NCBI RefSeq assembly: GCF_025725665.1
Contig: NZ_CP107009.1
Coordinates: forward strand, 4,402,001-4,466,000
DNA from: Halomonas sp. LR3S48
Lineage (GTDB): Bacteria > Pseudomonadota > Gammaproteobacteria > Pseudomonadales > Halomonadaceae
DNA length: 64,000 bases
Direction of reading: 5' to 3'
Of the stretch, positions 1-64,000 are shown one piece after another. The position numbers were made by a program, and so were the translations under genes. The stretch's first letter is position 1, and the number at the start of each line of letters is the position of its first letter. A model generated the notes under the pieces. It was not told the origin of the DNA. It made no database searches and saw only the letters and a list, made by a program, of their open reading frames with translations.

Positions 1-514
1 AGCCGATGACCGCCTCTTCGATGGGGGCATCATAACGGGGCGCCTGCTGCATGTCCTGCGGCTCGCCCTGCATGTGCATCAGGCACACCGGCAGGCCGGT
101 GCCCAGTGCCGCTTCCAATGCTCCCTCGCGCGTGAGGGCGCGCACGTCGTTGATCATGCCGGCGCCCAGCGCTGCGGCTTGACGCATCACCTCGGGATTG
201 CTGGTATCCACCGACACCAGCGCATCGAGTTCGCAGACCAGCCGCTCGACCACCGGCGCCACCCGGTCCAGCTCCTGCTGCGTCGTGACCGCCTGGGCTC
301 CCGGGCGGGTCGATTCTCCACCCACGTCGACGATCGCCGCCCCCTCGGCCAGCATGCGCTCGGCATGGCGCAGCGCGTCGTCGATGGCGACATGGCGACC
401 GCCATCGGAGAAAGAGTCGGGAGTGACGTTGAGTATGCCCATGACCCGGGGGTAGGAGAGGTCGAGGCGATGCCGCCCACAGGGCAGCCAGGTCGGCGAG
501 GGGGTGTCGGTCAT
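1..514 (-). CDS. folP: Dihydropteroate synthase, 3' end cut by window edge
   Basis: The enzyme condenses 6-hydroxymethyl-dihydropterin diphosphate with p-aminobenzoate in cytoplasmic folate synthesis and is the sulfonamide target. My reverse-strand translation gives an N-terminus with MGILNVTPDSFSDGG at about residues 25-39, the family's pterin/diphosphate loop, then GGESTRPGA and a VSVDTSNPEV strand, all hallmarks of FolP. The ATG at 514 is the first in-frame start and opens MTDTPSPTW. About 171 codons are present; roughly the last third lies beyond position 1. It follows ftsH in the same direction, the conserved ftsH-folP order of gammaproteobacteria. Identification is firm; only completeness is unknown. 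Confidence 0.95.
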   Translation of the reverse strand, partial: MTDTPSPTWLPCGRHRLDLSYPRVMGILNVTPDSFSDGGRHVAIDDALRHAERMLAEGAAIVDVGGESTRPGAQAVTTQQELDRVAPVVERLVCELDALVSVDTSNPEVMRQAAALGAGMINDVRALTREGALEAALGTGLPVCLMHMQGEPQDMQQAPRYDAPIEEAVIG

Positions 515-560
515 GTCATGGATCCTATGGCACGGGCCTGGACACGGGAGCACACGGCAA

Positions 561-581
561 AGGCGCCCCGATGGGGCGCCT
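561..581 (-). terminator. Hairpin between ftsH and folP, weak terminator candidate
   Basis: A 9-bp perfect stem (AGGCGCCCC / GGGGCGCCT, 3-nt loop) lies in the 84-bp gap after the ftsH stop. On the minus strand it is followed only by TTTG, so it may attenuate rather than end transcription into folP. Confidence 0.4.
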
Positions 582-598
582 GGCTTCATGCCGGATCG

Positions 599-2593
599 TC
601 ACGACCCGGCTGGACCGCCCAGCGGGTCGGAGGGACGGCGGCGCGGCTCCTCGTCTTCATCCTCGTCACCACGATCGCCATCGCCGTCGGTCGGTTCCTG
701 AACGGGCTCGTCGGCGCCCTTGGGCTCGGCCTCGCCGGTAACGGGAGCGCCGCTGCCGGAGTCACCGTCTTCCCAGTCCTTGGGCGGCCGCGGCTTGCGG
801 CCTTCCATGATGTCGCGAAGCTGATCGGCATCGATGGTCTCGTACTGCATCAGCGCCTCGGCCATGGCATCGAGCTTGTCGCGGTTCTCCTCGAGGATCT
901 GCTGCGCCTTGGCGTAGCACTCGTCGATGATCTTGCGTACTTCCTTGTCGAGGCGGGTGGTGGTTTCGCCGGATTTGAGCTTGCCGCCGCTCTGACCCGG
1001 GCCGCCGAGGAACTGGTGCGACTCGTCCTCGTCGTACATGATCGGCCCCATCTCCTCGGAGAGGCCCCACTTGGCGACCATGTTGTGGGCCAGCTCGGTG
1101 GCGCGCTTGATGTCGTTGGAGGCCCCGGTAGTGACGCCATTCGGCCCCAGTGTCATCTCCTCGGCGATGCGTCCGCCGAACAGCGAGCAGATCTGGCTGA
1201 TGATCTGCTGGCGCGACAGGCTGTAGCGATCGGCCTCGGGCAGGAACATGGTCACGCCCAGGGCGCGGCCACGCGGGATGATGGTGACCTTGTAGACCGG
1301 GTCGTGTTCCGGCATCACCAGGCCGATGATGGCGTGGCCCGACTCGTGATAGGCGGTGTTGAGCTTCTCCTTGTCGGTCATGACCATGGAGCGGCGCTCG
1401 GCGCCCATCATGATCTTGTCCTTGGCCAGCTCCAGCTCCTCCATGCCGACCAGGCGCTTGTTGCGCCGCGCGGCGAACAGCGCCCCCTCGTTGACCAGAT
1501 TGGCCAGGTCGGCGCCGGAGAAGCCCGGCGTGCCGCGCGCTATCAGCGACGGCTTGACGTCATCGGCCAGCGGGACCTTGCGCAGGTGCACGTTGAGGAT
1601 GTGCTCGCGACCGCGGATATCGGGCAGCGGCACCACCACCTGGCGGTCGAAGCGGCCCGGGCGCAGCAGCGCCGGATCAAGCACGTCGGGACGGTTGGTG
1701 GCGGCGATGACGATGATGCCTTCGTTGGCCTCGAAGCCGTCCATCTCCACCAGCAGTTGGTTCAAGGTCTGCTCACGCTCGTCGTTGCCGCCGCCCATAC
1801 CTGCACCGCGCGAACGACCCACGGCGTCGATCTCGTCGATGAAGATGATACAGGGCGCCTGCTTCTTGGCCTGTTCAAACATGTCGCGCACGCGGGAAGC
1901 GCCCACGCCGACGAACATCTCGACGAAGTCGGAACCGGAAATCGAGAAGAACGGCACCTTGGCCTCGCCGGCGATGGACTTCGCCAGCAGCGTCTTGCCC
2001 GTGCCCGGCGGGCCCACCATCAGTACGCCGCGGGGTATGGTGCCGCCCAGGCGCTGGAACTTGGAGGGGTCGCGCAGGAAGTCGACCAGTTCCTCGACCT
2101 CCTCCTTGGCCTCGTCACAGCCGGCCACGTCGGCGAAAGTGGTCTTGATTTGGTCCTGGGAGAGCAGCTTGGCCTTCGACTTGCCGAAGCTCATCGGCCC
2201 ACCCTTGCCACCGGCGCCGCCCTGCATCTGCCGCATGAAGAACATGAAGATGGCGAGAATCAGCAGGATCGGGAAACTGGCGATCAGCAGGCGCGTCCAC
2301 AGGCTCTGCTGCTGCGGCTCGCGGCCGATGACGGTCACGTTGTTGGAGAGCAGGTCATCCATCAGCTTGGGGTCTTCCGCCGCCGGCCGGATGGTCTGGA
2401 ACTGCGAACCGTCGGCACGCTCACCATTGATGGTGTAGCCATCGATGGTCACGCTGCGGATCTGCTGGTTCTGCACCTGCTGGACGAACTGCGAGTAGTT
2501 CATCGTCTGCGGCGTGCCATCGACGGAAAAGTTGTTGAACACCGTCAGCAGCACTGCCGCGATGACCAACCACAGGATCAGGTTCTTCGCCAT
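599..2593 (-). CDS. ftsH: ATP-dependent zinc metalloprotease FtsH
   Basis: FtsH is the membrane-anchored AAA+ protease that degrades misfolded membrane proteins and regulators such as sigma-32 and LpxC. Seen: a first membrane helix just after [10 protein letters not shown], a periplasmic segment, a second helix near residues 100-122, Walker A GPPGTGKT near 195, Walker B IIFIDEID, the second region of homology with RPGRFDRQ, and the zinc motif HESGH near 415. I chose the ATG at 2593 because MAKN is the conserved family start; an ATG three codons earlier is also possible. Length is 664 residues against about 645 in E. coli; the excess is a very acidic C-terminal tail rich in D, E, G and P, fitting a halophile. 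It is downstream of rlmE, as in E. coli. Confidence 0.98.
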
Positions 2594-2694
2594 ATCGTTC
2601 AAGGGACCACCCTCATTGCAAGCATCTCTCGGCCATAACGCCTGGCATTATTGACCACAGGCGGGCATGGCATGTTCCACCCCGACCTTCCTGG

Positions 2695-2715
2695 CCCCAC
2701 TGTGACACAGTTGGG
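2695..2715. promoter_or_regulatory. 21-bp interrupted palindrome upstream of ftsH
   Basis: CCCCACTGTG-A-CACAGTTGGG is an inverted repeat with one mismatch, in the 208-bp gap between rlmE and ftsH. It lacks a T tract on either strand, so an operator is as likely as a terminator. No known regulator site was recognised. Confidence 0.3.
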
Positions 2716-2801
2716 CCGCGCTGTCCGGTCATTGCACCGTTAGTCTGTCGCTATCAGGACCAGTCTGGCTGGTCGGGAAATGCCGAGCCGATGAAACCGA
2801 C

Positions 2802-3458
2802 TCAGCCACGGAAACCATCCGCCAGCAGGTAGACTTCGCGCGAACGGGCGCGAGAGGCTTCCGGCTTGCGTGTCACCACCTTGGAAAAGCTGTCGCGCAG
2901 CTCCTTCAGGTAGGCATCGAAACCCTCGCCCTGGAACACCTTGGCCAGGAATCGGCCACCGGGACGCAGGGTCTGGCGCGCCAGGTCCAGGGCCAGCTCC
3001 ACCAGGTACATCGCCTGGGGCTGGTCGATGGCGCTCATGCCACTCATATTGGGGGCCATGTCGGACATCACAAGGTCTACCGGCCGACCGTCCAGCACAG
3101 CGAGGATCGCCTCGAGCACGGCCTCCTCGGTGAAGTCGCCCTGGATGAATTCGACGCCGGCCAGGGCGTCCATCTCGAGGATATCGGAAGCGATCACCAT
3201 GCCCCGATCGCCGACCTTGTCCGCCGCCACCTGGCTCCACCCGCCGGGCGCCGCCCCCAGATCGATCACCGTCATGCCCGGCTTGAACAGGCGATCCTTC
3301 TCGTCGAGCGCAAGCAGCTTGTAGCTGGCGCGACTGCGATAACCGTCCTGCCAGCTCTGCTGCACGAAACGATCATCGAAGTGCTCCCTGAGCCAGGAGG
3401 CCGAACTCTTGCTGGCAGCCTGCTTGCCACCGCGGGGCGAGGAAGTGGATCGGACCAC
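2802..3458 (-). CDS. rlmE: 23S rRNA (uridine2552-2'-O)-methyltransferase RlmE
   Basis: RlmE (RrmJ/FtsJ) uses S-adenosylmethionine to methylate U2552 in the 23S A-loop during late 50S assembly. The protein has the SAM-binding motif [13 protein letters not shown], and the K-D-K-E catalytic tetrad can be placed in [28 protein letters not shown] and the ESRE-like SREVYLLA segment. Length 218 residues matches the family (209 in E. coli). The start is GTG, supported by AAGGTGA four bases upstream. It lies 208 bp before ftsH in the same direction and is divergent from yhbY, the classic arrangement. Confidence 0.97.
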
Positions 3459-3623
3459 ACGATCACCTTGACTGAAGATTCCGAACGTTGCGTAGGCACG
3501 CCGGCCCGGTTCGGTATGACGCGGAGCTGGCCGAGGCCGAACTCAGGCCTCGCCATGCTTTCACCGGCGCGCATTTCACCGTACCATGGCAGGTTACGCG
3601 CAACCGGGAAGACGCAAGATACC

Positions 3624-3950
3624 ATGAGCTTGTCACAGGCACAAAAGAAAGCATTCCGCAGCATCGGTCACCATCTCAACCCGGTGGTAACGGTGTCGGA
3701 GAACGGTGTTTCCGAGGGCGTGCTGGCCGAACTCGACCGGGCGCTGGCCGACCACGAGCTGATCAAGGTGAAGCTGGCCCTGCCGGAGCGCGACGACCGC
3801 ACCGCCATGCTCGAGGAACTGCTGGCCGCCAGCGGTGCCGAGCGCGTGCAGACCATCGGCAAGATGGCGCTGCTCTACCGCAGGAACCCCCAGGCCAACC
3901 CGAAGCTGTCCAACGTCAAGCGCTTCGAGGGGCACCACGGCCGGCACTAG
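3624..3950 (+). CDS. yhbY: Ribosome assembly RNA-binding protein YhbY
   Basis: YhbY is a single CRM-domain protein that binds pre-50S particles. The 108-residue product opens MSLSQAQKKAFRSIGHHLNP, has the basic VSENGVSEG loop and the DHELIKVKL strand typical of the CRM fold, and ends in a basic tail. The ATG at 3624 starts the conserved block; the open frame extends upstream but those residues are not family-like. It is divergent from rlmE (165-bp gap) and convergent with greA, with a shared terminator between. Confidence 0.95.
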   Translation: MSLSQAQKKAFRSIGHHLNPVVTVSENGVSEGVLAELDRALADHELIKVKLALPERDDRTAMLEELLAASGAERVQTIGKMALLYRRNPQANPKLSNVKRFEGHHGRH

Positions 3951-3994
3951 GCGCTGACGCGCCGGCGCCGAGCCTCGGGCTGCGAGCACTCCAC

Positions 3995-4028
3995 AAAAAA
4001 GCCCGCGACACTTTGTCGCGGGCTTTTT
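3995..4028. terminator. Bidirectional intrinsic terminator yhbY / greA
   Basis: A 9-bp stem GCCCGCGAC / GTCGCGGGC is flanked by AAAAAA on the left and TTTTT on the right, so it can end yhbY on the plus strand and greA on the minus strand. Confidence 0.9.
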
Positions 4029-4049
4029 CACTGGCGCGTAGCTCGTCGC

Positions 4050-4522
4050 TCAGAGATGCCGAACGCTGGCAACCTCGTACTCCACCTCGCCGCCCGGCGT
4101 GGCGACCACCACCACGTCGCCCTCCTCCTTGCCGATCAGGGCACGGGCGATGGGCGAGGTGACGGAGATCTTGCCGCTCTTGATGTTGGCCTCATCCTCG
4201 CCGACGATCTGGTAGGCGACCTCCTCGTCGTTATTGAGATTGATCAGCTCGACGGTGACGCCGAAGATCACCTTGCCGGTCTGGGGCAGCTTCTGCACGT
4301 CGATCACCTGGGCATTGGAGAGCTTGCTCTCGATCTCCTGGATCCGCCCCTCGATGAACCCTTGCTGCTCGCGCGCCGCATGGTATTCGGCGTTCTCCTT
4401 CAAATCGCCGTGCTCGCGCGCCTCGGCAATGGCGTTGATCACCCGAGGACGCTCGACACCCTTGAGCTGTTCCAGCTCCTCACGCAGGCGTGCCTCGCCT
4501 GCGACGGTCATCGGGACTTTAT

Positions 4523-4526
<4 letters not shown>
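4050..4526 (-). CDS. greA: Transcription elongation factor GreA
   Basis: GreA enters the RNA polymerase secondary channel and stimulates cleavage of backtracked transcripts. The 158-residue length equals that of E. coli GreA. The N-terminal coiled coil is visible ([18 protein letters not shown]), with acidic tip residues in [16 protein letters not shown], followed by the FKBP-like C-terminal domain ending [11 protein letters not shown]. The ATG at 4526 overlaps the carB stop by four bases (ATGA), so translation is probably coupled and greA is the last gene of a carAB-greA unit. Confidence 0.97.
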
Positions 4527-7768
<3,242 letters not shown>

Positions 7769-7819
7769 GTCGGTTCCCGCAAAATATGGTGACGAATGGC
7801 GACGTTTCTCGGGCTCGGC

Positions 7820-8980
7820 CTAGCGGCGGGCCTTCATCATCTCGACGAAGCGATCGAACAGCGGCGACACGTCGCGCGGCCCGGGGCTCGCTTCCGGGTG
7901 ACCCTGGAAACTGAAGGCCGGCCGATCGGTCAGCTCGATGCCCTGCAGCGTGCCGTCGAACAGCGAGCGGTGAATGGCGCGCACGTTGCCCGGCAGGCTC
8001 GCCTCGTCGACGGCGAAGCCGTGGTTCTGGCTGGTGATCATCACGTGGCCGGTCGCCAGATCCTGCACCGGGTGGTTGGCACCGTGGTGGCCGTGGTTCA
8101 TCTTCACCGTCTTGGCACCGGCCGCCAGCGCCAGCAGCTGGTGGCCCAGGCAGATGCCGAACACCGGAACCTCGGTTTCGAGGATTTCCTGGATCGCGGC
8201 GATGGCATAGTCGCAGGGCGCGGGGTCGCCAGGGCCATTGGCCAGCAGAATGCCGTCAGGGTTCTTGGCCAGCACCTCGGCGGCCGGGGTCTGTGCCGGC
8301 ACCACGGTGAGGCGACAGCCGCGTGAGGCAAGCATGCGCAGGATGTTGTACTTCACACCGTAGTCGTAGACCACCACGTGGAAGGGACGCTCACTGCCCG
8401 TGGCATCGATATTGCCCTGGCCCAGCACCCACTCGGCCTCGCTCCATTCGTAGGCCTGCTTGCACGAGACCTCCTTGGCCAGGTCCATGCCCTTGAGCCC
8501 GGGGAACTCCCGTGCCGCGGCCAGCGCGCGCTCGACGGCATCGTCGCCTTCGGCCTCGGTGCCGGCCAGAATCGCCCCGTTCTGGGCACCCTTGTCGCGC
8601 AGGATGCGGGTCAGGCGGCGGGTATCGATATCGGCGATGCCGAGCACGTTCTGGCCCTTGAGGTAGTCGGAGAGCGACTGCTCGGAGCGGAAGTTGCTGG
8701 CGATGAGCGGCAGATCGCGGATCACCAGGCCGGCGGCGGCGATCGAGCCCGACTCGACGTCCTCGGCGTTGACGCCGGTGTTACCGATGTGCGGGTAGGT
8801 GAGGGTCACGATCTGTCGGGTATAGGAGAGGTCGGTGAGGATCTCCTGATAGCCGGTCATGGCCGTATTGAACACCACCTCACCGCTGGTTCGTCCATCG
8901 GCGCCGATGGCCGTGCCGTGGAAGATACTGCCGTCTTCCAGGGCCAATATCGCGGGTCTGTTCAATGCGGGGCTGTTCAA
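7820..8980 (-). CDS. carA: Carbamoyl-phosphate synthase small (glutaminase) subunit
   Basis: CarA hydrolyses glutamine and channels ammonia to CarB. The class I amidotransferase domain is clear: the nucleophile Cys in [11 protein letters not shown], and the His-Glu pair in [12 protein letters not shown] near the C-terminus. I set the start at a TTG (8980) because it has GGGAGG eight bases upstream and yields 386 residues (382 in E. coli) with the conserved [11 protein letters not shown] just inside. The open frame runs 66 codons further upstream, but that stretch is unlike CarA and overlaps the leader structures. dapB lies upstream in the same direction. Confidence 0.96.
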
Positions 8981-9059
8981 GACAAGGTCCTCCCATGCTG
9001 AGGCGAGCCTGAGGGGCGCAGGCTCGGCGGCTATCGTCATTGCGACAGATTCGGCTCGT

Positions 9060-9104
9060 AAAAAAGCGGGACGAAGCCGATAAGGAACCGGTTTCATCCC
9101 GCTT
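9060..9104 (-). terminator. Terminator or attenuator in the dapB-carA gap
   Basis: On the minus strand, AAGCGGGATGAAACCG pairs imperfectly with CGGCTTCGTCCCGCTT and is followed by a T run. It sits 80 bp upstream of the carA start inside the 247-bp gap, so it could end dapB transcription or attenuate carAB. A second perfect 7-bp hairpin (GAGCCTG / CAGGCTC, 9006-9026) lies between it and carA. Confidence 0.75.
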
Positions 9105-9227
9105 GTTGTCTTTGCTCGGGGGCTGGCCACGCAACAAGCGCGCAGTGTTGGACTGCTGTATTTCAGGCGCCCGGCCAAAATTTTGGAGATGTTACAGGAT
9201 TCGATCTCATTTGGCTACCGCGATGGC

Positions 9228-12111
<2,884 letters not shown>

Positions 12112-12133
<22 letters not shown>

Positions 12134-13044
12134 CACTTCTCGGCGCCCTTGCCGTTCTGGCGCAGCAGCATGCCGATGGCGGCCAGCACCAGGGCACTGC
12201 CCGGCAGCCACTGCCAGCCGATCTGCTCGGGCGCGGTGGCGAACAGCAACAGCATCGAGACGAAGGGCACCATGTAGCCGTAGGCAGTGACGGCCCCAGG
12301 TGTGAGCACGGAGGTGGCACGCTGCATCAACCAGAAGGTGAGGGCACTGGAGAAAAGGCCCAGGTAGACCACCAGGGCGAAGTCCTGCCAGCGCATGCCG
12401 ACCAGTTCGGCAGCGGGCTCGATGGTGAGCCCCAGCACGCCGATCAGCAGGCCGCCCAGCCCCAGACTCCAGAAGGTGCGCACCGCCGCCGACTCGGGCA
12501 GCCATTCGCGGGCCAGCCCCCACTTGCTCAGCACCGGGTAGAGTGCCGACGACACGCAGCCGAGGAAGAACACTGCCTCACCGATACCCAGCTGCAGGCC
12601 TTCGCCGTGGCTGAGGGCTTCGGCAAAGGCGAGCCCCAGCGCCCCGCAGGCACCCAGCGCCAGGATCGCCGGCAATTGCCAGCCCAAGCGCTCGACGCGA
12701 AACCCGAGCCCCAGCAGGTAGGCCAGCAGCGGCACGGTGACGTAGAGCGTGGCCATGGAGAGCGCGGTGGCATGGTGGGCGGCCCAGAACATGGCTGCGA
12801 AGAAACCGGCCAGGCACAGCCCCATCAGCGCGTAGAGCGGCAACAGCCGCCAAGGCGGCAGGAAGTCGGGCGAGCGCCGTGCCAACCACCATAGCCCGGC
12901 ACAGGCGATGGCGAAGCGCAGGGCGGTGAGCGAAAGCGGTGGCAGCTCGCCCATCAACCCCACGGCGGGAAACGACAGCCCGACCAGCAGCGACCACAGC
13001 AGCATGCCCAGGTGGGCAAGCCGGGGCGTTATCGGCGCGCTCAA
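12112..13044 (-). CDS. EamA/DMT-family transporter
   Basis: A 310-residue integral membrane protein with about ten hydrophobic helices in two homologous halves, the drug/metabolite transporter (EamA) layout. Segments such as SLTALRFAIACAGLWWLARR and ATALSMATLYVTVPLLAYLL fit the two repeats. Substrate cannot be told from sequence. The start is a TTG whose first two bases follow directly on the DUF2218 stop (TTGA overlap); an ATG 13 codons later (13005) is an alternative. The two genes probably form one transcript. Confidence 0.85.
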
Positions 13045-13322
13045 TTTTCCCAGACGATCGCCAGGTCCTCGTCGCCCGCCATGCGCTGCAGGTGGGAGTC
13101 GACGACGCCTTCCAGGCGGTCGAGACTCTCCTCCTCCAGCGCCTCGATGGCCACTACCAGCTTGCCCGGCTCGACGCGCATCACGCAGGAGCCCTCATCG
13201 AACACCACCCGGCTCTCCTCCTCACCCTGCTCCACCTCCAGCTTGTGCGCCCAGTGCTTGCACAGCCGGTTCATCAGCCTCGCCCCGGACTCGGTGGCGA
13301 TCTCGGCACGCGACATCGGCAT
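13041..13322 (-). CDS. DUF2218 domain-containing protein
   Basis: A 93-residue acidic cytoplasmic protein. The segment ARLMNRLCKHWAHKLEVE followed by a GSCVMRVEPG strand and a C-terminal LAIVWEN resembles DUF2218 proteins, small proteins of unknown role sometimes found near metal or siderophore genes. I chose the ATG at 13322 (MPMSRAEI) because GGAG lies nine bases upstream; an ATG five codons earlier has none. Translation is likely coupled to the following EamA gene. Confidence 0.75.
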   Translation of the reverse strand: MPMSRAEIATESGARLMNRLCKHWAHKLEVEQGEEESRVVFDEGSCVMRVEPGKLVVAIEALEEESLDRLEGVVDSHLQRMAGDEDLAIVWEN

Positions 13323-13356
13323 AGCAACGATCTCCATTCGTATTGGAGCTAACAGA

Positions 13357-13461
13357 CTAAGACGCGCGAATGGCCAGTGCCAGCCCCACCGCCACCGCCA
13401 CCGATTGGAAGGTCAGCATCTGCCGTATAGCTCGCTCCCTTGCCCTTTTAGCATCTCCATT
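13357..13461 (-). pseudogene. Truncated GC-rich reading frame at island edge
   Basis: On the minus strand an open stretch of 35 codons ends at TAG (13357-13359). Its last 24 residues read AIRQMLTF then a hydrophobic QSVAVAVGLALAIRAS, like one membrane helix. It uses the GC-rich codons of the host, and just upstream (above about 13445) the DNA turns AT-rich and an in-frame stop occurs. The simplest reading is the tail of a gene cut off when the dnd island arrived. I do not recognise the family, and a 20-residue small protein starting at the internal ATG is an alternative. Confidence 0.35.
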
Positions 13462-13534
13462 CTACTGTATGGACATACATAGCACTGATTGGCAACGACT
13501 TCATTCCTGCAGGGCTGAAACCAGAAAAAATAGT

Positions 13535-13593
13535 TTTTCAGTAGGCCGCAGAAACGTTAAAATAAACGTACCCTTACGTCTTAAGTAACGTAC
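13535..13593 (+). promoter_or_regulatory. dndBCDE promoter and repeat-type operator candidate
   Basis: TTTTCA (13535-13540), a 17-bp spacer and TAAAAT (13558-13563) form a sigma-70-like promoter. Two AACGTAC direct repeats (13565-13571 and 13587-13593) lie 22 bp apart, two helical turns, with TTACGT between, covering the start site and the dndB ribosome-binding region. DndB-type proteins repress their own operon in some characterised systems, so these repeats are a candidate operator. Confidence 0.5.
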
Positions 13594-13595
13594 TC

Positions 13596-14705
13596 ATGAC
13601 ACAGATGGCGGGAGCAACAGCGCAGCAAACCCATGATTTCCCAGCTTTGCGGGGGATTCAGGGAGGGCGTGCATGCTACACCATCATGTGCCCGCTACGC
13701 CTCATCCCGAAGCTGTTTACCTATGATGACTCCAGCCTTCCGCCTGAGCAGCGCGCGCAGCGCGCTATCAACCCAGGACGCATTCCCGAAATTACGGATT
13801 ACCTGACACAGAACGCTGAGAATTACATTCTTCCCGCTATCACTGCATCGCTAGATCAGGAGGCTGAATTCGTACCTTCCGGGAAGGACCTCGTACCACT
13901 CGTTGGTGAGCTGCGCATACCTCGCGATGCCCGGCTGCTCATCAATGATGGCCAGCATCGGCGTGCTGCGATTGAGCGCGCGGTGACGAAGAAGAAAGAG
14001 CTCGGACATGACAGCATTCCTGTGTTGCTATTCATCGATGAAGGACTCAAGCGCAGCCAGCAAATGTTTGCTGACCTAAACCGCCATGCGATCCGTCCGA
14101 GCACCTCGCTCAACACGTTTTTTGACAAGCGTGACGCCGCCTCGACACTAGCGCGCTGCGTGATGCAGGAAGTGCCTTGTTTTCGCGAGCTGACTGAGGT
14201 CGAGAAAAGTTCTCTGCCTCTCAAATCACGCAAGCTGTTCACTCTGAGCGCCATTAAGAATGCTAGCTGGCGATTCTTGGAAAAGCGCAAACGCGACGTA
14301 GCTAACGGAGACGAACATACGCAATGCATCGCTTTTTGGTCAGGCGTTTGCCAGGTCATGCCTGACTGGCAGGAAGCCATGGAAAATATCAGCCTTCCCA
14401 TGCAGCTCCGGCAGGGTAGCATCCATGCGCATGGCGTTTTTCTCCAGGCGTTAGCTGTTGCCTGCGCCTCCCTTAGACATGAGGTGCCTGGCTATGAACC
14501 CGACTGGTATGCCGCTCGCCTAATGAGCCTGATGGATGAAAACTGGCAACGCTCGAACCCTGAATGGGAGGGGCGCTGCCTGCGAGACGGTCGCATTTCT
14601 AAATCCCATACCTCTGTAGAGTTGCTTGCAAGCTACCTCAAACTACGCTTAGGCATCCCGCTCAGCGATGAACAGCGCGGACTCGAGGAAAACTATTCAC
14701 GATGA
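13596..14705 (+). CDS. dndB: DNA phosphorothioation protein DndB
   Basis: DndB belongs to the DGQHR-domain family and in studied systems tunes phosphorothioation and represses the dnd operon. The 369-residue product carries LLINDGQHRRAAIERAV with DGQHR at residues 118-122, followed by the FADLNRHAIRPSTSLNTFFD segment typical of this family. Length fits DndB (about 360). It is the first gene of a tightly packed operon and overlaps dndC by four bases. The start at 13596 has only a weak ribosome site; an ATG three codons on is possible. Base composition is close to the chromosome, unlike the 3' part of the operon. Confidence 0.93.
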   Translation: MTQMAGATAQQTHDFPALRGIQGGRACYTIMCPLRLIPKLFTYDDSSLPPEQRAQRAINPGRIPEITDYLTQNAENYILPAITASLDQEAEFVPSGKDLVPLVGELRIPRDARLLINDGQHRRAAIERAVTKKKELGHDSIPVLLFIDEGLKRSQQMFADLNRHAIRPSTSLNTFFDKRDAASTLARCVMQEVPCFRELTEVEKSSLPLKSRKLFTLSAIKNASWRFLEKRKRDVANGDEHTQCIAFWSGVCQVMPDWQEAMENISLPMQLRQGSIHAHGVFLQALAVACASLRHEVPGYEPDWYAARLMSLMDENWQRSNPEWEGRCLRDGRISKSHTSVELLASYLKLRLGIPLSDEQRGLEENYSR

Positions 14706-16309
14706 GCACAGATACACTTTTTGCCACTCGGGACGAAATGGTTGCCGCGCAGAGCTTCGCCGGGCGACCGCTCCCTGGCCTGCTCGCCGAGCTGCAAACC
14801 CTATATCTTGAAGACGAGCGCCCTTGGGTGATCGGCTTCAGCGGCGGAAAAGATTCCACAGCTGTTCTATCTCTAATCTATACCGCTATCGAGAAACTGC
14901 CTCCCCAAGAGCGTCACAAGCACGTCTATGTGGTCTGTTCAGATACCCTGGTAGAGACCCCGGTGGTTGTCGACCTCATATCAACTACCTTGGAACAGAT
15001 CAATACAAGGGCTACAGAGGAGGGACTACCTTTCTCTGCCCACCAAGTCGTGCCAAAGGCCAATGACACCTTCTGGGTGAACTTATTAGGCAAGGGGTAT
15101 CCTGCGCCAACCCAGAGCTTTCGTTGGTGCACCGAGCGAATGAAGATCGACCCGGTCAGCAGCTTCATTCTTGACAAGGTAACGCGCCACGGCGAGGTGA
15201 TTGTCGTGCTCGGCGCACGTAGCCAAGAAAGCGCATCACGCGCTCAAGTCATCGCCAAGCACAAAGTAGATGGCTCACTGCTATCCAAACACTCATCCCT
15301 TCCAGGCGCCTATACCTATATGCCCATAGAGGACTGGACGTTCGATGAGGTGTGGATGTATCTCCTGGGTGCTCCAGCGCCCTGGGGCGGAACCCATCAC
15401 AAACTATTTGAGCTATATAAAGACTCAAGTGCAGGTGAGTGCCCTGTAGTTATCGATACTAAAACCCCATCGTGCGGCAATTCCCGTTTCGGCTGTTGGA
15501 CTTGCACCGTGGTTACTAAAGATCGCGCAATGGAGGGGCTGATTGAGTCCGGCGAGATATGGATGAAGCGGCTCAAGTCATTCCGCGATCTTCTTTATCG
15601 CACGACACGGCCTCATAACAAGGCCAAGTATCGCAATCACAAGCGCCGCACCGGCAAAGTGCAGTACGCACGCGGCCAGATCGATGATGACACCACCATC
15701 GAGAAGAAGGTGATTCCAGGTCCGTACTGGATGGCATATCGGCAGGCCTGGCTTAAGAAGCTTCTGGAAATTCAGAAGCACCTCAACGAAGGCGGAAATC
15801 CGATCCGGCTGATCCATGAAGACGAGCTGAAGCACATACGCCTCGAATGGCTCAACGATCCCAATGAGCCGGATGCTCTTGATGCGCTTCCGGCAATCTA
15901 TGCCAGCGTATATGGCCACAAGCTAGACTGGATGCAGGACTCAGCTGGCGTGCTAACTCAACAGGACGCAGCCGCCCTGAGTAGTGCTTGCCTGGAGCAT
16001 GGCACACCCATCGATCTTGCCGTAAAGTTACTACAGCTGGAGCAGTCTCTTGACGGGCTCAGCAAGCGGCATGGCGTTTTCAAGCGCATTGATTCTTTAT
16101 TGAATCAGGACTGGGGTGATCTCGACACACTGCATACCAAGAAACAGGATGCCAGTATGGCACTAGAAAGTATGCAAGCTGCTAAAGGAAGAATGCAAGA
16201 CATCTTCCAGGAAAACACCGGCTACCAAGGCAAAACCCGCAACGCGAAGAGCGTCTACGACGAGCTGTTGGCTGGGCTAGAGATCCAATATGAGGAACTG
16301 AGAAAATGA
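14702..16309 (+). CDS. dndC: DNA phosphorothioation protein DndC (PAPS-reductase-like)
   Basis: DndC is the ATP-pyrophosphatase-type enzyme thought to activate the DNA backbone for sulfur insertion. SGGKDST at residues 47-53 is the PP-loop of the PAPS reductase/ThiI superfamily. Cysteines in TPSCGNSRFGCWTCTVV and the upstream FRWCTERMK are positioned as in DndC, where they bind an iron-sulfur cluster. At 535 residues it matches the family. Start and stop overlap dndB and dndD by four bases each, so the operon is translationally coupled. No dndA desulfurase accompanies it; a housekeeping IscS probably supplies sulfur. Confidence 0.95.
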   Translation: MSTDTLFATRDEMVAAQSFAGRPLPGLLAELQTLYLEDERPWVIGFSGGKDSTAVLSLIYTAIEKLPPQERHKHVYVVCSDTLVETPVVVDLISTTLEQINTRATEEGLPFSAHQVVPKANDTFWVNLLGKGYPAPTQSFRWCTERMKIDPVSSFILDKVTRHGEVIVVLGARSQESASRAQVIAKHKVDGSLLSKHSSLPGAYTYMPIEDWTFDEVWMYLLGAPAPWGGTHHKLFELYKDSSAGECPVVIDTKTPSCGNSRFGCWTCTVVTKDRAMEGLIESGEIWMKRLKSFRDLLYRTTRPHNKAKYRNHKRRTGKVQYARGQIDDDTTIEKKVIPGPYWMAYRQAWLKKLLEIQKHLNEGGNPIRLIHEDELKHIRLEWLNDPNEPDALDALPAIYASVYGHKLDWMQDSAGVLTQQDAAALSSACLEHGTPIDLAVKLLQLEQSLDGLSKRHGVFKRIDSLLNQDWGDLDTLHTKKQDASMALESMQAAKGRMQDIFQENTGYQGKTRNAKSVYDELLAGLEIQYEELRK

Positions 16310-18294
16310 TCCTGAACACGCTGAAACTGGGCAATTTCAGGGTCTTTCGCGGTGACCACGAAATCGATCTCACGCCAGAAGGGCCAAGCGGGCAAAAGCC
16401 TATCATTCTGTTTGGTGGCCTAAACGGTGCCGGCAAAACATCCATTCTAACAGCTGTGCGCCTTACCCTTTTTGGCCGCCGTATACTCGGCACCAAGGTC
16501 TCCAGCGAGGAGTACTACCGCTATCTGGCTGATTGCATACATAAGCCAAACGGGGCTGAGCATGCACCGAATAGCGCCTACGTTCGTCTGAAATTCAATG
16601 ATAGCCGCGGCGGACAACATCACGATTACGATGTGGTACGCAGCTGGTTCCGTGATACCAGTGGTGCGATTACAGAAAATCTTCAGATTACTCGCGACGA
16701 AGAGGTGCTCTCCAATCTCTCCCATGAGCAGAGCCAGAGTTTCCTGAATGACTTAATCCCTCTGGGGATAGCTGACCTTTTCTTCTTCGATGGTGAGAAA
16801 ATTGCGGAACTGGCAGAATCCAAGGGCAATGCGGCACTCGCCGACGCCATTCAGCGTCTTCTAGGCCTTGACCTCGTTAATAAGCTCCGTGCTGACCTTG
16901 GTGTCTATATTCGCAACCATTCGAATGGCAGGCTGCCCGAAGCGATTCGCAAGGAGGCCGAATTGTTAGAGGCAGAATATGATCGCCACTACACAAGCTA
17001 CCAGCTCGAGTTGGAAGGTAAGGAAGGACTAGAGGATCAGCTGCATAACCTGAGAGCCGACATTGCTCGGCTGGAGCAGAAGATAGAGGCCCATGGCGGC
17101 GCCTGGTACGAAAATCAGGCTGCCGAAAAGGAGAGAATGGAGCGCCTGCTGGCTGAACAGGAAGGCATCAAAGGTCGGATCCGCTCACTCAAAGGCTCTC
17201 TCTACCCCCTGGCACTTGCTCCAACAGCACTGAATGCCTTGTTGGTTCAGCTCGATGCAGAGAGCGACTACCGCAAGCAAGAAGTCACTCACCAAGCGGC
17301 TAAGCGCCAAGCTAAAGCACTGCGCAAGGAACTTGAAAGTGCCCTGAAAGGTAAAGAGGCGCTTCTAACTGGAGCCATCGAAAAAGCCTTTGGAAAAAGC
17401 TTGAAGCCACCCAAGAAGGTGGAGATGGTGCACGATCTATCGGATAGTGAGATTGAAAGGCTACGTCACCAGATCACCGAAGAAGCACCTAAACAAAAGC
17501 AAGAAGTCGATGAGCTCGAAATTAGGCTTGAAGGGCTGCGCCATGAGATAAGTGAGTGTGCAACAAATATTGAGCGAGCTCCTGACGAAGAGCGAGTAAA
17601 GCCACTATATGAACAGCTCCATGAGACGCAACTACAGCATGGGCGCCTGAATAGCCGAATTGAAGAGCTGCGCGAAAATGCCAAGCGAAAGCTACGTAAC
17701 GCCATGGACTGCATTCGCAAACTGCGAAAGCTTGAGACTGAACACCAGCATCAATCCGACAATATTCATGCTATCGAAATGGCAAAATCAGTTCGAGAAA
17801 TGCTAAGCAGCTATTCGGAGCGTGCAAAAACCAGCAAAGTTCAAGAGCTCGAAAAACACTTTATCGAGTCTTTTAAGCGACTATCAAGAAAGAGTCATGA
17901 CAATCTAACCCCGCGTATTGACTCAGTCACTTTTGGCGTTAAACTAGCCTATGGTGATGGAAGAAATTATGACCGAGAGCAACTGTCAGCTGGTGAAAAG
18001 CAAGTATATGCAACGGCCATGCTTGAAGCCTTAGGAAAAACAACAGGTCGCCGCTTACCTATAATAATTGACACGCCACTAGGCCGGCTTGATTCTGAAC
18101 ATAGAGTTAGGATTGTAGGAAATTACTTCCCATCCGCAAGCCATCAAGTAATACTCTTATCTACTGACACAGAGATACAACTAGATCATACCCCATCTAG
18201 TTTCAAAAAATCTATTTCAAGAAAATTTACAATAAATTATAGTAAAATAAACGATTCGTCGCATATAGAAAAAGGGTTTTTCAATGCTTCCTAA
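16306..18294 (+). CDS. dndD: DNA phosphorothioation ATPase DndD
   Basis: DndD is an SMC/Rad50-like ATPase thought to open or nick DNA for the DndCDE complex. Seen: Walker A GGLNGAGKTS at residues 37-46, an FFFDGEKIAEL segment, a long charged coiled-coil region through the middle, and a C-terminal ABC signature LSAGEKQVYATAMLEAL followed by the Walker B IIIDTPLGRLDSEHR. Length 662 fits DndD. The first two thirds have near-host composition; the last 300 bp turn strongly AT-rich, which suggests the operon is a mosaic. It overlaps dndE by 11 bp. Confidence 0.95.
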   Translation: MILNTLKLGNFRVFRGDHEIDLTPEGPSGQKPIILFGGLNGAGKTSILTAVRLTLFGRRILGTKVSSEEYYRYLADCIHKPNGAEHAPNSAYVRLKFNDSRGGQHHDYDVVRSWFRDTSGAITENLQITRDEEVLSNLSHEQSQSFLNDLIPLGIADLFFFDGEKIAELAESKGNAALADAIQRLLGLDLVNKLRADLGVYIRNHSNGRLPEAIRKEAELLEAEYDRHYTSYQLELEGKEGLEDQLHNLRADIARLEQKIEAHGGAWYENQAAEKERMERLLAEQEGIKGRIRSLKGSLYPLALAPTALNALLVQLDAESDYRKQEVTHQAAKRQAKALRKELESALKGKEALLTGAIEKAFGKSLKPPKKVEMVHDLSDSEIERLRHQITEEAPKQKQEVDELEIRLEGLRHEISECATNIERAPDEERVKPLYEQLHETQLQHGRLNSRIEELRENAKRKLRNAMDCIRKLRKLETEHQHQSDNIHAIEMAKSVREMLSSYSERAKTSKVQELEKHFIESFKRLSRKSHDNLTPRIDSVTFGVKLAYGDGRNYDREQLSAGEKQVYATAMLEALGKTTGRRLPIIIDTPLGRLDSEHRVRIVGNYFPSASHQVILLSTDTEIQLDHTPSSFKKSISRKFTINYSKINDSSHIEKGFFNAS

Positions 18295-18595
18295 CAGATT
18301 CTCCCTTACCAGCTACGCCGAGGATAGGCTTAAAAAAGATAAAAGCATAACTGGGATAGCAATAAACATTGCAGCTCGCGAGCTTTTCTTTCGGTCAATA
18401 GAGCGCGGCATAAAATTTTCCTCCTTGACAACAATTGCATGGGGAAAAATGGAACTAGACAAAGCAACTTGGCTTGGTGATTGTCGCATCATCACTGAGT
18501 TGTTATTAACTAGCATGTATCCCAAGCATGATAGCGCCGAACTAGCAACTTTATTTGCTATGCATATTGATGCCCAACTATCAGAAAATATTTAA
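18284..18595 (+). CDS. dndE: DNA phosphorothioation protein DndE
   Basis: DndE is a small basic protein that binds nicked DNA and completes the DndCDE modification complex. The 103-residue product starts MLPNRFSLTSYAEDRLKKDK, has the helical ITGIAINIAARELFFRSIERG region that corresponds to the family's conserved N-terminal half, and ends in an acidic helix. Identity rests on size, helical pattern and position after dndD more than on strict motifs. Its stop overlaps the stop of the convergent PIN-like gene by four bases, so there is no room for a terminator. Confidence 0.85.
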   Translation: MLPNRFSLTSYAEDRLKKDKSITGIAINIAARELFFRSIERGIKFSSLTTIAWGKMELDKATWLGDCRIITELLLTSMYPKHDSAELATLFAMHIDAQLSENI

Positions 18596-19713
18596 TCACG
18601 GATCCTCCATACACCATCTCTAACTTTTTCAAATAAATCCTCTTTCCCTAGGTATGCATCAACATCTGAAGAATGGTTATAAATTGTTCTTCTCACGATG
18701 GAGCGCCACGAAGGGGACAATCTGTCTCTTCTGGCCTCCACCTCCCTATATACATCAGACAAATGCGCCTCTCCACCCAGATCGGATATTATCTGATATA
18801 TGCTTTCTTTCCATCCGCCATATGCTGCATCTGAAATATTTTCTATTGATACTTTTCCAATTTTAACACCATAGAACCTGGACGCTTTTCTTAGAAACAC
18901 ATCAGCCCCCACTAATGAAAATTCAACGCCAGTCCTATAAAAAGCCTCGTTAACCAACTCTGGCCGAGCACGCCTCCCTCCACCGAATGAATCAATCCAA
19001 TCTTCTTTTTCTTCCCCGGTTACAAAAACAACTGGACCTTTATTGTTTTCGCACCAATTTAAAACTTGTTCCCAAATAATATAATCGCCGCACTTATTAG
19101 GAAGTGCTATTCCTGAAAAACTATATATTCCTTCTTTTTTCTCATCCTCACCGCAGCCAGGAGGTATATTGTTTTGAAATCTATACTCTGCTTCTTTAAT
19201 AAGCGCTTCAATTTCACATCTGGAAAACGCCCTCCCAACAGCATCCTTATATATATTTTCCAACTCCGGAACTATAACATCATTTTTATTGTAATCAGGG
19301 TTTTTCTTTTTTTCTTTCTCCAAATGACTGATAATTTTATCAAAAAGGGGTTGCACCTCATTATTAAACCCTTTCATGAGGGTTTTATTTCCTCCAATTC
19401 TAGCTCCGCTTTTAATTCGTTTTCTAACTGCATTCAACTGCCTTTCAATATGTTTAAACTCTTCCATTTGCTCTAGAACAACCCTACCCCGCATACCAAA
19501 GAACTCTACCATCGTTTGATGCGGAGCCCATAGTTTTTTCGCCTTGGCAACTGCACGCAAAATATTTAGCAACGAATCCCTGTCTTTCACATCTAGACGA
19601 TATAGCCCCAAAAGGACATTAGCATCTAAAATATATGTGCAGGATTTAAATAGATCATCACTCGGGTTGCTAGAAAAAAAACCCACGAAGGATTTTGATA
19701 AATCTGTGTTCAT
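18592..19713 (-). CDS. PIN-like nuclease with C-terminal winged-helix-like region
   Basis: The 373-residue product has an N-terminal PIN-like fold of the DUF4935/PIN_8 type: YILDANVLLGLY with acidic D30, a basic helical insert (residues 85-145), KCGDYIIW at 207-214 and VVFVTGEEKEDW at 228-239. The last acidic motif reads TGEEKEDW where TDDxKEDW is usual. Residues about 305-373 look like a winged-helix DNA-reading domain (GGEAHLSDVYREV ... VRDGVWRIRD). Inference: a nuclease effector with its own DNA or modification sensor. It converges on dndE with overlapping stops. The AT-rich composition differs sharply from the chromosome. It could be an unrelated PIN defence gene. Confidence 0.7.
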   Translation of the reverse strand: MNTDLSKSFVGFFSSNPSDDLFKSCTYILDANVLLGLYRLDVKDRDSLLNILRAVAKAKKLWAPHQTMVEFFGMRGRVVLEQMEEFKHIERQLNAVRKRIKSGARIGGNKTLMKGFNNEVQPLFDKIISHLEKEKKKNPDYNKNDVIVPELENIYKDAVGRAFSRCEIEALIKEAEYRFQNNIPPGCGEDEKKEGIYSFSGIALPNKCGDYIIWEQVLNWCENNKGPVVFVTGEEKEDWIDSFGGGRRARPELVNEAFYRTGVEFSLVGADVFLRKASRFYGVKIGKVSIENISDAAYGGWKESIYQIISDLGGEAHLSDVYREVEARRDRLSPSWRSIVRRTIYNHSSDVDAYLGKEDLFEKVRDGVWRIRD

Positions 19714-19746
19714 ATATCACCAACCTGAAAAAACCCTGCTTGATAG

Positions 19747-19776
19747 CATATACAACTATAAGAAAATAAGTGTCAC
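19747..19776 (-). promoter_or_regulatory. Promoter of the PIN-like gene
   Basis: On the minus strand GTGACA (19771-19776), an 18-bp spacer and TATATG (19747-19752) resemble a sigma-70 promoter, 34 bp ahead of the ATG. This suggests the PIN-like gene can be expressed independently of the AIPR gene. Confidence 0.45.
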
Positions 19777-19819
19777 ACGGTCCTAGATAGCAGCAGAAGA
19801 CTTCATTTGCCATGAAATG

Positions 19820-19837
19820 AGGGGGCTTAAGCCCCCT
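19820..19837. terminator. Perfect 18-bp palindrome after the AIPR gene
   Basis: AGGGGGCTTAAGCCCCCT lies 18 bp past the AIPR stop. Its GC-rich stem stands out in AT-rich DNA. On the minus strand it is followed by CATTTCATGG rather than a T run, so it may be a weak terminator, an RNA-stabilising stem or an operator. Confidence 0.45.
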
Positions 19838-19855
19838 AATGAAAAGGTAACACTG

Positions 19856-21247
19856 CTATGCTTTTTGCTGAAGAATTAACTGAACACGAAAGAGGTCCTG
19901 CGCAGCTTGGTAGCAACTCCGTTCCTTACCAACTTTAGCGGGATCATACCCCTGCCCAACTATCATGCCATAAAAAGACCCCATAATCTTATCAAGATTA
20001 TTTCTAATGAAAGTATCAGGGTCTACCTTCCACTTTACTTCCCCATCTGTGTACTCCATAAGCTCTCGCAGCGCCCAGACAAGTGGGATAATAAAGCCTT
20101 CCGGGTAATCATACTTGACCTTCTTCTTAAAGAACTTAGTCTCGGGATGTTTGGTTAAATATTTCTTTTGCCCAGATTTAACTTTTTGAGGATCAAAAAT
20201 TCTTACCGAGTCTACACGGCCAAACTTTGCTCCGACTGCATTGCTGGCAGCTTCTGGCATCAACTCATAAATTAAATCATAAAGCCGAGGCAGATCAGCC
20301 ATTAAAGCAAGTGCACTGGCTACACCTCTATGTACTACTTCTACAATCTCACCTTTTTCAGGAACTTTAGCGCTAACACCATCGTATCTGACAATATCGT
20401 TAAATAAACTCACACAAAGCCCTTTGGAAGAAAAAATCATCTGGGGCCCCTTTAGCACTCGTGAATGAGGTGCATCCTTCTCTTGCTTACCAAGCTCAGC
20501 GACCGGTATCTGAGAAATAGGCACCAACGCAAGCGCAACTAGATCACGGGACTTTACACGGCCCCCATCATTTGCCTTCCACTCAACATCAGAACGGAGC
20601 TTGGGATCGAGGTTCTTTTTTATCTGGTCATAATAGCCAGCTTTATGTGCTTTCGTCGCTTCAGGCAACTGAGCATTATTATTCCTCGACCTATTGATAT
20701 CTAAAATTGCATTGTTAAAATTTTCTTCGCCACTAGCACCTTCTGCTGGATGAATAATTTCAACAGGTATTAGGAAATTTAATTCATTCTTAATTGCTTC
20801 AACAGCAGCTATATTACTCTGCCATATCGGTTGCAAGTCTTGCCAAGTCTTTAGTTTTTTGAGAATGCCCTCACTATCGTCACCTAAAGCCACCCGAAGC
20901 ATATGACGAGCAATTGCCAGCGTATTGTGGCCGCCATCAAGTATCCCTTCGAGCTCCTCATCTTCAAATGTTAGTTTGAATCTATTTCGCTCGAGAGATT
21001 CAACAGATCGTGCAGCTATGAGTACACCTTTTGTTTTATAATGGAAAATTTGAGGCGTTTCAACGAGACTCACCTCAATATCATTCGTCACAGGTCCGAC
21101 CTTCGCGTTACGCGGGTTTGCCTCTAGGTCAGCACGAGAAATCAAATCTACAAATGTTGATGGATAGACTTCGCCGCTGAGTTTCTGCAGCTGGTCACTA
21201 GATTGGCTTACATTTTTGTAGCGAAGTACAACAGAAGTATTACTCAT
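19856..21247 (-). CDS. AIPR-type (abortive infection phage resistance) protein
   Basis: A 463-residue soluble protein. The core EGILDGGHNTLAIARHML, with DGGHN at residues 104-108, matches the [DN]GGxT/DGGHT pattern of AIPR-family proteins, found in abortive-infection and restriction loci, and it also recalls the DGQHR motif of DndB in the same island. LNFLIPVEIIHP and DINRSRNNNAQLPEATKAHKA follow in the family order. No nuclease motif is evident. AGGAG precedes the ATG at 21247, and a strong promoter lies further upstream. The gene is AT-rich relative to the chromosome. Inference: a defence effector or regulator of the Dnd system. Confidence 0.7.
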   Translation of the reverse strand: MSNTSVVLRYKNVSQSSDQLQKLSGEVYPSTFVDLISRADLEANPRNAKVGPVTNDIEVSLVETPQIFHYKTKGVLIAARSVESLERNRFKLTFEDEELEGILDGGHNTLAIARHMLRVALGDDSEGILKKLKTWQDLQPIWQSNIAAVEAIKNELNFLIPVEIIHPAEGASGEENFNNAILDINRSRNNNAQLPEATKAHKAGYYDQIKKNLDPKLRSDVEWKANDGGRVKSRDLVALALVPISQIPVAELGKQEKDAPHSRVLKGPQMIFSSKGLCVSLFNDIVRYDGVSAKVPEKGEIVEVVHRGVASALALMADLPRLYDLIYELMPEAASNAVGAKFGRVDSVRIFDPQKVKSGQKKYLTKHPETKFFKKKVKYDYPEGFIIPLVWALRELMEYTDGEVKWKVDPDTFIRNNLDKIMGSFYGMIVGQGYDPAKVGKERSCYQAAQDLFRVQLILQQKA

Positions 21248-21333
21248 ATTGATCTCCTAAGAGCAAGGAGACCGGCAGGACAGAAAAAACTCTCATTCCC
21301 ACGTCCAACCAGTCATCCGACAGGTTAAGTTCC

Positions 21334-21353
21334 GTGCTTCCTACCGGAAGCAC
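21334..21353 (-). other. Hairpin in the AIPR leader
   Basis: GTGCTTCC / GGAAGCAC forms a perfect 8-bp stem with a 4-base loop in the transcribed leader about 90 bp before the AIPR start. It has no T run and may affect mRNA stability or translation. Confidence 0.4.
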
Positions 21354-21402
21354 TTGGGGTGTATCTGGCTTCCGCCAACCCCATCCATTACTGGACGTTA
21401 AT

Positions 21403-21432
21403 AAGATATATAGGAATGTCTCTATACGTCAA
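21403..21432 (-). promoter_or_regulatory. Strong promoter of the AIPR gene, with inverted repeats
   Basis: TTGACG (21427-21432) pairs with TATATC or TATCTT (21403-21410) at 16-18 bp spacing. Inverted arms GACGT ... ACGTC flank the -10, and TATAG ... CTATA lies between the elements, so a repressor may bind here. The leader from this promoter would be about 150 nt. Confidence 0.55.
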
Positions 21433-21450
21433 GAAATTTTTTGGAGAACG

Positions 21451-21481
21451 AAAAAGCCTCAACATCGCAGAATGCCGAGGC
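21451..21481 (-). terminator. Intrinsic terminator of dnaJ
   Basis: On the minus strand GCCTCGGCAT pairs with ATGTTGAGGC (two G-U pairs) and is followed by TTTTT. It lies 29 bp past the dnaJ stop and marks the right end of host sequence at the island. Confidence 0.88.
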
Positions 21482-21509
21482 CTGAAGTGGGAAAATAAAG
21501 TAGGCTCCG

Positions 21510-22661
21510 TTACGGCTTCATATCCTCGAAGAACTTCTTCACGCCGTCGAAGAAGCCGCTCTTCTTGGGCGAGTGGTGGGCGCTGTTGCTGCCCCCCAGG
21601 CTCTCCTGGAACTGACGCAGCAGCGCCTTCTGCTCCTCACTGAGATTGACCGGGGTCTCCACCACCACCTTGCACAGCAGGTCGCCGGGCGGGCCGCCAC
21701 GCACCGGCTTGACGCCCTTGGCGCGCAGGCGGAAGAGCTTGCCGGTCTGGGTCTCGGGCGGGATCTTGAGCTTGACCCGGCCGTCCAGCGTGGGCACTTC
21801 GAGCTCGCCGCCCAGCGCGGCATCGACGAAGTTGATCGGCACCTCGCACTGCAGGTGCTTGCCGTCGCGCTGGAAGATGTGGTGCGGCTTGATCGCCACC
21901 TGCACATAGAGATCGCCGGGCGGGCCGCCGTTGACGCCGGATTCGCCCTCGCCGTTCAAGCGAATGCGATCGCCGGTGTCCACCCCGGCAGGAATCTTCA
22001 CCGACAGGGTGCGGGTCTCGCGCATACGGCCCTCGCCGTGGCACTTGTGGCACGGCACCTTGATGTGCACGCCACTGCCGTGGCAGGTCGGGCAGGTCTG
22101 CTGCACGGCGAAGAAGCCCTGCTGCATGCGCACCTGGCCGTGGCCGTTACAGGTGGGGCAGGTCTCCTTGGTGGAGCCAGGCTCGGCACCCTGGCCGTCG
22201 CAGCGGTCGCATTCCACGTGACGCGGCACGCGGATATCCACCGTGGTACCGGCGACGGCACTCTCGAGATCGAGCTCGAGGTTGTAGCGCAGGTCACTGC
22301 CGCGCTGCGGCGCATGGGGGCTGCGCCGCCCGCCGCCGCCACCGAAGATGTCGCCGAACACGTCGCCGAAGATGTCGCTGAAGCCGCCGGCACCCGCACC
22401 GCCGAAGCCGCCACCGCCGAAGCCTCCGGCCTGGCCGTCTACGCCGGCATGGCCGAACTGGTCGTAGGCGGCGCGCTTCTCGCTGTCGGAGAGGATTTCG
22501 TATGCCTCTGAGACCTCGCGAAACTTCTCTGCCGAAGTGTCGTCACCCGGGTTACGGTCCGGGTGGTACTTCTGCGCCAGCCGTCGGTAGGCCTTCTTGA
22601 TGTCTTGGGTCTCGGCCCCACGCTCTACGCCGAGCACCTCGTAATAATCGCGTTTGGACAT
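21510..22661 (-). CDS. dnaJ: Chaperone DnaJ
   Basis: DnaJ delivers unfolded clients to DnaK and stimulates its ATPase. Seen: the J domain with HPD in [11 protein letters not shown], a glycine/phenylalanine-rich linker, four CxxCxGxG zinc repeats ([32 protein letters not shown]), and the C-terminal client-binding region. I chose the ATG at 22661 ([11 protein letters not shown]); upstream in-frame codons are not family-like. Length 383 (376 in E. coli). It follows dnaK by 105 bp in the same operon. Confidence 0.98.
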
Positions 22662-22766
22662 GGGTCCATGCGCCTCCTGGTCTAGGCAGCTCTGCCCGAT
22701 CCGCGGAAACGGCAACGCGGGAGTCGTCCCCCCGCGCTACCGTCGCCCGTGGCATCGCCTTGGCGA

Positions 22767-24698
22767 TTACTGCTTCTTCTGGTCGTCGTTGACTTCTTCG
22801 TACTCGGCGTCGACCACGTCTTCTTCCGGCTTGGCGCCACCCTCCTGGCCTTCGCCACCGCCCTGCTGGGCAGCCTCGGCCTGAGCGGCATACATCTTCT
22901 GCGCCAGGTTGCCGGAGGCCTCGGTCAGCTTGTCCAGCTTGGCCTGGATGTCGTCCTTGTCGTCACCCTTGAGCGCTTCCTCGAGCTCGGAGGCGGCCGT
23001 CTCGATGGCCTGTTTCTCCTCGTCGGTGGCGTGCTCACCGGCTTCCTGGACGGTCTTGCGAGCCGCGTGGACCATGCCGTCGGCCTGGTTGCGCAGGGCT
23101 ACCAGCTCCTCGAACTTCTTGTCTTCGTCGGCATGGGCCTCGGCATCGCGCACCATCTGCTCGATCTCTTCATCGCTGAGGCCGCTGGAGGCCTTGATGA
23201 CGATCGACTGCTCCTTGCCGGTGGCCTTGTCCTTGGCCGAGACGTTGAGAATGCCGTTGGCGTCGAGATCGAAGGCGACCTCGATCTGCGGCACGCCGCG
23301 CGGCGCCGGCGGAATGTCGGCCAGGTCGAAGCGGCCCAGTGACTTGTTGCCGCCGGCCTGCTTGCGCTCGCCCTGCAGCACGTGGATGGTCACGGCCGTC
23401 TGGTTGTCATCCGCGGTCGAGAAGGTCTGGGTCTTCTTGGTCGGGATGGTGGTGTTCTTCTCGATCAGCGGCGTCATCACGCCGCCCAGGGTCTCGATGC
23501 CCAGGGTCAGCGGAGTGACGTCGAGCAGCAGCACGTCCTTGACGTCGCCGCCCAGCACGCCGCCCTGGATCGCCGCACCCACGGCCACGGCCTCGTCCGG
23601 GTTGACGTCCTTGCGCGCTTCCTTGCCGAAGAAGTCGGCGACCTTCTTCTGTACCAGCGGCATGCGGGTCTGGCCGCCGACCAGGATCACGTCGTCGATC
23701 TGGGAGGCAGACAGGCCGGCGTCGGACAGCGCGGTCTTGCACGGCCCCATGGAGCGCTGGACCAGCTCTTCCACCAGCGACTCGAGCTTGGCCCGGGTCA
23801 CCTTCACGTTGAGGTGCTTGGGCCCGGTGTTGTCGGCGGTGATGTAGGGCAGGTTGACGTCGGTCTGCTGGGCGCTGGACAGCTCGATCTTGGCCTTCTC
23901 GGCGGCTTCCTTGAGGCGCTGCATGGCCAGGTTGTCGCCCGAAAGGTCGATGCCGCTGTCGGCCTTGAACTGATCGACCAGATAGTTGATCAGCGCCATG
24001 TCGAAGTCTTCACCACCCAGGAAGGTGTCGCCGTTGGTGGCCAGCACCTCGAACTGGGTCTCGCCGTCGACGTCGGCCACTTCGATGATGGAAATATCGA
24101 AGGTACCGCCGCCCAGGTCGTACACGGCGATGGTCTTGTCGCCGCGCGACTTGTCCATGCCATAGGCCAGCGCCGCCGCGGTGGGCTCGTTGATGATGCG
24201 CTTGACCTCGAGGCCGGCGATACGCCCGGCATCCTTGGTGGCCTGACGCTGGGAGTCGTTGAAGTAGGCCGGCACGGTGATCACCGCTTCGGTGACGGGC
24301 TCACCCAGGTAGTCCTCGGCGGTCTTCTTCATCTTCTTCAGCACTTCGGCGCTGACCTGCGGCGGTGCCAGCTTCTTGCCCTTCACCTCGACCCAGGCGT
24401 CACCGTTGTCGGCCTCGACGATGCCGTAGGGCACCATCTTGATGTCCTTCTGCACCACGTCATCCTTGAAGCGACGACCGATCAGGCGCTTGATCGCGTA
24501 CAGGGTGTTCTGCGGGTTGGTGACCGCCTGGCGCTTGGCCGACTGCCCCACCAGGATCTCGCCATCATCGGTGTAGGCGATGATGGAGGGCGTGGTGCGG
24601 GCGCCTTCGGCGTTCTCGATCACCTTGGCACTGTCGCCGTCGAGCACGGCCACGCAGGAGTTGGTAGTCCCCAGGTCAATACCGATGATGCGTCCCAT
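22767..24698 (-). CDS. dnaK: Chaperone DnaK (Hsp70)
   Basis: DnaK is the ATP-driven Hsp70 chaperone. [18 protein letters not shown] at the N-terminus is the phosphate-1 loop; [25 protein letters not shown] and the substrate-binding segment [13 protein letters not shown] follow in order; the lid is rich in helix and the end carries an EEV motif. Length 643 residues (638 in E. coli). The ATG at 24698 has AGGA upstream. Expressed with grpE and dnaJ, most likely from the heat-shock promoter upstream of grpE. Confidence 0.99.
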
Positions 24699-24820
24699 AG
24701 GAAATCCTCGAAAATTCGTTTGCCTTTGATCCATCTCAGCGGCAGTTGCCGCGGTTGACGTCTATCTGGGGGGCGGGGCAAGAATTTTCAAGCCCCGCCA
24801 CCGTTTTCATCCACTCGAAT

Positions 24821-25450
24821 TCAGCCGGCGGCCTGGCTGACCACCACCATGGCCGGGCGGACGAGGCGGCCGTTGAGCAGATAGCCCTTCTGGATCACTT
24901 CCATGACGCTGTTGGGCTCGAGCTCGGGGTTGGGCACCATGGCCATGGCTTCGTGGTACTGCGGGTCGAACGGTTCGCCAGCGGGGTCGAGCGATTCGAC
25001 GCCGAACTTGGCCAGCACGTCGTGCTGCATCTTCAGCGTCATGGCCACGCCCTCTTTATGAGCCTCGGTGGCATCGTCGCCCATGGCCTCAAGCGCCTTT
25101 TCCAGACTGTCGACCACCGGCAGCAGCTCCTTGACGAAGCGCTCCAAGGCGAACTTGCGCGCCTTCTCGGCCTCCTGCTCGGCACGGCGCCGTACGTTCT
25201 GCGCCTCGGCGGCGGCACGCAGCGCCTGATCCTTGGCGTCAGCCAGGCTCTGCTCGAGTTCCTCCACCTGGGCGGCCAGCATGTCGGCCTCGGGATTGTC
25301 GCTCACCGCCGTCGGCTCCTCGGAGGCAACGCCCTCCTCGTCCCCGGCGACGATGGCATCGTCCAGCTCGCCTTCCATCGGCTCCGGCCGAGCCTCTTCC
25401 TCGCGCCGTTCCAGCTCATCGTCGAGCGGGGTCTGGGGTTCTTTAGCCAT
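24821..25450 (-). CDS. grpE: Nucleotide exchange factor GrpE
   Basis: GrpE releases ADP from DnaK. The 209-residue protein has an acidic N-terminus, a long helix (residues about 70-110: [20 protein letters not shown] onwards) that forms the dimer stalk, the [20 protein letters not shown] region, and the C-terminal beta domain ending VSQAAG. The ATG at 25450 is preceded by AGGAG. It is the first gene of grpE-dnaK-dnaJ and is divergent from recN. Confidence 0.97.
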
Positions 25451-25525
25451 GCGTATCTCCTGAAGCGTGGTTCGGCCATGCGGCCGCAACGGGTTCGGTT
25501 GGGAGAAAGTCTCGAATCTGCCGCC

Positions 25526-25554
25526 TATATGGGGGCCCTGTCGGCAATCTCAAG
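25526..25554 (-). promoter_or_regulatory. Sigma-32 heat-shock promoter of grpE
   Basis: On the minus strand CTTGAGA (25548-25554) is followed after 13 bp by CCCCATATA (25526-25534), nearly identical to the RpoH consensus CTTGAAA / CCCCATnTA. It lies 76 bp upstream of the grpE ATG. Confidence 0.85.
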
Positions 25555-25585
25555 AGAGTGGAAGCGTTGATGTACCCTGCGTGCG

Positions 25586-25641
25586 TTGAGAGAGTGCCTC
25601 GACTACTGTATAAAAACGCAATAATGTGTATGGATATCCAG
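25586..25641 (+). promoter_or_regulatory. recN promoter with LexA-like boxes
   Basis: TTGAGA (25586-25591), a 17-bp spacer and TATAAA (25609-25614) form a strong sigma-70 promoter. TACTGTATAAAAACGCAATA (25604-25623) overlaps the -10 and matches the left half and core of the SOS box; a weaker copy, GTGTATGGATATCCAG, lies at 25626-25641. Tandem LexA sites are usual for recN. Confidence 0.7.
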
Positions 25642-25668
25642 CCCTTTTGCCGGCCGCCGGGAGGTCCC

Positions 25669-27345
25669 ATGCTGATTCAGCTCGCCATTCGCGATTACGC
25701 CATCGTCGATAGCCTCGACCTGGAACTTGCCGGCGGCATGACGGCCATCACCGGCGAGACCGGTGCCGGCAAGTCGATCCTGCTCGGCGCACTGGGGTTG
25801 TGCCTGGGCGAACGTGCCGATGCCGGCAGCGTGCGTCACGGCTGCGAACGCGCCGACCTCTCGGCGCGCTTCGACATCGCCAGCCTGCCGGCCGCCCGCG
25901 CCTGGCTCGCGGAACGCGAACTTCCCGCCGATGACTGCCTGCTTCGCCGCGTGGTAACGGTCAATGGCCGCTCCAAGGCGTGGATCAACGGCCAGCCGGC
26001 CACCGTGGCCGATCTCAAGGCGCTGGGCGAACGCCTGGTCGAGATCCACGGCCAGCACGCTCATCAACTGCTGCTGCGCGAGGAGACTCACCTGCGCCTG
26101 CTCGACGACTTCGCCGGCAACCGTGGCGCCGTGGGCGAGTTGACCGAGACCTTTCGCCGCTGGCAAGCAGCTCGGCGCCGTCTGAAACAGCTGACCGAGA
26201 GCGGCGACGAGTTGCAGGCGCGCCGCCAGTTGCTGCGTTACCAGGTCGAGGAGCTCGATCTCCTGGCATTGGGCGAGGAAGAACTCGCCACTTTGGAGCA
26301 CGAACAGGAGCAGCTCGCTCACGCCGAGGAGACGCTACGCGAGGCGCAGGTGGCGGCCGAATGCTGCGATGGCGACGAAGGCGGCGTGCTGTCACTGCTC
26401 AACCAGGCCACGCAGCGGCTCGACCCGCTGCCGGGAAGCGACCGCGGCACGTTGGCCGAGGTACTGGCCATGCTTGGCGAGGCGCGCATCCAGGTCGAGG
26501 AGGCCGTACGCGAACTCAACCGCTTCGCCGATACCACCGAGCTGGACCCCGAGAGGCTGGCCTGGGTGGAGTCGCGCCTCAGCGAGGTCCACCGCATCGC
26601 GCGCAAGCATCACGTGATGCCGGAGGAGCTGCCCGCACTTCATCAGCGGCTGCAATCCGAACTGGAGAGCCTCGAAGGCGGCGAGCACGACCTCGAGGCG
26701 CTGCGCGGCGAGGTCGAGGCACTGCGCGATGCCTGGCGCGAACAGGCGCGCGCGGTCGGCGAGGCTCGCCGCCAGGCGGCGGGAAAGTTCGGCAAGGCGG
26801 TACAGGAGCAGCTCGCCTTCCTGGCCATGGGCAAGGCGCGCTTCGAGGTGGAAGTCGAGGCCCGACAGTCACCGCAGCCGGACGGCATGGAGGAGGTACG
26901 CTTCCTGATCAGCGCCAATCCCGGCCAGCCGCCGCGCCCGCTGGCCAAGGTCGCTTCCGGCGGCGAGCTGTCGCGTATCAGCCTGGCGATCCAGGTAGTG
27001 GCGGCACGCCACTCGACCATCCCCAGCCTGGTGTTCGACGAAGTGGACGTGGGCATCTCCGGCGCCACCGCTGAAATCGTCGGCCAGCTGTTGCGTCGAC
27101 TGGGCGACAATGGTCAGGTCATGACCGTGACCCACCTGCCCCAGGTGGCGGCCCAGGCGCATCACCACCTGCACATCGAGAAACAGGCCAAGCGCAATGC
27201 CACTCTGACGCGCATGGCGCTGCTCGACGAAGCCGGTCGGGTCAGCGAGCTGGCGCGCATGCTCGGGGGGGTCAATCTTTCCGATCGCACCCTGGCCCAT
27301 GCCCGGGAAATGCTCGATGCCAGCCAACTGGGTGCCTCGCACTAG
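25669..27345 (+). CDS. recN: DNA repair protein RecN
   Basis: RecN is an SMC-like ATPase that gathers broken DNA ends during recombinational repair. The 558-residue product has Walker A ITGETGAGKSILLGAL near residue 30, a long coiled coil, the ABC signature LAKVASGGELSRISLAIQ and Walker B LVFDEVDVGISGATAE near the C-terminus, then VMTVTHLPQVAAQAHHH. The ATG at 25669 begins MLIQLAIRDYAIVD, the conserved start, with GGGAGG upstream. Induction by DNA damage is expected from the promoter. Confidence 0.97.
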   Translation: MLIQLAIRDYAIVDSLDLELAGGMTAITGETGAGKSILLGALGLCLGERADAGSVRHGCERADLSARFDIASLPAARAWLAERELPADDCLLRRVVTVNGRSKAWINGQPATVADLKALGERLVEIHGQHAHQLLLREETHLRLLDDFAGNRGAVGELTETFRRWQAARRRLKQLTESGDELQARRQLLRYQVEELDLLALGEEELATLEHEQEQLAHAEETLREAQVAAECCDGDEGGVLSLLNQATQRLDPLPGSDRGTLAEVLAMLGEARIQVEEAVRELNRFADTTELDPERLAWVESRLSEVHRIARKHHVMPEELPALHQRLQSELESLEGGEHDLEALRGEVEALRDAWREQARAVGEARRQAAGKFGKAVQEQLAFLAMGKARFEVEVEARQSPQPDGMEEVRFLISANPGQPPRPLAKVASGGELSRISLAIQVVAARHSTIPSLVFDEVDVGISGATAEIVGQLLRRLGDNGQVMTVTHLPQVAAQAHHHLHIEKQAKRNATLTRMALLDEAGRVSELARMLGGVNLSDRTLAHAREMLDASQLGASH

Positions 27346-27374
27346 GGCCCGCCGAAGGGAATACACCGCTACGC

Positions 27375-27405
27375 AAACGGCCCCGATCGTGGATCGGGGC
27401 CGTTT
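27375..27405. terminator. Terminator shared by recN and fur
   Basis: AAACGGCCCCGATC / GATCGGGGCCGTTT is a 14-bp perfect stem with a 3-nt loop, between two convergent genes. The T tract is short on both strands, but the stem is very stable. Confidence 0.8.
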
Positions 27406-27431
27406 CGTATCGCCGGGCAGGAAGTAAGAGC

Positions 27432-27878
27432 TTACTTGCGAGTCGAACCGTCCTGACGCGTGGTATTGGAACCGCGCGGACGCACGTAGAGCACCAAGGC
27501 ATGATCGACGAGCTCGAAGCCGTGCTCCTCGGCGATCTCCCGCTGGCGGCGCTCGATGGTCTCGTCGAAGAATTCGATGATCTCGCCGCTGTCGAGGCAC
27601 ACCATGTGGTCGTGGTGCTCCTCCTGGGAGATCTCGAACACGGCATGGCCGCCATCGAAGTTGTGGCGGATCACCAGGCCTGCCGACTCGAACTGGGTCA
27701 GCACGCGATAGACGGTGGCCAAGCCAACGTCCTCCCCGGCTTCCAGCAGGGTCTTGTAGACATCCTCGGCGCTCAGGTGGTGCTGACCCGTGGCATTCTC
27801 GAGGATCTGCAGGATCTTCACTCGGGGCAAGGTGACCTTGAGGCCCGCCTTGCGCAGTTCATGGTTCTGGTCGGCCAT
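27432..27878 (-). CDS. fur: Ferric uptake regulator Fur
   Basis: Fur represses iron uptake genes when bound to ferrous iron. The 148-residue product has the winged-helix segment LKVTLPRVKILQILE ... LATVYRVLTQFE and the metal site HHDHMVCLDSGEIIEF. Length equals E. coli Fur. The ATG at 27878 opens MADQNHELRKAGL; longer in-frame extension upstream belongs to the opposite strand. It is divergent from bamE, a conserved gammaproteobacterial pairing. Confidence 0.98.
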   Translation of the reverse strand: MADQNHELRKAGLKVTLPRVKILQILENATGQHHLSAEDVYKTLLEAGEDVGLATVYRVLTQFESAGLVIRHNFDGGHAVFEISQEEHHDHMVCLDSGEIIEFFDETIERRQREIAEEHGFELVDHALVLYVRPRGSNTTRQDGSTRK

Positions 27879-27950
27879 GTTCGCTCTTCGCAGTATCAGG
27901 TAGGGTCGGGTATGATCGACCGAATCCACGATAGTGAAGAACGGACACAA

Positions 27951-28436
27951 ATGCAAAAGCTGATCAAAACCCTCCCCCTCGTCATCGCCCTGACCGTGGT
28001 CAGCGGCTGTGTCTACAAGCGTGACCTCCCCCAGGGCAACTACATCACCGAGGGCATGGTCCAGCAGCTCCAGCCCGGCTTGAGCCGCGCCCAGGTCGTC
28101 GACCTGCTGGGCAGGCCGCTGCTGGAAGCGCCCTTCGATGCCAATCAGTGGGATTACGTGTTCCGCCTCGACGAGGCCTACGGCGGCGTGCAGCAGCGGC
28201 GGCTGACGCTGACCTTCGACGGCGAGCGTCTGGTCAACATCCAGCAGGAAGGTAATTTCGCCGAGGACATCGAACTGCGCGCGCAGGACGACATCGGCCC
28301 GGCGGCCGAGGGTTCCGACCCCGCCGGCATGATGCCCCAGAGCCAGCCCGAAGCGGTACCGGAGCGTGCGCCTGACGCCGGCGGCACGTTGCCGCAAGGC
28401 GGCGAGCCGGCGTCGACCGAACCGCTCGTTCGCTAG
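27951..28436 (+). CDS. bamE: Outer membrane assembly lipoprotein BamE
   Basis: BamE (SmpA/OmlA) is a small lipoprotein of the BAM complex that inserts beta-barrel proteins. The 161-residue precursor has a signal peptide with a lipobox ending VVSGC, so the mature lipoprotein starts at that Cys. The fold's repeat shows in GMVQQLQPGLSRAQVVDLLG and WDYVFRLDEAYGG. After about residue 110 there is a proline- and glutamine-rich extension not found in E. coli BamE (113 residues). TATGAT at 27911-27916 is a plausible -10. Confidence 0.95.
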   Translation: MQKLIKTLPLVIALTVVSGCVYKRDLPQGNYITEGMVQQLQPGLSRAQVVDLLGRPLLEAPFDANQWDYVFRLDEAYGGVQQRRLTLTFDGERLVNIQQEGNFAEDIELRAQDDIGPAAEGSDPAGMMPQSQPEAVPERAPDAGGTLPQGGEPASTEPLVR

Positions 28437-28450
28437 CCCAGCGCGCTTCG

Positions 28451-28747
28451 CTAGCGCCCGGCACGCTCTGCGCGCCGGGCTCGTTCCGCCTTGGGGTCGA
28501 TTTCGAGCGGACGATAGACCTCGACCCGGTCGCCGTCGCGCAGGCGGTGGTCATCGGGGTCGCGCAGCAGCTTGCCGAAGATGCCCAGGTCCGCCTCGGC
28601 AAAAGTCGCGGCTGGAACTTCGGGGAACAGCCTGTCCAGCTCGGCCAGGGCGACGGCTTGTCGCGCCGTGGTACCCACCGGTACCTCGAGCGCGACGATG
28701 CGCTGCTTGTCCGGCAGGGCAAAGGCAACTTCCACCGCGAGCTCCAT
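28451..28747 (-). CDS. rnfH: RnfH family ubiquitin-like protein
   Basis: RnfH is a small beta-grasp protein of unclear role, often paired with ratA. The 98-residue product opens MELAVEVAFALPDKQRIVAL, has the LGIFGKLLRDPDDHRLRDGD loop, and ends VEVYRPLEIDPKAERARR, all typical. It starts one base after the ratA stop, so the two are cotranscribed, and it converges on bamE with a 14-bp gap. Confidence 0.93.
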   Translation of the reverse strand: MELAVEVAFALPDKQRIVALEVPVGTTARQAVALAELDRLFPEVPAATFAEADLGIFGKLLRDPDDHRLRDGDRVEVYRPLEIDPKAERARRAERAGR

Positions 28748-28748
28748 G

Positions 28749-29183
28749 TCAGCGCCCGTACAGCTCGTCGGCGCGCCGTGTGAAGGAGTCGACCAGTTGG
28801 CCGGCCACCTGCTGGAACAACTTGCCGAAAGCCATGCCCAGCAGGCGGTTGGCAAATTCGAACTCCAGCTCCAGGCACACCTTGCAGGCGCCTTCGCCCA
28901 TCGGCAGGAACAGCCAGCGCCCACGCAGGCGCTTGAAAGGACCGCTGACCAGCGACATCTCGATGCGCTCGGGTTCGATCAGGTCGTTGCGAGTGGTGAA
29001 GCTCTGCTCGAGACCCGCCCGGCCCAGGGTCATCTCACCGATCAGGTGCGACTCGTCGCGCTCGAGCAGCCGCGCCCGCCGACAGCCCGGCAGGAACTCC
29101 GGATAGCGCTCGAAGTCATTGACCAGTTCGAACATGTCCCGAGGGGTGTGCCGCACCAGGGCGGACCGATTGACCATTGGCAT
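28749..29183 (-). CDS. ratA: RatA family START/SRPBCC protein (COQ10-like)
   Basis: The 144-residue product is a START-like lipid-binding fold. MFELVNDFERYPEFLPGC is the family signature near the N-terminus; later segments include FTTRNDLIEPERIEMSLVSGPFKRL and LEFEFANRLLGMAFG. E. coli RatA was described as blocking 70S formation; relatives bind ubiquinone (COQ10). Which role applies cannot be told. The ATG at 29183 has GGAGAG upstream. It is divergent from smpB, the conserved layout. Confidence 0.93.
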   Translation of the reverse strand: MPMVNRSALVRHTPRDMFELVNDFERYPEFLPGCRRARLLERDESHLIGEMTLGRAGLEQSFTTRNDLIEPERIEMSLVSGPFKRLRGRWLFLPMGEGACKVCLELEFEFANRLLGMAFGKLFQQVAGQLVDSFTRRADELYGR

Positions 29184-29312
29184 TGAGCTCTCCGCTGACT
29201 TCACAGTGCCCAGGGCGTATCATGAGCGGTTATTTCACGCCTTGAATGGTACCACGCTTCCCCCCACATCGAAGGGGACGTCGCCATCGGCAGAACATTG
29301 ACACGAGGTTCC

Positions 29313-29804
29313 ATGGCCAACAAGAAAGGCAAGGGCAAGGGCCCCGGCAGCAGCATGATCGCCCAGAACAAGAAGGCTCGCTTCGAATACCACATCGACG
29401 AGACCTTCGAGGCCGGCCTGGTGCTGGCCGGCTGGGAGGTGAAGAGCCTGCGCGCCGGCAAGGCCCAGCTCACCGATACCTACATCCTGATCAAGGACGG
29501 CGAGGCCTGGCTGCTGGGCAGCCACATCACGCCGCTGAATACCGCCAGCACCCACGAGATCGCCGACCCGTCCCGCACGCGCAAGCTGCTGCTGCATCGC
29601 AAGGAGATCGCCAGGATCTTCTCGCGCTCCCAGGAGAAGGGGCACACCTGCGTGCCGCTCAAGCTCTACTGGAAGGGCAACAAGGTGAAGTGCGAGCTGG
29701 CGCTGGTAACGGGCAAGAAGCTGCACGACAAACGGGCTACCGAGAAGGACCGCGATTGGCAGCGGCAGAAAGGGCGTATCATGCGGGAACACACCAAGGC
29801 CTGA
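29313..29804 (+). CDS. smpB: SsrA-binding protein SmpB
   Basis: SmpB delivers tmRNA to stalled ribosomes. The 163-residue protein has [20 protein letters not shown], the [17 protein letters not shown] strand, and the basic C-terminal tail ([15 protein letters not shown] ... [10 protein letters not shown]) that mimics the anticodon arm. Start at [10 protein letters not shown]; a longer in-frame extension of five codons is possible. It lies 122 bp upstream of ssrA, with which it acts. Confidence 0.97.
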
Positions 29805-29926
29805 GGTGTCATATGATGTGCCACGTCAGGTGGCTCCCCGGAATCGGCAAGAATCGGGGAAACGATGGAACCAACCCATCCAACAGGTGTCATAGTGTTA
29901 CCCATGCTGGTAAGATGGGTCGTTAC

Positions 29927-30306
29927 GGGGGCGACATGGCTTCGACGCCGGTGACAACCTCCTAGGTGCATGCCGAGAGCGTGATGTATCTCGTAAATCC
30001 AACATCACGACTAAATAGTCGCAAACGACGACAACTACGCTCAGGGCGCGCTGGCAGCTTAATAGCTGTTAGCTTCTAGTCCGGCCCCAAAGCGATGTGC
30101 CCATTCATCGCGGAGGGGATATGAGCCAAGAATGATGGGATCGCGGTTGGTGGTGTCCTCTCGCCAATCGCTAAATCTTAGAGGAATCGCGTAGCTGGAT
30201 CCTGCCCGTTGGAGCCAGATGCGTTAAACCAAAAAACGGACCTAAGCATGTAGAGCCGAAGAGCGAGTGCCGGCGGACGCGGGTTCGATCCCCGCCGCCT
30301 CCACCA
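29927..30306 (+). ncRNA. ssrA: Transfer-messenger RNA (tmRNA)
   Basis: The 380-nt RNA starts GGGGGCGACATGGCTTCGAC and ends in a tRNA-like arm (GGGTTCGATCCCCGCCGCCT then CCACCA), whose acceptor pairs with the 5' end (GGGGGCG / CGCCTCC). The resume codon is GCA at 30021 and the tag reads ANDDNYAQGALAA, stopped by TAATAG at 30060. Position after smpB supports the call. Confidence 0.98.
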
Positions 30307-30314
30307 ATCAAGCG

Positions 30315-30343
30315 AAAAAAGCACCTCCTTGAGGTGCTTTTTT
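30315..30343. terminator. Terminator after ssrA
   Basis: GCACCTC / GAGGTGC (7 bp, CTT loop) flanked by AAAAAA and TTTTTT. It can serve ssrA on the plus strand and the Crp/Fnr gene on the minus strand. Confidence 0.9.
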
Positions 30344-30397
30344 CGTTTCTGCGATTCTGCTGCGACCAGCAAGCGGGTTCGGTCAGAGGCCGCGCCG

Positions 30398-31141
30398 CTA
30401 GGCGAAGCTCTGGAAGACAGGCGGCAAGGCTTCGTCGATATAGGTGTCGTTGAACTCGACCAGCCGAGCCAGTGCCGCCGGATCGGGCAACGTCACGTGC
30501 TGACGGTCGCGCACGACCAGCTCCTCGTCGCGCAACATGGAGAAGGTCCGACTCACGTGCACCGCACTCAGCCCCAGCGCATCGCCGACCTGCTCCTGCG
30601 ACAGCGGCATGAAGAAGCCGTTGTCCTCCACGGCGCCGATCCGCTTGAGGCGCAGGTAGAGCTCGTAGAGAAAGTGGGCCAGCCGCTCGTGGGCGGCATA
30701 GCGTCCAAGGTAGACCAGCCGCTCGGTGAGTATCGCCTGCTGGCGCACCGCCATGGCGATGATACCGGCAGCCAGGGCCGGCGAGCGTCCGAAGAGCTCG
30801 AACAGCTGCTGATACGCGAACGGGCTGATCATGCCATCGTTGATCATCGCCACGCCTGCCAGCCGCCTGGAGAAGCCGAAATCGCGCATGCCGATGATAT
30901 CGCCGGGCAGGTAGACCTTGAGGATCTGCATCGAACCATTGCCAAGATTACGATAGGAGTAGGCCCAGCCCTCCTTGATCACGCAGAAGAGGTCCACATC
31001 CGCACTCTCCTGCCACAGCACTTCCCCGGCCGACACGCGCCTTGAATTGAGCTCGAGGCCCAGCAACAGGGCCTTGTCTTCAGCCGTCAGCGCTCCGTGA
31101 CGGTCAAGTCCCTGCATCACTACACTGTCGAGTAGGGTCAC
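30398..31141 (-). CDS. Crp/Fnr family transcriptional regulator
   Basis: A 247-residue regulator with an N-terminal cyclic-nucleotide-binding-type beta barrel (VSAGEVLWQESADVDLFCVIKEGWA ... VYLPGDIIGM) and a C-terminal Crp-type helix-turn-helix (LSQEQVGDALGLSAVHVSRTFSMLRDEEL). There is no N-terminal cysteine cluster as in Fnr, so the signal is not an iron-sulfur cluster of that kind. The start is a GTG with GGAGAGG upstream; an ATG eight codons later is an alternative. It is divergent from the carboxynorspermidine genes and may control them. Confidence 0.9.
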   Translation of the reverse strand: MTLLDSVVMQGLDRHGALTAEDKALLLGLELNSRRVSAGEVLWQESADVDLFCVIKEGWAYSYRNLGNGSMQILKVYLPGDIIGMRDFGFSRRLAGVAMINDGMISPFAYQQLFELFGRSPALAAGIIAMAVRQQAILTERLVYLGRYAAHERLAHFLYELYLRLKRIGAVEDNGFFMPLSQEQVGDALGLSAVHVSRTFSMLRDEELVVRDRQHVTLPDPAALARLVEFNDTYIDEALPPVFQSFA

Positions 31142-31493
31142 ACTTGCCTCTCCGGCTTGTGGTTAGGTCGCGACATACTAAAACACAAGCTTATATAGAC
31201 ATTCATAACGCAGGTTATCGACGCTCGAGAATGATTGAACGCCCCCCGAGCGAGGCCGTCGTGCCGGCATCGGAGCCGCTTGGCCAGAAGCACCGCTGCA
31301 ACTCCGTCGCCCCCTGCTTTGGTCTAACGACTCATCACAAAATCACTTGCCCCTGGCTTCACGGGAAGCCATCATCTGCGCGCAAGCGATGCAAGACCGG
31401 GGTGGCATCGGGCACGGGCATGACGAGATGGCCGAAAATCCGATAAGACCCTACCCTTTCATAGACATTCCCCGATCTGGATTCGAGAGGCCC
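31142..31493. promoter_or_regulatory. 352-bp divergent control region
   Basis: This gap holds the promoters of the Crp/Fnr gene and of the carboxynorspermidine pair. The sequence ATAGACATTC occurs twice, near 31194 (after TTAT) and near 31461 (after TTTC), both in the same orientation and each near one end. No clear FNR or CRP half-site pair, riboswitch or small gene was seen. Confidence 0.4.
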
Positions 31494-32693
31494 ATGAGCA
31501 AAGTCCTGATTATCGGCGCCGGTGGCGTCGGAGGCGTCGTCACCCACAAGTGTGCCCAGCACCCCGAAGTCTTCAGCGAGATCTGCCTGGCCAGTCGCAA
31601 CGAAGAGAAATGCAAGGCCATCGCGGCCCAACTGAAACGTCCTATACAGACGGCCCAGGTGGACGCCGATAGCGTCGACGACCTCGTTCAACTGATCGAG
31701 TCGTTCAAGCCGGACGTGCTGATCCACGTGGCCCTGCCCTATCAGGACCTGACCATCATGGAGGCGTGCCTGAAGACCGGCGTGCCCTACCTCGACACGG
31801 CCAACTACGAGCACCCGGACGAGGCCAAGTTCGAGTACAAGGAGCAGTGGGCGTTCCACGGCCGCTACGCCGAGGCCGGCAACATGGCCACCCTGGGCTG
31901 CGGCTTCGACCCGGGCATGACCAACATCTACTGTGCCTACGCCCAGAAGAACCTGTTCGACGAGATCCACCGCATCGACATCCTCGATGCCAATGGCGGC
32001 GATCACGGCTACCCCTTCGCCACCAACTTCAACCCGGAGATCAACATTCGCGAGATCACCGCGAACGGTCGCTACTGGGAAAACGGCGAGTGGGTGGAAA
32101 CCCCGCCGCTGGCCGAGAAGCGCAAGTTCGACTTCGACGGTATCGGCGAGAAGGACATCTACCTGCTCTACCACGAGGAGCTCGAGTCGCTCAGCCGGAA
32201 CATCAAGGGACTGGAGCGCATCCGCTTCTGGATGACCTTCTCCGAGAAGTACATCACCCACCTCAAGGTGCTCGAGAACGTCGGCATGACCAGCATCGAG
32301 CCGATCGAGGTGAACGGCTGCGAGATCTCGCCGCTGCAGTTCCTCAAGGCGGTGCTGCCCGACCCGGCCTCGCTCGGCCCGCGCACCAAGGGCAAGACCA
32401 ACATCGGCATCATTGCCGACGGCATCAAGGACGGCAAGCGGCGCAAGGTGTATATCTACAACATCTGCGACCACGAGGCGTGTTACCGCGAGGTGCAGTC
32501 CCAGGCGATCTCCTACACCACCGGCGTGCCGGCGGTGACAGGCGCCATGCTGATGCTGGAAGGAATCTGGAAGGGCGCGGGCGTGTTCAACGTCGAGCAG
32601 CTCGACCCGGACCCCTTCATGGAGCGCATCGGCGACATGGGCCTGCCGTGGCAGGTGGTCGAGCTGGATCCGGAGCACGATCCGCTGGCATGA
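31494..32693 (+). CDS. Carboxynorspermidine synthase (dehydrogenase), saccharopine dehydrogenase family
   Basis: The enzyme reductively joins L-aspartate semialdehyde to 1,3-diaminopropane, giving carboxynorspermidine in the alternative spermidine/norspermidine route. The 399-residue product opens with an NADP loop KVLIIGAGGVGGVVTHKCAQ and carries CGFDPGMTNIYCAYAQK and DANGGDHGYPFATNFNPEIN, characteristic of CANSDH. The ATG at 31494 begins MSKVLIIGAG with GAGAGG upstream. Its stop overlaps the decarboxylase start (ATGA). Confidence 0.93.
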   Translation: MSKVLIIGAGGVGGVVTHKCAQHPEVFSEICLASRNEEKCKAIAAQLKRPIQTAQVDADSVDDLVQLIESFKPDVLIHVALPYQDLTIMEACLKTGVPYLDTANYEHPDEAKFEYKEQWAFHGRYAEAGNMATLGCGFDPGMTNIYCAYAQKNLFDEIHRIDILDANGGDHGYPFATNFNPEINIREITANGRYWENGEWVETPPLAEKRKFDFDGIGEKDIYLLYHEELESLSRNIKGLERIRFWMTFSEKYITHLKVLENVGMTSIEPIEVNGCEISPLQFLKAVLPDPASLGPRTKGKTNIGIIADGIKDGKRRKVYIYNICDHEACYREVQSQAISYTTGVPAVTGAMLMLEGIWKGAGVFNVEQLDPDPFMERIGDMGLPWQVVELDPEHDPLA

Positions 32694-33841
32694 CACGACT
32701 CGACTTCGACATCCATGCCTGCCCGTCGCCGGCCTATGTGGTCGACGACGCGCTGCTGCGCCGCAACCTTGAGCTGCTGCGGCAGGTCCAGGAGGAGAGT
32801 GGCGCGAGGATCCTGCTGGCGCTGAAGGGCTTCGCCATGTGGGACACCTTCCCGCTGGTCAGCCAGTACCTGGTCGGCACTACCGCCAGCGGCCAGGACG
32901 AGGCGCGCCTGGGCGCGGAGACCTTCGGCGGCGAGGTGCATGTCTACTCGCCCGCCTTCACCGAGGAGGAGATGGGCGTGGTGCTGCAGTACGCCGACCA
33001 CGTCAGCTTCAATTCCCCGGGGCAATGGCAGCGCTTCCGCGACACCGTCGCGGCGGCGCCGCGCGAGGTCTCCTGCGGATTGCGGGTGAACCCGGAGTAC
33101 TCCGAAGGCAAGGTGGCGATCTACGATCCCTGTGCGCCCGGCTCACGGCTGGGCACGCGGGCGGTGGATTTCGAGGGGGCCAACCTCGCCGGGATCGAGG
33201 GGCTGCACTTCCACACCCTGTGCGAGCAGAACAGCGACGCCCTGGAGCATACGCTGGAGGCGTTCGAGGCCAAGTTCGGGCAGTACCTCGCCGACAAGCA
33301 ATGGGTCAATTTCGGCGGCGGACATCACATCACCCGCCCCGACTACGACATCCAGCGGCTGGTGCGGGTGATTCGCGGGTTTCGCGAGCGCCATCCGCAT
33401 CTCACCGTCTACCTGGAGCCAGGCGAGGCGATCGCGCTGAATACCGGCTACCTGGTGTGCACGGTGCTTGATATCGTCGAGAACGACGGCCCCAACGCCA
33501 TCCTCGACACCTCCGCCACCGCACATATGCCTGATGTGCTGGAGATGCCCTATCGGCCGCACATCATCGACGCCGGCGAGCCGGACGAGAAGGCCCATAC
33601 CTATCGCCTGGGCGGCACGACGTGTCTCGCCGGCGACGTGATCGGCCGCTACTCGTTCGACGAACCGCTCGAGATCGGCGACCGCCTGGTGTTCACCGAC
33701 ATGGCCCACTACACCATGGTCAAGACCACCACCTTCAACGGCATTCGCCTGCCGTCGATCTGCCGGGTCGACGAGGTCAGCCGCGAGGTGCGCACGGTGA
33801 AGCGCTTCGGCTATGAGGCCTACAAGGAGCGCCTGAGCTAG
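32690..33841 (+). CDS. nspC: Carboxynorspermidine decarboxylase
   Basis: NspC is a PLP-dependent alanine-racemase-fold decarboxylase that turns carboxy(nor)spermidine into (nor)spermidine. The 383-residue product has the PLP lysine K46 in LLALKGFAMWDTFP, the GEVHVYSPAFTEEEM segment, VNFGGGHHITRPDYD (the HGGG-type phosphate loop) and a C-terminal CLAGDVIGRYSFDEPLEIGD with the catalytic Cys-Asp pair. Translationally coupled to the upstream synthase gene. A terminator follows, so the unit is two genes. Confidence 0.95.
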   Translation: MTRLDFDIHACPSPAYVVDDALLRRNLELLRQVQEESGARILLALKGFAMWDTFPLVSQYLVGTTASGQDEARLGAETFGGEVHVYSPAFTEEEMGVVLQYADHVSFNSPGQWQRFRDTVAAAPREVSCGLRVNPEYSEGKVAIYDPCAPGSRLGTRAVDFEGANLAGIEGLHFHTLCEQNSDALEHTLEAFEAKFGQYLADKQWVNFGGGHHITRPDYDIQRLVRVIRGFRERHPHLTVYLEPGEAIALNTGYLVCTVLDIVENDGPNAILDTSATAHMPDVLEMPYRPHIIDAGEPDEKAHTYRLGGTTCLAGDVIGRYSFDEPLEIGDRLVFTDMAHYTMVKTTTFNGIRLPSICRVDEVSREVRTVKRFGYEAYKERLS

Positions 33842-33860
33842 GCGCTCAGCCAGCCAAGAA

Positions 33861-33882
33861 AAGCCCCTTCGGGGGCTTTTTT
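33861..33882 (+). terminator. Terminator after nspC
   Basis: AAGCCCC-TTCG-GGGGCTT followed by a T run; UUCG tetraloop intrinsic terminator, 20 bp after the nspC stop. Confidence 0.93.
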
Positions 33883-33985
33883 CGTTTCTGCACCGTTACT
33901 TGCATGGCAAGCCGGGTGCCCCTTTCGCTATCCGCAGATATGCACCATGGTTAAGGCACGATGACACCAGACAGGGAGAGTCGGA

Positions 33986-35284
33986 ATGACGACCGTGTTC
34001 AAGTTCGGCGGCGCCTCGATCAAGGATGCCGATGCCATTCGCCACCTGACCCCGTTGATCGAGGCCCACGAGAACCGACCGCTGGTTGTGGTGGTCTCGG
34101 CCATGGGCAAGACCACCAACAAGCTGGAAGCGCTTCTCGCCGCCGCCCGCGACGAGGGCCGAAGAGACGATTACCGCGAGTGCCTCGAGGCGCTGCAGGC
34201 CGAGCATCGCGAGGCGATCGAGTCCCTGTTCGGCACTTCGCGGGATTCACCTGCCGAGCGCGTCGATACCCTGTTCGATGAACTCGATGCCCAGCATCGC
34301 AAGCATCGGCGTGACACCTATGCCAAGCACTACGACCAGACCGTCTGCTACGGCGAGCTTATCTCGACCACCATCGTCGCGGCCTGGCTCAACCACAGCG
34401 GCATTGCCACCGACTGGCACGATGCCCGCGAGCTGGTACGCACTGACGCCTGCCACCAGGCCGCCAACCTCGACTGGGCGGCCACCGCCGAGACCGTCTG
34501 CGGACGCCTGGCGCAAAGCGAGCGGGTGGTCCTGACCCAGGGCTTCATCGGCGGCACGGCGGAAGGTGATTCGACCACGCTGGGGCGTGAGGGCTCGGAC
34601 TTCAGCGCGGCGATCTTCGCCCACTGTCTCGATGCTCGCGAGGTGGTGATCTGGAAGGACGTCGCCGGGCTCTACAACGCCGATCCCCGGCGCTTCGACA
34701 ACGCCGTGCAGCTCAAGCGAATCTCTTATGCCGAGGCCACCGAACTGGCCTGGCACGGCGCCAAGGTGATCCATCCCAAGACCTTGGGCCCGCTGCAGGA
34801 GAAATCGATTCCGCTCATGGTGCGCTCCTTCGAGACGCCCGACGCCGCCCCCACCGTGATCGACACCGAGCGCCGCTTCGATGCCGACGTGGCCTCCTGC
34901 ACTCTGCGTGAAAACCAGGTCTGGCTGGAGGTGCGCCCGCGTGACTTCTCGTTCATGGACGAACCGCGCCAGCACGATATCCTCGGCCGCCTGGTGGAGG
35001 CCGGCCTGCACGCGAACCTGATCGACAGCAGTGCCATGCGCTTCGCTCTCTGCCTCGACGACAAGCCCGAGCGGCTGAAGCCCATGATCGAATCACTCGA
35101 AGCCGACTACGAGGTCGCCCGGCGGGACGAGCTGACCCTGCTGACCGTTCGTCATCCCCGTCCGGGAATGATGGATACCCTCAGCGAGGGTCGCGAAGCG
35201 CTTGCCGAGCGTCGCAATGCCACCACCGCCCAGCGCCTGTTCCAGAGCCGGGAGTGCCCGGAAACCTGGCATATTCCCGAGTAA
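33986..35284 (+). CDS. Aspartate kinase (monofunctional)
   Basis: It phosphorylates aspartate, the first step to aspartate semialdehyde, the substrate for lysine, threonine, ectoine and carboxynorspermidine. The 432-residue product opens TVFKFGGASIKDADAIR (the KFGG loop), has TLGREGSDFSAAIFAHCLDA and DVAGLYNADPRRF of the amino-acid kinase fold, and two ACT-like domains after residue about 300. GGGAGAG precedes the ATG. No semialdehyde dehydrogenase or ect gene is adjacent. Its own gap and promoter, 144 bp after nspC, make it a neighbour and not certainly part of that operon. Allosteric class is unknown. Confidence 0.92.
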   Translation: MTTVFKFGGASIKDADAIRHLTPLIEAHENRPLVVVVSAMGKTTNKLEALLAAARDEGRRDDYRECLEALQAEHREAIESLFGTSRDSPAERVDTLFDELDAQHRKHRRDTYAKHYDQTVCYGELISTTIVAAWLNHSGIATDWHDARELVRTDACHQAANLDWAATAETVCGRLAQSERVVLTQGFIGGTAEGDSTTLGREGSDFSAAIFAHCLDAREVVIWKDVAGLYNADPRRFDNAVQLKRISYAEATELAWHGAKVIHPKTLGPLQEKSIPLMVRSFETPDAAPTVIDTERRFDADVASCTLRENQVWLEVRPRDFSFMDEPRQHDILGRLVEAGLHANLIDSSAMRFALCLDDKPERLKPMIESLEADYEVARRDELTLLTVRHPRPGMMDTLSEGREALAERRNATTAQRLFQSRECPETWHIPE

Positions 35285-35300
35285 CCTCTCTCTTCATGGG

Positions 35301-35330
35301 AAAAACCGCGCACGCTTGGGCGTGCGCGGT
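35301..35330. terminator. Terminator between aspartate kinase and glycine-zipper gene
   Basis: ACCGCGCACGC / GCGTGCGCGGT is an 11-bp stem with a TTGG loop. On the minus strand it runs into TTTTT, so it chiefly ends the glycine-zipper gene. Confidence 0.85.
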
Positions 35331-35365
35331 TCGATCGGCTCGACCGGAGGCCGGCCAAGGCAGCT

Positions 35366-35617
35366 TCAATCGTCGAGGTCGATATCGTCCTCGTCGGTGG
35401 CCGCCCCGGTCACGGCACCGGCACCGGCACCGATCACCGCACCGCGCACGACGCTGCCTCCCGTGGCGGCACCGGCGGCACCGCCCACAGCAGCACCCAC
35501 GCCGGCACCGCTGGCGGCGCGTTCACCGGTACTGGTGCCACAGCCAGCCAGTGCCAGCATCAGCGAGGCGGCAAGGACCACCAGAGCGTTACGCATTCCT
35601 GCTCCATAGCGTTTCAT
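35366..35617 (-). CDS. Glycine-zipper (YMGG-like) lipoprotein
   Basis: A small 83-residue predicted lipoprotein. The signal peptide MKRYGAGMRNALVVLAASLM ends in the lipobox LALAGC. The rest is a glycine zipper (GAGVGAAVGGAAGAATGG, GAVIGAGAGAVTGA) with an acidic C-terminus DEDDIDLDD. Such proteins are usually anchored in the outer membrane and of unknown role. GGGAGG lies six bases before the ATG at 35617; an internal ATG seven codons on is possible. Confidence 0.85.
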   Translation of the reverse strand: MKRYGAGMRNALVVLAASLMLALAGCGTSTGERAASGAGVGAAVGGAAGAATGGSVVRGAVIGAGAGAVTGAATDEDDIDLDD

Positions 35618-35708
35618 GACATACCTCCCGATCCATGGATGTACGTTTTCAGCGTAGTCAAGGCAAGCGGCGGGGGGCAAAAGGCATGTTGGGCAGGCCA
35701 TCGGTGTA

Positions 35709-36836
35709 TCACGCCACGACGCGAACCCATCTCCCTTCGACATGCGACCGCTCGATGGCCTCGATCATGCAATTGACCCGCCATGCCTCGCGGAAGTCGG
35801 GATAAAGCGGCCGCCCCGTCACGATGCCTTCCACCAAGTCGCGTATCTCGATGACCTTCTGGTCGTTGTAGCCCAGCCCATGGCCCGGGGCGGGGCTGAA
35901 TGCAGCGTAGTCGGGGTGCTCGGGGCCCATCAGCAGCGTGCGGAAACCACGGCGCTCCTTGGACCCTTCGTTCTGGTAGAGCTGCAGCTCACTCATGCGC
36001 TCCTGATCGAAGAGGATCGAGCCCTTGGTGCCGGTAAGGGTATAGGCGAGGCCCATCTTGCGGCCGACAGCGACCCGGGATGTCTCGATATTCCCGATAA
36101 GGCCGCTATCGAAGCGCAGCAGCGCCTGGGCCTGGTCGTCGTTCTCTACCTCGCCCATGCCGCTGCCGTCGATGAGAGGCCGGCGAGAAATGACCGTCTG
36201 CAGTTGCCCGAACACCTCGGCGATACGCTGGCCAGTGAGATATTCCGCCATGTTGAGGATGTGCGACCCCACGTCGCCCAGCGCTCCGGCCCCTGCCGTC
36301 TCGCGCCGGGTGCGCCAGCCGTGGGGCAGCTCGGGGTCGGCCATGTAGTCCTCGTTGTGGCGACCGCGGAAATGGATCAGCTCGCCGATTTCGCCGCTGG
36401 CGACGATTTCCCGGGCCAGTTGGGACGCCGGGTTGCGGATATAGTTGAAGCCCACCAGGGTCCGCACCCCGGCTCGTTCGGCGGCCTCGACCATCGCTTG
36501 CGCATCGCCGGCCGAAAGTGCCAGCGGCTTCTCGGCGTAGACATGCTTGCCGGCGGCGATGGCGGCAAGCGCCATCGCCTTGTGCAGGAAGTTGGGCGAG
36601 CAGATGTCTACCACATCGACATCGGGGTCGCTGATCAACGCCTTCCAGTCGCCGGTGGACCGGGCGAAGCCCAACTCTCTGGCCTTGCGCGAGGCCAGTT
36701 CGTCGTCGACCTCGGCCAACAGTTCGCAGACCGGGTGAGCGGGCAACTGGAAGACGACGGGGGCGGCCCTGAGGGCGATCGCATGGGCCTTGCCCATGTA
36801 ACCGGTACCGATAAGACCAAATTTCAGCGTCTGCAT
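35709..36836 (-). CDS. Gfo/Idh/MocA family dehydrogenase (second inositol-type)
   Basis: A 375-residue NAD(P)-dependent sugar or inositol dehydrogenase. The Rossmann loop LKFGLIGTGYMGKAHAIAL, the catalytic YAEKPLALSAGDA (EKP motif), and GDVGSHILNMAEYLTG are typical. It is the last gene of the iol operon on the minus strand, 72 bp after iolE. Inference: it handles scyllo-inositol, D-chiro-inositol or another isomer, since iolG is encoded separately at 46642. The ATG at 36836 was chosen because the Rossmann strand starts there. Confidence 0.85.
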   Translation of the reverse strand: MQTLKFGLIGTGYMGKAHAIALRAAPVVFQLPAHPVCELLAEVDDELASRKARELGFARSTGDWKALISDPDVDVVDICSPNFLHKAMALAAIAAGKHVYAEKPLALSAGDAQAMVEAAERAGVRTLVGFNYIRNPASQLAREIVASGEIGELIHFRGRHNEDYMADPELPHGWRTRRETAGAGALGDVGSHILNMAEYLTGQRIAEVFGQLQTVISRRPLIDGSGMGEVENDDQAQALLRFDSGLIGNIETSRVAVGRKMGLAYTLTGTKGSILFDQERMSELQLYQNEGSKERRGFRTLLMGPEHPDYAAFSPAPGHGLGYNDQKVIEIRDLVEGIVTGRPLYPDFREAWRVNCMIEAIERSHVEGRWVRVVA

Positions 36837-36908
36837 CCTGACCGCTCTCCTGACAAGTCTGCGGGACGAAACGGGGCCATGAACCACGTCGCGGGTCGCA
36901 TGGGAAGA

Positions 36909-37811
36909 TCAATCGACGATCCGGAACCCGGCCTGCTCGGCCAGGGCGCGCAGATTGCGATACCCCATGCGGGCATAGGTGAGCGGATGCGCGATCTCTG
37001 GGTCCTGTTCGGCCTCCACCACCAGCCAGCCGCGGTAGCCGGTCTCGCGCAGGAGGGTCAGGGTGGGCAGGAAGTCGACGTCGCCATCGCCCGGCACGGT
37101 GAACAGGCCGTCGAGGACAGCATCGAGGAAGCTCTTGTCGCGATTGCGCAGCTCCTCCAGGACCGGATAGCGCACGTCCTTGCAGTGCACGTGCCTGATC
37201 CGCGAAGCGTAGCGCTGGGTGATGGCGAGAGGGTCGCCGCCGGCGCCACGCAGGTGGCCCAGGTCGAGCAGCAGGCCCACGCAGTCACGGGTATTGTCGA
37301 GCATGCGCTCGACGTCCTGCTGGCTCTCCACCACGGTGCCCAGATGATGGTGGTAGACCAGCTGAATGCCTTGCTCTCTGAGGTAGTCGCCTACCACGTT
37401 CAATCCTTCGGTGAGGCGCTGCCAGTCGGCATCGTCCAAATGCGGCCGCTGCGATAGAGGCACTCCCCGGTTGCCGTGGACGCAGCGACTCACCTCGCAG
37501 AACACCATCACCTTGGCGCCACACTGCTTGAGCAGCTCGAGATGATCCTGAACGGCCTCTATCTCCTCCTCGGGGCTGCGCTCGAGCAATCGGGCGGAAT
37601 ACCAGCCGGAAACCAGCGCCAGATCGAAGCGATCCAGCACCTCGGAAAGTGCCCCGGGCGTGCGCGGAAACTTGTTGCCTAGCTCGAAACCGGCGAAGCC
37701 GGCCTCGCGCCCCTCCTCGAGGCAAACCTCCAGCGGCGTGTCGGCGCCGAGGCTCGGCAGGTCGTCGTTGGTCCAGGTGAGGGGATTGATCCCCAAGCGT
37801 ACACTGCTCAT
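36909..37811 (-). CDS. iolE: Myo-inosose-2 dehydratase
   Basis: IolE removes water from 2-keto-myo-inositol to give a trihydroxycyclohexanedione. The 300-residue TIM-barrel product opens VRLGINPLTWTNDDLPSLG, a near-universal IolE start, and has YHHHLGTVVESQQDVE with metal-binding residues and GLLLDLGHLRGAGGDP. The ATG at 37811 has AAGGAG at good spacing; an ATG two codons upstream is too close to it. Operon position between iolD and the second Gfo/Idh gene supports the call. Confidence 0.96.
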   Translation of the reverse strand: MSSVRLGINPLTWTNDDLPSLGADTPLEVCLEEGREAGFAGFELGNKFPRTPGALSEVLDRFDLALVSGWYSARLLERSPEEEIEAVQDHLELLKQCGAKVMVFCEVSRCVHGNRGVPLSQRPHLDDADWQRLTEGLNVVGDYLREQGIQLVYHHHLGTVVESQQDVERMLDNTRDCVGLLLDLGHLRGAGGDPLAITQRYASRIRHVHCKDVRYPVLEELRNRDKSFLDAVLDGLFTVPGDGDVDFLPTLTLLRETGYRGWLVVEAEQDPEIAHPLTYARMGYRNLRALAEQAGFRIVD

Positions 37812-37869
37812 CGGCATGCTCCTTGGCGAAGCGGACGGCGCCATCCGCCATGTTCTTTATCGAATGGAA

Positions 37870-39717
37870 TCAACGCTGCTGGCGCTGCTTGGCCTCGCAG
37901 TATCCCGCATACGCCTGGCGGACTTGCTCGCGCTCGGAGACCTCGGGAACCGCCACGTCCCACCAGGCACCGCCCTCCTCGGTGCTGGGCAGCGGATCGG
38001 TGTCGAGAGCGATGACATAGGTGCCGCTGGCCTGGCGGGCCCGTACCAGGGCCTGTTCCAGCCCGGCGATGCCGCGCACGCTCTCGGCCCGGCAACCCAG
38101 CGCGCGGGCATGGGCGGCGAAATCGGTCTTGGGTGCCCCTTCCGGCACTGAGCGACAGTCCGCCAGCAGGTTGTTGAAGCCGGCACCGCCGGTCGCCTGC
38201 TGCAGGCGGTTGATGCAGCCGAAGCCGCGATTGTCGAGCACCACCACGACCAGCTTGAGACCCAGCATGACCGAGGTGGCGAGCTCCGAGTTGTGCATCA
38301 GGTAGCTGCCGTCGCCTACCATGACGAACACCTCGCGCTCGGGCCGGGCCATCTTGACCCCCAGGCCACCGGCGATCTCGTATCCCATGCAGGAGTAGCC
38401 GTACTCCACGTGATAGCTGCCGGGGCCAGCGCACTGCCACAGCTTGTGGAGCTCACCGGGCAGCCCGCCGGCGGCGCACACCACCGTGCCATCCTCGCCG
38501 GCCTGGCGATTGACGGCACCGATCACCTGGGCGTCGGTGGGCAGGTCGCGGCCATCGTCGGCGGTGACCCGCGCCACTACTTCTGCCCATGCCCGCTTGA
38601 GGCTGCCTGCCCGCTCGCGCCAGCCGTCGCTGGCGCGCCATTCGGCGAGCCCAATGTCGAGTGCCGTCAGACCATCGAGGGCATCGCCGGTCAACGGCAC
38701 AGCGCGGTGCTTGAGGCTATCGAAGCGACCCACGTTCAGGGCCACCAGGGTCAGGTCGTCGCGCTCGAACAGCGCGCGCGATCCCGTCGTGAAGTCCTGG
38801 AGCCGCGTGCCCACAGCCAGGATGACATCGGCCTGCTCGGCCAGGCGATTGGCGGCCTCGCTGCCGGTGACGCCGATGGCGCCCATCGCGCAGGGGTGAA
38901 CATCGGGCAGACCCCCCTTGCCGGCCTGGGTCTCGGCCACCGGTACGCCATGAGTCTGGGCGAAGTCGGCGAGTCGCGCGCAGGCGTCGGCATAGTGCAC
39001 CCCGCCCCCGGCGATGATCAGCGGGCGCTCGGCGTCGGCCAGAGCGGCGATGGCCGCCTCCAGTTCCCGGGGATCCGGCTGGGGGCGACGAAGGCGATGA
39101 ACCCTCGGCGCGAAGAAGGCCTCGGGATAGTCGTAGGCGAAGGTCTGCACGTCCTGGGGCAGCGCCAGGGTCGCCGGGCCGCAGTGTTCGGGGTCGAGCA
39201 GCGTGGCGATCGCCTGGGGCAGGCTGGTCAGCAGTTGCTCGGGCCGGGTGATGCGGTCGAAGTAGCGCGATACCGGGCGAAAGCAGTCGTTGACCGTTAT
39301 CGTCGGGTCGCCGAAGTGCTCGACCTGCTGCAGCACCGGGTCGGGCTCGCGAGTGGCGAAGGTATCGCCGGGCAGCAACAGCACCGGCAGCCGGTTGGCG
39401 TGAGCCAGCGCGGCGGCAGTGACCATGTTGGTCGCCCCCGGCCCGATGGAGCTTGTCGCGGCCATCATGCGTCGTCGCCCATGCGCCTTGGCGAAGGCGA
39501 TGGCGGCATGGGCCATGGTCTGCTCGTTGTGGGCGCGCAGTGTCGGCAGCGCATCCCGGACGTGATAGAGCGCCTCTCCGAGACCGGCCACGTTGCCATG
39601 GCCGAAGATGGCGAAGACACCGGCGAACAGGGGTGTCTCCTGGCCCTCGCTCTCGATGCGCTGGGCCGCCAGGTAGCGGACCAGGGCCTGGGCCATGGTC
39701 AGACGTACGGTGCTCAT
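37870..39717 (-). CDS. iolD: 3D-(3,5/4)-trihydroxycyclohexane-1,2-dione hydrolase
   Basis: IolD is a thiamine-diphosphate enzyme that opens the ring to 5-deoxyglucuronate. The 615-residue product has MAQALVRYLAAQRIESEGQE, GVFAIFGHGNVAGLGEAL, and the TPP/Mg motif VMVGDGSYLMHNSELATSV near the C-terminus, after SCMGYEIAGGLGVKMA. Length matches the family. Its ATG overlaps the iolC stop (ATGA), and iolE follows 58 bp later. Confidence 0.96.
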   Translation of the reverse strand: MSTVRLTMAQALVRYLAAQRIESEGQETPLFAGVFAIFGHGNVAGLGEALYHVRDALPTLRAHNEQTMAHAAIAFAKAHGRRRMMAATSSIGPGATNMVTAAALAHANRLPVLLLPGDTFATREPDPVLQQVEHFGDPTITVNDCFRPVSRYFDRITRPEQLLTSLPQAIATLLDPEHCGPATLALPQDVQTFAYDYPEAFFAPRVHRLRRPQPDPRELEAAIAALADAERPLIIAGGGVHYADACARLADFAQTHGVPVAETQAGKGGLPDVHPCAMGAIGVTGSEAANRLAEQADVILAVGTRLQDFTTGSRALFERDDLTLVALNVGRFDSLKHRAVPLTGDALDGLTALDIGLAEWRASDGWRERAGSLKRAWAEVVARVTADDGRDLPTDAQVIGAVNRQAGEDGTVVCAAGGLPGELHKLWQCAGPGSYHVEYGYSCMGYEIAGGLGVKMARPEREVFVMVGDGSYLMHNSELATSVMLGLKLVVVVLDNRGFGCINRLQQATGGAGFNNLLADCRSVPEGAPKTDFAAHARALGCRAESVRGIAGLEQALVRARQASGTYVIALDTDPLPSTEEGGAWWDVAVPEVSEREQVRQAYAGYCEAKQRQQR

Positions 39718-41666
39718 GTCAGTGCCTCCTCCCGCTGGGGAGTGGCATGACGCAGGCGCTGCCACTCCTGGATCAGTTCGGCATAATTGGCTGCCACCCG
39801 CTCGATCAGTTGAGCGTCATTGATGCCCCCCGCCAGCCACTCGCGGCTGGCGGCGGCAAACAGCGTCCGGCCTACGGTGAAACCCTTGCACTGAGGCTGT
39901 CGAGCCGCGGCCACGAAGCCGCGCTTCATCTCCTCCATGGGCGCATCCAGCCCCAGCAGCACCACGCCCCGGCAGTGCGGGTCCTGTGCGTCGATGACCC
40001 GACCGACCGCCTGCCAGGCAGCATCCGAGAGCGTCGGCAGCTTCCACCAGTCGGGACGTATTCCCAGGTGGTAGAAGCGCTGCAGGCTACGCGGCAGTGT
40101 CCTCTCGTCCACCGGCATGTCAGCCGGCGGGATTACCTCCAGCAGCAGTTCCAGGCCGTTCTCGCAGGCGGCCCGGTAGAGCTGGCGCAGGCGGGCTTCC
40201 TGGTCCAGGCGAAGCGCCAGCGGGTCGTCCGGATGGTAGAACACCAGGCACTTGATGATGTGCTCGTGCGGCCATTGGTCCAGCCGACTGCCCAGGTCGT
40301 CGCCATGCTGGAAGCGCAGCGGGCGCGAGCCGGGCAGCTCCACGGGTCGCCCCATCCACCAGCCGCGGCCGGTGGCATCATTGAGCGCATCCTGGCCGAA
40401 GACATCGTCGACCAGGATGGCCGGCTGAGATATCCCGGCCTGCCGAGCCCCGCTCTCCGCAGCACGTACCAGTAGCCGCTTGAGTTCCGGAATGCGCTGC
40501 GGATCGGCCCGCACTTCGCGAGCCATATCGGTGAGTTGGCGACGATGGTCGAAGGCCAGTCCGCACACTTCCGGCCACTCGGTGGGCGAGCGGGTGGTGA
40601 CGCGATGCAGATGGTTGAGGCGCTCGTCCTTGTCGGGGTGCGCCACCGCGTCGCGGCGGGCCAGGTAGTCGAACAGCTCCTCCTCGGTGGGCATGGCCGG
40701 AGCGCAACCATGGCGCGACACCACCAGAGCGCCGCAGGCATTGGCGTAGGTGGCGCTGGTCGCCCAGTCCTCGTCGTACAGCCAGCCCCGCAGCAAGCCG
40801 CTCATGAAGGCGTCGCCGGCCCCCAGCACGTTGAGCACCTCCACCGGCACACCCTCGACCAATAGGCCTTGCTCGATGCGATCGGGGATCTCGCCCTCGA
40901 AGATCACGCAGCCCTGCGCACCCAGCTTGCAGACCAGGGTGGCGTCGCTGATCTCGCGCACCGCATGCAGCGCTGTCAGAGTATCGGTGCAGCCCCCGGC
41001 GATGTGGAACTCCTCCTCGGTGCCGACGATGAGGTCGAAATCGGGTAGCCAGCGCTGCAGATCGGCGGTGACCTCGGCGTCGGCGACGAAACGCGTCTCG
41101 CCGTCGCCGGGGCTCGTCAGGCTCCACAGCACCGGCCGATAGTCGATGTCGAGTACGCGCTTGACGCCACGTTCGCCGGCCGCGTCCAGTGCCTTGCGGC
41201 AGGCGCGCCGAGTCGCCTCGGTGGAGAGATGGGTCCCGGTGATGGCCAAGGCCCGAGCGCGACCGACGAAGGCCGGGTCGATCTCTTCGCTGTCGATGGC
41301 CATGTCGGCGCAATCGCGACGATAGAACAGCAGGGGAAACGTCTCGCGATCCTTCAGCGCAAGCAGCACCAGGCCGGTATGACGCTCCGGGTCGGTCTGC
41401 AGCGCCGTGGTGTCGACCCCCACGCGCTCGAGCTCCTCGCGCACGAAGTTGCCCATCTGCTCGTTGCCCACCCGCGAGAGCATGGCCGACCTCAACCCCA
41501 GTCGGGCGGTGCCGTAGGCCACGTTGCCGGAGCTGCCACCCAGGTACTTGGCGAAACTGGCGACATCCTCCAGACGGCTGCCGAGCTGTTGTGCATAGAG
41601 ATCGACGGCGACGCGGCCGAGGCAGATCAGGTCCAGCGGCCTGTCGTCGTGTTGGGAATCATGCAT
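39714..41666 (-). CDS. iolC: Bifunctional IolC kinase with C-terminal DUF2090 aldolase-like domain
   Basis: The N-terminal half (about residues 1-330) is a PfkB-type 5-dehydro-2-deoxygluconokinase: GRVAVDLYAQQLGSRLEDV, AKYLGGSSGNVAYGTARLG, and the anion hole VLNVLGAGDAFMSGLLRGWL. The C-terminal half (about 330-650) is a DUF2090 domain, which in this arrangement is thought to replace the separate aldolase IolJ. MHDSQHDD at 41666 is the chosen start, with GGAGAG upstream. Length 650 fits the fused form common in proteobacteria. Confidence 0.95.
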   Translation of the reverse strand: MHDSQHDDRPLDLICLGRVAVDLYAQQLGSRLEDVASFAKYLGGSSGNVAYGTARLGLRSAMLSRVGNEQMGNFVREELERVGVDTTALQTDPERHTGLVLLALKDRETFPLLFYRRDCADMAIDSEEIDPAFVGRARALAITGTHLSTEATRRACRKALDAAGERGVKRVLDIDYRPVLWSLTSPGDGETRFVADAEVTADLQRWLPDFDLIVGTEEEFHIAGGCTDTLTALHAVREISDATLVCKLGAQGCVIFEGEIPDRIEQGLLVEGVPVEVLNVLGAGDAFMSGLLRGWLYDEDWATSATYANACGALVVSRHGCAPAMPTEEELFDYLARRDAVAHPDKDERLNHLHRVTTRSPTEWPEVCGLAFDHRRQLTDMAREVRADPQRIPELKRLLVRAAESGARQAGISQPAILVDDVFGQDALNDATGRGWWMGRPVELPGSRPLRFQHGDDLGSRLDQWPHEHIIKCLVFYHPDDPLALRLDQEARLRQLYRAACENGLELLLEVIPPADMPVDERTLPRSLQRFYHLGIRPDWWKLPTLSDAAWQAVGRVIDAQDPHCRGVVLLGLDAPMEEMKRGFVAAARQPQCKGFTVGRTLFAAASREWLAGGINDAQLIERVAANYAELIQEWQRLRHATPQREEALT

Positions 41667-41725
41667 GTCGTCTCTCCACGTCGCATGTCGTACGCTCGCC
41701 TCGGGGCGAGCCCGAGGCGAGGGAA

Positions 41726-42529
41726 TCAAAGGGTGAAGGCATCCGCGAAACGGCGCAGGGCGAGCTCGTCGTCGCCCGACGCCCAGCCTTCGAAACCGAC
41801 ACAGCCTCGATAGCCGATATCGCGTAGCGCCCGGGCGATGGCGGGGTAATGGATCTCGCCGGTACCGGGCTCGCAGCGCCCGGGCACGTCGGCAACCTGC
41901 ACTTCGCCGAGGTAGGGCGCGCAGCGGCGTACCAGCTCGATCAAATTGCCCTCGCCGATCTGCGCGTGGTAGAGGTCCAGCATCATGCGTACCTCCGGCC
42001 GATCGACGCTGGCCACCAGCGCCATCACGTCGCTCGCCCTGGCGAACGGCACGCCCGGGTGATCCACGGCGGTATTCAGGTTCTCCAGCACGAAAGTGAC
42101 GCCGTGAGCCTGGCCCAGGTCCGCCAGACGGTTCAGGGTATCGTGGGCCTTGAGCCACATGGCCCCGGTGGTCTCGCAGACCGGCTCGACCGGCATGCCA
42201 CGCCCGTCGAGACCGGTGCCATGCAGGTTCAGCCGCGGGATGCCCAGCTTTCTGGCGACCTCGAGGGACTCCCGTGCCGTGCGCACCATCTCCTCGGCCC
42301 CCTGCTCGTCGGCCAGCGTGCCGCGCACGTAGCCTGTCATTGAGGAGAAGGTGGCACCGGTGCGGGCGAGCGCGTCGACGTCATGGCGTGTCCAGTCCCA
42401 GATCTCCACCTCGAAGCCGAGCGCATCGATTCGCCGTACCCTCTGCGCCATCGGCAGCTCACGGAACACCATCTCGGCGCAGACCGCCAATACGAAGGGC
42501 GACGCTCTCCCCGGCACATCCGTCGTCAT
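41726..42529 (-). CDS. TIM-barrel isomerase, IolI/Hyi-like
   Basis: A 267-residue sugar-phosphate-isomerase-type TIM barrel. LPMAQRVRRIDALGFEVEIWDW, VTFVLENLNT, MMLDLYHAQIGEGN and GEIHYPAIARALRDIGYRGCVGFE are motifs shared by hydroxypyruvate isomerases and inosose isomerases (IolI). In this operon an inosose isomerase or epimerase role is likelier, but the sequence does not settle it. I chose the ATG at 42529 because AAGGAG lies six bases upstream; an ATG at 42550, overlapping the ATPase stop, is an alternative. Confidence 0.75.
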   Translation of the reverse strand: MTTDVPGRASPFVLAVCAEMVFRELPMAQRVRRIDALGFEVEIWDWTRHDVDALARTGATFSSMTGYVRGTLADEQGAEEMVRTARESLEVARKLGIPRLNLHGTGLDGRGMPVEPVCETTGAMWLKAHDTLNRLADLGQAHGVTFVLENLNTAVDHPGVPFARASDVMALVASVDRPEVRMMLDLYHAQIGEGNLIELVRRCAPYLGEVQVADVPGRCEPGTGEIHYPAIARALRDIGYRGCVGFEGWASGDDELALRRFADAFTL

Positions 42530-42546
42530 CGCGCGCTCCTTGACGC

Positions 42547-43422
42547 TCATTGGTCACCCGCGGCGTAAGCCTGCTGGGGGCCGCCCGGAAGGGAAGCCGC
42601 GTTGCCGTCTCGCTTCGCCTTGCCCTCCTGGTCGCTGCGCTGGAACTCGGCGAGTTCCGCATCGAGGCTCTCCATCTCGGCCCCGCCCGCCATCATGTTG
42701 AGCACCTCTTCGCGGCTTATCGCCTCCTTGCGGAAGGTGCCCAGGCTGGTGCCACGCTTGAGCAGGGTGAAGGCATCCGCCACGGGGTAGGCATGGTGCA
42801 CGTTGTGGGTAATGAAGATGACCGCCAGGCCATCGGCCCGGGCCTTGGCGATGTAACGCAGCACGACCGACGCCTGCTTGACGCCCAGCGCCGAGGTCGG
42901 CTCATCGAGGATCAGTACCTTGGCGCCGAAGTAGACTGCCCGGGCGATGGCCACGCATTGGCGCTCGCCGCCCGAGAGCGTGCCTACCGGCTGGCCGGGG
43001 TCGCGTACGTCGATACCGATCTTGGCCATCTCCTGCTTGGCGACTCGGTCGGCATGCTTCCAGTTGATGCGCTTGAAGGGCCCCCACCCCACGGTGGGTT
43101 CGCGGCCCATGAAGAAGTTACGCGTGATCGACATCAGCGGGATCATCGCCAGGTCCTGATAGACGGTGGCGATGCCGGCATCCAGGGCGTAGGCCGGCGA
43201 TTTGAAGCGGACCGGCTTGCCCTCGAGGAGCAGCTCCCCTTCGGTGGGCCGGTAGACCCCCGACAGCGTCTTGATCAGCGTCGACTTGCCTGCACCGTTG
43301 TCGCCGAGCAGGCACATGACCTCGCCGGCATGCACCTTCATCGAAATCTCGCTCAAGGCGATGACGCTGCCGAAATGCTTGCTGACGTTGTGCATCTCGA
43401 TCGTGGGCGTACGTTCGCTCAT
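42547..43422 (-). CDS. Sugar ABC transporter ATP-binding protein (inositol type)
   Basis: A 291-residue single-domain ABC ATPase. Walker [17 protein letters not shown], the Q-loop VYQDLAMIP, signature [15 protein letters not shown] and Walker [11 protein letters not shown] with a following ITHNVHH are intact. Sugar ATPases such as RbsA have two such domains (about 500 residues); this one is of the shorter FrcA/IatA type. The C-terminal 40 residues are charged and unlike others. It follows the permease by one base, so the two are coupled. Inositol is the likely substrate by context. Confidence 0.88.
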
Positions 43423-43423
43423 G

Positions 43424-44554
43424 TCACTTGGCCTCCATCGCCTTCTTGCGCATGAAATTGTTGAACAGCACGGCCACCAGCAGCATCGCGCCGAGGAAGA
43501 CCTGGAACCAGTCGGTGTTCACCCCCGTATAGAAGATCCCCATCTGCACCAGCCCGAAGATGAGCGCCCCCAAGGCCGCGCCGATCGCCGAGCCGTAGCC
43601 CCCGGTGAGCAGCGCACCACCGATCACCACGGCAATGATCGCCTCGAGCTCCTTGAGCAGTCCGCGAATGGTATCGGCCGAGCCGGTATCCATTACCTGC
43701 AGGCAGGCGAAGACGGTGGCCGAGAAGGCAGTGAACATGAACAGCGAGATCTTGACCCGATGCACTGGAACGCCGGAGTTCCGCGCGGCATTGGCATCGC
43801 CACCGCTGGCGAAGATCCAGTTGCCGTAGGGGGTGCAGAGCAGGACCCAGGTCGCCACGGCGGTCAGGCCCAGCCACCAGACGATGGAGATCGGGATGCC
43901 GGTGACCACCGGGTTGCCGGCGAAATTGGTGGCGATCCAGCCCTGCGCCGCCATCCAGCCGAACAGTCCCGTCGCGACCTCGCCCGAGAACAGGGCGGCC
44001 ATCCAGTCGCCGGGTACGTGCTGGTGAATGCCGCCGATCTGGGTGCGCCCCGTCAGCAGACGGCTGATGCCGATGGCCAGACCGCGCAGAATGAACAGGA
44101 AGCCCAGCGTGACGATAAAGGACGGCAACCCGGTCCGGTTGACCAGGTAGCCGTTGGTGGCGCCCACCAGCGCCGCACAGGAGAAGGCCAGCAGAATCGC
44201 CGCCCACAACGGCCAGCCGTATTGCACCACGGGGATGGCGATCAGGATGCCGGCCAGCCCGATCATCGAACCGATGGAGAGGTCGAATTCACCGCCGATC
44301 ATCAGCAGTGCGGCGGCGGTGGCGATGATGCCCAACTGTGCTGCCACCTCGAGGAAGTTGAGGACGCCGGACGGCGTGAACATGCCGGTCCCCCTGGCGA
44401 CGACGAGAAAGAACACCAGGACCAGGATGGTACCGGCCAGCGCGCCAAGCTCGGGGCGGCTCAACGCCTTCTTCCAGAACGGGATCCTCCGCAGGCGCTC
44501 ATCCTGCGGTGCCAGCGCCGCGTCGGCGGGTTGAGGGGATGCGTTGGACTTCAT
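43424..44554 (-). CDS. Sugar ABC transporter permease (inositol type)
   Basis: A 376-residue membrane protein of the RbsC/IatP family with about ten hydrophobic helices. [21 protein letters not shown] is the conserved GGxDLSVG-type segment, and [20 protein letters not shown] and [20 protein letters not shown] fit the family. The N-terminus carries a 30-residue cytoplasmic extension. It lies between the binding protein and the ATPase of the same transporter. Confidence 0.9.
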
Positions 44555-44605
44555 GGTCGACTCCCACGGCCCGGCCGTTGCCGGGCCATTGCGGTTACGT
44601 TGCGG

Positions 44606-45544
44606 TCAGCGAATTCCCTGCTTGCTCAGCTCGATCACCTGGCTGGCATTCTCCTGGGTCACGAAGCCCGGACCCGTCGGTACGTCCCCGGCCGGCAGCA
44701 TGCCGTTCTTGACGAACTGATCGAGGAAGATCACCGGCAGATAGCCTTGCAGGTACTGCTGCTGGTCGATGGCAAAGTCCAGCTCGCCCTGCTCCAGTGC
44801 CTCGAGCGTGCTGGGAGAGAGATCGAACGTGCCCAGGGTGAACATGTCCGTGGCCCCGTGTTCGCGCATGGCACGGACCAGCGGCTCGGCGGCCAGCGTC
44901 CCCAGGGTCAGGATGGCGTCGATATCGTCGTGCTGGTTGAGATAGGCCACGATGGCGTTACGGATCTCGACAGGGTCGTGGGAGGTGGCCAACTGCTCGG
45001 CGTTGCCGTCGAAGCCTTCGCTGAACCCGTCACAGCGACGGTCGAGCCCCTGGTTGCCCTGCTCGTGGTTGACGCAAAGCCCCTTCTCCGCGCCCATCTC
45101 CCGCATGCGTTCGGCGGCCTGCTTGCCCGCCTCGTATTCGCTCTGCCCGATATGCAGCCGGGTGCCGTACTGGCTCGCCACGTCCCCACCGGAATTGATG
45201 GTGATCACCGGGATGTTGTTGTCAGCGGCTTTCTGGACGACACCGCCCAGGGCGTCCTCATCGGTAAAGGAGACGATCAGGCCATCCGGGCCCGACGCGA
45301 CGGCGGCATCGATGAGCTGCTGCATCTGGGCCATGTCGAAGGTGGAGGGCGCCCGGTACTCCAGCGTCGCGCCGACCTGCTCGGCGGCATCTTCGGCGCC
45401 GTTCTTGACCACGGACCAGAACGGGTCGGAGGGAACGCCGTGGGTCACCATGATGAAGCGGGAACTGTCCTGAGCCTGGGCCGACCCTGCCATGAGAGCC
45501 GCTGCCATTGTCGAGGCGAGCAGCCTGTGAATGAGACGTGCCAT
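44606..45544 (-). CDS. Periplasmic sugar-binding protein (inositol type)
   Basis: A 312-residue precursor with a Sec signal peptide (hydrophobic LLASTMAAALMAG, then AQAQ cleavage context). The mature protein is a type I periplasmic binding fold: FIMVTHGVPSDPFWSVVKNGAEDA, DGLIVSFTDEDALGG, VITINSGGDVAS. It should deliver inositol or a related polyol to the permease encoded next. It is the first gene of the long minus-strand iol operon, downstream of the operator region at 45597-45669. Confidence 0.9.
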   Translation of the reverse strand: MARLIHRLLASTMAAALMAGSAQAQDSSRFIMVTHGVPSDPFWSVVKNGAEDAAEQVGATLEYRAPSTFDMAQMQQLIDAAVASGPDGLIVSFTDEDALGGVVQKAADNNIPVITINSGGDVASQYGTRLHIGQSEYEAGKQAAERMREMGAEKGLCVNHEQGNQGLDRRCDGFSEGFDGNAEQLATSHDPVEIRNAIVAYLNQHDDIDAILTLGTLAAEPLVRAMREHGATDMFTLGTFDLSPSTLEALEQGELDFAIDQQQYLQGYLPVIFLDQFVKNGMLPAGDVPTGPGFVTQENASQVIELSKQGIR

Positions 45545-45596
45545 GGGTTGTTTCCTCTTGTTGTCGTTTGCCTATCGGTAGCGATGCGGCGTATGA

Positions 45597-45669
45597 AATA
45601 TAGATTCCATTCTAGAAATTTAACAAATCATTTATTCTATACTTTGGTATAAATGGAATATTTATTCCA
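45597..45669. promoter_or_regulatory. Divergent iol promoter and RpiR-type operators
   Basis: On the minus strand TTGTTA (45621-45626), an 18-bp spacer and TATATT (45597-45602) form the promoter of the transporter operon. AATGGAAT appears twice: inside that spacer, within the repeat TAGA-TTCCAT-TCTA, and at 45653-45660, within TGGAATA-TT-TATTCCA, a 7-bp inverted repeat. These shared boxes are likely binding sites of the adjacent RpiR-type regulator. Confidence 0.6.
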
Positions 45670-45736
45670 AGATACTAGACTGCGATCAGTGACTCGACAC
45701 AGAGCCGTAATACGACCGGGCGAGGCAGGCCACCAC

Positions 45737-46600
45737 ATGAATCAGACACCGCAGGATTTCAACGAGCTGGAGGCACGCGTCACGGAGGAGTACGCCTCCC
45801 TGAGTCGCCGTCTGCAGCAGACGGCTCGCTTCCTGCTCGACCACCCCCAGGAGGTGGCCTTCGCCACCGTCGCCAGGCTGGCCGAGCAGGCGGGCGTCAC
45901 TCCCTCCACCCTGATCCGTTTCGCCAATTCGTTTGGCTTCAAGGGATTCTCGGAGATGCAGCAGCTGTTCCGCTCACGCCTGGTGGACGAGCTGCCCAAC
46001 TACACCGAGCGCATTCGCGCCGTTCGCAGCGCCACGGGAGAGACGCCCGACAGCACCCAACTGCTGTGGGAATTCGCCGAGGCGAACCGTGACGTGCTCG
46101 ACCAGTTGCCGGCGCGTATCGACCCGCAGAACCTGGAGCATGCTCTCGATCTGCTCGAGCAGGCCGAGATCGTGCACGTGCTTGGCACGCGCCGAAGCTT
46201 CGTGGTGGCGAGCTATGCCGCCTATGCGTTCCACCACATCGAGAAGCGGGCCTTCTTGATCAACGGCCTCGGCGGCATGCAGGGTGAGCAGGTCAAGGCC
46301 ATCGGCGCGCGCGATGCCCTGCTGGTGGTGAGCTTTTCGCCCTACGCCGAAGAGAGCCGGCAGGCGGCCGACGAGGCGCGACAGCGCGGCATTCCCCTGG
46401 TGGTAATCACCGACTCGAGCTTGAGCCCGCTGGCGCGGATTGCCGATGTCGCTCTGATCGTCCACGAGGCCGAGGTGAAGAGTTTTCGCGGGCTGGCGGC
46501 CTCACTGTGCCTGACCCAGACCCTGGCGATCGCCCTGGGGGTTCGTCAGGAAAAGGCCCGAGACCGCTCCGCGAGCGACAGCGACATCGAGCGCGCCTGA
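45737..46600 (+). CDS. MurR/RpiR family regulator of the iol locus
   Basis: A 287-residue regulator with an N-terminal RpiR helix-turn-helix (ARFLLDHPQEVAFATVARLA ... TPSTLIRFANSFGFKGFSEM) and a C-terminal SIS sugar-phosphate domain (VHVLGTRRSFVVASYAAYAF, LLVVSFSPYAEES). The ligand is probably a phosphorylated inositol intermediate such as the IolC product, by analogy. Position next to the two operator-like repeats supports local control. The ATG at 45737 begins the conserved part. Confidence 0.93.
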   Translation: MNQTPQDFNELEARVTEEYASLSRRLQQTARFLLDHPQEVAFATVARLAEQAGVTPSTLIRFANSFGFKGFSEMQQLFRSRLVDELPNYTERIRAVRSATGETPDSTQLLWEFAEANRDVLDQLPARIDPQNLEHALDLLEQAEIVHVLGTRRSFVVASYAAYAFHHIEKRAFLINGLGGMQGEQVKAIGARDALLVVSFSPYAEESRQAADEARQRGIPLVVITDSSLSPLARIADVALIVHEAEVKSFRGLAASLCLTQTLAIALGVRQEKARDRSASDSDIERA

Positions 46601-46641
46601 AGTCATCGCGGCCATTGCCGAACGAGAGAGAGGAATCCTTC

Positions 46642-47637
46642 ATGAAGCTCGCCCTGATCGGCGCCGGACGCATTGGCAAGGTCCATGCCCAAGCCATCGA
46701 CCGACACCCCGATGTGACGCTCGCCGCCGTGGCCGATTACCACAGCGAGGCCGCCGAGGCGTTGGCCTCGACCTACGGCTGCCGTGTGCTGAGTGCAGAT
46801 GCGGTATTCGAGACCCCGGATATCGATGCCGTGCTGATCGCCTCCAGCACGCCCACCCATGCCGACTACCTGGAGCGCGCCGCGCGCGCCGGCAAGGCGA
46901 TACTCTGCGAAAAGCCCATCGCTCTCGACCTGGCGCGCACTCGAGAGGCGCTCCAGGTGCTGCAGGCGCATCCGGTCACCTGCGCCCTGGGGTTCAACCG
47001 CCGGCACGATCCGCAATTCGTCGCCCTGAAGCGGGCAGTGAGCGAGGGCCGGATCGGCAGTCTCGAGATGCTGACCATCATCAGCCGCGACCCGGCGCCG
47101 CCGCCCGCCGAGTATATCGGCGCCTCGGGCGGTCTGTTCCGCGACATGATGATCCACGACTTCGACATGGCCCGCTGGCTGCTCGACGAACCGATCGCCC
47201 ACGTCCACGCCGAGGGCAGCTGCCTGATCGACCCCGCCATCGGCGAGGCAGGCGACATCGACTCCGCCATGGTCACCCTGACCACCGGCAGTGGGCGCCT
47301 CTGCCATATCGGCAACTCGCGCCGCGCCTGCTACGGCTACGACCAGCGCATCGAGGCGTTCGGCAGTGCCGGCATGCTGCAAGCCCAGAACGAGAGCGAG
47401 ACACGGCTGCGTTTTACCGGCGAGCCCGGCCAGGTGGAAGAGAAGCCCAAGTGGTTCTTCCTGGAGCGCTATGCCGAAGCCTACCGTCGAGAAATCGACG
47501 ACTTCGTGAACGCCTGGCGGGAGCGGCGTGCCCCGCTGGCCGGTGCCCGGGATGGCCTCGAGGCGCTGCGCCTGGCCGAGGCCGCCGAACGCTCGCTGCG
47601 CGAAGGACGTCGTATCGCGCTGGACTCCATTCACTGA
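46642..47637 (+). CDS. iolG: Inositol 2-dehydrogenase
   Basis: IolG oxidises myo-inositol to 2-keto-myo-inositol with NAD. The 331-residue product has MKLALIGAGRIGKVHAQAID (NAD loop), ILCEKPIALDLARTR (EKP), and GGLFRDMMIHDFDMARWLL with the catalytic Asp/His pair, the strongest IolG hallmark. Length fits. It follows the regulator by 41 bp and precedes iolB, and it is clearly distinct from the Gfo/Idh gene at the far end of the locus. Confidence 0.95.
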   Translation: MKLALIGAGRIGKVHAQAIDRHPDVTLAAVADYHSEAAEALASTYGCRVLSADAVFETPDIDAVLIASSTPTHADYLERAARAGKAILCEKPIALDLARTREALQVLQAHPVTCALGFNRRHDPQFVALKRAVSEGRIGSLEMLTIISRDPAPPPAEYIGASGGLFRDMMIHDFDMARWLLDEPIAHVHAEGSCLIDPAIGEAGDIDSAMVTLTTGSGRLCHIGNSRRACYGYDQRIEAFGSAGMLQAQNESETRLRFTGEPGQVEEKPKWFFLERYAEAYRREIDDFVNAWRERRAPLAGARDGLEALRLAEAAERSLREGRRIALDSIH

Positions 47638-47654
47638 TCGCGACAGGAGGGATC

Positions 47655-48458
47655 ATGGCAACGCTACTGGTACGTCCACAGCCACCCGATGCCCAGGGCA
47701 CCGTGCTGGAAGTCACCCCCGAATCCGCCGGCTGGGAATACGTCGGCTTTCGCGTGCACCGGCTCGTGCCCGGGCAGCGAATCGAGGCCAGCACCGAAGA
47801 CCGCGAGCACTGCCTGGTGCTGCTCTCCGGCCGCGCCACCGTCAGCAGCGGCGAGCACCGCTGGGAGAACATCGGCGAACGCATGGATGTCTTCGAGAAG
47901 CGCCCGCCCCATGCCGTCTATCTTCCCGACCGGGTGAGCTACAGCGTCGAGGCCGTCACCGACCTCGAGCTAGCGGTGTGCAGCGCGCCCGGCCATGGCA
48001 ACCACGAGCCACGCCTGATCGACCCGGGACGGATCAAGCGCAGCACGCGCGGAAGCGGCACCAACACGCGCCATATCCAGGACATTCTGCCGGAAACCGA
48101 GCCGGCGGACAGTCTGCTGGTGGTGGAGGTCTACACCCCCGCCGGTAATTGGTCCAGCTACCCGCCGCACAAGCACGATGAGGATAATCTGCCGCAGGAG
48201 TCATTTCTGGAGGAGACCTACTACCACCGTATCGATCCCCCCCAGGGTTTCGCCTTTCAGCGCGTCTATACCGACGACCGAAGCCTGGATGAAACCATGG
48301 CGGTGGAGGATGGCTGCTGCGTGATGGTGCCGCGCGGCTACCATCCCGTGGGTGCTCCTCACGGCTACGAGCTCTATTACCTGAACGTGATGGCGGGTCC
48401 CAAGCGCAAATGGAAGTTCCACAACGACCCGGCCCACGAATGGATTGCCAAGCAATGA
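47655..48458 (+). CDS. iolB: 5-deoxy-glucuronate isomerase
   Basis: IolB isomerises 5-deoxyglucuronate to 5-dehydro-2-deoxygluconate. The 267-residue bicupin has LVVEVYTPAGNWSSYPPHKHD (metal-binding cupin), LEETYYHRIDPPQGFAFQRV and VMVPRGYHPVGAPHGYELYYL, all family signatures. ATG at 47655 follows AGGAGG. It is the last plus-strand gene of the locus before a strong terminator. Confidence 0.97.
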   Translation: MATLLVRPQPPDAQGTVLEVTPESAGWEYVGFRVHRLVPGQRIEASTEDREHCLVLLSGRATVSSGEHRWENIGERMDVFEKRPPHAVYLPDRVSYSVEAVTDLELAVCSAPGHGNHEPRLIDPGRIKRSTRGSGTNTRHIQDILPETEPADSLLVVEVYTPAGNWSSYPPHKHDEDNLPQESFLEETYYHRIDPPQGFAFQRVYTDDRSLDETMAVEDGCCVMVPRGYHPVGAPHGYELYYLNVMAGPKRKWKFHNDPAHEWIAKQ

Positions 48459-48504
48459 GCCGGTAGCCGCTCCAACAGCGATGCTTGGCCATGACGTCTC
48501 TTCA

Positions 48505-48528
48505 CCCTGCTTCGGCGGGGATTTTTTT
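48505..48528 (+). terminator. Terminator after iolB
   Basis: CCCTGC-TTCG-GCGGGG with a UUCG tetraloop followed by A and seven T residues; intrinsic terminator 46 bp past the iolB stop. Confidence 0.9.
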
Positions 48529-48554
48529 GTCGCCGCTTTACTTGCTTGGACAAC

Positions 48555-48585
48555 AGAAAACCGGAGCGCCTCGGCGCTCCGGTTT
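48555..48585 (-). terminator. Terminator after gapA
   Basis: AAACCGGAGCGC / GCGCTCCGGTTT forms a 12-bp stem with a CTCG loop, 30 bp past the gapA stop; TTTT follows on the minus strand. Confidence 0.8.
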
Positions 48586-48614
48586 GCGTTCCTGCCACTG
48601 GGGACTCGCTCGTA

Positions 48615-49637
48615 TCAGGCCGCTTCGCGCTTGGCGTCGCTGGCGGCCTGCATGGCCAGGGCGGTATCGAGCATGCGGTTGGAGAAGCCCCACTCGTTGT
48701 CGTACCAGGCCATCACTTTCACCAGGCGACCGTTCACCCGGGTATGGTTGGCGTCGAAGGTGGAGGAGTTGGCGTCGTGGTTGAAATCGATCGACACCAG
48801 TGGCTGGGCGTTCACCGCCAGTACCGGTGAGGCGTCGGCAGCCTTGGCCAGGATGGCGTTGATCTCTTCCTTGGTGGTATCGCGGCTGGCGGTGAAGACC
48901 AGGTCCACCAGCGAGACGTTGATCACCGGCACGCGCACCGCCAGGCCGTCGAACTTGCCGGCCAGTTCCGGCAGCACCAGGCCGACCGCGGCGGCGGCAC
49001 CGGTCTTGGTCGGAATCATGGAGTGGGTCGCGCTACGCGCCCGGTAGGGGTCGCTGTGATAGACGTCCGACAGGTTCTGGTCGTTGGTGTAGGCGTGCAC
49101 CGTGGTCATCAGGCCGTTCTCGATGCCCACCGTGTCGCTGAGCGCCTTGGCCACCGGCGCCAGGCAGTTGGTGGTGCAGGAGGCGTTGGAGACCACCTTG
49201 TGCTCGGGCTTGAGCACGTGCTCGTTGACGCCATAGACCACGGTGGCGTCGGCGTCCGGGCTCGGCGCGGAGATCAGCACGCGCTTCGCTCCCGCTGCGA
49301 GATGCTTGGCAGCCGCCTCGCGCTTGGTGAACAAGCCGGTGCACTCCATCACCAGGTCGACGCCCAGCGTCTGCCACGGCAGCGCGGCCGGATCGCGCTG
49401 GGAGAGGATGGCGATGCGGTCACCATCCACGCTCATGCTCTCCTCGTCGTGCTCCACCTTGAACGGAAAGTGGCCATGCACGGTATCGTGGCGCAACAGG
49501 TGGGCGTTGAGGGCGGGGTCGCCCAGGTCGTTGATGGCCACCACCTCCACTCGATTGCGGTAGCCATTCTCGTACAGAGCACGCAGCACGTTACGACCGA
49601 TGCGACCGAAGCCGTTGATGGCAATCTTGAGCGTCAT
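48615..49637 (-). CDS. gapA: Glyceraldehyde-3-phosphate dehydrogenase, type I
   Basis: The 340-residue enzyme makes 1,3-bisphosphoglycerate. [19 protein letters not shown] is the NAD loop, [15 protein letters not shown] holds the catalytic Cys, and [20 protein letters not shown] and [19 protein letters not shown] follow. The [20 protein letters not shown] region resembles Pseudomonas-type Gap and partly Epd (erythrose-4-phosphate dehydrogenase); Gap is preferred because of the TxDQNLSD signature. The ATG at 49637 has GGAGAG upstream. It is divergent from pykA, with a HexR-like box in front. Confidence 0.92.
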
Positions 49638-49795
49638 GTCCTCTCTCCTCCAGAGCGTCTCTGTAGCTTTCAGGGTAGGGATATAGAGCCGATGGGCAGA
49701 GATCGGGCATCGGTGATGCCGGCTGGGTAGCCTGCGGCTCCTGTCAGTATGTCCCTCAATGTGACGCAAACCTGTCAAGGACTCAAGATTTTTTT

Positions 49796-49810
49796 GGTAA
49801 CTTTACAACA
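49796..49810 (-). promoter_or_regulatory. HexR-like box upstream of gapA
   Basis: On the minus strand TGTTGTAAAGTTACC. It is identical at 13 of 15 positions to the box facing pykA, TGTAGTAAACTTACC, in the opposite orientation. The pattern is close to the HexR site of gammaproteobacteria (TGTARTnAAATTACA). Confidence 0.55.
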
Positions 49811-49928
49811 TAACGGGTTAGATGAATCGATACACCGGAACCGATCCCGATCGGAAATTTCTTTTGCAGCCTAGCGAAATCACCAAGCCAGGCAAGCCGG
49901 AGGGAGGAAATCTCTTATCACTGCAGAA

Positions 49929-49943
49929 TGTAGTAAACTTACC
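49929..49943 (+). promoter_or_regulatory. HexR-like box upstream of pykA
   Basis: TGTAGTAAACTTACC matches most of the HexR site pattern TGTARTnAAATTACA, 58 bp before the pykA ATG. HexR is a phosphogluconate-responsive RpiR-type regulator of sugar-catabolic genes; its gene is not in the window. Confidence 0.6.
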
Positions 49944-50001
49944 GCATAACCGCTATTGTTGTAGTCTAACGACATCCCCTTCCTTCAGGAGGCGCCTCGC
50001 C

Positions 50002-51468
50002 ATGCCGAAGCCATCGCCGCACACCCCCATCCGCCGCACCAAGATCGTCGCCACCCTGGGCCCGGCCAGCGATCGCGAGGGCGTGCTCGAGGCGATGATC
50101 CGCACCGGCGTCGACGTGGTGCGCCTCAACTTCTCCCACGGCAGCGCCGCCGACCACCGCCGCCGGCTGGTCGCCGTGCGCGAGATCGCCGACCGCCTGG
50201 GGCGCAGCGTCGCCGCCCTGGGTGACCTGCAGGGGCCCAAGATCCGCATCGCCCGCTTCAAGGAGGGCGCGGTGGTGCTCGCCGAGGGCCAGCCCTTCGT
50301 CCTCGATATGGCCATGGACACCGAGGCCGGCGACGCCAGCCGCGTCGGCTGCGAGTACACCCAGCTGGCCGACGACGTCACCGCCGGCGACCGCCTGCTG
50401 CTCGACGATGGCCGCCTGGTGCTCGACGTCACCCGGGTCGAGGGCCAGCAGGTCCACACCACCGTGGTCACCGGCGGCAAGCTCTCCAACAACAAGGGCA
50501 TCAACAAGCAGGGCGGTGGGCTCTCGGCCCCGGCGCTCACCGACAAGGACAAGGCCGACCTTCAGACCGCCATCGAGATCGGCGTGGACTACCTCGCCGT
50601 GTCCTTCCCGCGCCACGCCGAGGACATGTTTGAGGCGCGCCGCCTGCTCGGCGACGCCGGCCGCGAGATCGGCCTGGTGGCCAAGCTCGAGCGCGCCGAG
50701 GCGGTGGCCGACGACGCCACCCTCGACGGCATCATCGAGGCCTCCGAGGCGGTGATGGTGGCGCGCGGCGATCTCGGCGTGGAGATCGGCGACGAGAAGC
50801 TGATCGGCATGCAGAAGCGCATCATCAAGCGCGCCCGCACGCTCAACCGCGCGGTGATCACCGCGACGCAGATGATGGAGTCGATGATCGGCTCGCCGCT
50901 GCCCACCCGCGCCGAGGTGTTCGACGTCGCCAACGCCGTGCTCGACGGCACCGACGCGGTGATGCTCTCGGCCGAGACCGCCGCCGGCGACTACCCGGTG
51001 GAGACGCTGGAAGCGATGCGCCGGGTGTGCCTCGGCGCCGAGCGCGAGCGCATCGCCCAGGAGTCGGGCCACCGCATCCACGAGGGCTTCTCGCGCATCG
51101 ACGAGACCATCGCGCTGTCGGCCATGTACGCCGCCAACCACCTCACCGGGGTGGCCGCCATCGCCTGCATGACCTCGACCGGCTACACCCCGCTGATCGC
51201 CTCGCGCATCCGCTCGGGGCTGCCCATCGTCGGGCTGGCCCACAGCCCCATCGCCCAGCGCCGCATGGCGCTCTACCGCGGCGTGGTCTCGCTGCCGTTC
51301 GACACCACCGCGATGGCCGCCGGCGAACTCAACGACCGCGCGCTTTCGCTGCTGGTGGAGAAGGGGATTGCCGAGCCCGGGGATCATGTCATCCTGACCC
51401 GGGGCGACCACATGAACGCCCACGGCGGAACCAACACCCTGAAGATTCTCGAGGTAGGCCAGCCATGA
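50002..51468 (+). CDS. pykA: Pyruvate kinase
   Basis: It converts phosphoenolpyruvate and ADP to pyruvate and ATP. The 488-residue product has [34 protein letters not shown], the catalytic [16 protein letters not shown] and the [21 protein letters not shown] loop, all conserved. Start ATG at 50002 follows AGGAGG. Its stop overlaps the mgsA start (ATGA). Confidence 0.97.
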
Positions 51469-51953
51469 CCGACAACCGCCCCCGGCGCAGCGTGCGACGC
51501 ACCCTGCCGGCACGCAAGCGCATCGCACTGATCGCCCACGACGGCAAGAAAGGTGAGCTGCTGGAATGGGTGGAACGCTGGCGCGACACCCTGGTCGAGC
51601 ACGAGCTGGTGGGGACGGGCACCACCGCCGGGCGCCTCTCGGCCAGCCTCGGGCTCGAGGTGGAGGGACTGATGAGCGGGCCGCTGGGCGGCGACCAGCA
51701 GATCGGCGCACGCATCGCCGAACAGCGCCTCGACCTGCTGATCTTCTTCTGGGACCCCTTTGCCCCCCAGCCTCACGACCCCGACGTCAAGGCGCTGCTG
51801 CGCCTGGCCGCGCTGTGGAACGTACCGGTGGCCTGCAATGCCGCCAGCGCCGACTTCATGGTCAGCTCGCCGTGGCTCGGCCAATCTTATGAGATGTCCA
51901 TTCCCGATGCCGATGCCTGGGTGGCCTCTCGCAATCCCGAACAAGCCCCGTAA
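51465..51953 (+). CDS. mgsA: Methylglyoxal synthase
   Basis: MgsA turns dihydroxyacetone phosphate into methylglyoxal, a glycolytic overflow path. The 162-residue product has [39 protein letters not shown] and [20 protein letters not shown] with the catalytic Asp and His, all diagnostic. A basic extension of about 16 residues precedes the core. Coupled to pykA by overlap, an unusual placement that links the bypass to lower glycolysis. Confidence 0.95.
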
Positions 51954-52003
51954 ACCATAACAAAGCGACCGGCGGGCCTGGCCCGCGACCTTGTGAGGAA
52001 ACC

Positions 52004-53662
52004 ATGTTCCAGCTTACCCGCAGCGTCACCTGGCAGGCCCTGAAGCGCCTGCACGAGCAGACCGCCGACGACCAGATCCGCAGCTACTTCACCGCCGACC
52101 CGCAGCGCTTCGAGAAGATGAGCCTGCGCGTCGGCGGCTTGTTCCTCGACTACTCCAAGCACGCCATCTCGGGCGCCGTGCTCGACAAGCTGATCGAGCT
52201 GGCCGACCACTCGGCGCTGGTGCAGCGCCGCGCCCAGATGTTCTCCGGCGACATCATCAACGTCACCGAGGACCGCCCGGTGCTGCATACCGCCCTGCGC
52301 AACCAGGGCGAGGGCCCGCTGATGGTCGACGGTCAGGACGTGATGCCCGAGATCCAGCGCACCCGCGAGCAGATCAGGGCGTTTTCCGAGGCCGTGCGCA
52401 GTGGCGAGTGGAAGGGCTTCAGCGGCGAGCGCATCAAAGACGTGGTCAACATCGGCATCGGCGGCTCCGACCTCGGCCCCAACATGGCCAGCCGGGCGCT
52501 GCTCAAGTATCGCCACCCCGAGCTCAACTTCCACTTCGTCTCCAACGTCGACGGCGCCCATATCCAGAAGGTGCTCAAGCGACTCGACCCGGCCACCACC
52601 CTGTTCATCGTCTCGACCAAGACCTTCTCCACCCAGGAGACGCTGCTCAACGCCAAGACCGCGCGCCGCTGGTTCCTCGACAACGCCGGCGAAGATGCCG
52701 ACGTCGGCGCCCATTTCATCGCCGCCTCCACCAACCGGCAGGCGGCCATGGAGTTCGGTATCCGCGAGGAGAACGTCTTCGAGTTCTGGGCCTGGGTCGG
52801 CGGGCGCTACTCGATGTGGTCTTCCATCGGCCTGCCCATCGCCCTCTCCATCGGCTTCGACGGCTTCATGGAGATGCTCGAGGGCGCCTACGAGATGGAC
52901 CAGCACTTCCTGGCCGCCCCCTTCCGCGAGAACATGCCGGTGCTGATGGCACTGATCGGCATCTGGTACATCAACTTCGTCGGCGCCGAGACCCAGGCCA
53001 TCGTGCCCTACGACCAGGCGCTGCATCAGTTGCCTTCGTTCCTGCAGCAGCTCGACATGGAATCCAACGGCAAATCGGTGGACATCTTCGGCCACCCCGT
53101 CGACTACAAGACCGGCCCCATCGTCTGGGGGCAGACCGGCTCCAACGGCCAGCACGCTTTCTTCCAGCTGCTGCACCAGGGCACCCGCTACGTGCCCATC
53201 GACTTCATCGCCTCGCTGAAGCCCGAACCGGGCGTGGAGGATCACCATTTCGCACTGCTCACCAACATGCTGGCCCAGGCCAACGCCTTCATGGAAGGCA
53301 GCCAGAGCGGCAGCCGGCTCGATCCCTACAGCTGCCCCGGCAACCGTCCCTCCAGCGTGCTGCTGCTCGACGAGCTGACACCGAAAAACCTGGGGGCGCT
53401 GATCGCGCTCTACGAGCACAAGGTGTTCGTGCAAGGGGTGATCTGGAACATCAACTCGTTCGATCAGTGGGGCGTGCAGCTGGGCAAGCGCATCGCCGGC
53501 GAGATCAGCGAGCGCATCGACGAGCACAGCCAGGACTTCGACGCCTCGACCCAGGGGCTGCTGGCCCTGGTGCGCGAGCACTTCCGCCCCGACCCCGGCA
53601 GCAGTGCTCCCGCCACGGCCAGCAAAGGGAAAAGAAGGGCCACGGAAAAGGCCAAGCGCTGA
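52004..53662 (+). CDS. pgi: Glucose-6-phosphate isomerase
   Basis: It interconverts glucose-6-phosphate and fructose-6-phosphate. The 552-residue product contains VVNIGIGGSDLGPNMASRAL, FIVSTKTFSTQETLLNAKTA, GRYSMWSSIGLPIALSIGFD and WGQTGSNGQHAFFQLLHQGT with the catalytic residues of the family, then a basic C-terminal tail (KGKRRATEKAKR). GAGG lies upstream of the ATG. It follows mgsA by 50 bp, so pykA-mgsA-pgi is probably one transcript. Confidence 0.97.
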   Translation: MFQLTRSVTWQALKRLHEQTADDQIRSYFTADPQRFEKMSLRVGGLFLDYSKHAISGAVLDKLIELADHSALVQRRAQMFSGDIINVTEDRPVLHTALRNQGEGPLMVDGQDVMPEIQRTREQIRAFSEAVRSGEWKGFSGERIKDVVNIGIGGSDLGPNMASRALLKYRHPELNFHFVSNVDGAHIQKVLKRLDPATTLFIVSTKTFSTQETLLNAKTARRWFLDNAGEDADVGAHFIAASTNRQAAMEFGIREENVFEFWAWVGGRYSMWSSIGLPIALSIGFDGFMEMLEGAYEMDQHFLAAPFRENMPVLMALIGIWYINFVGAETQAIVPYDQALHQLPSFLQQLDMESNGKSVDIFGHPVDYKTGPIVWGQTGSNGQHAFFQLLHQGTRYVPIDFIASLKPEPGVEDHHFALLTNMLAQANAFMEGSQSGSRLDPYSCPGNRPSSVLLLDELTPKNLGALIALYEHKVFVQGVIWNINSFDQWGVQLGKRIAGEISERIDEHSQDFDASTQGLLALVREHFRPDPGSSAPATASKGKRRATEKAKR

Positions 53663-53685
53663 AGGCATCAAGCGCGGCGGGCACG

Positions 53686-54078
53686 TCAGCCATGGCGTGC
53701 CCGCACGAAGCGGTCGCCCAGCCAGGCCGCCGCCAGCCACAGCGGCACGCTGAGCAAGGCATAGAGTAGCGCCAGGCCGGGCCGGCCGCTTTCGAGAAGA
53801 TACAGCGTTTCCAGGCTGAACAGCGAAAACGTCGTGAAACCACCGCAGAAACCGACCGCCAGGAAGGGCTGCCAGTGGGCCATCCTGCCGCCGCCCCGGC
53901 AGGCGACATGGGAGGCAAGAGCGGCGATCAGCCAGGAGCCCAGCAGGTTGACGGCCAACGTGCCCCAGGGAAAGGCCGGCCCCAGTGCCGCCAGCATGGC
54001 CAGCGACACCAGATAGCGCATGAGCGTGCCCAGGGCGCTGCCCAGCCCCACCGCCGCATAGGCGCGCCAACCGCTCAT
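53686..54078 (-). CDS. crcB: Fluoride efflux channel CrcB, second copy
   Basis: CrcB/Fluc is a small four-helix membrane protein that exports fluoride as a dual-topology dimer. The 130-residue product has the conserved FPWGTLAVNLLGSWLIAAL and FCGGFTTFSLFSLET segments. The ATG at 54078 has GGGGAGG upstream and overlaps the first crcB copy by four bases. It converges on pgi with a 23-bp gap. Confidence 0.95.
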   Translation of the reverse strand: MSGWRAYAAVGLGSALGTLMRYLVSLAMLAALGPAFPWGTLAVNLLGSWLIAALASHVACRGGGRMAHWQPFLAVGFCGGFTTFSLFSLETLYLLESGRPGLALLYALLSVPLWLAAAWLGDRFVRARHG

Positions 54079-54467
54079 GCCAGCCTCCCCGTCAACCACC
54101 AGCCCAGGGCGGCCAGCGCCAGCCCGGCGATCAGCGTTGCCGATACGTTGGCGAGCGCTGCAGCTCGGCGTCCGCCCTGCCACAGCGTCAGGCTCTGCAG
54201 GCTCAACGAGGAGACGGTGGTATAGCCGCCCAGCAGCCCCACCACCAGCAGCGACCAGCCACCCGACACGGCCGTTTCAGACGACATGCCGAACCAGCCG
54301 GCCAGCCCACCTGCCAGCAGCGCTCCACTGAGATTGACGACCAGCGTGCCCCAGGGGAAGGCGGTACCGGCGAACCGAGCCAGCCACTCCGACACGGCCA
54401 TTCTCGCCATGCCCCCCAGCGCCCCTCCCGCTGCCATCATCAGCAGTAGCCCCATGCTCGCGTTCAT
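54075..54467 (-). CDS. crcB: Fluoride efflux channel CrcB, first copy
   Basis: A second 130-residue CrcB, with FPWGTLVVNLSGALLAGGLAG and LLGGYTTVSSLSLQSLTL. It differs from its partner at many positions, so the pair may form a heterodimer, as seen in some Gram-positive organisms. Here FCGGFTTFS of the partner is LLGGYTTVS. Translation is coupled to the second copy by an ATGA overlap. An intrinsic terminator lies in its leader. Confidence 0.93.
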   Translation of the reverse strand: MNASMGLLLMMAAGGALGGMARMAVSEWLARFAGTAFPWGTLVVNLSGALLAGGLAGWFGMSSETAVSGGWSLLVVGLLGGYTTVSSLSLQSLTLWQGGRRAAALANVSATLIAGLALAALGWWLTGRLA

Positions 54468-54522
54468 TCGGCTCCCTCACCATCGCCAAGGGCCGATGCT
54501 AGCCGAGTCGAAGCATGCGAAC

Positions 54523-54553
54523 AAAAAAAGAAGCCATCCGGAGGGCGGATGGC
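54523..54553 (-). terminator. Intrinsic terminator in the crcB leader
   Basis: On the minus strand GCCATCCG-CCCTC-CGGATGGC then TTC and seven T residues. No minus-strand gene lies between it and the divergent MscS gene, and it is 56 bp before the first crcB start, so it can only act on the crcB leader transcript. Confidence 0.8.
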
Positions 54554-54604
54554 CAAGATAGGGCTTCGTTCAGGGAATCGCGTCCTGGGGAAGGACACAA
54601 GGCA

Positions 54605-54634
54605 AATATGACACAAAAGGATAGTTATGTACAA
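54605..54634 (-). promoter_or_regulatory. Candidate promoter of the crcB pair
   Basis: On the minus strand TTGTAC (54629-54634), an 18-bp spacer and CATATT (54605-54610). A start near 54598 would give a 130-nt leader that contains the terminator. Confidence 0.45.
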
Positions 54635-54746
54635 TGTCTGCACAACTAATAATCGCTCATTCGTCCCCCGAGCCCTAACGCCCTATCATTAGCGGGCCGA
54701 AATACATATCGTTCCCCGCCCGACACGCCCGAGATGGAGGTCACGC

Positions 54747-57053
54747 GTGATAGCACACCGGTTTGTCCCCTGGCTGTTCGGCTGGCTGATACTCGCCCTG
54801 CTGGTCGCCGCACCGGCCCAGGCCCAGCCTGCCGACGATGCCGTTCCCGCCCCGGAAGCCCTTGCCGAGCTGCTCGAGAACGAGCAGACGCGGCAGCAAC
54901 TGATCGATCACCTGCGCCGCCAGGCCGCCGACCCAGAACTGGCCGACGAGACGGGCCAGGTAGAGGAGGCGATATCGCTGCCCAGGCGGCTGGCGGAAAT
55001 TTCCAGCCGCGTCGTCAGTGATGTCGGCGGCGAGGTACGCAACCTGTTCGACATCGTGGCGGGATTGTTCAGCGCCGATGCCACTGCCCTGAACTGGGGC
55101 GACTTCATTACCGCGCTGACCAACCTGGGGCTGGTGATCCTCGCCACCTTCCTCCTGTTCATAGGGTTTCGCCATCTGTCACGGCCGCTCTTCACGCGGC
55201 TGAGCCAGTGGTCGCGGCAGGAAAGCGGGCTCAATCCGACCATCCGCCTGGTGCTGTGTGTCGCCGCCGCGGCGCTGACCGACGCGCTGGTAGTGGCACT
55301 GGCCTACGTGGGCGGCAACCTGATCGCCACCTTCGCCATCGGCGAAAGCGGCGAGCTGTCGACCCGCGCCTCGCTGTTTCTCAATGCCTTCTTGATCATC
55401 GAGCTGATCAAGGCGGCTCTGCGCATGCTGTTCTCGTCGCGCTACGAGGGGCTCAGGCTGTTGCCCATCTCGGCCAGCGAGGCCTCCTACTGGAATCGCT
55501 GGCTGGCGCGACTGGTCGGCCTGGTGGGCTACGGCCTGCTGGTGGTGGTGCCGCTGGTCAGCGTCTATCTGGCGCCCACGCTGGGCCAGGGTATCGGCGC
55601 GCTGATCATGTTCGGCGCCTTCTTCTATGCCGTGGCGGTGGTGCTCAAGAATCGCACCCGCATTCGCGATGAGCTCAATGCCATGGCGGCACGCTCCGAC
55701 TTCACCGCCACCCGGATCTCGCTACAGCTGTTCGCGCGTACCTGGCACCTGTTCGCCCTGGCCTACTTCCTGATGGTGCTGATACTGACCCTGACGCGTC
55801 CGGTGGACGCCCTGCCGTTCGTGCTCTTCGCCACGCTCAAGACGGTGGTCGTGGTGGTGGTCGGCATGCTGCTGTCGAGCTTGCTGACACAAATCATTGG
55901 TCGTCGCATCCGCCTCTCCGACGATCTGCGCCGCAAGTTGCCGCAGCTCGAGCCGCGGCTCAACAGCTACATACCCAACGCGCTGCGGGTCATCCGCACC
56001 GTGATCCTCGTCGCGGTGGTGATGCTGGTGCTCAACGCCTGGGGCGCCTTCGACCTGGCCGCCTGGTACGCCTCCGAACCCGGCCGTGGACTGGTCGGCA
56101 CGCTGGTCAGCGTGGCCGTGATCCTGCTGGTCGCCATTGCCGTATGGCTGGCGCTGGCCAGCCTGATCGAGCACAAGCTCAATCCGGAAACCGGTACCGG
56201 TGAACCGGATGCCCGCGCCAAGACCCTGCTGAGCCTGTTCCGTAACGCACTCGCCATTGCCCTGATCACCATGACCGTGATGATCGTGCTGTCCGAGATC
56301 GGCATCAATATCGGACCACTGATAGCCGGTGCCGGTGTGCTGGGCCTGGCAATCGGTTTCGGCTCCCAGAAGCTGGTGCAGGACATCATTACCGGTGTCT
56401 TCATCCAGGTGGAAAACGCCATGAACACCGGCGACGTGGTCTCGGTGGGCGGTATCACCGGCACCGCCGAGCGGCTCAGCATCCGCTCGGTGGGCATCCG
56501 CGATCTCTTCGGCACCTACCACATCGTGCCCTTCTCCAGCGTCGATACCGTCTCCAACTTCATGCGCGAGTTCGGCTATCACGTCGGCGAGTACGGCATT
56601 GCCTATCGCGAGAGCATCGACGAGGCGATCGTCGCCCTGCGCGAGGCCTTCGACGAGCTGGCCGCTGACGACGACCACAAGATGAATATCCTCGCACCGC
56701 TGGAAGTGGCCGGCGTCGTCGCGCTGGCCGACAGCTCGGTGAACATCCGCGTGCGCATCAAGACCACCCCGGGCACTCAATGGGGCGTCGGCCGCGCCTA
56801 CAACCGCCTGGTCAAGCTGCACTTCGACGCCAAGGGCATCGAGATCCCCTTCCCCCACACCACGCTCTACTTCGGCGTGGGCAAGGAAGCCGAGGCGCCG
56901 CCGGCCAACGTGCGCCTCATGCAGCAGAACTTCGATATCGACGGACGCCCAGGCGGCCAGCCCCGCTCCGGCGAGAGCAGCCGCGAAAGCGAGAACGACC
57001 CGCGCGCCAAGTCCGACCCACCCCCTCAGGGCGACTACGACGAACGGGATTGA
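54747..57053 (+). CDS. MscS family mechanosensitive ion channel
   Basis: A 768-residue inner-membrane channel with a signal-like N-terminus (LFGWLILALLVAAPAQAQ), a periplasmic domain, many transmembrane helices between about residues 130 and 530, and the MscS pore-and-beta domain with LIAGAGVLGLAIGFGSQKLVQDIITGVFIQ-type sequence, then GDVVSVGGITGTAERLSIRS. Size and layout match the large YbiO/MscM-like class. It protects against osmotic downshock. The start is GTG with GGAGG upstream. The C-terminus is charged and disordered. Confidence 0.9.
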   Translation: MIAHRFVPWLFGWLILALLVAAPAQAQPADDAVPAPEALAELLENEQTRQQLIDHLRRQAADPELADETGQVEEAISLPRRLAEISSRVVSDVGGEVRNLFDIVAGLFSADATALNWGDFITALTNLGLVILATFLLFIGFRHLSRPLFTRLSQWSRQESGLNPTIRLVLCVAAAALTDALVVALAYVGGNLIATFAIGESGELSTRASLFLNAFLIIELIKAALRMLFSSRYEGLRLLPISASEASYWNRWLARLVGLVGYGLLVVVPLVSVYLAPTLGQGIGALIMFGAFFYAVAVVLKNRTRIRDELNAMAARSDFTATRISLQLFARTWHLFALAYFLMVLILTLTRPVDALPFVLFATLKTVVVVVVGMLLSSLLTQIIGRRIRLSDDLRRKLPQLEPRLNSYIPNALRVIRTVILVAVVMLVLNAWGAFDLAAWYASEPGRGLVGTLVSVAVILLVAIAVWLALASLIEHKLNPETGTGEPDARAKTLLSLFRNALAIALITMTVMIVLSEIGINIGPLIAGAGVLGLAIGFGSQKLVQDIITGVFIQVENAMNTGDVVSVGGITGTAERLSIRSVGIRDLFGTYHIVPFSSVDTVSNFMREFGYHVGEYGIAYRESIDEAIVALREAFDELAADDDHKMNILAPLEVAGVVALADSSVNIRVRIKTTPGTQWGVGRAYNRLVKLHFDAKGIEIPFPHTTLYFGVGKEAEAPPANVRLMQQNFDIDGRPGGQPRSGESSRESENDPRAKSDPPPQGDYDERD

Positions 57054-57088
57054 GCCCACGCGCCCATGACCGCTCTCGCATCCTGATG

Positions 57089-57114
57089 CGCCTCCCACTC
57101 CAGGGTGGGAGGCG
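57089..57114 (+). terminator. Hairpin after the MscS gene
   Basis: CGCCTCCCAC / GTGGGAGGCG is a 10-bp perfect stem with a six-base loop, 36 bp past the stop. No T run follows, so termination is uncertain. Confidence 0.4.
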
Positions 57115-57264
57115 TTGCCGTCTCGGCCCCTGGAAGCGAGCCCACGCCGGCATGAAGAATCTCGTATCGTGCCTATACTGTCCCTGGGCTCTGGCGAAGC
57201 GCGGTCTCACGCTCCGGCAGTGCGGCCAACCATGCTTCGAAGGCGTTCAAGGGATGGGACTTCC

Positions 57265-57666
57265 ATGACAAGCAAAGCGCAAGGCACCGCCTACGGCGCC
57301 TGGTTGCTGCTCGCGATTTCGGCCATTTCGCTGGTCCTCGCGGCAGTCGCCACGTTCAATGAAGGCAACGGCATTGCCTACACCCCGGGCACCTACCTGG
57401 TGCTGGTCTCCACCGCCCTGATGCTGGTCGGCTCGCTGCTGCTGGCTCTGGCACGCGGCATGCCGCGCTGGCTGGGTGGGTTGCTCACTTTCCTGCTGTT
57501 GCTCGACCTGCTGGGCACGGGCCTGGCGGCCTATCTGCTGCAGGCCGAGTGGCTGCTCGGCTGCATGGGGGTCGGGCTCGTGGCCTGGCTCATCCATGTG
57601 ATTGCCGACCCCGCCACGGGCAAGCACGACCGCCACATGACGCCACGCCAGGAGGCCGCTTCATGA
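57265..57666 (+). CDS. Four-helix membrane protein, likely anchor of the PQQ dehydrogenase
   Basis: A 133-residue protein with four hydrophobic segments (AYGAWLLLAISAISLVLAAV, TYLVLVSTALMLVGSLLLAL, LLTFLLLLDLLGTGLAAYLL, LGCMGVGLVAWLIHVIA). Membrane-bound glucose/quinate dehydrogenases have such helices at their N-terminus; here they appear as a separate gene whose stop overlaps the catalytic gene's start (ATGA). Inference: it anchors the enzyme and passes electrons to ubiquinone. Confidence 0.75.
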   Translation: MTSKAQGTAYGAWLLLAISAISLVLAAVATFNEGNGIAYTPGTYLVLVSTALMLVGSLLLALARGMPRWLGGLLTFLLLLDLLGTGLAAYLLQAEWLLGCMGVGLVAWLIHVIADPATGKHDRHMTPRQEAAS

Positions 57667-59810
57667 AACGCCAAGACCTCATCGCCATTTTCGCCTCGCT
57701 GCTACTGTCGGGCTCCCTCGGCTACGCACAGGCGCAGGAGGAAATCTCTTCCGACGAGGAAGGCGGCCAGCCACAGGGCATCACCGAGACCCAGGACGAA
57801 GAGTCCGAACAGGACGCCAGCGACGACGAAGCTCAAGCGGACCGGGACGCGGACGACAGCGAAGATTCCTCGGTCACGCCGACCGGCCCCGGTGGCCGTG
57901 TCGAGACGGGGCCTGCCGGGCAGCCGCCCAGCGGCGACGGCCAGCCCGAGCCGCCGCGCCAGGGCCCGGACGCCTGGATGGAGACGTCGGACAGCTGGGC
58001 GACCTTCAATGGCGACCTGCGCGCCCAGAAGTACTCGCCCGCCGACCAGATCACGCCGGAAAACGTCGGCGAACTCGAACAGGCCTGGGAGTACCATACC
58101 GGCGACGTCGCGGATGGCAGCGACGACGTGCCCATGTCGGTATGGTCGGCAACCCCCCTGTTCGTCAACGACACGCTCTATCTGGGCACGCCCTTCTATC
58201 GCATCATCGCCCTGGATCCGGGCAGCGGCGAAGAGAAGTGGATTTTCGATCCCGAGGCCCCCCTGGAGGCCCTGACCCAGCCCAACATGAAGGGGCGCGG
58301 CGTGGCCTACTGGGAGGCCGACGAACCGCAGACGGGAGAAGCCTGCCAGAAGAGGGTCTACATCGGCACCATGGATGCCAAGCTCTATGGCGTCGATGCC
58401 GATACGGGGGAACCCTGCGCCGACTTCGGCGACAACGGCATGGTCGACGTCAACCAGTGGAACACCGTCAACGACAAATGGCCGCTGTCGCTGTTCCAGC
58501 CGCCCACGGTGTACAACGACACGCTGTTCCTCGGCTGGGCCGGCAAGGATTGGGAAGATTCCGTCGCGCCGCCGGGTACGGTCTTCGCGCTCGACGCGCG
58601 TACCGGCGAGCGCAAGTGGACCTTCCATGCGCTGCCCGAAGAAGTGGTCGATCGGACCGGCACGGCCAATGTCTGGGCGTCGATGTCGCTGGACCCCGAA
58701 ACCGGGCTTCTCTACATCCCGATCAGTTCGCCGAGCCCCAACTACTACGGCGGCGAGCGTACCGAGGAGCTGCCACTAGCCACCTCGGTGACGGCGCTGG
58801 ACACCGAGACCGGCGAGGTGGTGTGGAGCCGGCAGCTCGTGCATCACGACATCTGGGACTACGATACCGTCGCACCGCCCACGCTGGTCGACATCGTGAA
58901 GGATGGCGAGACCGTTCCCGCCCTGGTGCAGCCGTCCAAGCAGGGCTTCCTCTTCGTGCTGAACCGGGAAACGGGCGAGCCCGTGTATCCGATCGAGGAG
59001 CGCGAGGTGCCGGCCTCTGACGCCGAGGGCGAACAAGCCTCCCCGACCCAGCCGTTCGTCGACGTGCCCGAACCGGTGGTGCCGGACGAGTGGCCGGGCA
59101 TCTCCCGGCTCGCCGACATCGTGGGCCTGGGCGAGTGCAGCCGCAAGGCAGAGGGCCTGCGTTACGAAGGCCGCTTCACGCCGCCGAGCGTCGAGGGCAC
59201 GCTCACCTATCCGCCCACCACTGGGGGCTCGCAGTGGGGCGGCGGCGCCGTCGACCCGGAAAAGGGCGTGTTCGTGATCAATTCCAACAGCGTGGTGCAG
59301 ATCTATCGCCTCATCCCGCGCGACGAATATCAACAGCTGGAGCAGTCGGGCGAGACCGGTGGCTACTACGCCCAGGGCGACACGGCCTACGGCTTCCAGC
59401 TCGAAACGTTCCTCAACTGGGCCGGCATGCCGTGCTGGAAACCGCCCTACGGCACCCTTGCCGCCTACGACCTCAATACCGGTGAGCGGCTGTGGAACGA
59501 GCCGTTCGGCCAGGTGCAGAAGCACGGCTTCTACATGCCCGAGTCATGGGGGTCGGTCACCATTGGCGCGCCGGTGATCACCCGCTCGGGGCTGATCTTC
59601 ATCGGCGCCTCGATGGATTCACGCGTGCGTGCGATCGATCTGGAGAGCGGTGAGGTGTTGTGGAAACACCTGGTGGATGCCCCCGCCGTCTCGATGCCGG
59701 CGGTCTATACCTACGAAGGCAAGCAGTACGTCACCTTCGCCGTGGGCGGCAATTCCATCCTGCTGCCCAAGGTCAGCGACCAGGTGATTTCCTTCGCCCT
59801 ACCGGACTGA
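57663..59810 (+). CDS. PQQ-dependent dehydrogenase, glucose/quinate/shikimate type
   Basis: A 715-residue periplasmic quinoprotein. The signal peptide ends near LGYAQAQ. Residues about 20-105 are a very acidic, Q- and P-rich linker. The catalytic part is an eight-bladed propeller: WATFNGDLRAQKYSPADQIT, VNQWNTVNDKWPLSL, RQLVHHDIWDYDTVAPPTLV with catalytic and PQQ residues, and GGSQWGGGAVDP. The membrane helices usually fused at its N-terminus are in the gene before it. Substrate (glucose, quinate or another polyol) cannot be decided. Confidence 0.88.
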   Translation: MKRQDLIAIFASLLLSGSLGYAQAQEEISSDEEGGQPQGITETQDEESEQDASDDEAQADRDADDSEDSSVTPTGPGGRVETGPAGQPPSGDGQPEPPRQGPDAWMETSDSWATFNGDLRAQKYSPADQITPENVGELEQAWEYHTGDVADGSDDVPMSVWSATPLFVNDTLYLGTPFYRIIALDPGSGEEKWIFDPEAPLEALTQPNMKGRGVAYWEADEPQTGEACQKRVYIGTMDAKLYGVDADTGEPCADFGDNGMVDVNQWNTVNDKWPLSLFQPPTVYNDTLFLGWAGKDWEDSVAPPGTVFALDARTGERKWTFHALPEEVVDRTGTANVWASMSLDPETGLLYIPISSPSPNYYGGERTEELPLATSVTALDTETGEVVWSRQLVHHDIWDYDTVAPPTLVDIVKDGETVPALVQPSKQGFLFVLNRETGEPVYPIEEREVPASDAEGEQASPTQPFVDVPEPVVPDEWPGISRLADIVGLGECSRKAEGLRYEGRFTPPSVEGTLTYPPTTGGSQWGGGAVDPEKGVFVINSNSVVQIYRLIPRDEYQQLEQSGETGGYYAQGDTAYGFQLETFLNWAGMPCWKPPYGTLAAYDLNTGERLWNEPFGQVQKHGFYMPESWGSVTIGAPVITRSGLIFIGASMDSRVRAIDLESGEVLWKHLVDAPAVSMPAVYTYEGKQYVTFAVGGNSILLPKVSDQVISFALPD

Positions 59811-59847
59811 GCCATCGTCCGGCGAAGCGGAGCTGGACGGCAGAGCC

Positions 59848-59876
59848 AAAAAACAGGGTGCCTCGCGGCACCCTGT
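59848..59876 (-). terminator. Terminator of the hem operon
   Basis: ACAGGGTGCC / GGCACCCTGT (10-bp stem, four-base loop) runs into six T residues on the minus strand. It lies 38 bp after the hemY stop. Confidence 0.9.
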
Positions 59877-59914
59877 AGTCTTGCCCGTCGGTAGGGCTCA
59901 CGGAGCCGGGCCGC

Positions 59915-61165
59915 TCAGGAGGGCGTCTTGCCGTCCTTGCCGGCCGCTTCCAGCTCGGCGGGCTGCGGCAGCGAGGGCAGCGACTTGTCGAGCAACTCGA
60001 CGCTCTGACGGTAGTAGAGCTGGCTCTTGTTGTGCTCGCCCAGGTTGGCATAGAGCCGCGCCAGTTCGGCACACACCACGCCGCTGGGACGCTGGCGCTG
60101 GCTGGCCTCGAAGTACTCCTGCGCCTTGCCCCAGTAAGCATTGCGCAGCGCCAGGCGGCCCAGGGTCAGCAGCAGGTCGGGGTCGTTGGGACGCTCCTGC
60201 AGCCACTTCTCGGCGTGCACCAGCTGGCGCGCCGGGTCGACGCTGAGCAGCCCGTAGCGCAGCACCAGCCGGCTGTCCCAATGCTCCTTGAGCGAGTGGC
60301 GCAGCAGCCGCTCGGCGATGCCCTCCTCGCCTCCACGTACCAGCGCCTCGGTATAGAGCACCACCAGTTCGACGTTGCCGCGCAGCGAATCCGGCATGTC
60401 CGCCCACAGACTGCGAATGCGCTCGACGTTGCCCGGGTCGCGCGCCTCGTGAACCAGCAGCTCCTTGTAGGCACGCAATTCCAGTTGGTTGCGCTCCTGG
60501 GGCGAGATCAGCTGGCGCGACGCCAGGCGCGGCATCAGCCGGCGCAGGCCGTCCCAGTCGTTGACGCTGAGGTAAGCCTGCTTGAGCTGCTTGAGCACCT
60601 GGGGGTGATTGGGCATCTGCCTATCGAGGCGGGTGAGGATGGCCAGCGCCTCCTCGTACTGCTGCCGATCCAGCATCAACTGGACCTGCATCAGGCCCAC
60701 CGCGCTGTCAGCCCCCTCGGTGGAGAGGTGGGCCCGCTTGAGCAGCGTGTCCGCCTGCTCGTAGCGGCCCTGATAATGAGCGGCCAGCGCGGCGGAAAGG
60801 TAGTTGACCAGCGGCGTGCTGGAGTCGTCGGCGGCCTTGACCAGCGACTTCTCGGCGCGCTTCCAGCGCCCCTCGGCCAGCGCCACCAGGCCGCGCACAG
60901 TGCGCTTCATGGCGTTGCGGTGGCGGGTCCGCCGGTTCCATACCTTGAGTCGGCTGACGGGATGGCTGAGGCGCATCAAGATTCGCAGCACGAAGTGCAG
61001 GACCAGGAACGCCGCCAGCAGCAGCACCAGGCCGAACCAGAAGGAGGTCTGGTAGGAGGTATCACCCACGCGAATCAGCCAGTAGCCCGGCACCGAGACC
61101 ATCAACTGGCCGAACAGCGCCCCCAGCGCCAGGCCGAGGAGAACGATCAGCAGAACTTTTCTCAT
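59915..61165 (-). CDS. hemY: HemY protein (TPR-containing)
   Basis: HemY is an inner-membrane TPR protein of uncertain function always found in the hemCDXY operon. The 416-residue product has two N-terminal membrane helices (VLLIVLLGLALGALFG and FWFGLVLLLAAFLVLHFVLR), the HemY_N segment ending SRLKVWNRRTRHRNA, and TPR-like helices through the rest, e.g. ALAAHYQGRYEQADTLLKRA. ATG overlaps the hemX stop (ATGA). Confidence 0.93.
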   Translation of the reverse strand: MRKVLLIVLLGLALGALFGQLMVSVPGYWLIRVGDTSYQTSFWFGLVLLLAAFLVLHFVLRILMRLSHPVSRLKVWNRRTRHRNAMKRTVRGLVALAEGRWKRAEKSLVKAADDSSTPLVNYLSAALAAHYQGRYEQADTLLKRAHLSTEGADSAVGLMQVQLMLDRQQYEEALAILTRLDRQMPNHPQVLKQLKQAYLSVNDWDGLRRLMPRLASRQLISPQERNQLELRAYKELLVHEARDPGNVERIRSLWADMPDSLRGNVELVVLYTEALVRGGEEGIAERLLRHSLKEHWDSRLVLRYGLLSVDPARQLVHAEKWLQERPNDPDLLLTLGRLALRNAYWGKAQEYFEASQRQRPSGVVCAELARLYANLGEHNKSQLYYRQSVELLDKSLPSLPQPAELEAAGKDGKTPS

Positions 61166-62691
61166 GCCTCATCTCCCTGGCCGCCGCGCGAACCGAAACG
61201 ACGCTCGATGAATTCGGCCAGGGCCTGCTGGGAACCGCTGATGTCGGGCAGCTCGGGCTGGATGGTCTCACCCTTGAGCTCCTCGAGCCGCTGCATGACC
61301 GCCTGAACCTCGCTGCGCTCGGTATCGTAGTAGCCGCGAATCAGCTCCAGCGCCTTGTCGATGCTGGCCTCATACAGCTCCTGCTCCTCCTTGAGCAACG
61401 CCAGTTGGGCCTGCTCCAGCACCAGGCGTGCGCTCTGGCGCAGGTAGGATTCCTGTTCCGGCGTAACCAGCCCTTCGAGCGCCTCGTCGTGATGGCGAAT
61501 GACGACCAGATCCTTGAGCTCCTGACCGAAGCGCGAGAGCTGATCCTGCCAGCCACCGCTGGGTGCCTCCTCGATGCCGGAGCGCGCCGGGATCTCTTCG
61601 AGTTCACGCGACAGCGGCAATTGCGCCAGGCGCTCCTGCTGGGAGTTCAGGGCGAGATAGAGGCCGGTACGATCGACCTCGGGCACGCCATCCAGAATCG
61701 ACAGCTCCGAGGCGATGGCACGACGTACAGAGAGCAGGGCCGGGTTGTCGGCTTCGTTCAGGCGGGCATCGGCGGTGCGCAACAGTGCCGCGGCGCCTTC
61801 CACGTCGCGCTCGAGCTGCAGGCGCTGGTTGGCCAGGCGCAGCAGGTAGGCCGCCTCGGCGTGCAGCCATTCACGCTCGTCGGTGTCCTGTTCACGGGAG
61901 AGTTCGTCGAGCACCTGATCGAGCGTCTCGTCGACCTCGCTGCGGTAGCTGGCGAACTCGCCCTGCATCGATTCGACCGCCTCTGCCAGGGCGGCGTCGC
62001 GCTCCTGTTCGCCGCTCTCGAGCCGGTCGCGCAGGCTGGCGAAATCATCGGCCGAGGTGCTGGCACGCTCGTCGAGTTCGGCCAGACGCTGCTGCTGGGC
62101 ATCCAGGCGCTCCCAGGTATTCCAGGCAAAGAGGCCCGCGCCGATGCCGAGGAACAGTACCAGGATCAGCGCCAGCACGCCGGCGACATTACTGCTGCCC
62201 TTGCCACCGGCGCTGGTCGCGGCAGGCGGCGTGCCGCCGCCCCCGGGCGGTGCCGCCTTGGCGGCGTTGCCATCGGGCTTGTCGCTGGCTGGGGTCTTGC
62301 CGGCGGCGGCCGGCTTGGCATCGCCCCCCTTGCTGCCGGTCGTGGCCGGCTTGTCACTTTCCGGCTTAGCGGCGGTGGGCTTGTCACTTTCCGGCTTGGC
62401 GGCTGCCTGGTCCGGGGCCGGGGCGGTATCTGCCGACTTGGCGGCGGAAGGAGCGGGGCCATCTACCGTGGCGCTCTTGCCCTGGCTCACGGGAGCGTCG
62501 GCGGGAGCCGCCGGCTGCTGCTCGCCCGCCTTGCCTTCCACGGGCGGCGGTGATGAGCTGCCACGCTGAGAACGACCCTTGCCGGCGCCGCTGCCGGGCT
62601 CGTCCTTGGCCGCGGCCTTGCGGCCCTTGTCGTCCTGGCCCTTTGCGGAAGGCGCCTTCTGCTCGTCCTGCTCGTTGGTCTGCTTGCTCAT
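61162..62691 (-). CDS. hemX: HemX, uroporphyrinogen-III C-methyltransferase-like protein
   Basis: HemX is a membrane-anchored protein of the hemCDXY operon with no proven enzyme activity. The 509-residue product begins with about 150 residues of low-complexity A/K/P/D sequence, then one helix (VAGVLALILVLFLGIGAGLFA), a coiled-coil segment and the HemX domain (AAYLLRLANQRLQLERDVEGA). Starts six bases after hemD. The N-terminal half is longer and more repetitive than E. coli HemX. Confidence 0.93.
   Translation of the reverse strand: MSKQTNEQDEQKAPSAKGQDDKGRKAAAKDEPGSGAGKGRSQRGSSSPPPVEGKAGEQQPAAPADAPVSQGKSATVDGPAPSAAKSADTAPAPDQAAAKPESDKPTAAKPESDKPATTGSKGGDAKPAAAGKTPASDKPDGNAAKAAPPGGGGTPPAATSAGGKGSSNVAGVLALILVLFLGIGAGLFAWNTWERLDAQQQRLAELDERASTSADDFASLRDRLESGEQERDAALAEAVESMQGEFASYRSEVDETLDQVLDELSREQDTDEREWLHAEAAYLLRLANQRLQLERDVEGAAALLRTADARLNEADNPALLSVRRAIASELSILDGVPEVDRTGLYLALNSQQERLAQLPLSRELEEIPARSGIEEAPSGGWQDQLSRFGQELKDLVVIRHHDEALEGLVTPEQESYLRQSARLVLEQAQLALLKEEQELYEASIDKALELIRGYYDTERSEVQAVMQRLEELKGETIQPELPDISGSQQALAEFIERRFGSRGGQGDEA
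62348..62403. repeat. 26-bp tandem direct repeat inside hemX
   Basis: The unit beginning GGCTTGTCACTTTCCGGCTT occurs at 62348-62373 and 62378-62403 (one A/G difference), period 30 bp. It encodes repeated AKPESDKP in the low-complexity linker, so length may vary between strains. Confidence 0.8.
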
Positions 62692-62697
62692 CAGTCG

Positions 62698-63495
62698 CTA
62701 GCCCTTTTCGAGATCATCTTGATCGACATCGGCATCCTCCTGGTCACAGGCCGCGGCCACGGCGCCGGCAAGCGCTGCCGGTGTGGCTCCCGGTGCCACC
62801 ACGGGAGTGCGAAACCCCAAGTCGTCGGCAAGTGTAGCCAAGCGACGACTGGACACGATTAACGGTTGGTTCAAGGTGGCCCTGGTGCACCATCTTGCCA
62901 GATGTTCGAGTAATTCTCCGCTACTCACTACCAGTGCCCGGTACCGGCCCCGCGCGAGGCACTCCTGCAAGGCGGCGGGTGGCGGCTGGAGGCGCCGCCG
63001 ATAGAGCGCCAGCCGGGTGACCCGCGCACCGCGCGCCGCCAGGGTATCGGCCAGCAGCGCACGGCCGCCCTCGCCTGCCGCCAGCAGCACGCGCTGGCCT
63101 TCGAGCGAGCGCAGCGAGGCGAGCTCGAGCAGCGCCTCGCTGGTATCCTCGCCAGCGGCGGCCGGCGGCAGGTGCACCCTCACGCCGAGGTGCTCGTGCA
63201 GGGCTTCGGCGGTGGCAGCCCCCACCGCATACCAGGCCGTACCCAACGGCAGCTGCGGCCAGTAGCGGTCCAGCGCCTGGCAGAGGCGCTCGGCGGCGAA
63301 GGGGCTGACCACCACCACCTTGTGGAAATGATCGAAGTCGAGCCATGCCTGGCGCATCGCCGGGGTCTCGGGAAGCGCCTCCAACGCCATGGCATCGAGA
63401 TTCACCACCGGGAAGCCGGCGGCCTCGATGGCCGCCGCCAGGGCAGCGGCACGCTCGCCCGGCCGGCAGATCAGGACGGGTAGCCCGGCAGTCAT
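62698..63495 (-). CDS. hemD: Uroporphyrinogen-III synthase
   Basis: HemD cyclises hydroxymethylbilane into uroporphyrinogen III. The 265-residue product opens VLICRPGERAAALAAAIEAA and has VVVVSPFAAERLC, WYAVGAATAEAL and LVVSSGELLEHLARW, the loosely conserved HemD pattern. The ATG at 63495 is two bases from the hemC stop. HemD sequences are poorly conserved, so context counts. Confidence 0.93.
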   Translation of the reverse strand: MTAGLPVLICRPGERAAALAAAIEAAGFPVVNLDAMALEALPETPAMRQAWLDFDHFHKVVVVSPFAAERLCQALDRYWPQLPLGTAWYAVGAATAEALHEHLGVRVHLPPAAAGEDTSEALLELASLRSLEGQRVLLAAGEGGRALLADTLAARGARVTRLALYRRRLQPPPAALQECLARGRYRALVVSSGELLEHLARWCTRATLNQPLIVSSRRLATLADDLGFRTPVVAPGATPAALAGAVAAACDQEDADVDQDDLEKG

Positions 63496-63496
63496 G

Positions 63497-64000
63497 TCAG
63501 GCGCCGTAGACCTGCGCCAGGATCTCGCCGGCGCCCTGCTCCAGCAGCTCTTCCGCCACCCGTACGCCGAGGGCTTCCGGCTCGTGGATCGAGCCGCGTC
63601 CCTCGGCGCGCAGCACTTCGGTGCCTTCGGGGTTGCCCACCAGTGCGCGCAGCCACAGGGTCTGCCCATCCTCCTCGAAAACGGCATAGCCGCCGATCGG
63701 CACCTGACAGCCCCCTTCCAGCCGCGTGTTCATGGCGCGCTCGGCGCGAACCCGCGTGGCGGTGATCGGATCGTCCAGCGGCGCCAGCAGCGAGATCAGC
63801 TCCGGGTCGTTGAGGCGACACTCGATGCCCAGCGCACCCTGCCCACAGGCGGGCAGGCACACCTCGGGGGGCAGCTCCTGGGCGATGCGCTCGCCGAGCC
63901 CCAGGCGCTTGAGCCCGGAAGTGGCCAGGATGATGGCATCGAACTCACCGGCGTCGAGCTTGGCCAGACGGGTCTGGACGTTGCCGCGCAGGGTGAGGAT
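63497..64000 (-). CDS. hemC: Porphobilinogen deaminase (hydroxymethylbilane synthase), 5' end beyond window
   Basis: HemC joins four porphobilinogens. About 167 C-terminal residues are present. [47 protein letters not shown] and the [19 protein letters not shown] loop with the dipyrromethane-binding Cys are all diagnostic. The first half lies beyond 64000. First gene of the hemCDXY operon in this direction. Confidence 0.96.

Follow-up and report, generated by a model that had tools for sequence, protein, structure and literature searches.

A PIN_8-winged-helix protein recurring in dnd loci as a candidate accessory nuclease of the DndBCDE system in Halomonas sp. LR3S48

Results

A dndBCDE operon and two genes on the opposite strand form an island

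We analysed a stretch of 64,000 nucleotides of the Halomonas sp. LR3S48 genome (the window). Between a DUF2218 gene (13041-13337) and dnaJ (21510-22715) an island of six genes was made out, with the following features:

13596-14705, plus strand: dndB (TIGR03233 416 bits, cut-off 328; PF14072 391 bits)
14702-16309, plus strand: dndC, PAPS-reductase-type sulfurtransferase (TIGR03183 565 bits, cut-off 290)
16306-18294, plus strand: dndD, SMC-like ATPase (TIGR03185 535 bits, cut-off 246)
18284-18595, plus strand: dndE, 103 aa, C-terminus short (PF08870 52.5 bits, cut-off 25; PADLOC DndE 98.6 bits)
18592-18595, no strand: stop codons of dndE and PIN-wH, overlapping by 4 nt (sequence)
18592-19713, minus strand: PIN_8-wH gene (PIN-wH), 373 aa (PF18476 160 bits, cut-off 26.1; family alignment A5)
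18595-18816, minus strand: C-terminal winged-helix-like (wH) domain of PIN-wH, residues 300-373 (profile wh5; low-confidence model)
18976-19632, minus strand: PIN_8 domain of PIN-wH, residues 28-246, with D30, E70, D210 and E234
19820-19837, no strand: perfect 18-nt palindrome between the AIPR-like gene and PIN-wH, terminator-like for the AIPR-like gene (sequence)
19856-21247, minus strand: AIPR-like gene, 463 aa (PF10592 24.3 bits, just below the cut-off of 25)

DndB, DndC and DndD lie above their curated cut-offs and are encoded in one operon, with dndC being the single match genome-wide. DndE exceeds the PF08870 cut-off and reaches 51.6 bits against TIGR03184, below the cut-off of 71.85; about 12-14 C-terminal residues that are present in 5/5 aligned DndEs are missing, which may weaken the modification. 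A profile scan of the six island genes detected neither dndA nor dptFGH, and pbeABCD and sspFGH were not found among these six genes either. The genome contains an IscS-like match of 521 bits, below the IscS cut-off of 643. The dndBCDE operon and PIN-wH are convergent, with the AIPR-like gene located beyond PIN-wH. An initial annotation of this DNA had described a dndBCDE operon lacking dndA and dndFGH, dndE and PIN stops overlapping by four bases in a head-on arrangement, and two minus-strand genes encoding a PIN protein with a C-terminal winged-helix-like region and an AIPR-type protein; profile scores and the six-gene scan bear this description out.

GC3 of the whole island genes is 33-60%, compared with 80-89% in the flanking genes used (87-89% for carA, EamA, DUF2218, dnaJ and dnaK, 80% for an MBL gene). 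Within dndD it falls along the 3' half, from 53-62% in the first 300 codons to 25-34% in codons 500-663, and windows of dndE, PIN-wH and the AIPR-like gene show 28-41%. Since a comparable fall was not seen in five dndD genes from elsewhere, the locus looks mosaic in composition.

PIN-wH combines a full-length PIN_8 domain with a winged-helix-like tail

The intact reading frame of PIN-wH runs through 373 codons with no internal stop, and the window protein contains both a full-length PIN_8 domain and a wH domain of the A5 type; counted on the open frame of 374 codons, the wh5 profile match spans residues 301-374. D30, E70, D210 and E234, which we take to be the catalytic four of PIN_8, are retained. 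Position 233 is G in the window protein and D in 14/15 PIN-wH proteins, and position 32 is N in the window protein and S in 11/15, so the active site varies within the family. An NTPase domain was not detected in PIN-wH by a Pfam scan.

In a PIN_8 tree the wH domain occurs in 17 of the 46 rows; this label needs three changes and is still compatible with a single origin. The window and G756 proteins sit on long branches. The same wH is also fused to one HNH protein and two MTase-like proteins. We considered whether it is the sulfur-binding domain of phosphorothioate (PT)-dependent HNH enzymes and rejected this, as no profile similarity to the PT-binding HNH protein of genome G756 was found, a weak comparison with one HNH sequence.

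Structure prediction gave a poor model of the wH domain, with mean pLDDT per block of 41-72 across residues 301-373. Searches of both predicted models (PIN-wH and the AIPR-like protein) against the PDB with Foldseek gave no E under 0.001. Among the best fold matches of the PIN protein were VapC4 and HARP, both RNA-cutting PIN proteins. VIA-align, run with the PIN model, which barely covered the tail, listed no winged-helix family for it. The best PDB sequence match, a MarR-type protein (0.0072, residues 4-121), was taken as chance. PADLOC assigned PIN only weakly, to LmuB (E 0.012), and the PIN-wH of Pseudoalteromonas shioyasakiensis had no match in phage records.

PIN-wH recurs in dnd loci

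All three PIN-wH loci with a readable neighbourhood are dnd loci, the window included, and two of two are independent of the window. Among the 15 PIN-wH proteins from the database, only the window's own had a readable neighbourhood. In P. shioyasakiensis (L126) PIN-wH follows dndE, and in genome G756 (L209/L210) it starts inside the end of dptH and is followed by a gene for a PT-dependent HNH. In L126 and L209 the gene runs in the same direction as dndBCDE or dptFGH, and in the window it lies opposite to dndBCDE. Both of the other loci contain dptF, dptG and dptH, with dptG of P. shioyasakiensis in two overlapping pieces. PIN-wH would therefore be an accessory effector rather than a substitute for DptFGH, which does not imply that it is sufficient, and the earlier suggestion that such genes stand in place of DndFGH does not hold as a rule. 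Judged from gene neighbourhoods, PIN-wH is probably a recurrent dnd-locus gene and a real accessory weapon of Dnd defence.

The association does not extend to PIN_8 at large, which we rejected as a dnd marker: a dnd- or dpt-like neighbour was found in only 3/152 unique loci with PIN_8 genes lacking the wH, where 52 of the 152 loci are shorter than 15 kb and neighbours may be missed. These three were L035, which has dptFGH, L131, where an Enterobacter plasmid carries DndB/DndC-like genes, and L172, which has only a DndB-like gene. The count is based on 161 PIN_8 loci, from which 21 short or duplicate loci including the window's own had been removed beforehand; dropping seven with an identical 100-residue slice left 154 unique loci, two with and 152 without the wH. 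The tblastn searches behind the count (E 1e-6) used dnd and dpt queries of four origins only, namely the window, P. shioyasakiensis, Aliivibrio wodanis and E. coli, and may overlook distant systems. Conversely, none of the 21 other loci around DndC-family matches contained AIPR, PIN_8 or wH; the set includes short contigs (L116, 7 kb), weak matches (L122, L123, L125) and one locus, L242, where no dnd gene besides dndC is annotated.

The layout in G756 also bears on the idea that the island is a remnant, in which a restriction-side operon of the G756 type has lost dptFGH, dndBCDE now provides an epigenetic mark only and PIN-wH is decaying. The convergent arrangement resembles that of G756 minus the other genes, and the change of D233 to G, the very long tree branch and the shortened dndE would fit decay; with an uninterrupted PIN-wH frame and all four acidic residues in place, we consider this highly improbable.

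The AIPR-like gene is probably a separate passenger

The AIPR-like protein shares 44-55% identity with proteins named AIPR and up to 63% with unnamed PF10592 carriers, and several close relatives carry PF10592, although its own score stays below the family cut-off. No dnd or dpt match was found at seven other AIPR loci, some of which have little flank (L226 stops 9 nt past the match). They were chosen from 12 places (6 plasmid records, 1 genome and 5 viral contigs) and comprised one plasmid record, the genome and the five viral contigs. AIPR homologues are numerous (965 matches in 7999 candidates scored), and 142 nt that include a hairpin lie between the AIPR-like gene and PIN-wH; the 69-nt stretch containing the palindrome has a folding z of -2.68. 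Because of the missing dnd link in these loci, the size of the family and the hairpin, the AIPR-like gene is probably outside the system, a separate mobile gene and unrelated passenger in the island. The initial annotation had joined both minus-strand genes in one effector arm. The PIN-wH half of that proposal is supported by its recurrence in dnd loci (window, L126, L209/L210); the AIPR half is not, and we rejected the two as a functional pair, given the seven AIPR loci, the hairpin, the number of homologues and the 0/21 DndC-family loci.

These data also address whether dnd, PIN and AIPR are chance neighbours, each a separate passenger in one mobile island. The island is foreign by GC3, plasmids and viral contigs carry PIN_8 genes that mostly lack an accompanying dnd match, and the AIPR gene lacks a dnd link. 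This reading holds for AIPR and fails for PIN-wH, which lay in dnd loci in both independent cases, once starting inside dptH; for the island as a whole it is very unlikely.

AIPR as a divergent DndB was rejected as well (hhalign 0.8 and 0.4 percent against DndB and convergent DGQHR proteins, with a DGQHR profile of 2 rows). A DG[GQ]H-like motif is common to the AIPR protein and DndB, and a passage of PMC3506569 places the N-terminus of DndB in the AbiU1/AIPR family. The AIPR protein had no match in PADLOC and none in phage records.

Other restriction effectors and a possible role of PIN-wH

The genome (one contig, 4.69 Mb) was searched for other restriction effectors with genome G756 as positive control. 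Neither DptH (TIGR03237) nor the PT-dependent HNH (NF045808) was found genome-wide, and both were found in G756. DUF262 (PF03235; DndI/SspE/GmrSD type) was likewise not found genome-wide, and was detected in G756 and 8/14 controls. DptF and DptG were not found among the island genes. At the dnd locus of this genome PIN-wH is the one clear nuclease candidate.

We propose, with middling confidence, that PIN_8-wH serves Dnd defence, which is based on DNA phosphorothioation, as an accessory nuclease. DndBCDE would mark self DNA, with sulfur supplied by a housekeeping cysteine desulfurase. The winged-helix-like tail would dock the PIN nuclease, presumably on DNA, and the PIN domain would cut upon engagement of unmarked invading DNA or disturbance of the marking machinery. 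One small protein would then provide the attack step in this genome. The proposal draws on gene content, the missing DptH, DUF262 and PT-HNH matches, recurrence in dnd loci, conservation of the PIN acidic residues and reuse of the wH; nuclease activity, a DNA docking surface and phosphorothioate dependence of PIN-wH are all predicted properties.

Alternatively, PIN-wH could be a backup suicide endoRNase that the Dnd machinery restrains until a phage disables Dnd, and that would cut cellular RNA without itself reading phosphorothioate. The fold matches to VapC4 and HARP point in this direction, as does the presence of a restriction set in L126 and L209, and such a role has been proposed for PIN and HEPN genes at dnd-locus edges in a passage of PMC10853773. 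In contrast, the other fusion partners of the wH look like proteins that act on DNA, and in G756 PIN-wH overlaps the end of dptH and precedes the PT-dependent HNH gene, where a restriction-side role fits better than a stand-alone toxin; we regard the endoRNase reading as somewhat unlikely. A bolder version of the accessory-nuclease proposal, which we hold to be unlikely, is that DndBCDE and PIN_8-wH form a self-sufficient new defence type. Here the wH would read the phosphorothioate state and license cutting of unmodified DNA, and beside DndFGH in P. shioyasakiensis and G756 the protein would act as an added effector.

Should this bolder version hold, PIN-wH would to our knowledge be the first PIN enzyme under the control of a mark on the DNA backbone. 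If PIN-wH does cut DNA under phosphorothioate control, the use of PIN domains would widen from RNA to backbone-modified DNA. DndFGH is encoded nearby in 340 of 568 dndBCD genomes, and a further 61 have dndI and not dndFGH (PMC11662687). How invaders are attacked in the remaining dndBCD genomes, if they are, is the question on which PIN-wH bears. This question becomes testable with a 373-aa nuclease candidate found repeatedly in dnd loci and encoded here in a genome that gave no matches to DptH, DUF262 or PT-HNH.

Comparison with known systems

PMC10853773 reports PIN endoRNases at dnd-locus boundaries, in some cases encoded on the opposite strand; the window likewise has a PIN nuclease gene at the Dnd boundary on the opposite strand. 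Calling the effector arm undescribed, as the initial annotation did, is therefore too strong. The main-text passages considered from that paper name neither a PIN_8 protein with a winged-helix domain nor a number of PIN genes; what is new here is the PIN_8-wH architecture, its recurrence in dnd loci and the lone-nuclease setting.

The DndFGH/DptFGH module shares the convergent restriction-side position, and in G756 PIN-wH is part of that gene run; the window's genome, by contrast, has no DptH match and PIN-wH is a single 373-aa protein. The PT-dependent HNH endonuclease (NF045808) also combines a nuclease with a DNA-reading domain in a dnd locus, the reading role of the wH being predicted, but it is an HNH and not a PIN protein, the wH does not align with it and it has no match in the window's genome. 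In the IscS-DndBCDE-DndI system of Salmonella (PMC11662687), as proposed for the window, one accessory nuclease is encoded beside dndBCDE, the desulfurase acts in trans and DndFGH is not needed. DndI consists of DUF262 and a DUF1524 HNH with PT-stimulated ATPase, whereas the window's genome has no DUF262 match and PIN-wH no Pfam NTPase domain. Like PIN-wH in G756, dndI also occurs within a dndFGH operon (PMC11662687).

Gene content and base composition of the island

Profile scans bore out the six genes of the initial annotation together with their coordinates; the window also contains a tmRNA gene.

13596-18595, plus strand, dndB, dndC, dndD and dndE
18592-19713, minus strand, PIN_8 (PF18476) gene
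19856-21247, minus strand, AIPR-like gene
29927-30306, tmRNA gene

In these scans dndB, dndC and dndD passed the equivalog cut-offs, and dndE passed the Pfam cut-off and not that of TIGR03184. Alignment showed that the DndE C-terminus (window 18560-18595) is approximately 12-14 residues shorter than in the DndEs of five relatives; this early end sits where dndE runs into the convergent PIN gene, and positions 18592-18595 are common to both stop codons. The island is flanked by a DUF2218 gene on one side and dnaJ on the other, and the GC content of these flanks is far above that of the island.

In windows of dndB and dndC, GC3 was about 54-69; in dndD it was 53-62 over codons 1-300 and then fell steeply in the 3' half (window 17200-18294), down to 34 and then 25 in the last windows, reaching the level of dndE and the PIN and AIPR genes (28-41). 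Since the same measurement revealed no comparable drop in five other dndD genes, the base composition suggests that the dndD 3' end, dndE and the PIN and AIPR genes may have a history different from that of dndB and dndC.

PIN-wH proteins recur in dnd loci

With the window's PIN protein, which carries a C-terminal winged-helix-like domain (wH), as query, six proteins were matched, and a four-row alignment matched 35; 15 of these, counting that of the window, agree in length and in the order of their domains. Using tblastn, 52 of 72,556 plasmid records were matched; the best-covered match (99 percent coverage, 27 percent identity) lies immediately 3' of dndE on a Pseudoalteromonas shioyasakiensis megaplasmid. 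Searched with a profile, 375 genomes of one family yielded 13 matches at E 1e-60, of which only that in genome G756 is full length. The same number was found in 398 genomes of the phylum, where both PIN and wH were covered only in the window's own protein, the other 12 covering PIN only (eight) or wH only (four).

Once 21 loci had been discarded as short or duplicate, 161 PIN_8 loci remained (154 unique, window left out). Both unique loci with wH (L126 from P. shioyasakiensis and L209 from G756) contain dnd and dpt genes, compared to any dnd/dpt-like match in 3/152 loci without wH (Fisher p 8.5e-4, with two positive cases; p 1.9e-3 for the 100 loci of at least 15 kb). PIN_8-wH, a predicted nuclease that may act on DNA or RNA and whose wH may sense phosphorothioate, is the recurrent item, a probable accessory effector of Dnd loci. 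None of the 21 other fetched loci around DndC-family matches gave a PIN_8, wH or AIPR match up to E 1; PIN-wH is therefore rare, one among several alternative partners of dnd loci.

PIN and HEPN endoRNases have been reported at dnd locus boundaries, in some cases on the opposite strand, with the proposal that these standalone nucleases serve as suicide back-ups (PMC10853773); these cases may include PIN_8-wH. PIN is named among the less common BREX back-ups (PMC12839542). Among the open-access papers matched for PIN with phosphorothioation or dnd, or for PIN_8/PF18476 with phage defence, no title concerned a PIN-wH dnd effector.

Restriction partners

The initial annotation placed the two minus-strand genes where DndFGH would stand, and named a dndFGH set elsewhere in the genome as a finding that would count against it. 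The genome (one contig, 4,689,245 bases, a single DndC copy) gave no DptH match in a profile search, nor did genomes G346, G288 and G179, with G756 as positive control (1502 bits). The phosphorothioate-dependent HNH family NF045808 was matched in G756 and not in the window's genome. The same holds for PF03235, the domain named for DndI and SspE (PMC11662687), matched in G756 and 8/14 control genomes. DndI is described as acting with IscS-DndBCDE without DndFGH (PMC11662687); an IscS-like desulfurase was found in the window's genome, scoring under the IscS cut-off. By these three genome-wide searches the window's PIN_8-wH apparently stands without the usual Dnd partners, but a place instead of DndFGH is not supported as a rule, since the two other PIN-wH loci both have dptF, dptG and dptH.

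In P. shioyasakiensis, dptH is a 1600-codon open frame and dptG is split into two overlapping open frames (L196:13058-14357), so that the restriction set there may be either functional or defective. In G756 the order is dptF, dptG, dptH, PIN-wH, phosphorothioate-dependent HNH, GmrSD-like and AAA, a run convergent with dndE-D-C-B and a methyltransferase gene; the PIN start codon falls within the final 11 nt of dptH.

A DGQHR gene runs convergent to the dnd operon, on the side occupied by PIN in the window, in three loci from gammaproteobacteria: that of P. shioyasakiensis (L126:17142-18302), L127:16147-17427 and L128 (about 16157-17104). Those of L126 and L127 resemble TIGR04172, scoring under its cut-off, and that of L128 is in at least two pieces.

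The AIPR gene

Recurrence in dnd loci, which held for PIN-wH, failed for AIPR: the seven other AIPR loci fetched gave no dnd/dpt matches. AIPR relatives are also numerous (965 matches in 7999 scored candidates, the top 120 of the 965 listed), and the gap between the PIN and AIPR genes contains a perfect palindrome, the surrounding 69-nt stretch folding with z -2.68. These results argue against PIN and AIPR as one effector arm, and AIPR is probably a separate passenger. In PMC9122126 the name AIPR is spelled out. On a viral-collection contig (L229:9833-14529), an AIPR gene overlaps the gene for a helicase of 1048 aa that carries a PLD nuclease domain.

Related PIN_8 and wH arrangements

In one of the three exceptions without wH, a Sphingobacterium locus (L035:9929-19710), dptF-G-H is directly preceded by the gene for a PIN_8 protein whose tail is weakly zinc-ribbon-like, a layout that supports a wider theme; locus L040 has the same matches in the same places. 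Pfam shows no family for the wH module, which recurs as a fusion partner of an HNH protein, of two MTase-like proteins and of an ORF that has an L-PSP domain (L142:1459-2214, L143:772-1737, L144:862-1719 and L141:1399-2259). On an Enterobacter hormaechei plasmid (L131:2043-10821), DndC-like PAPS, DGQHR, PIN-like and Abi genes form one run beside an integrase.
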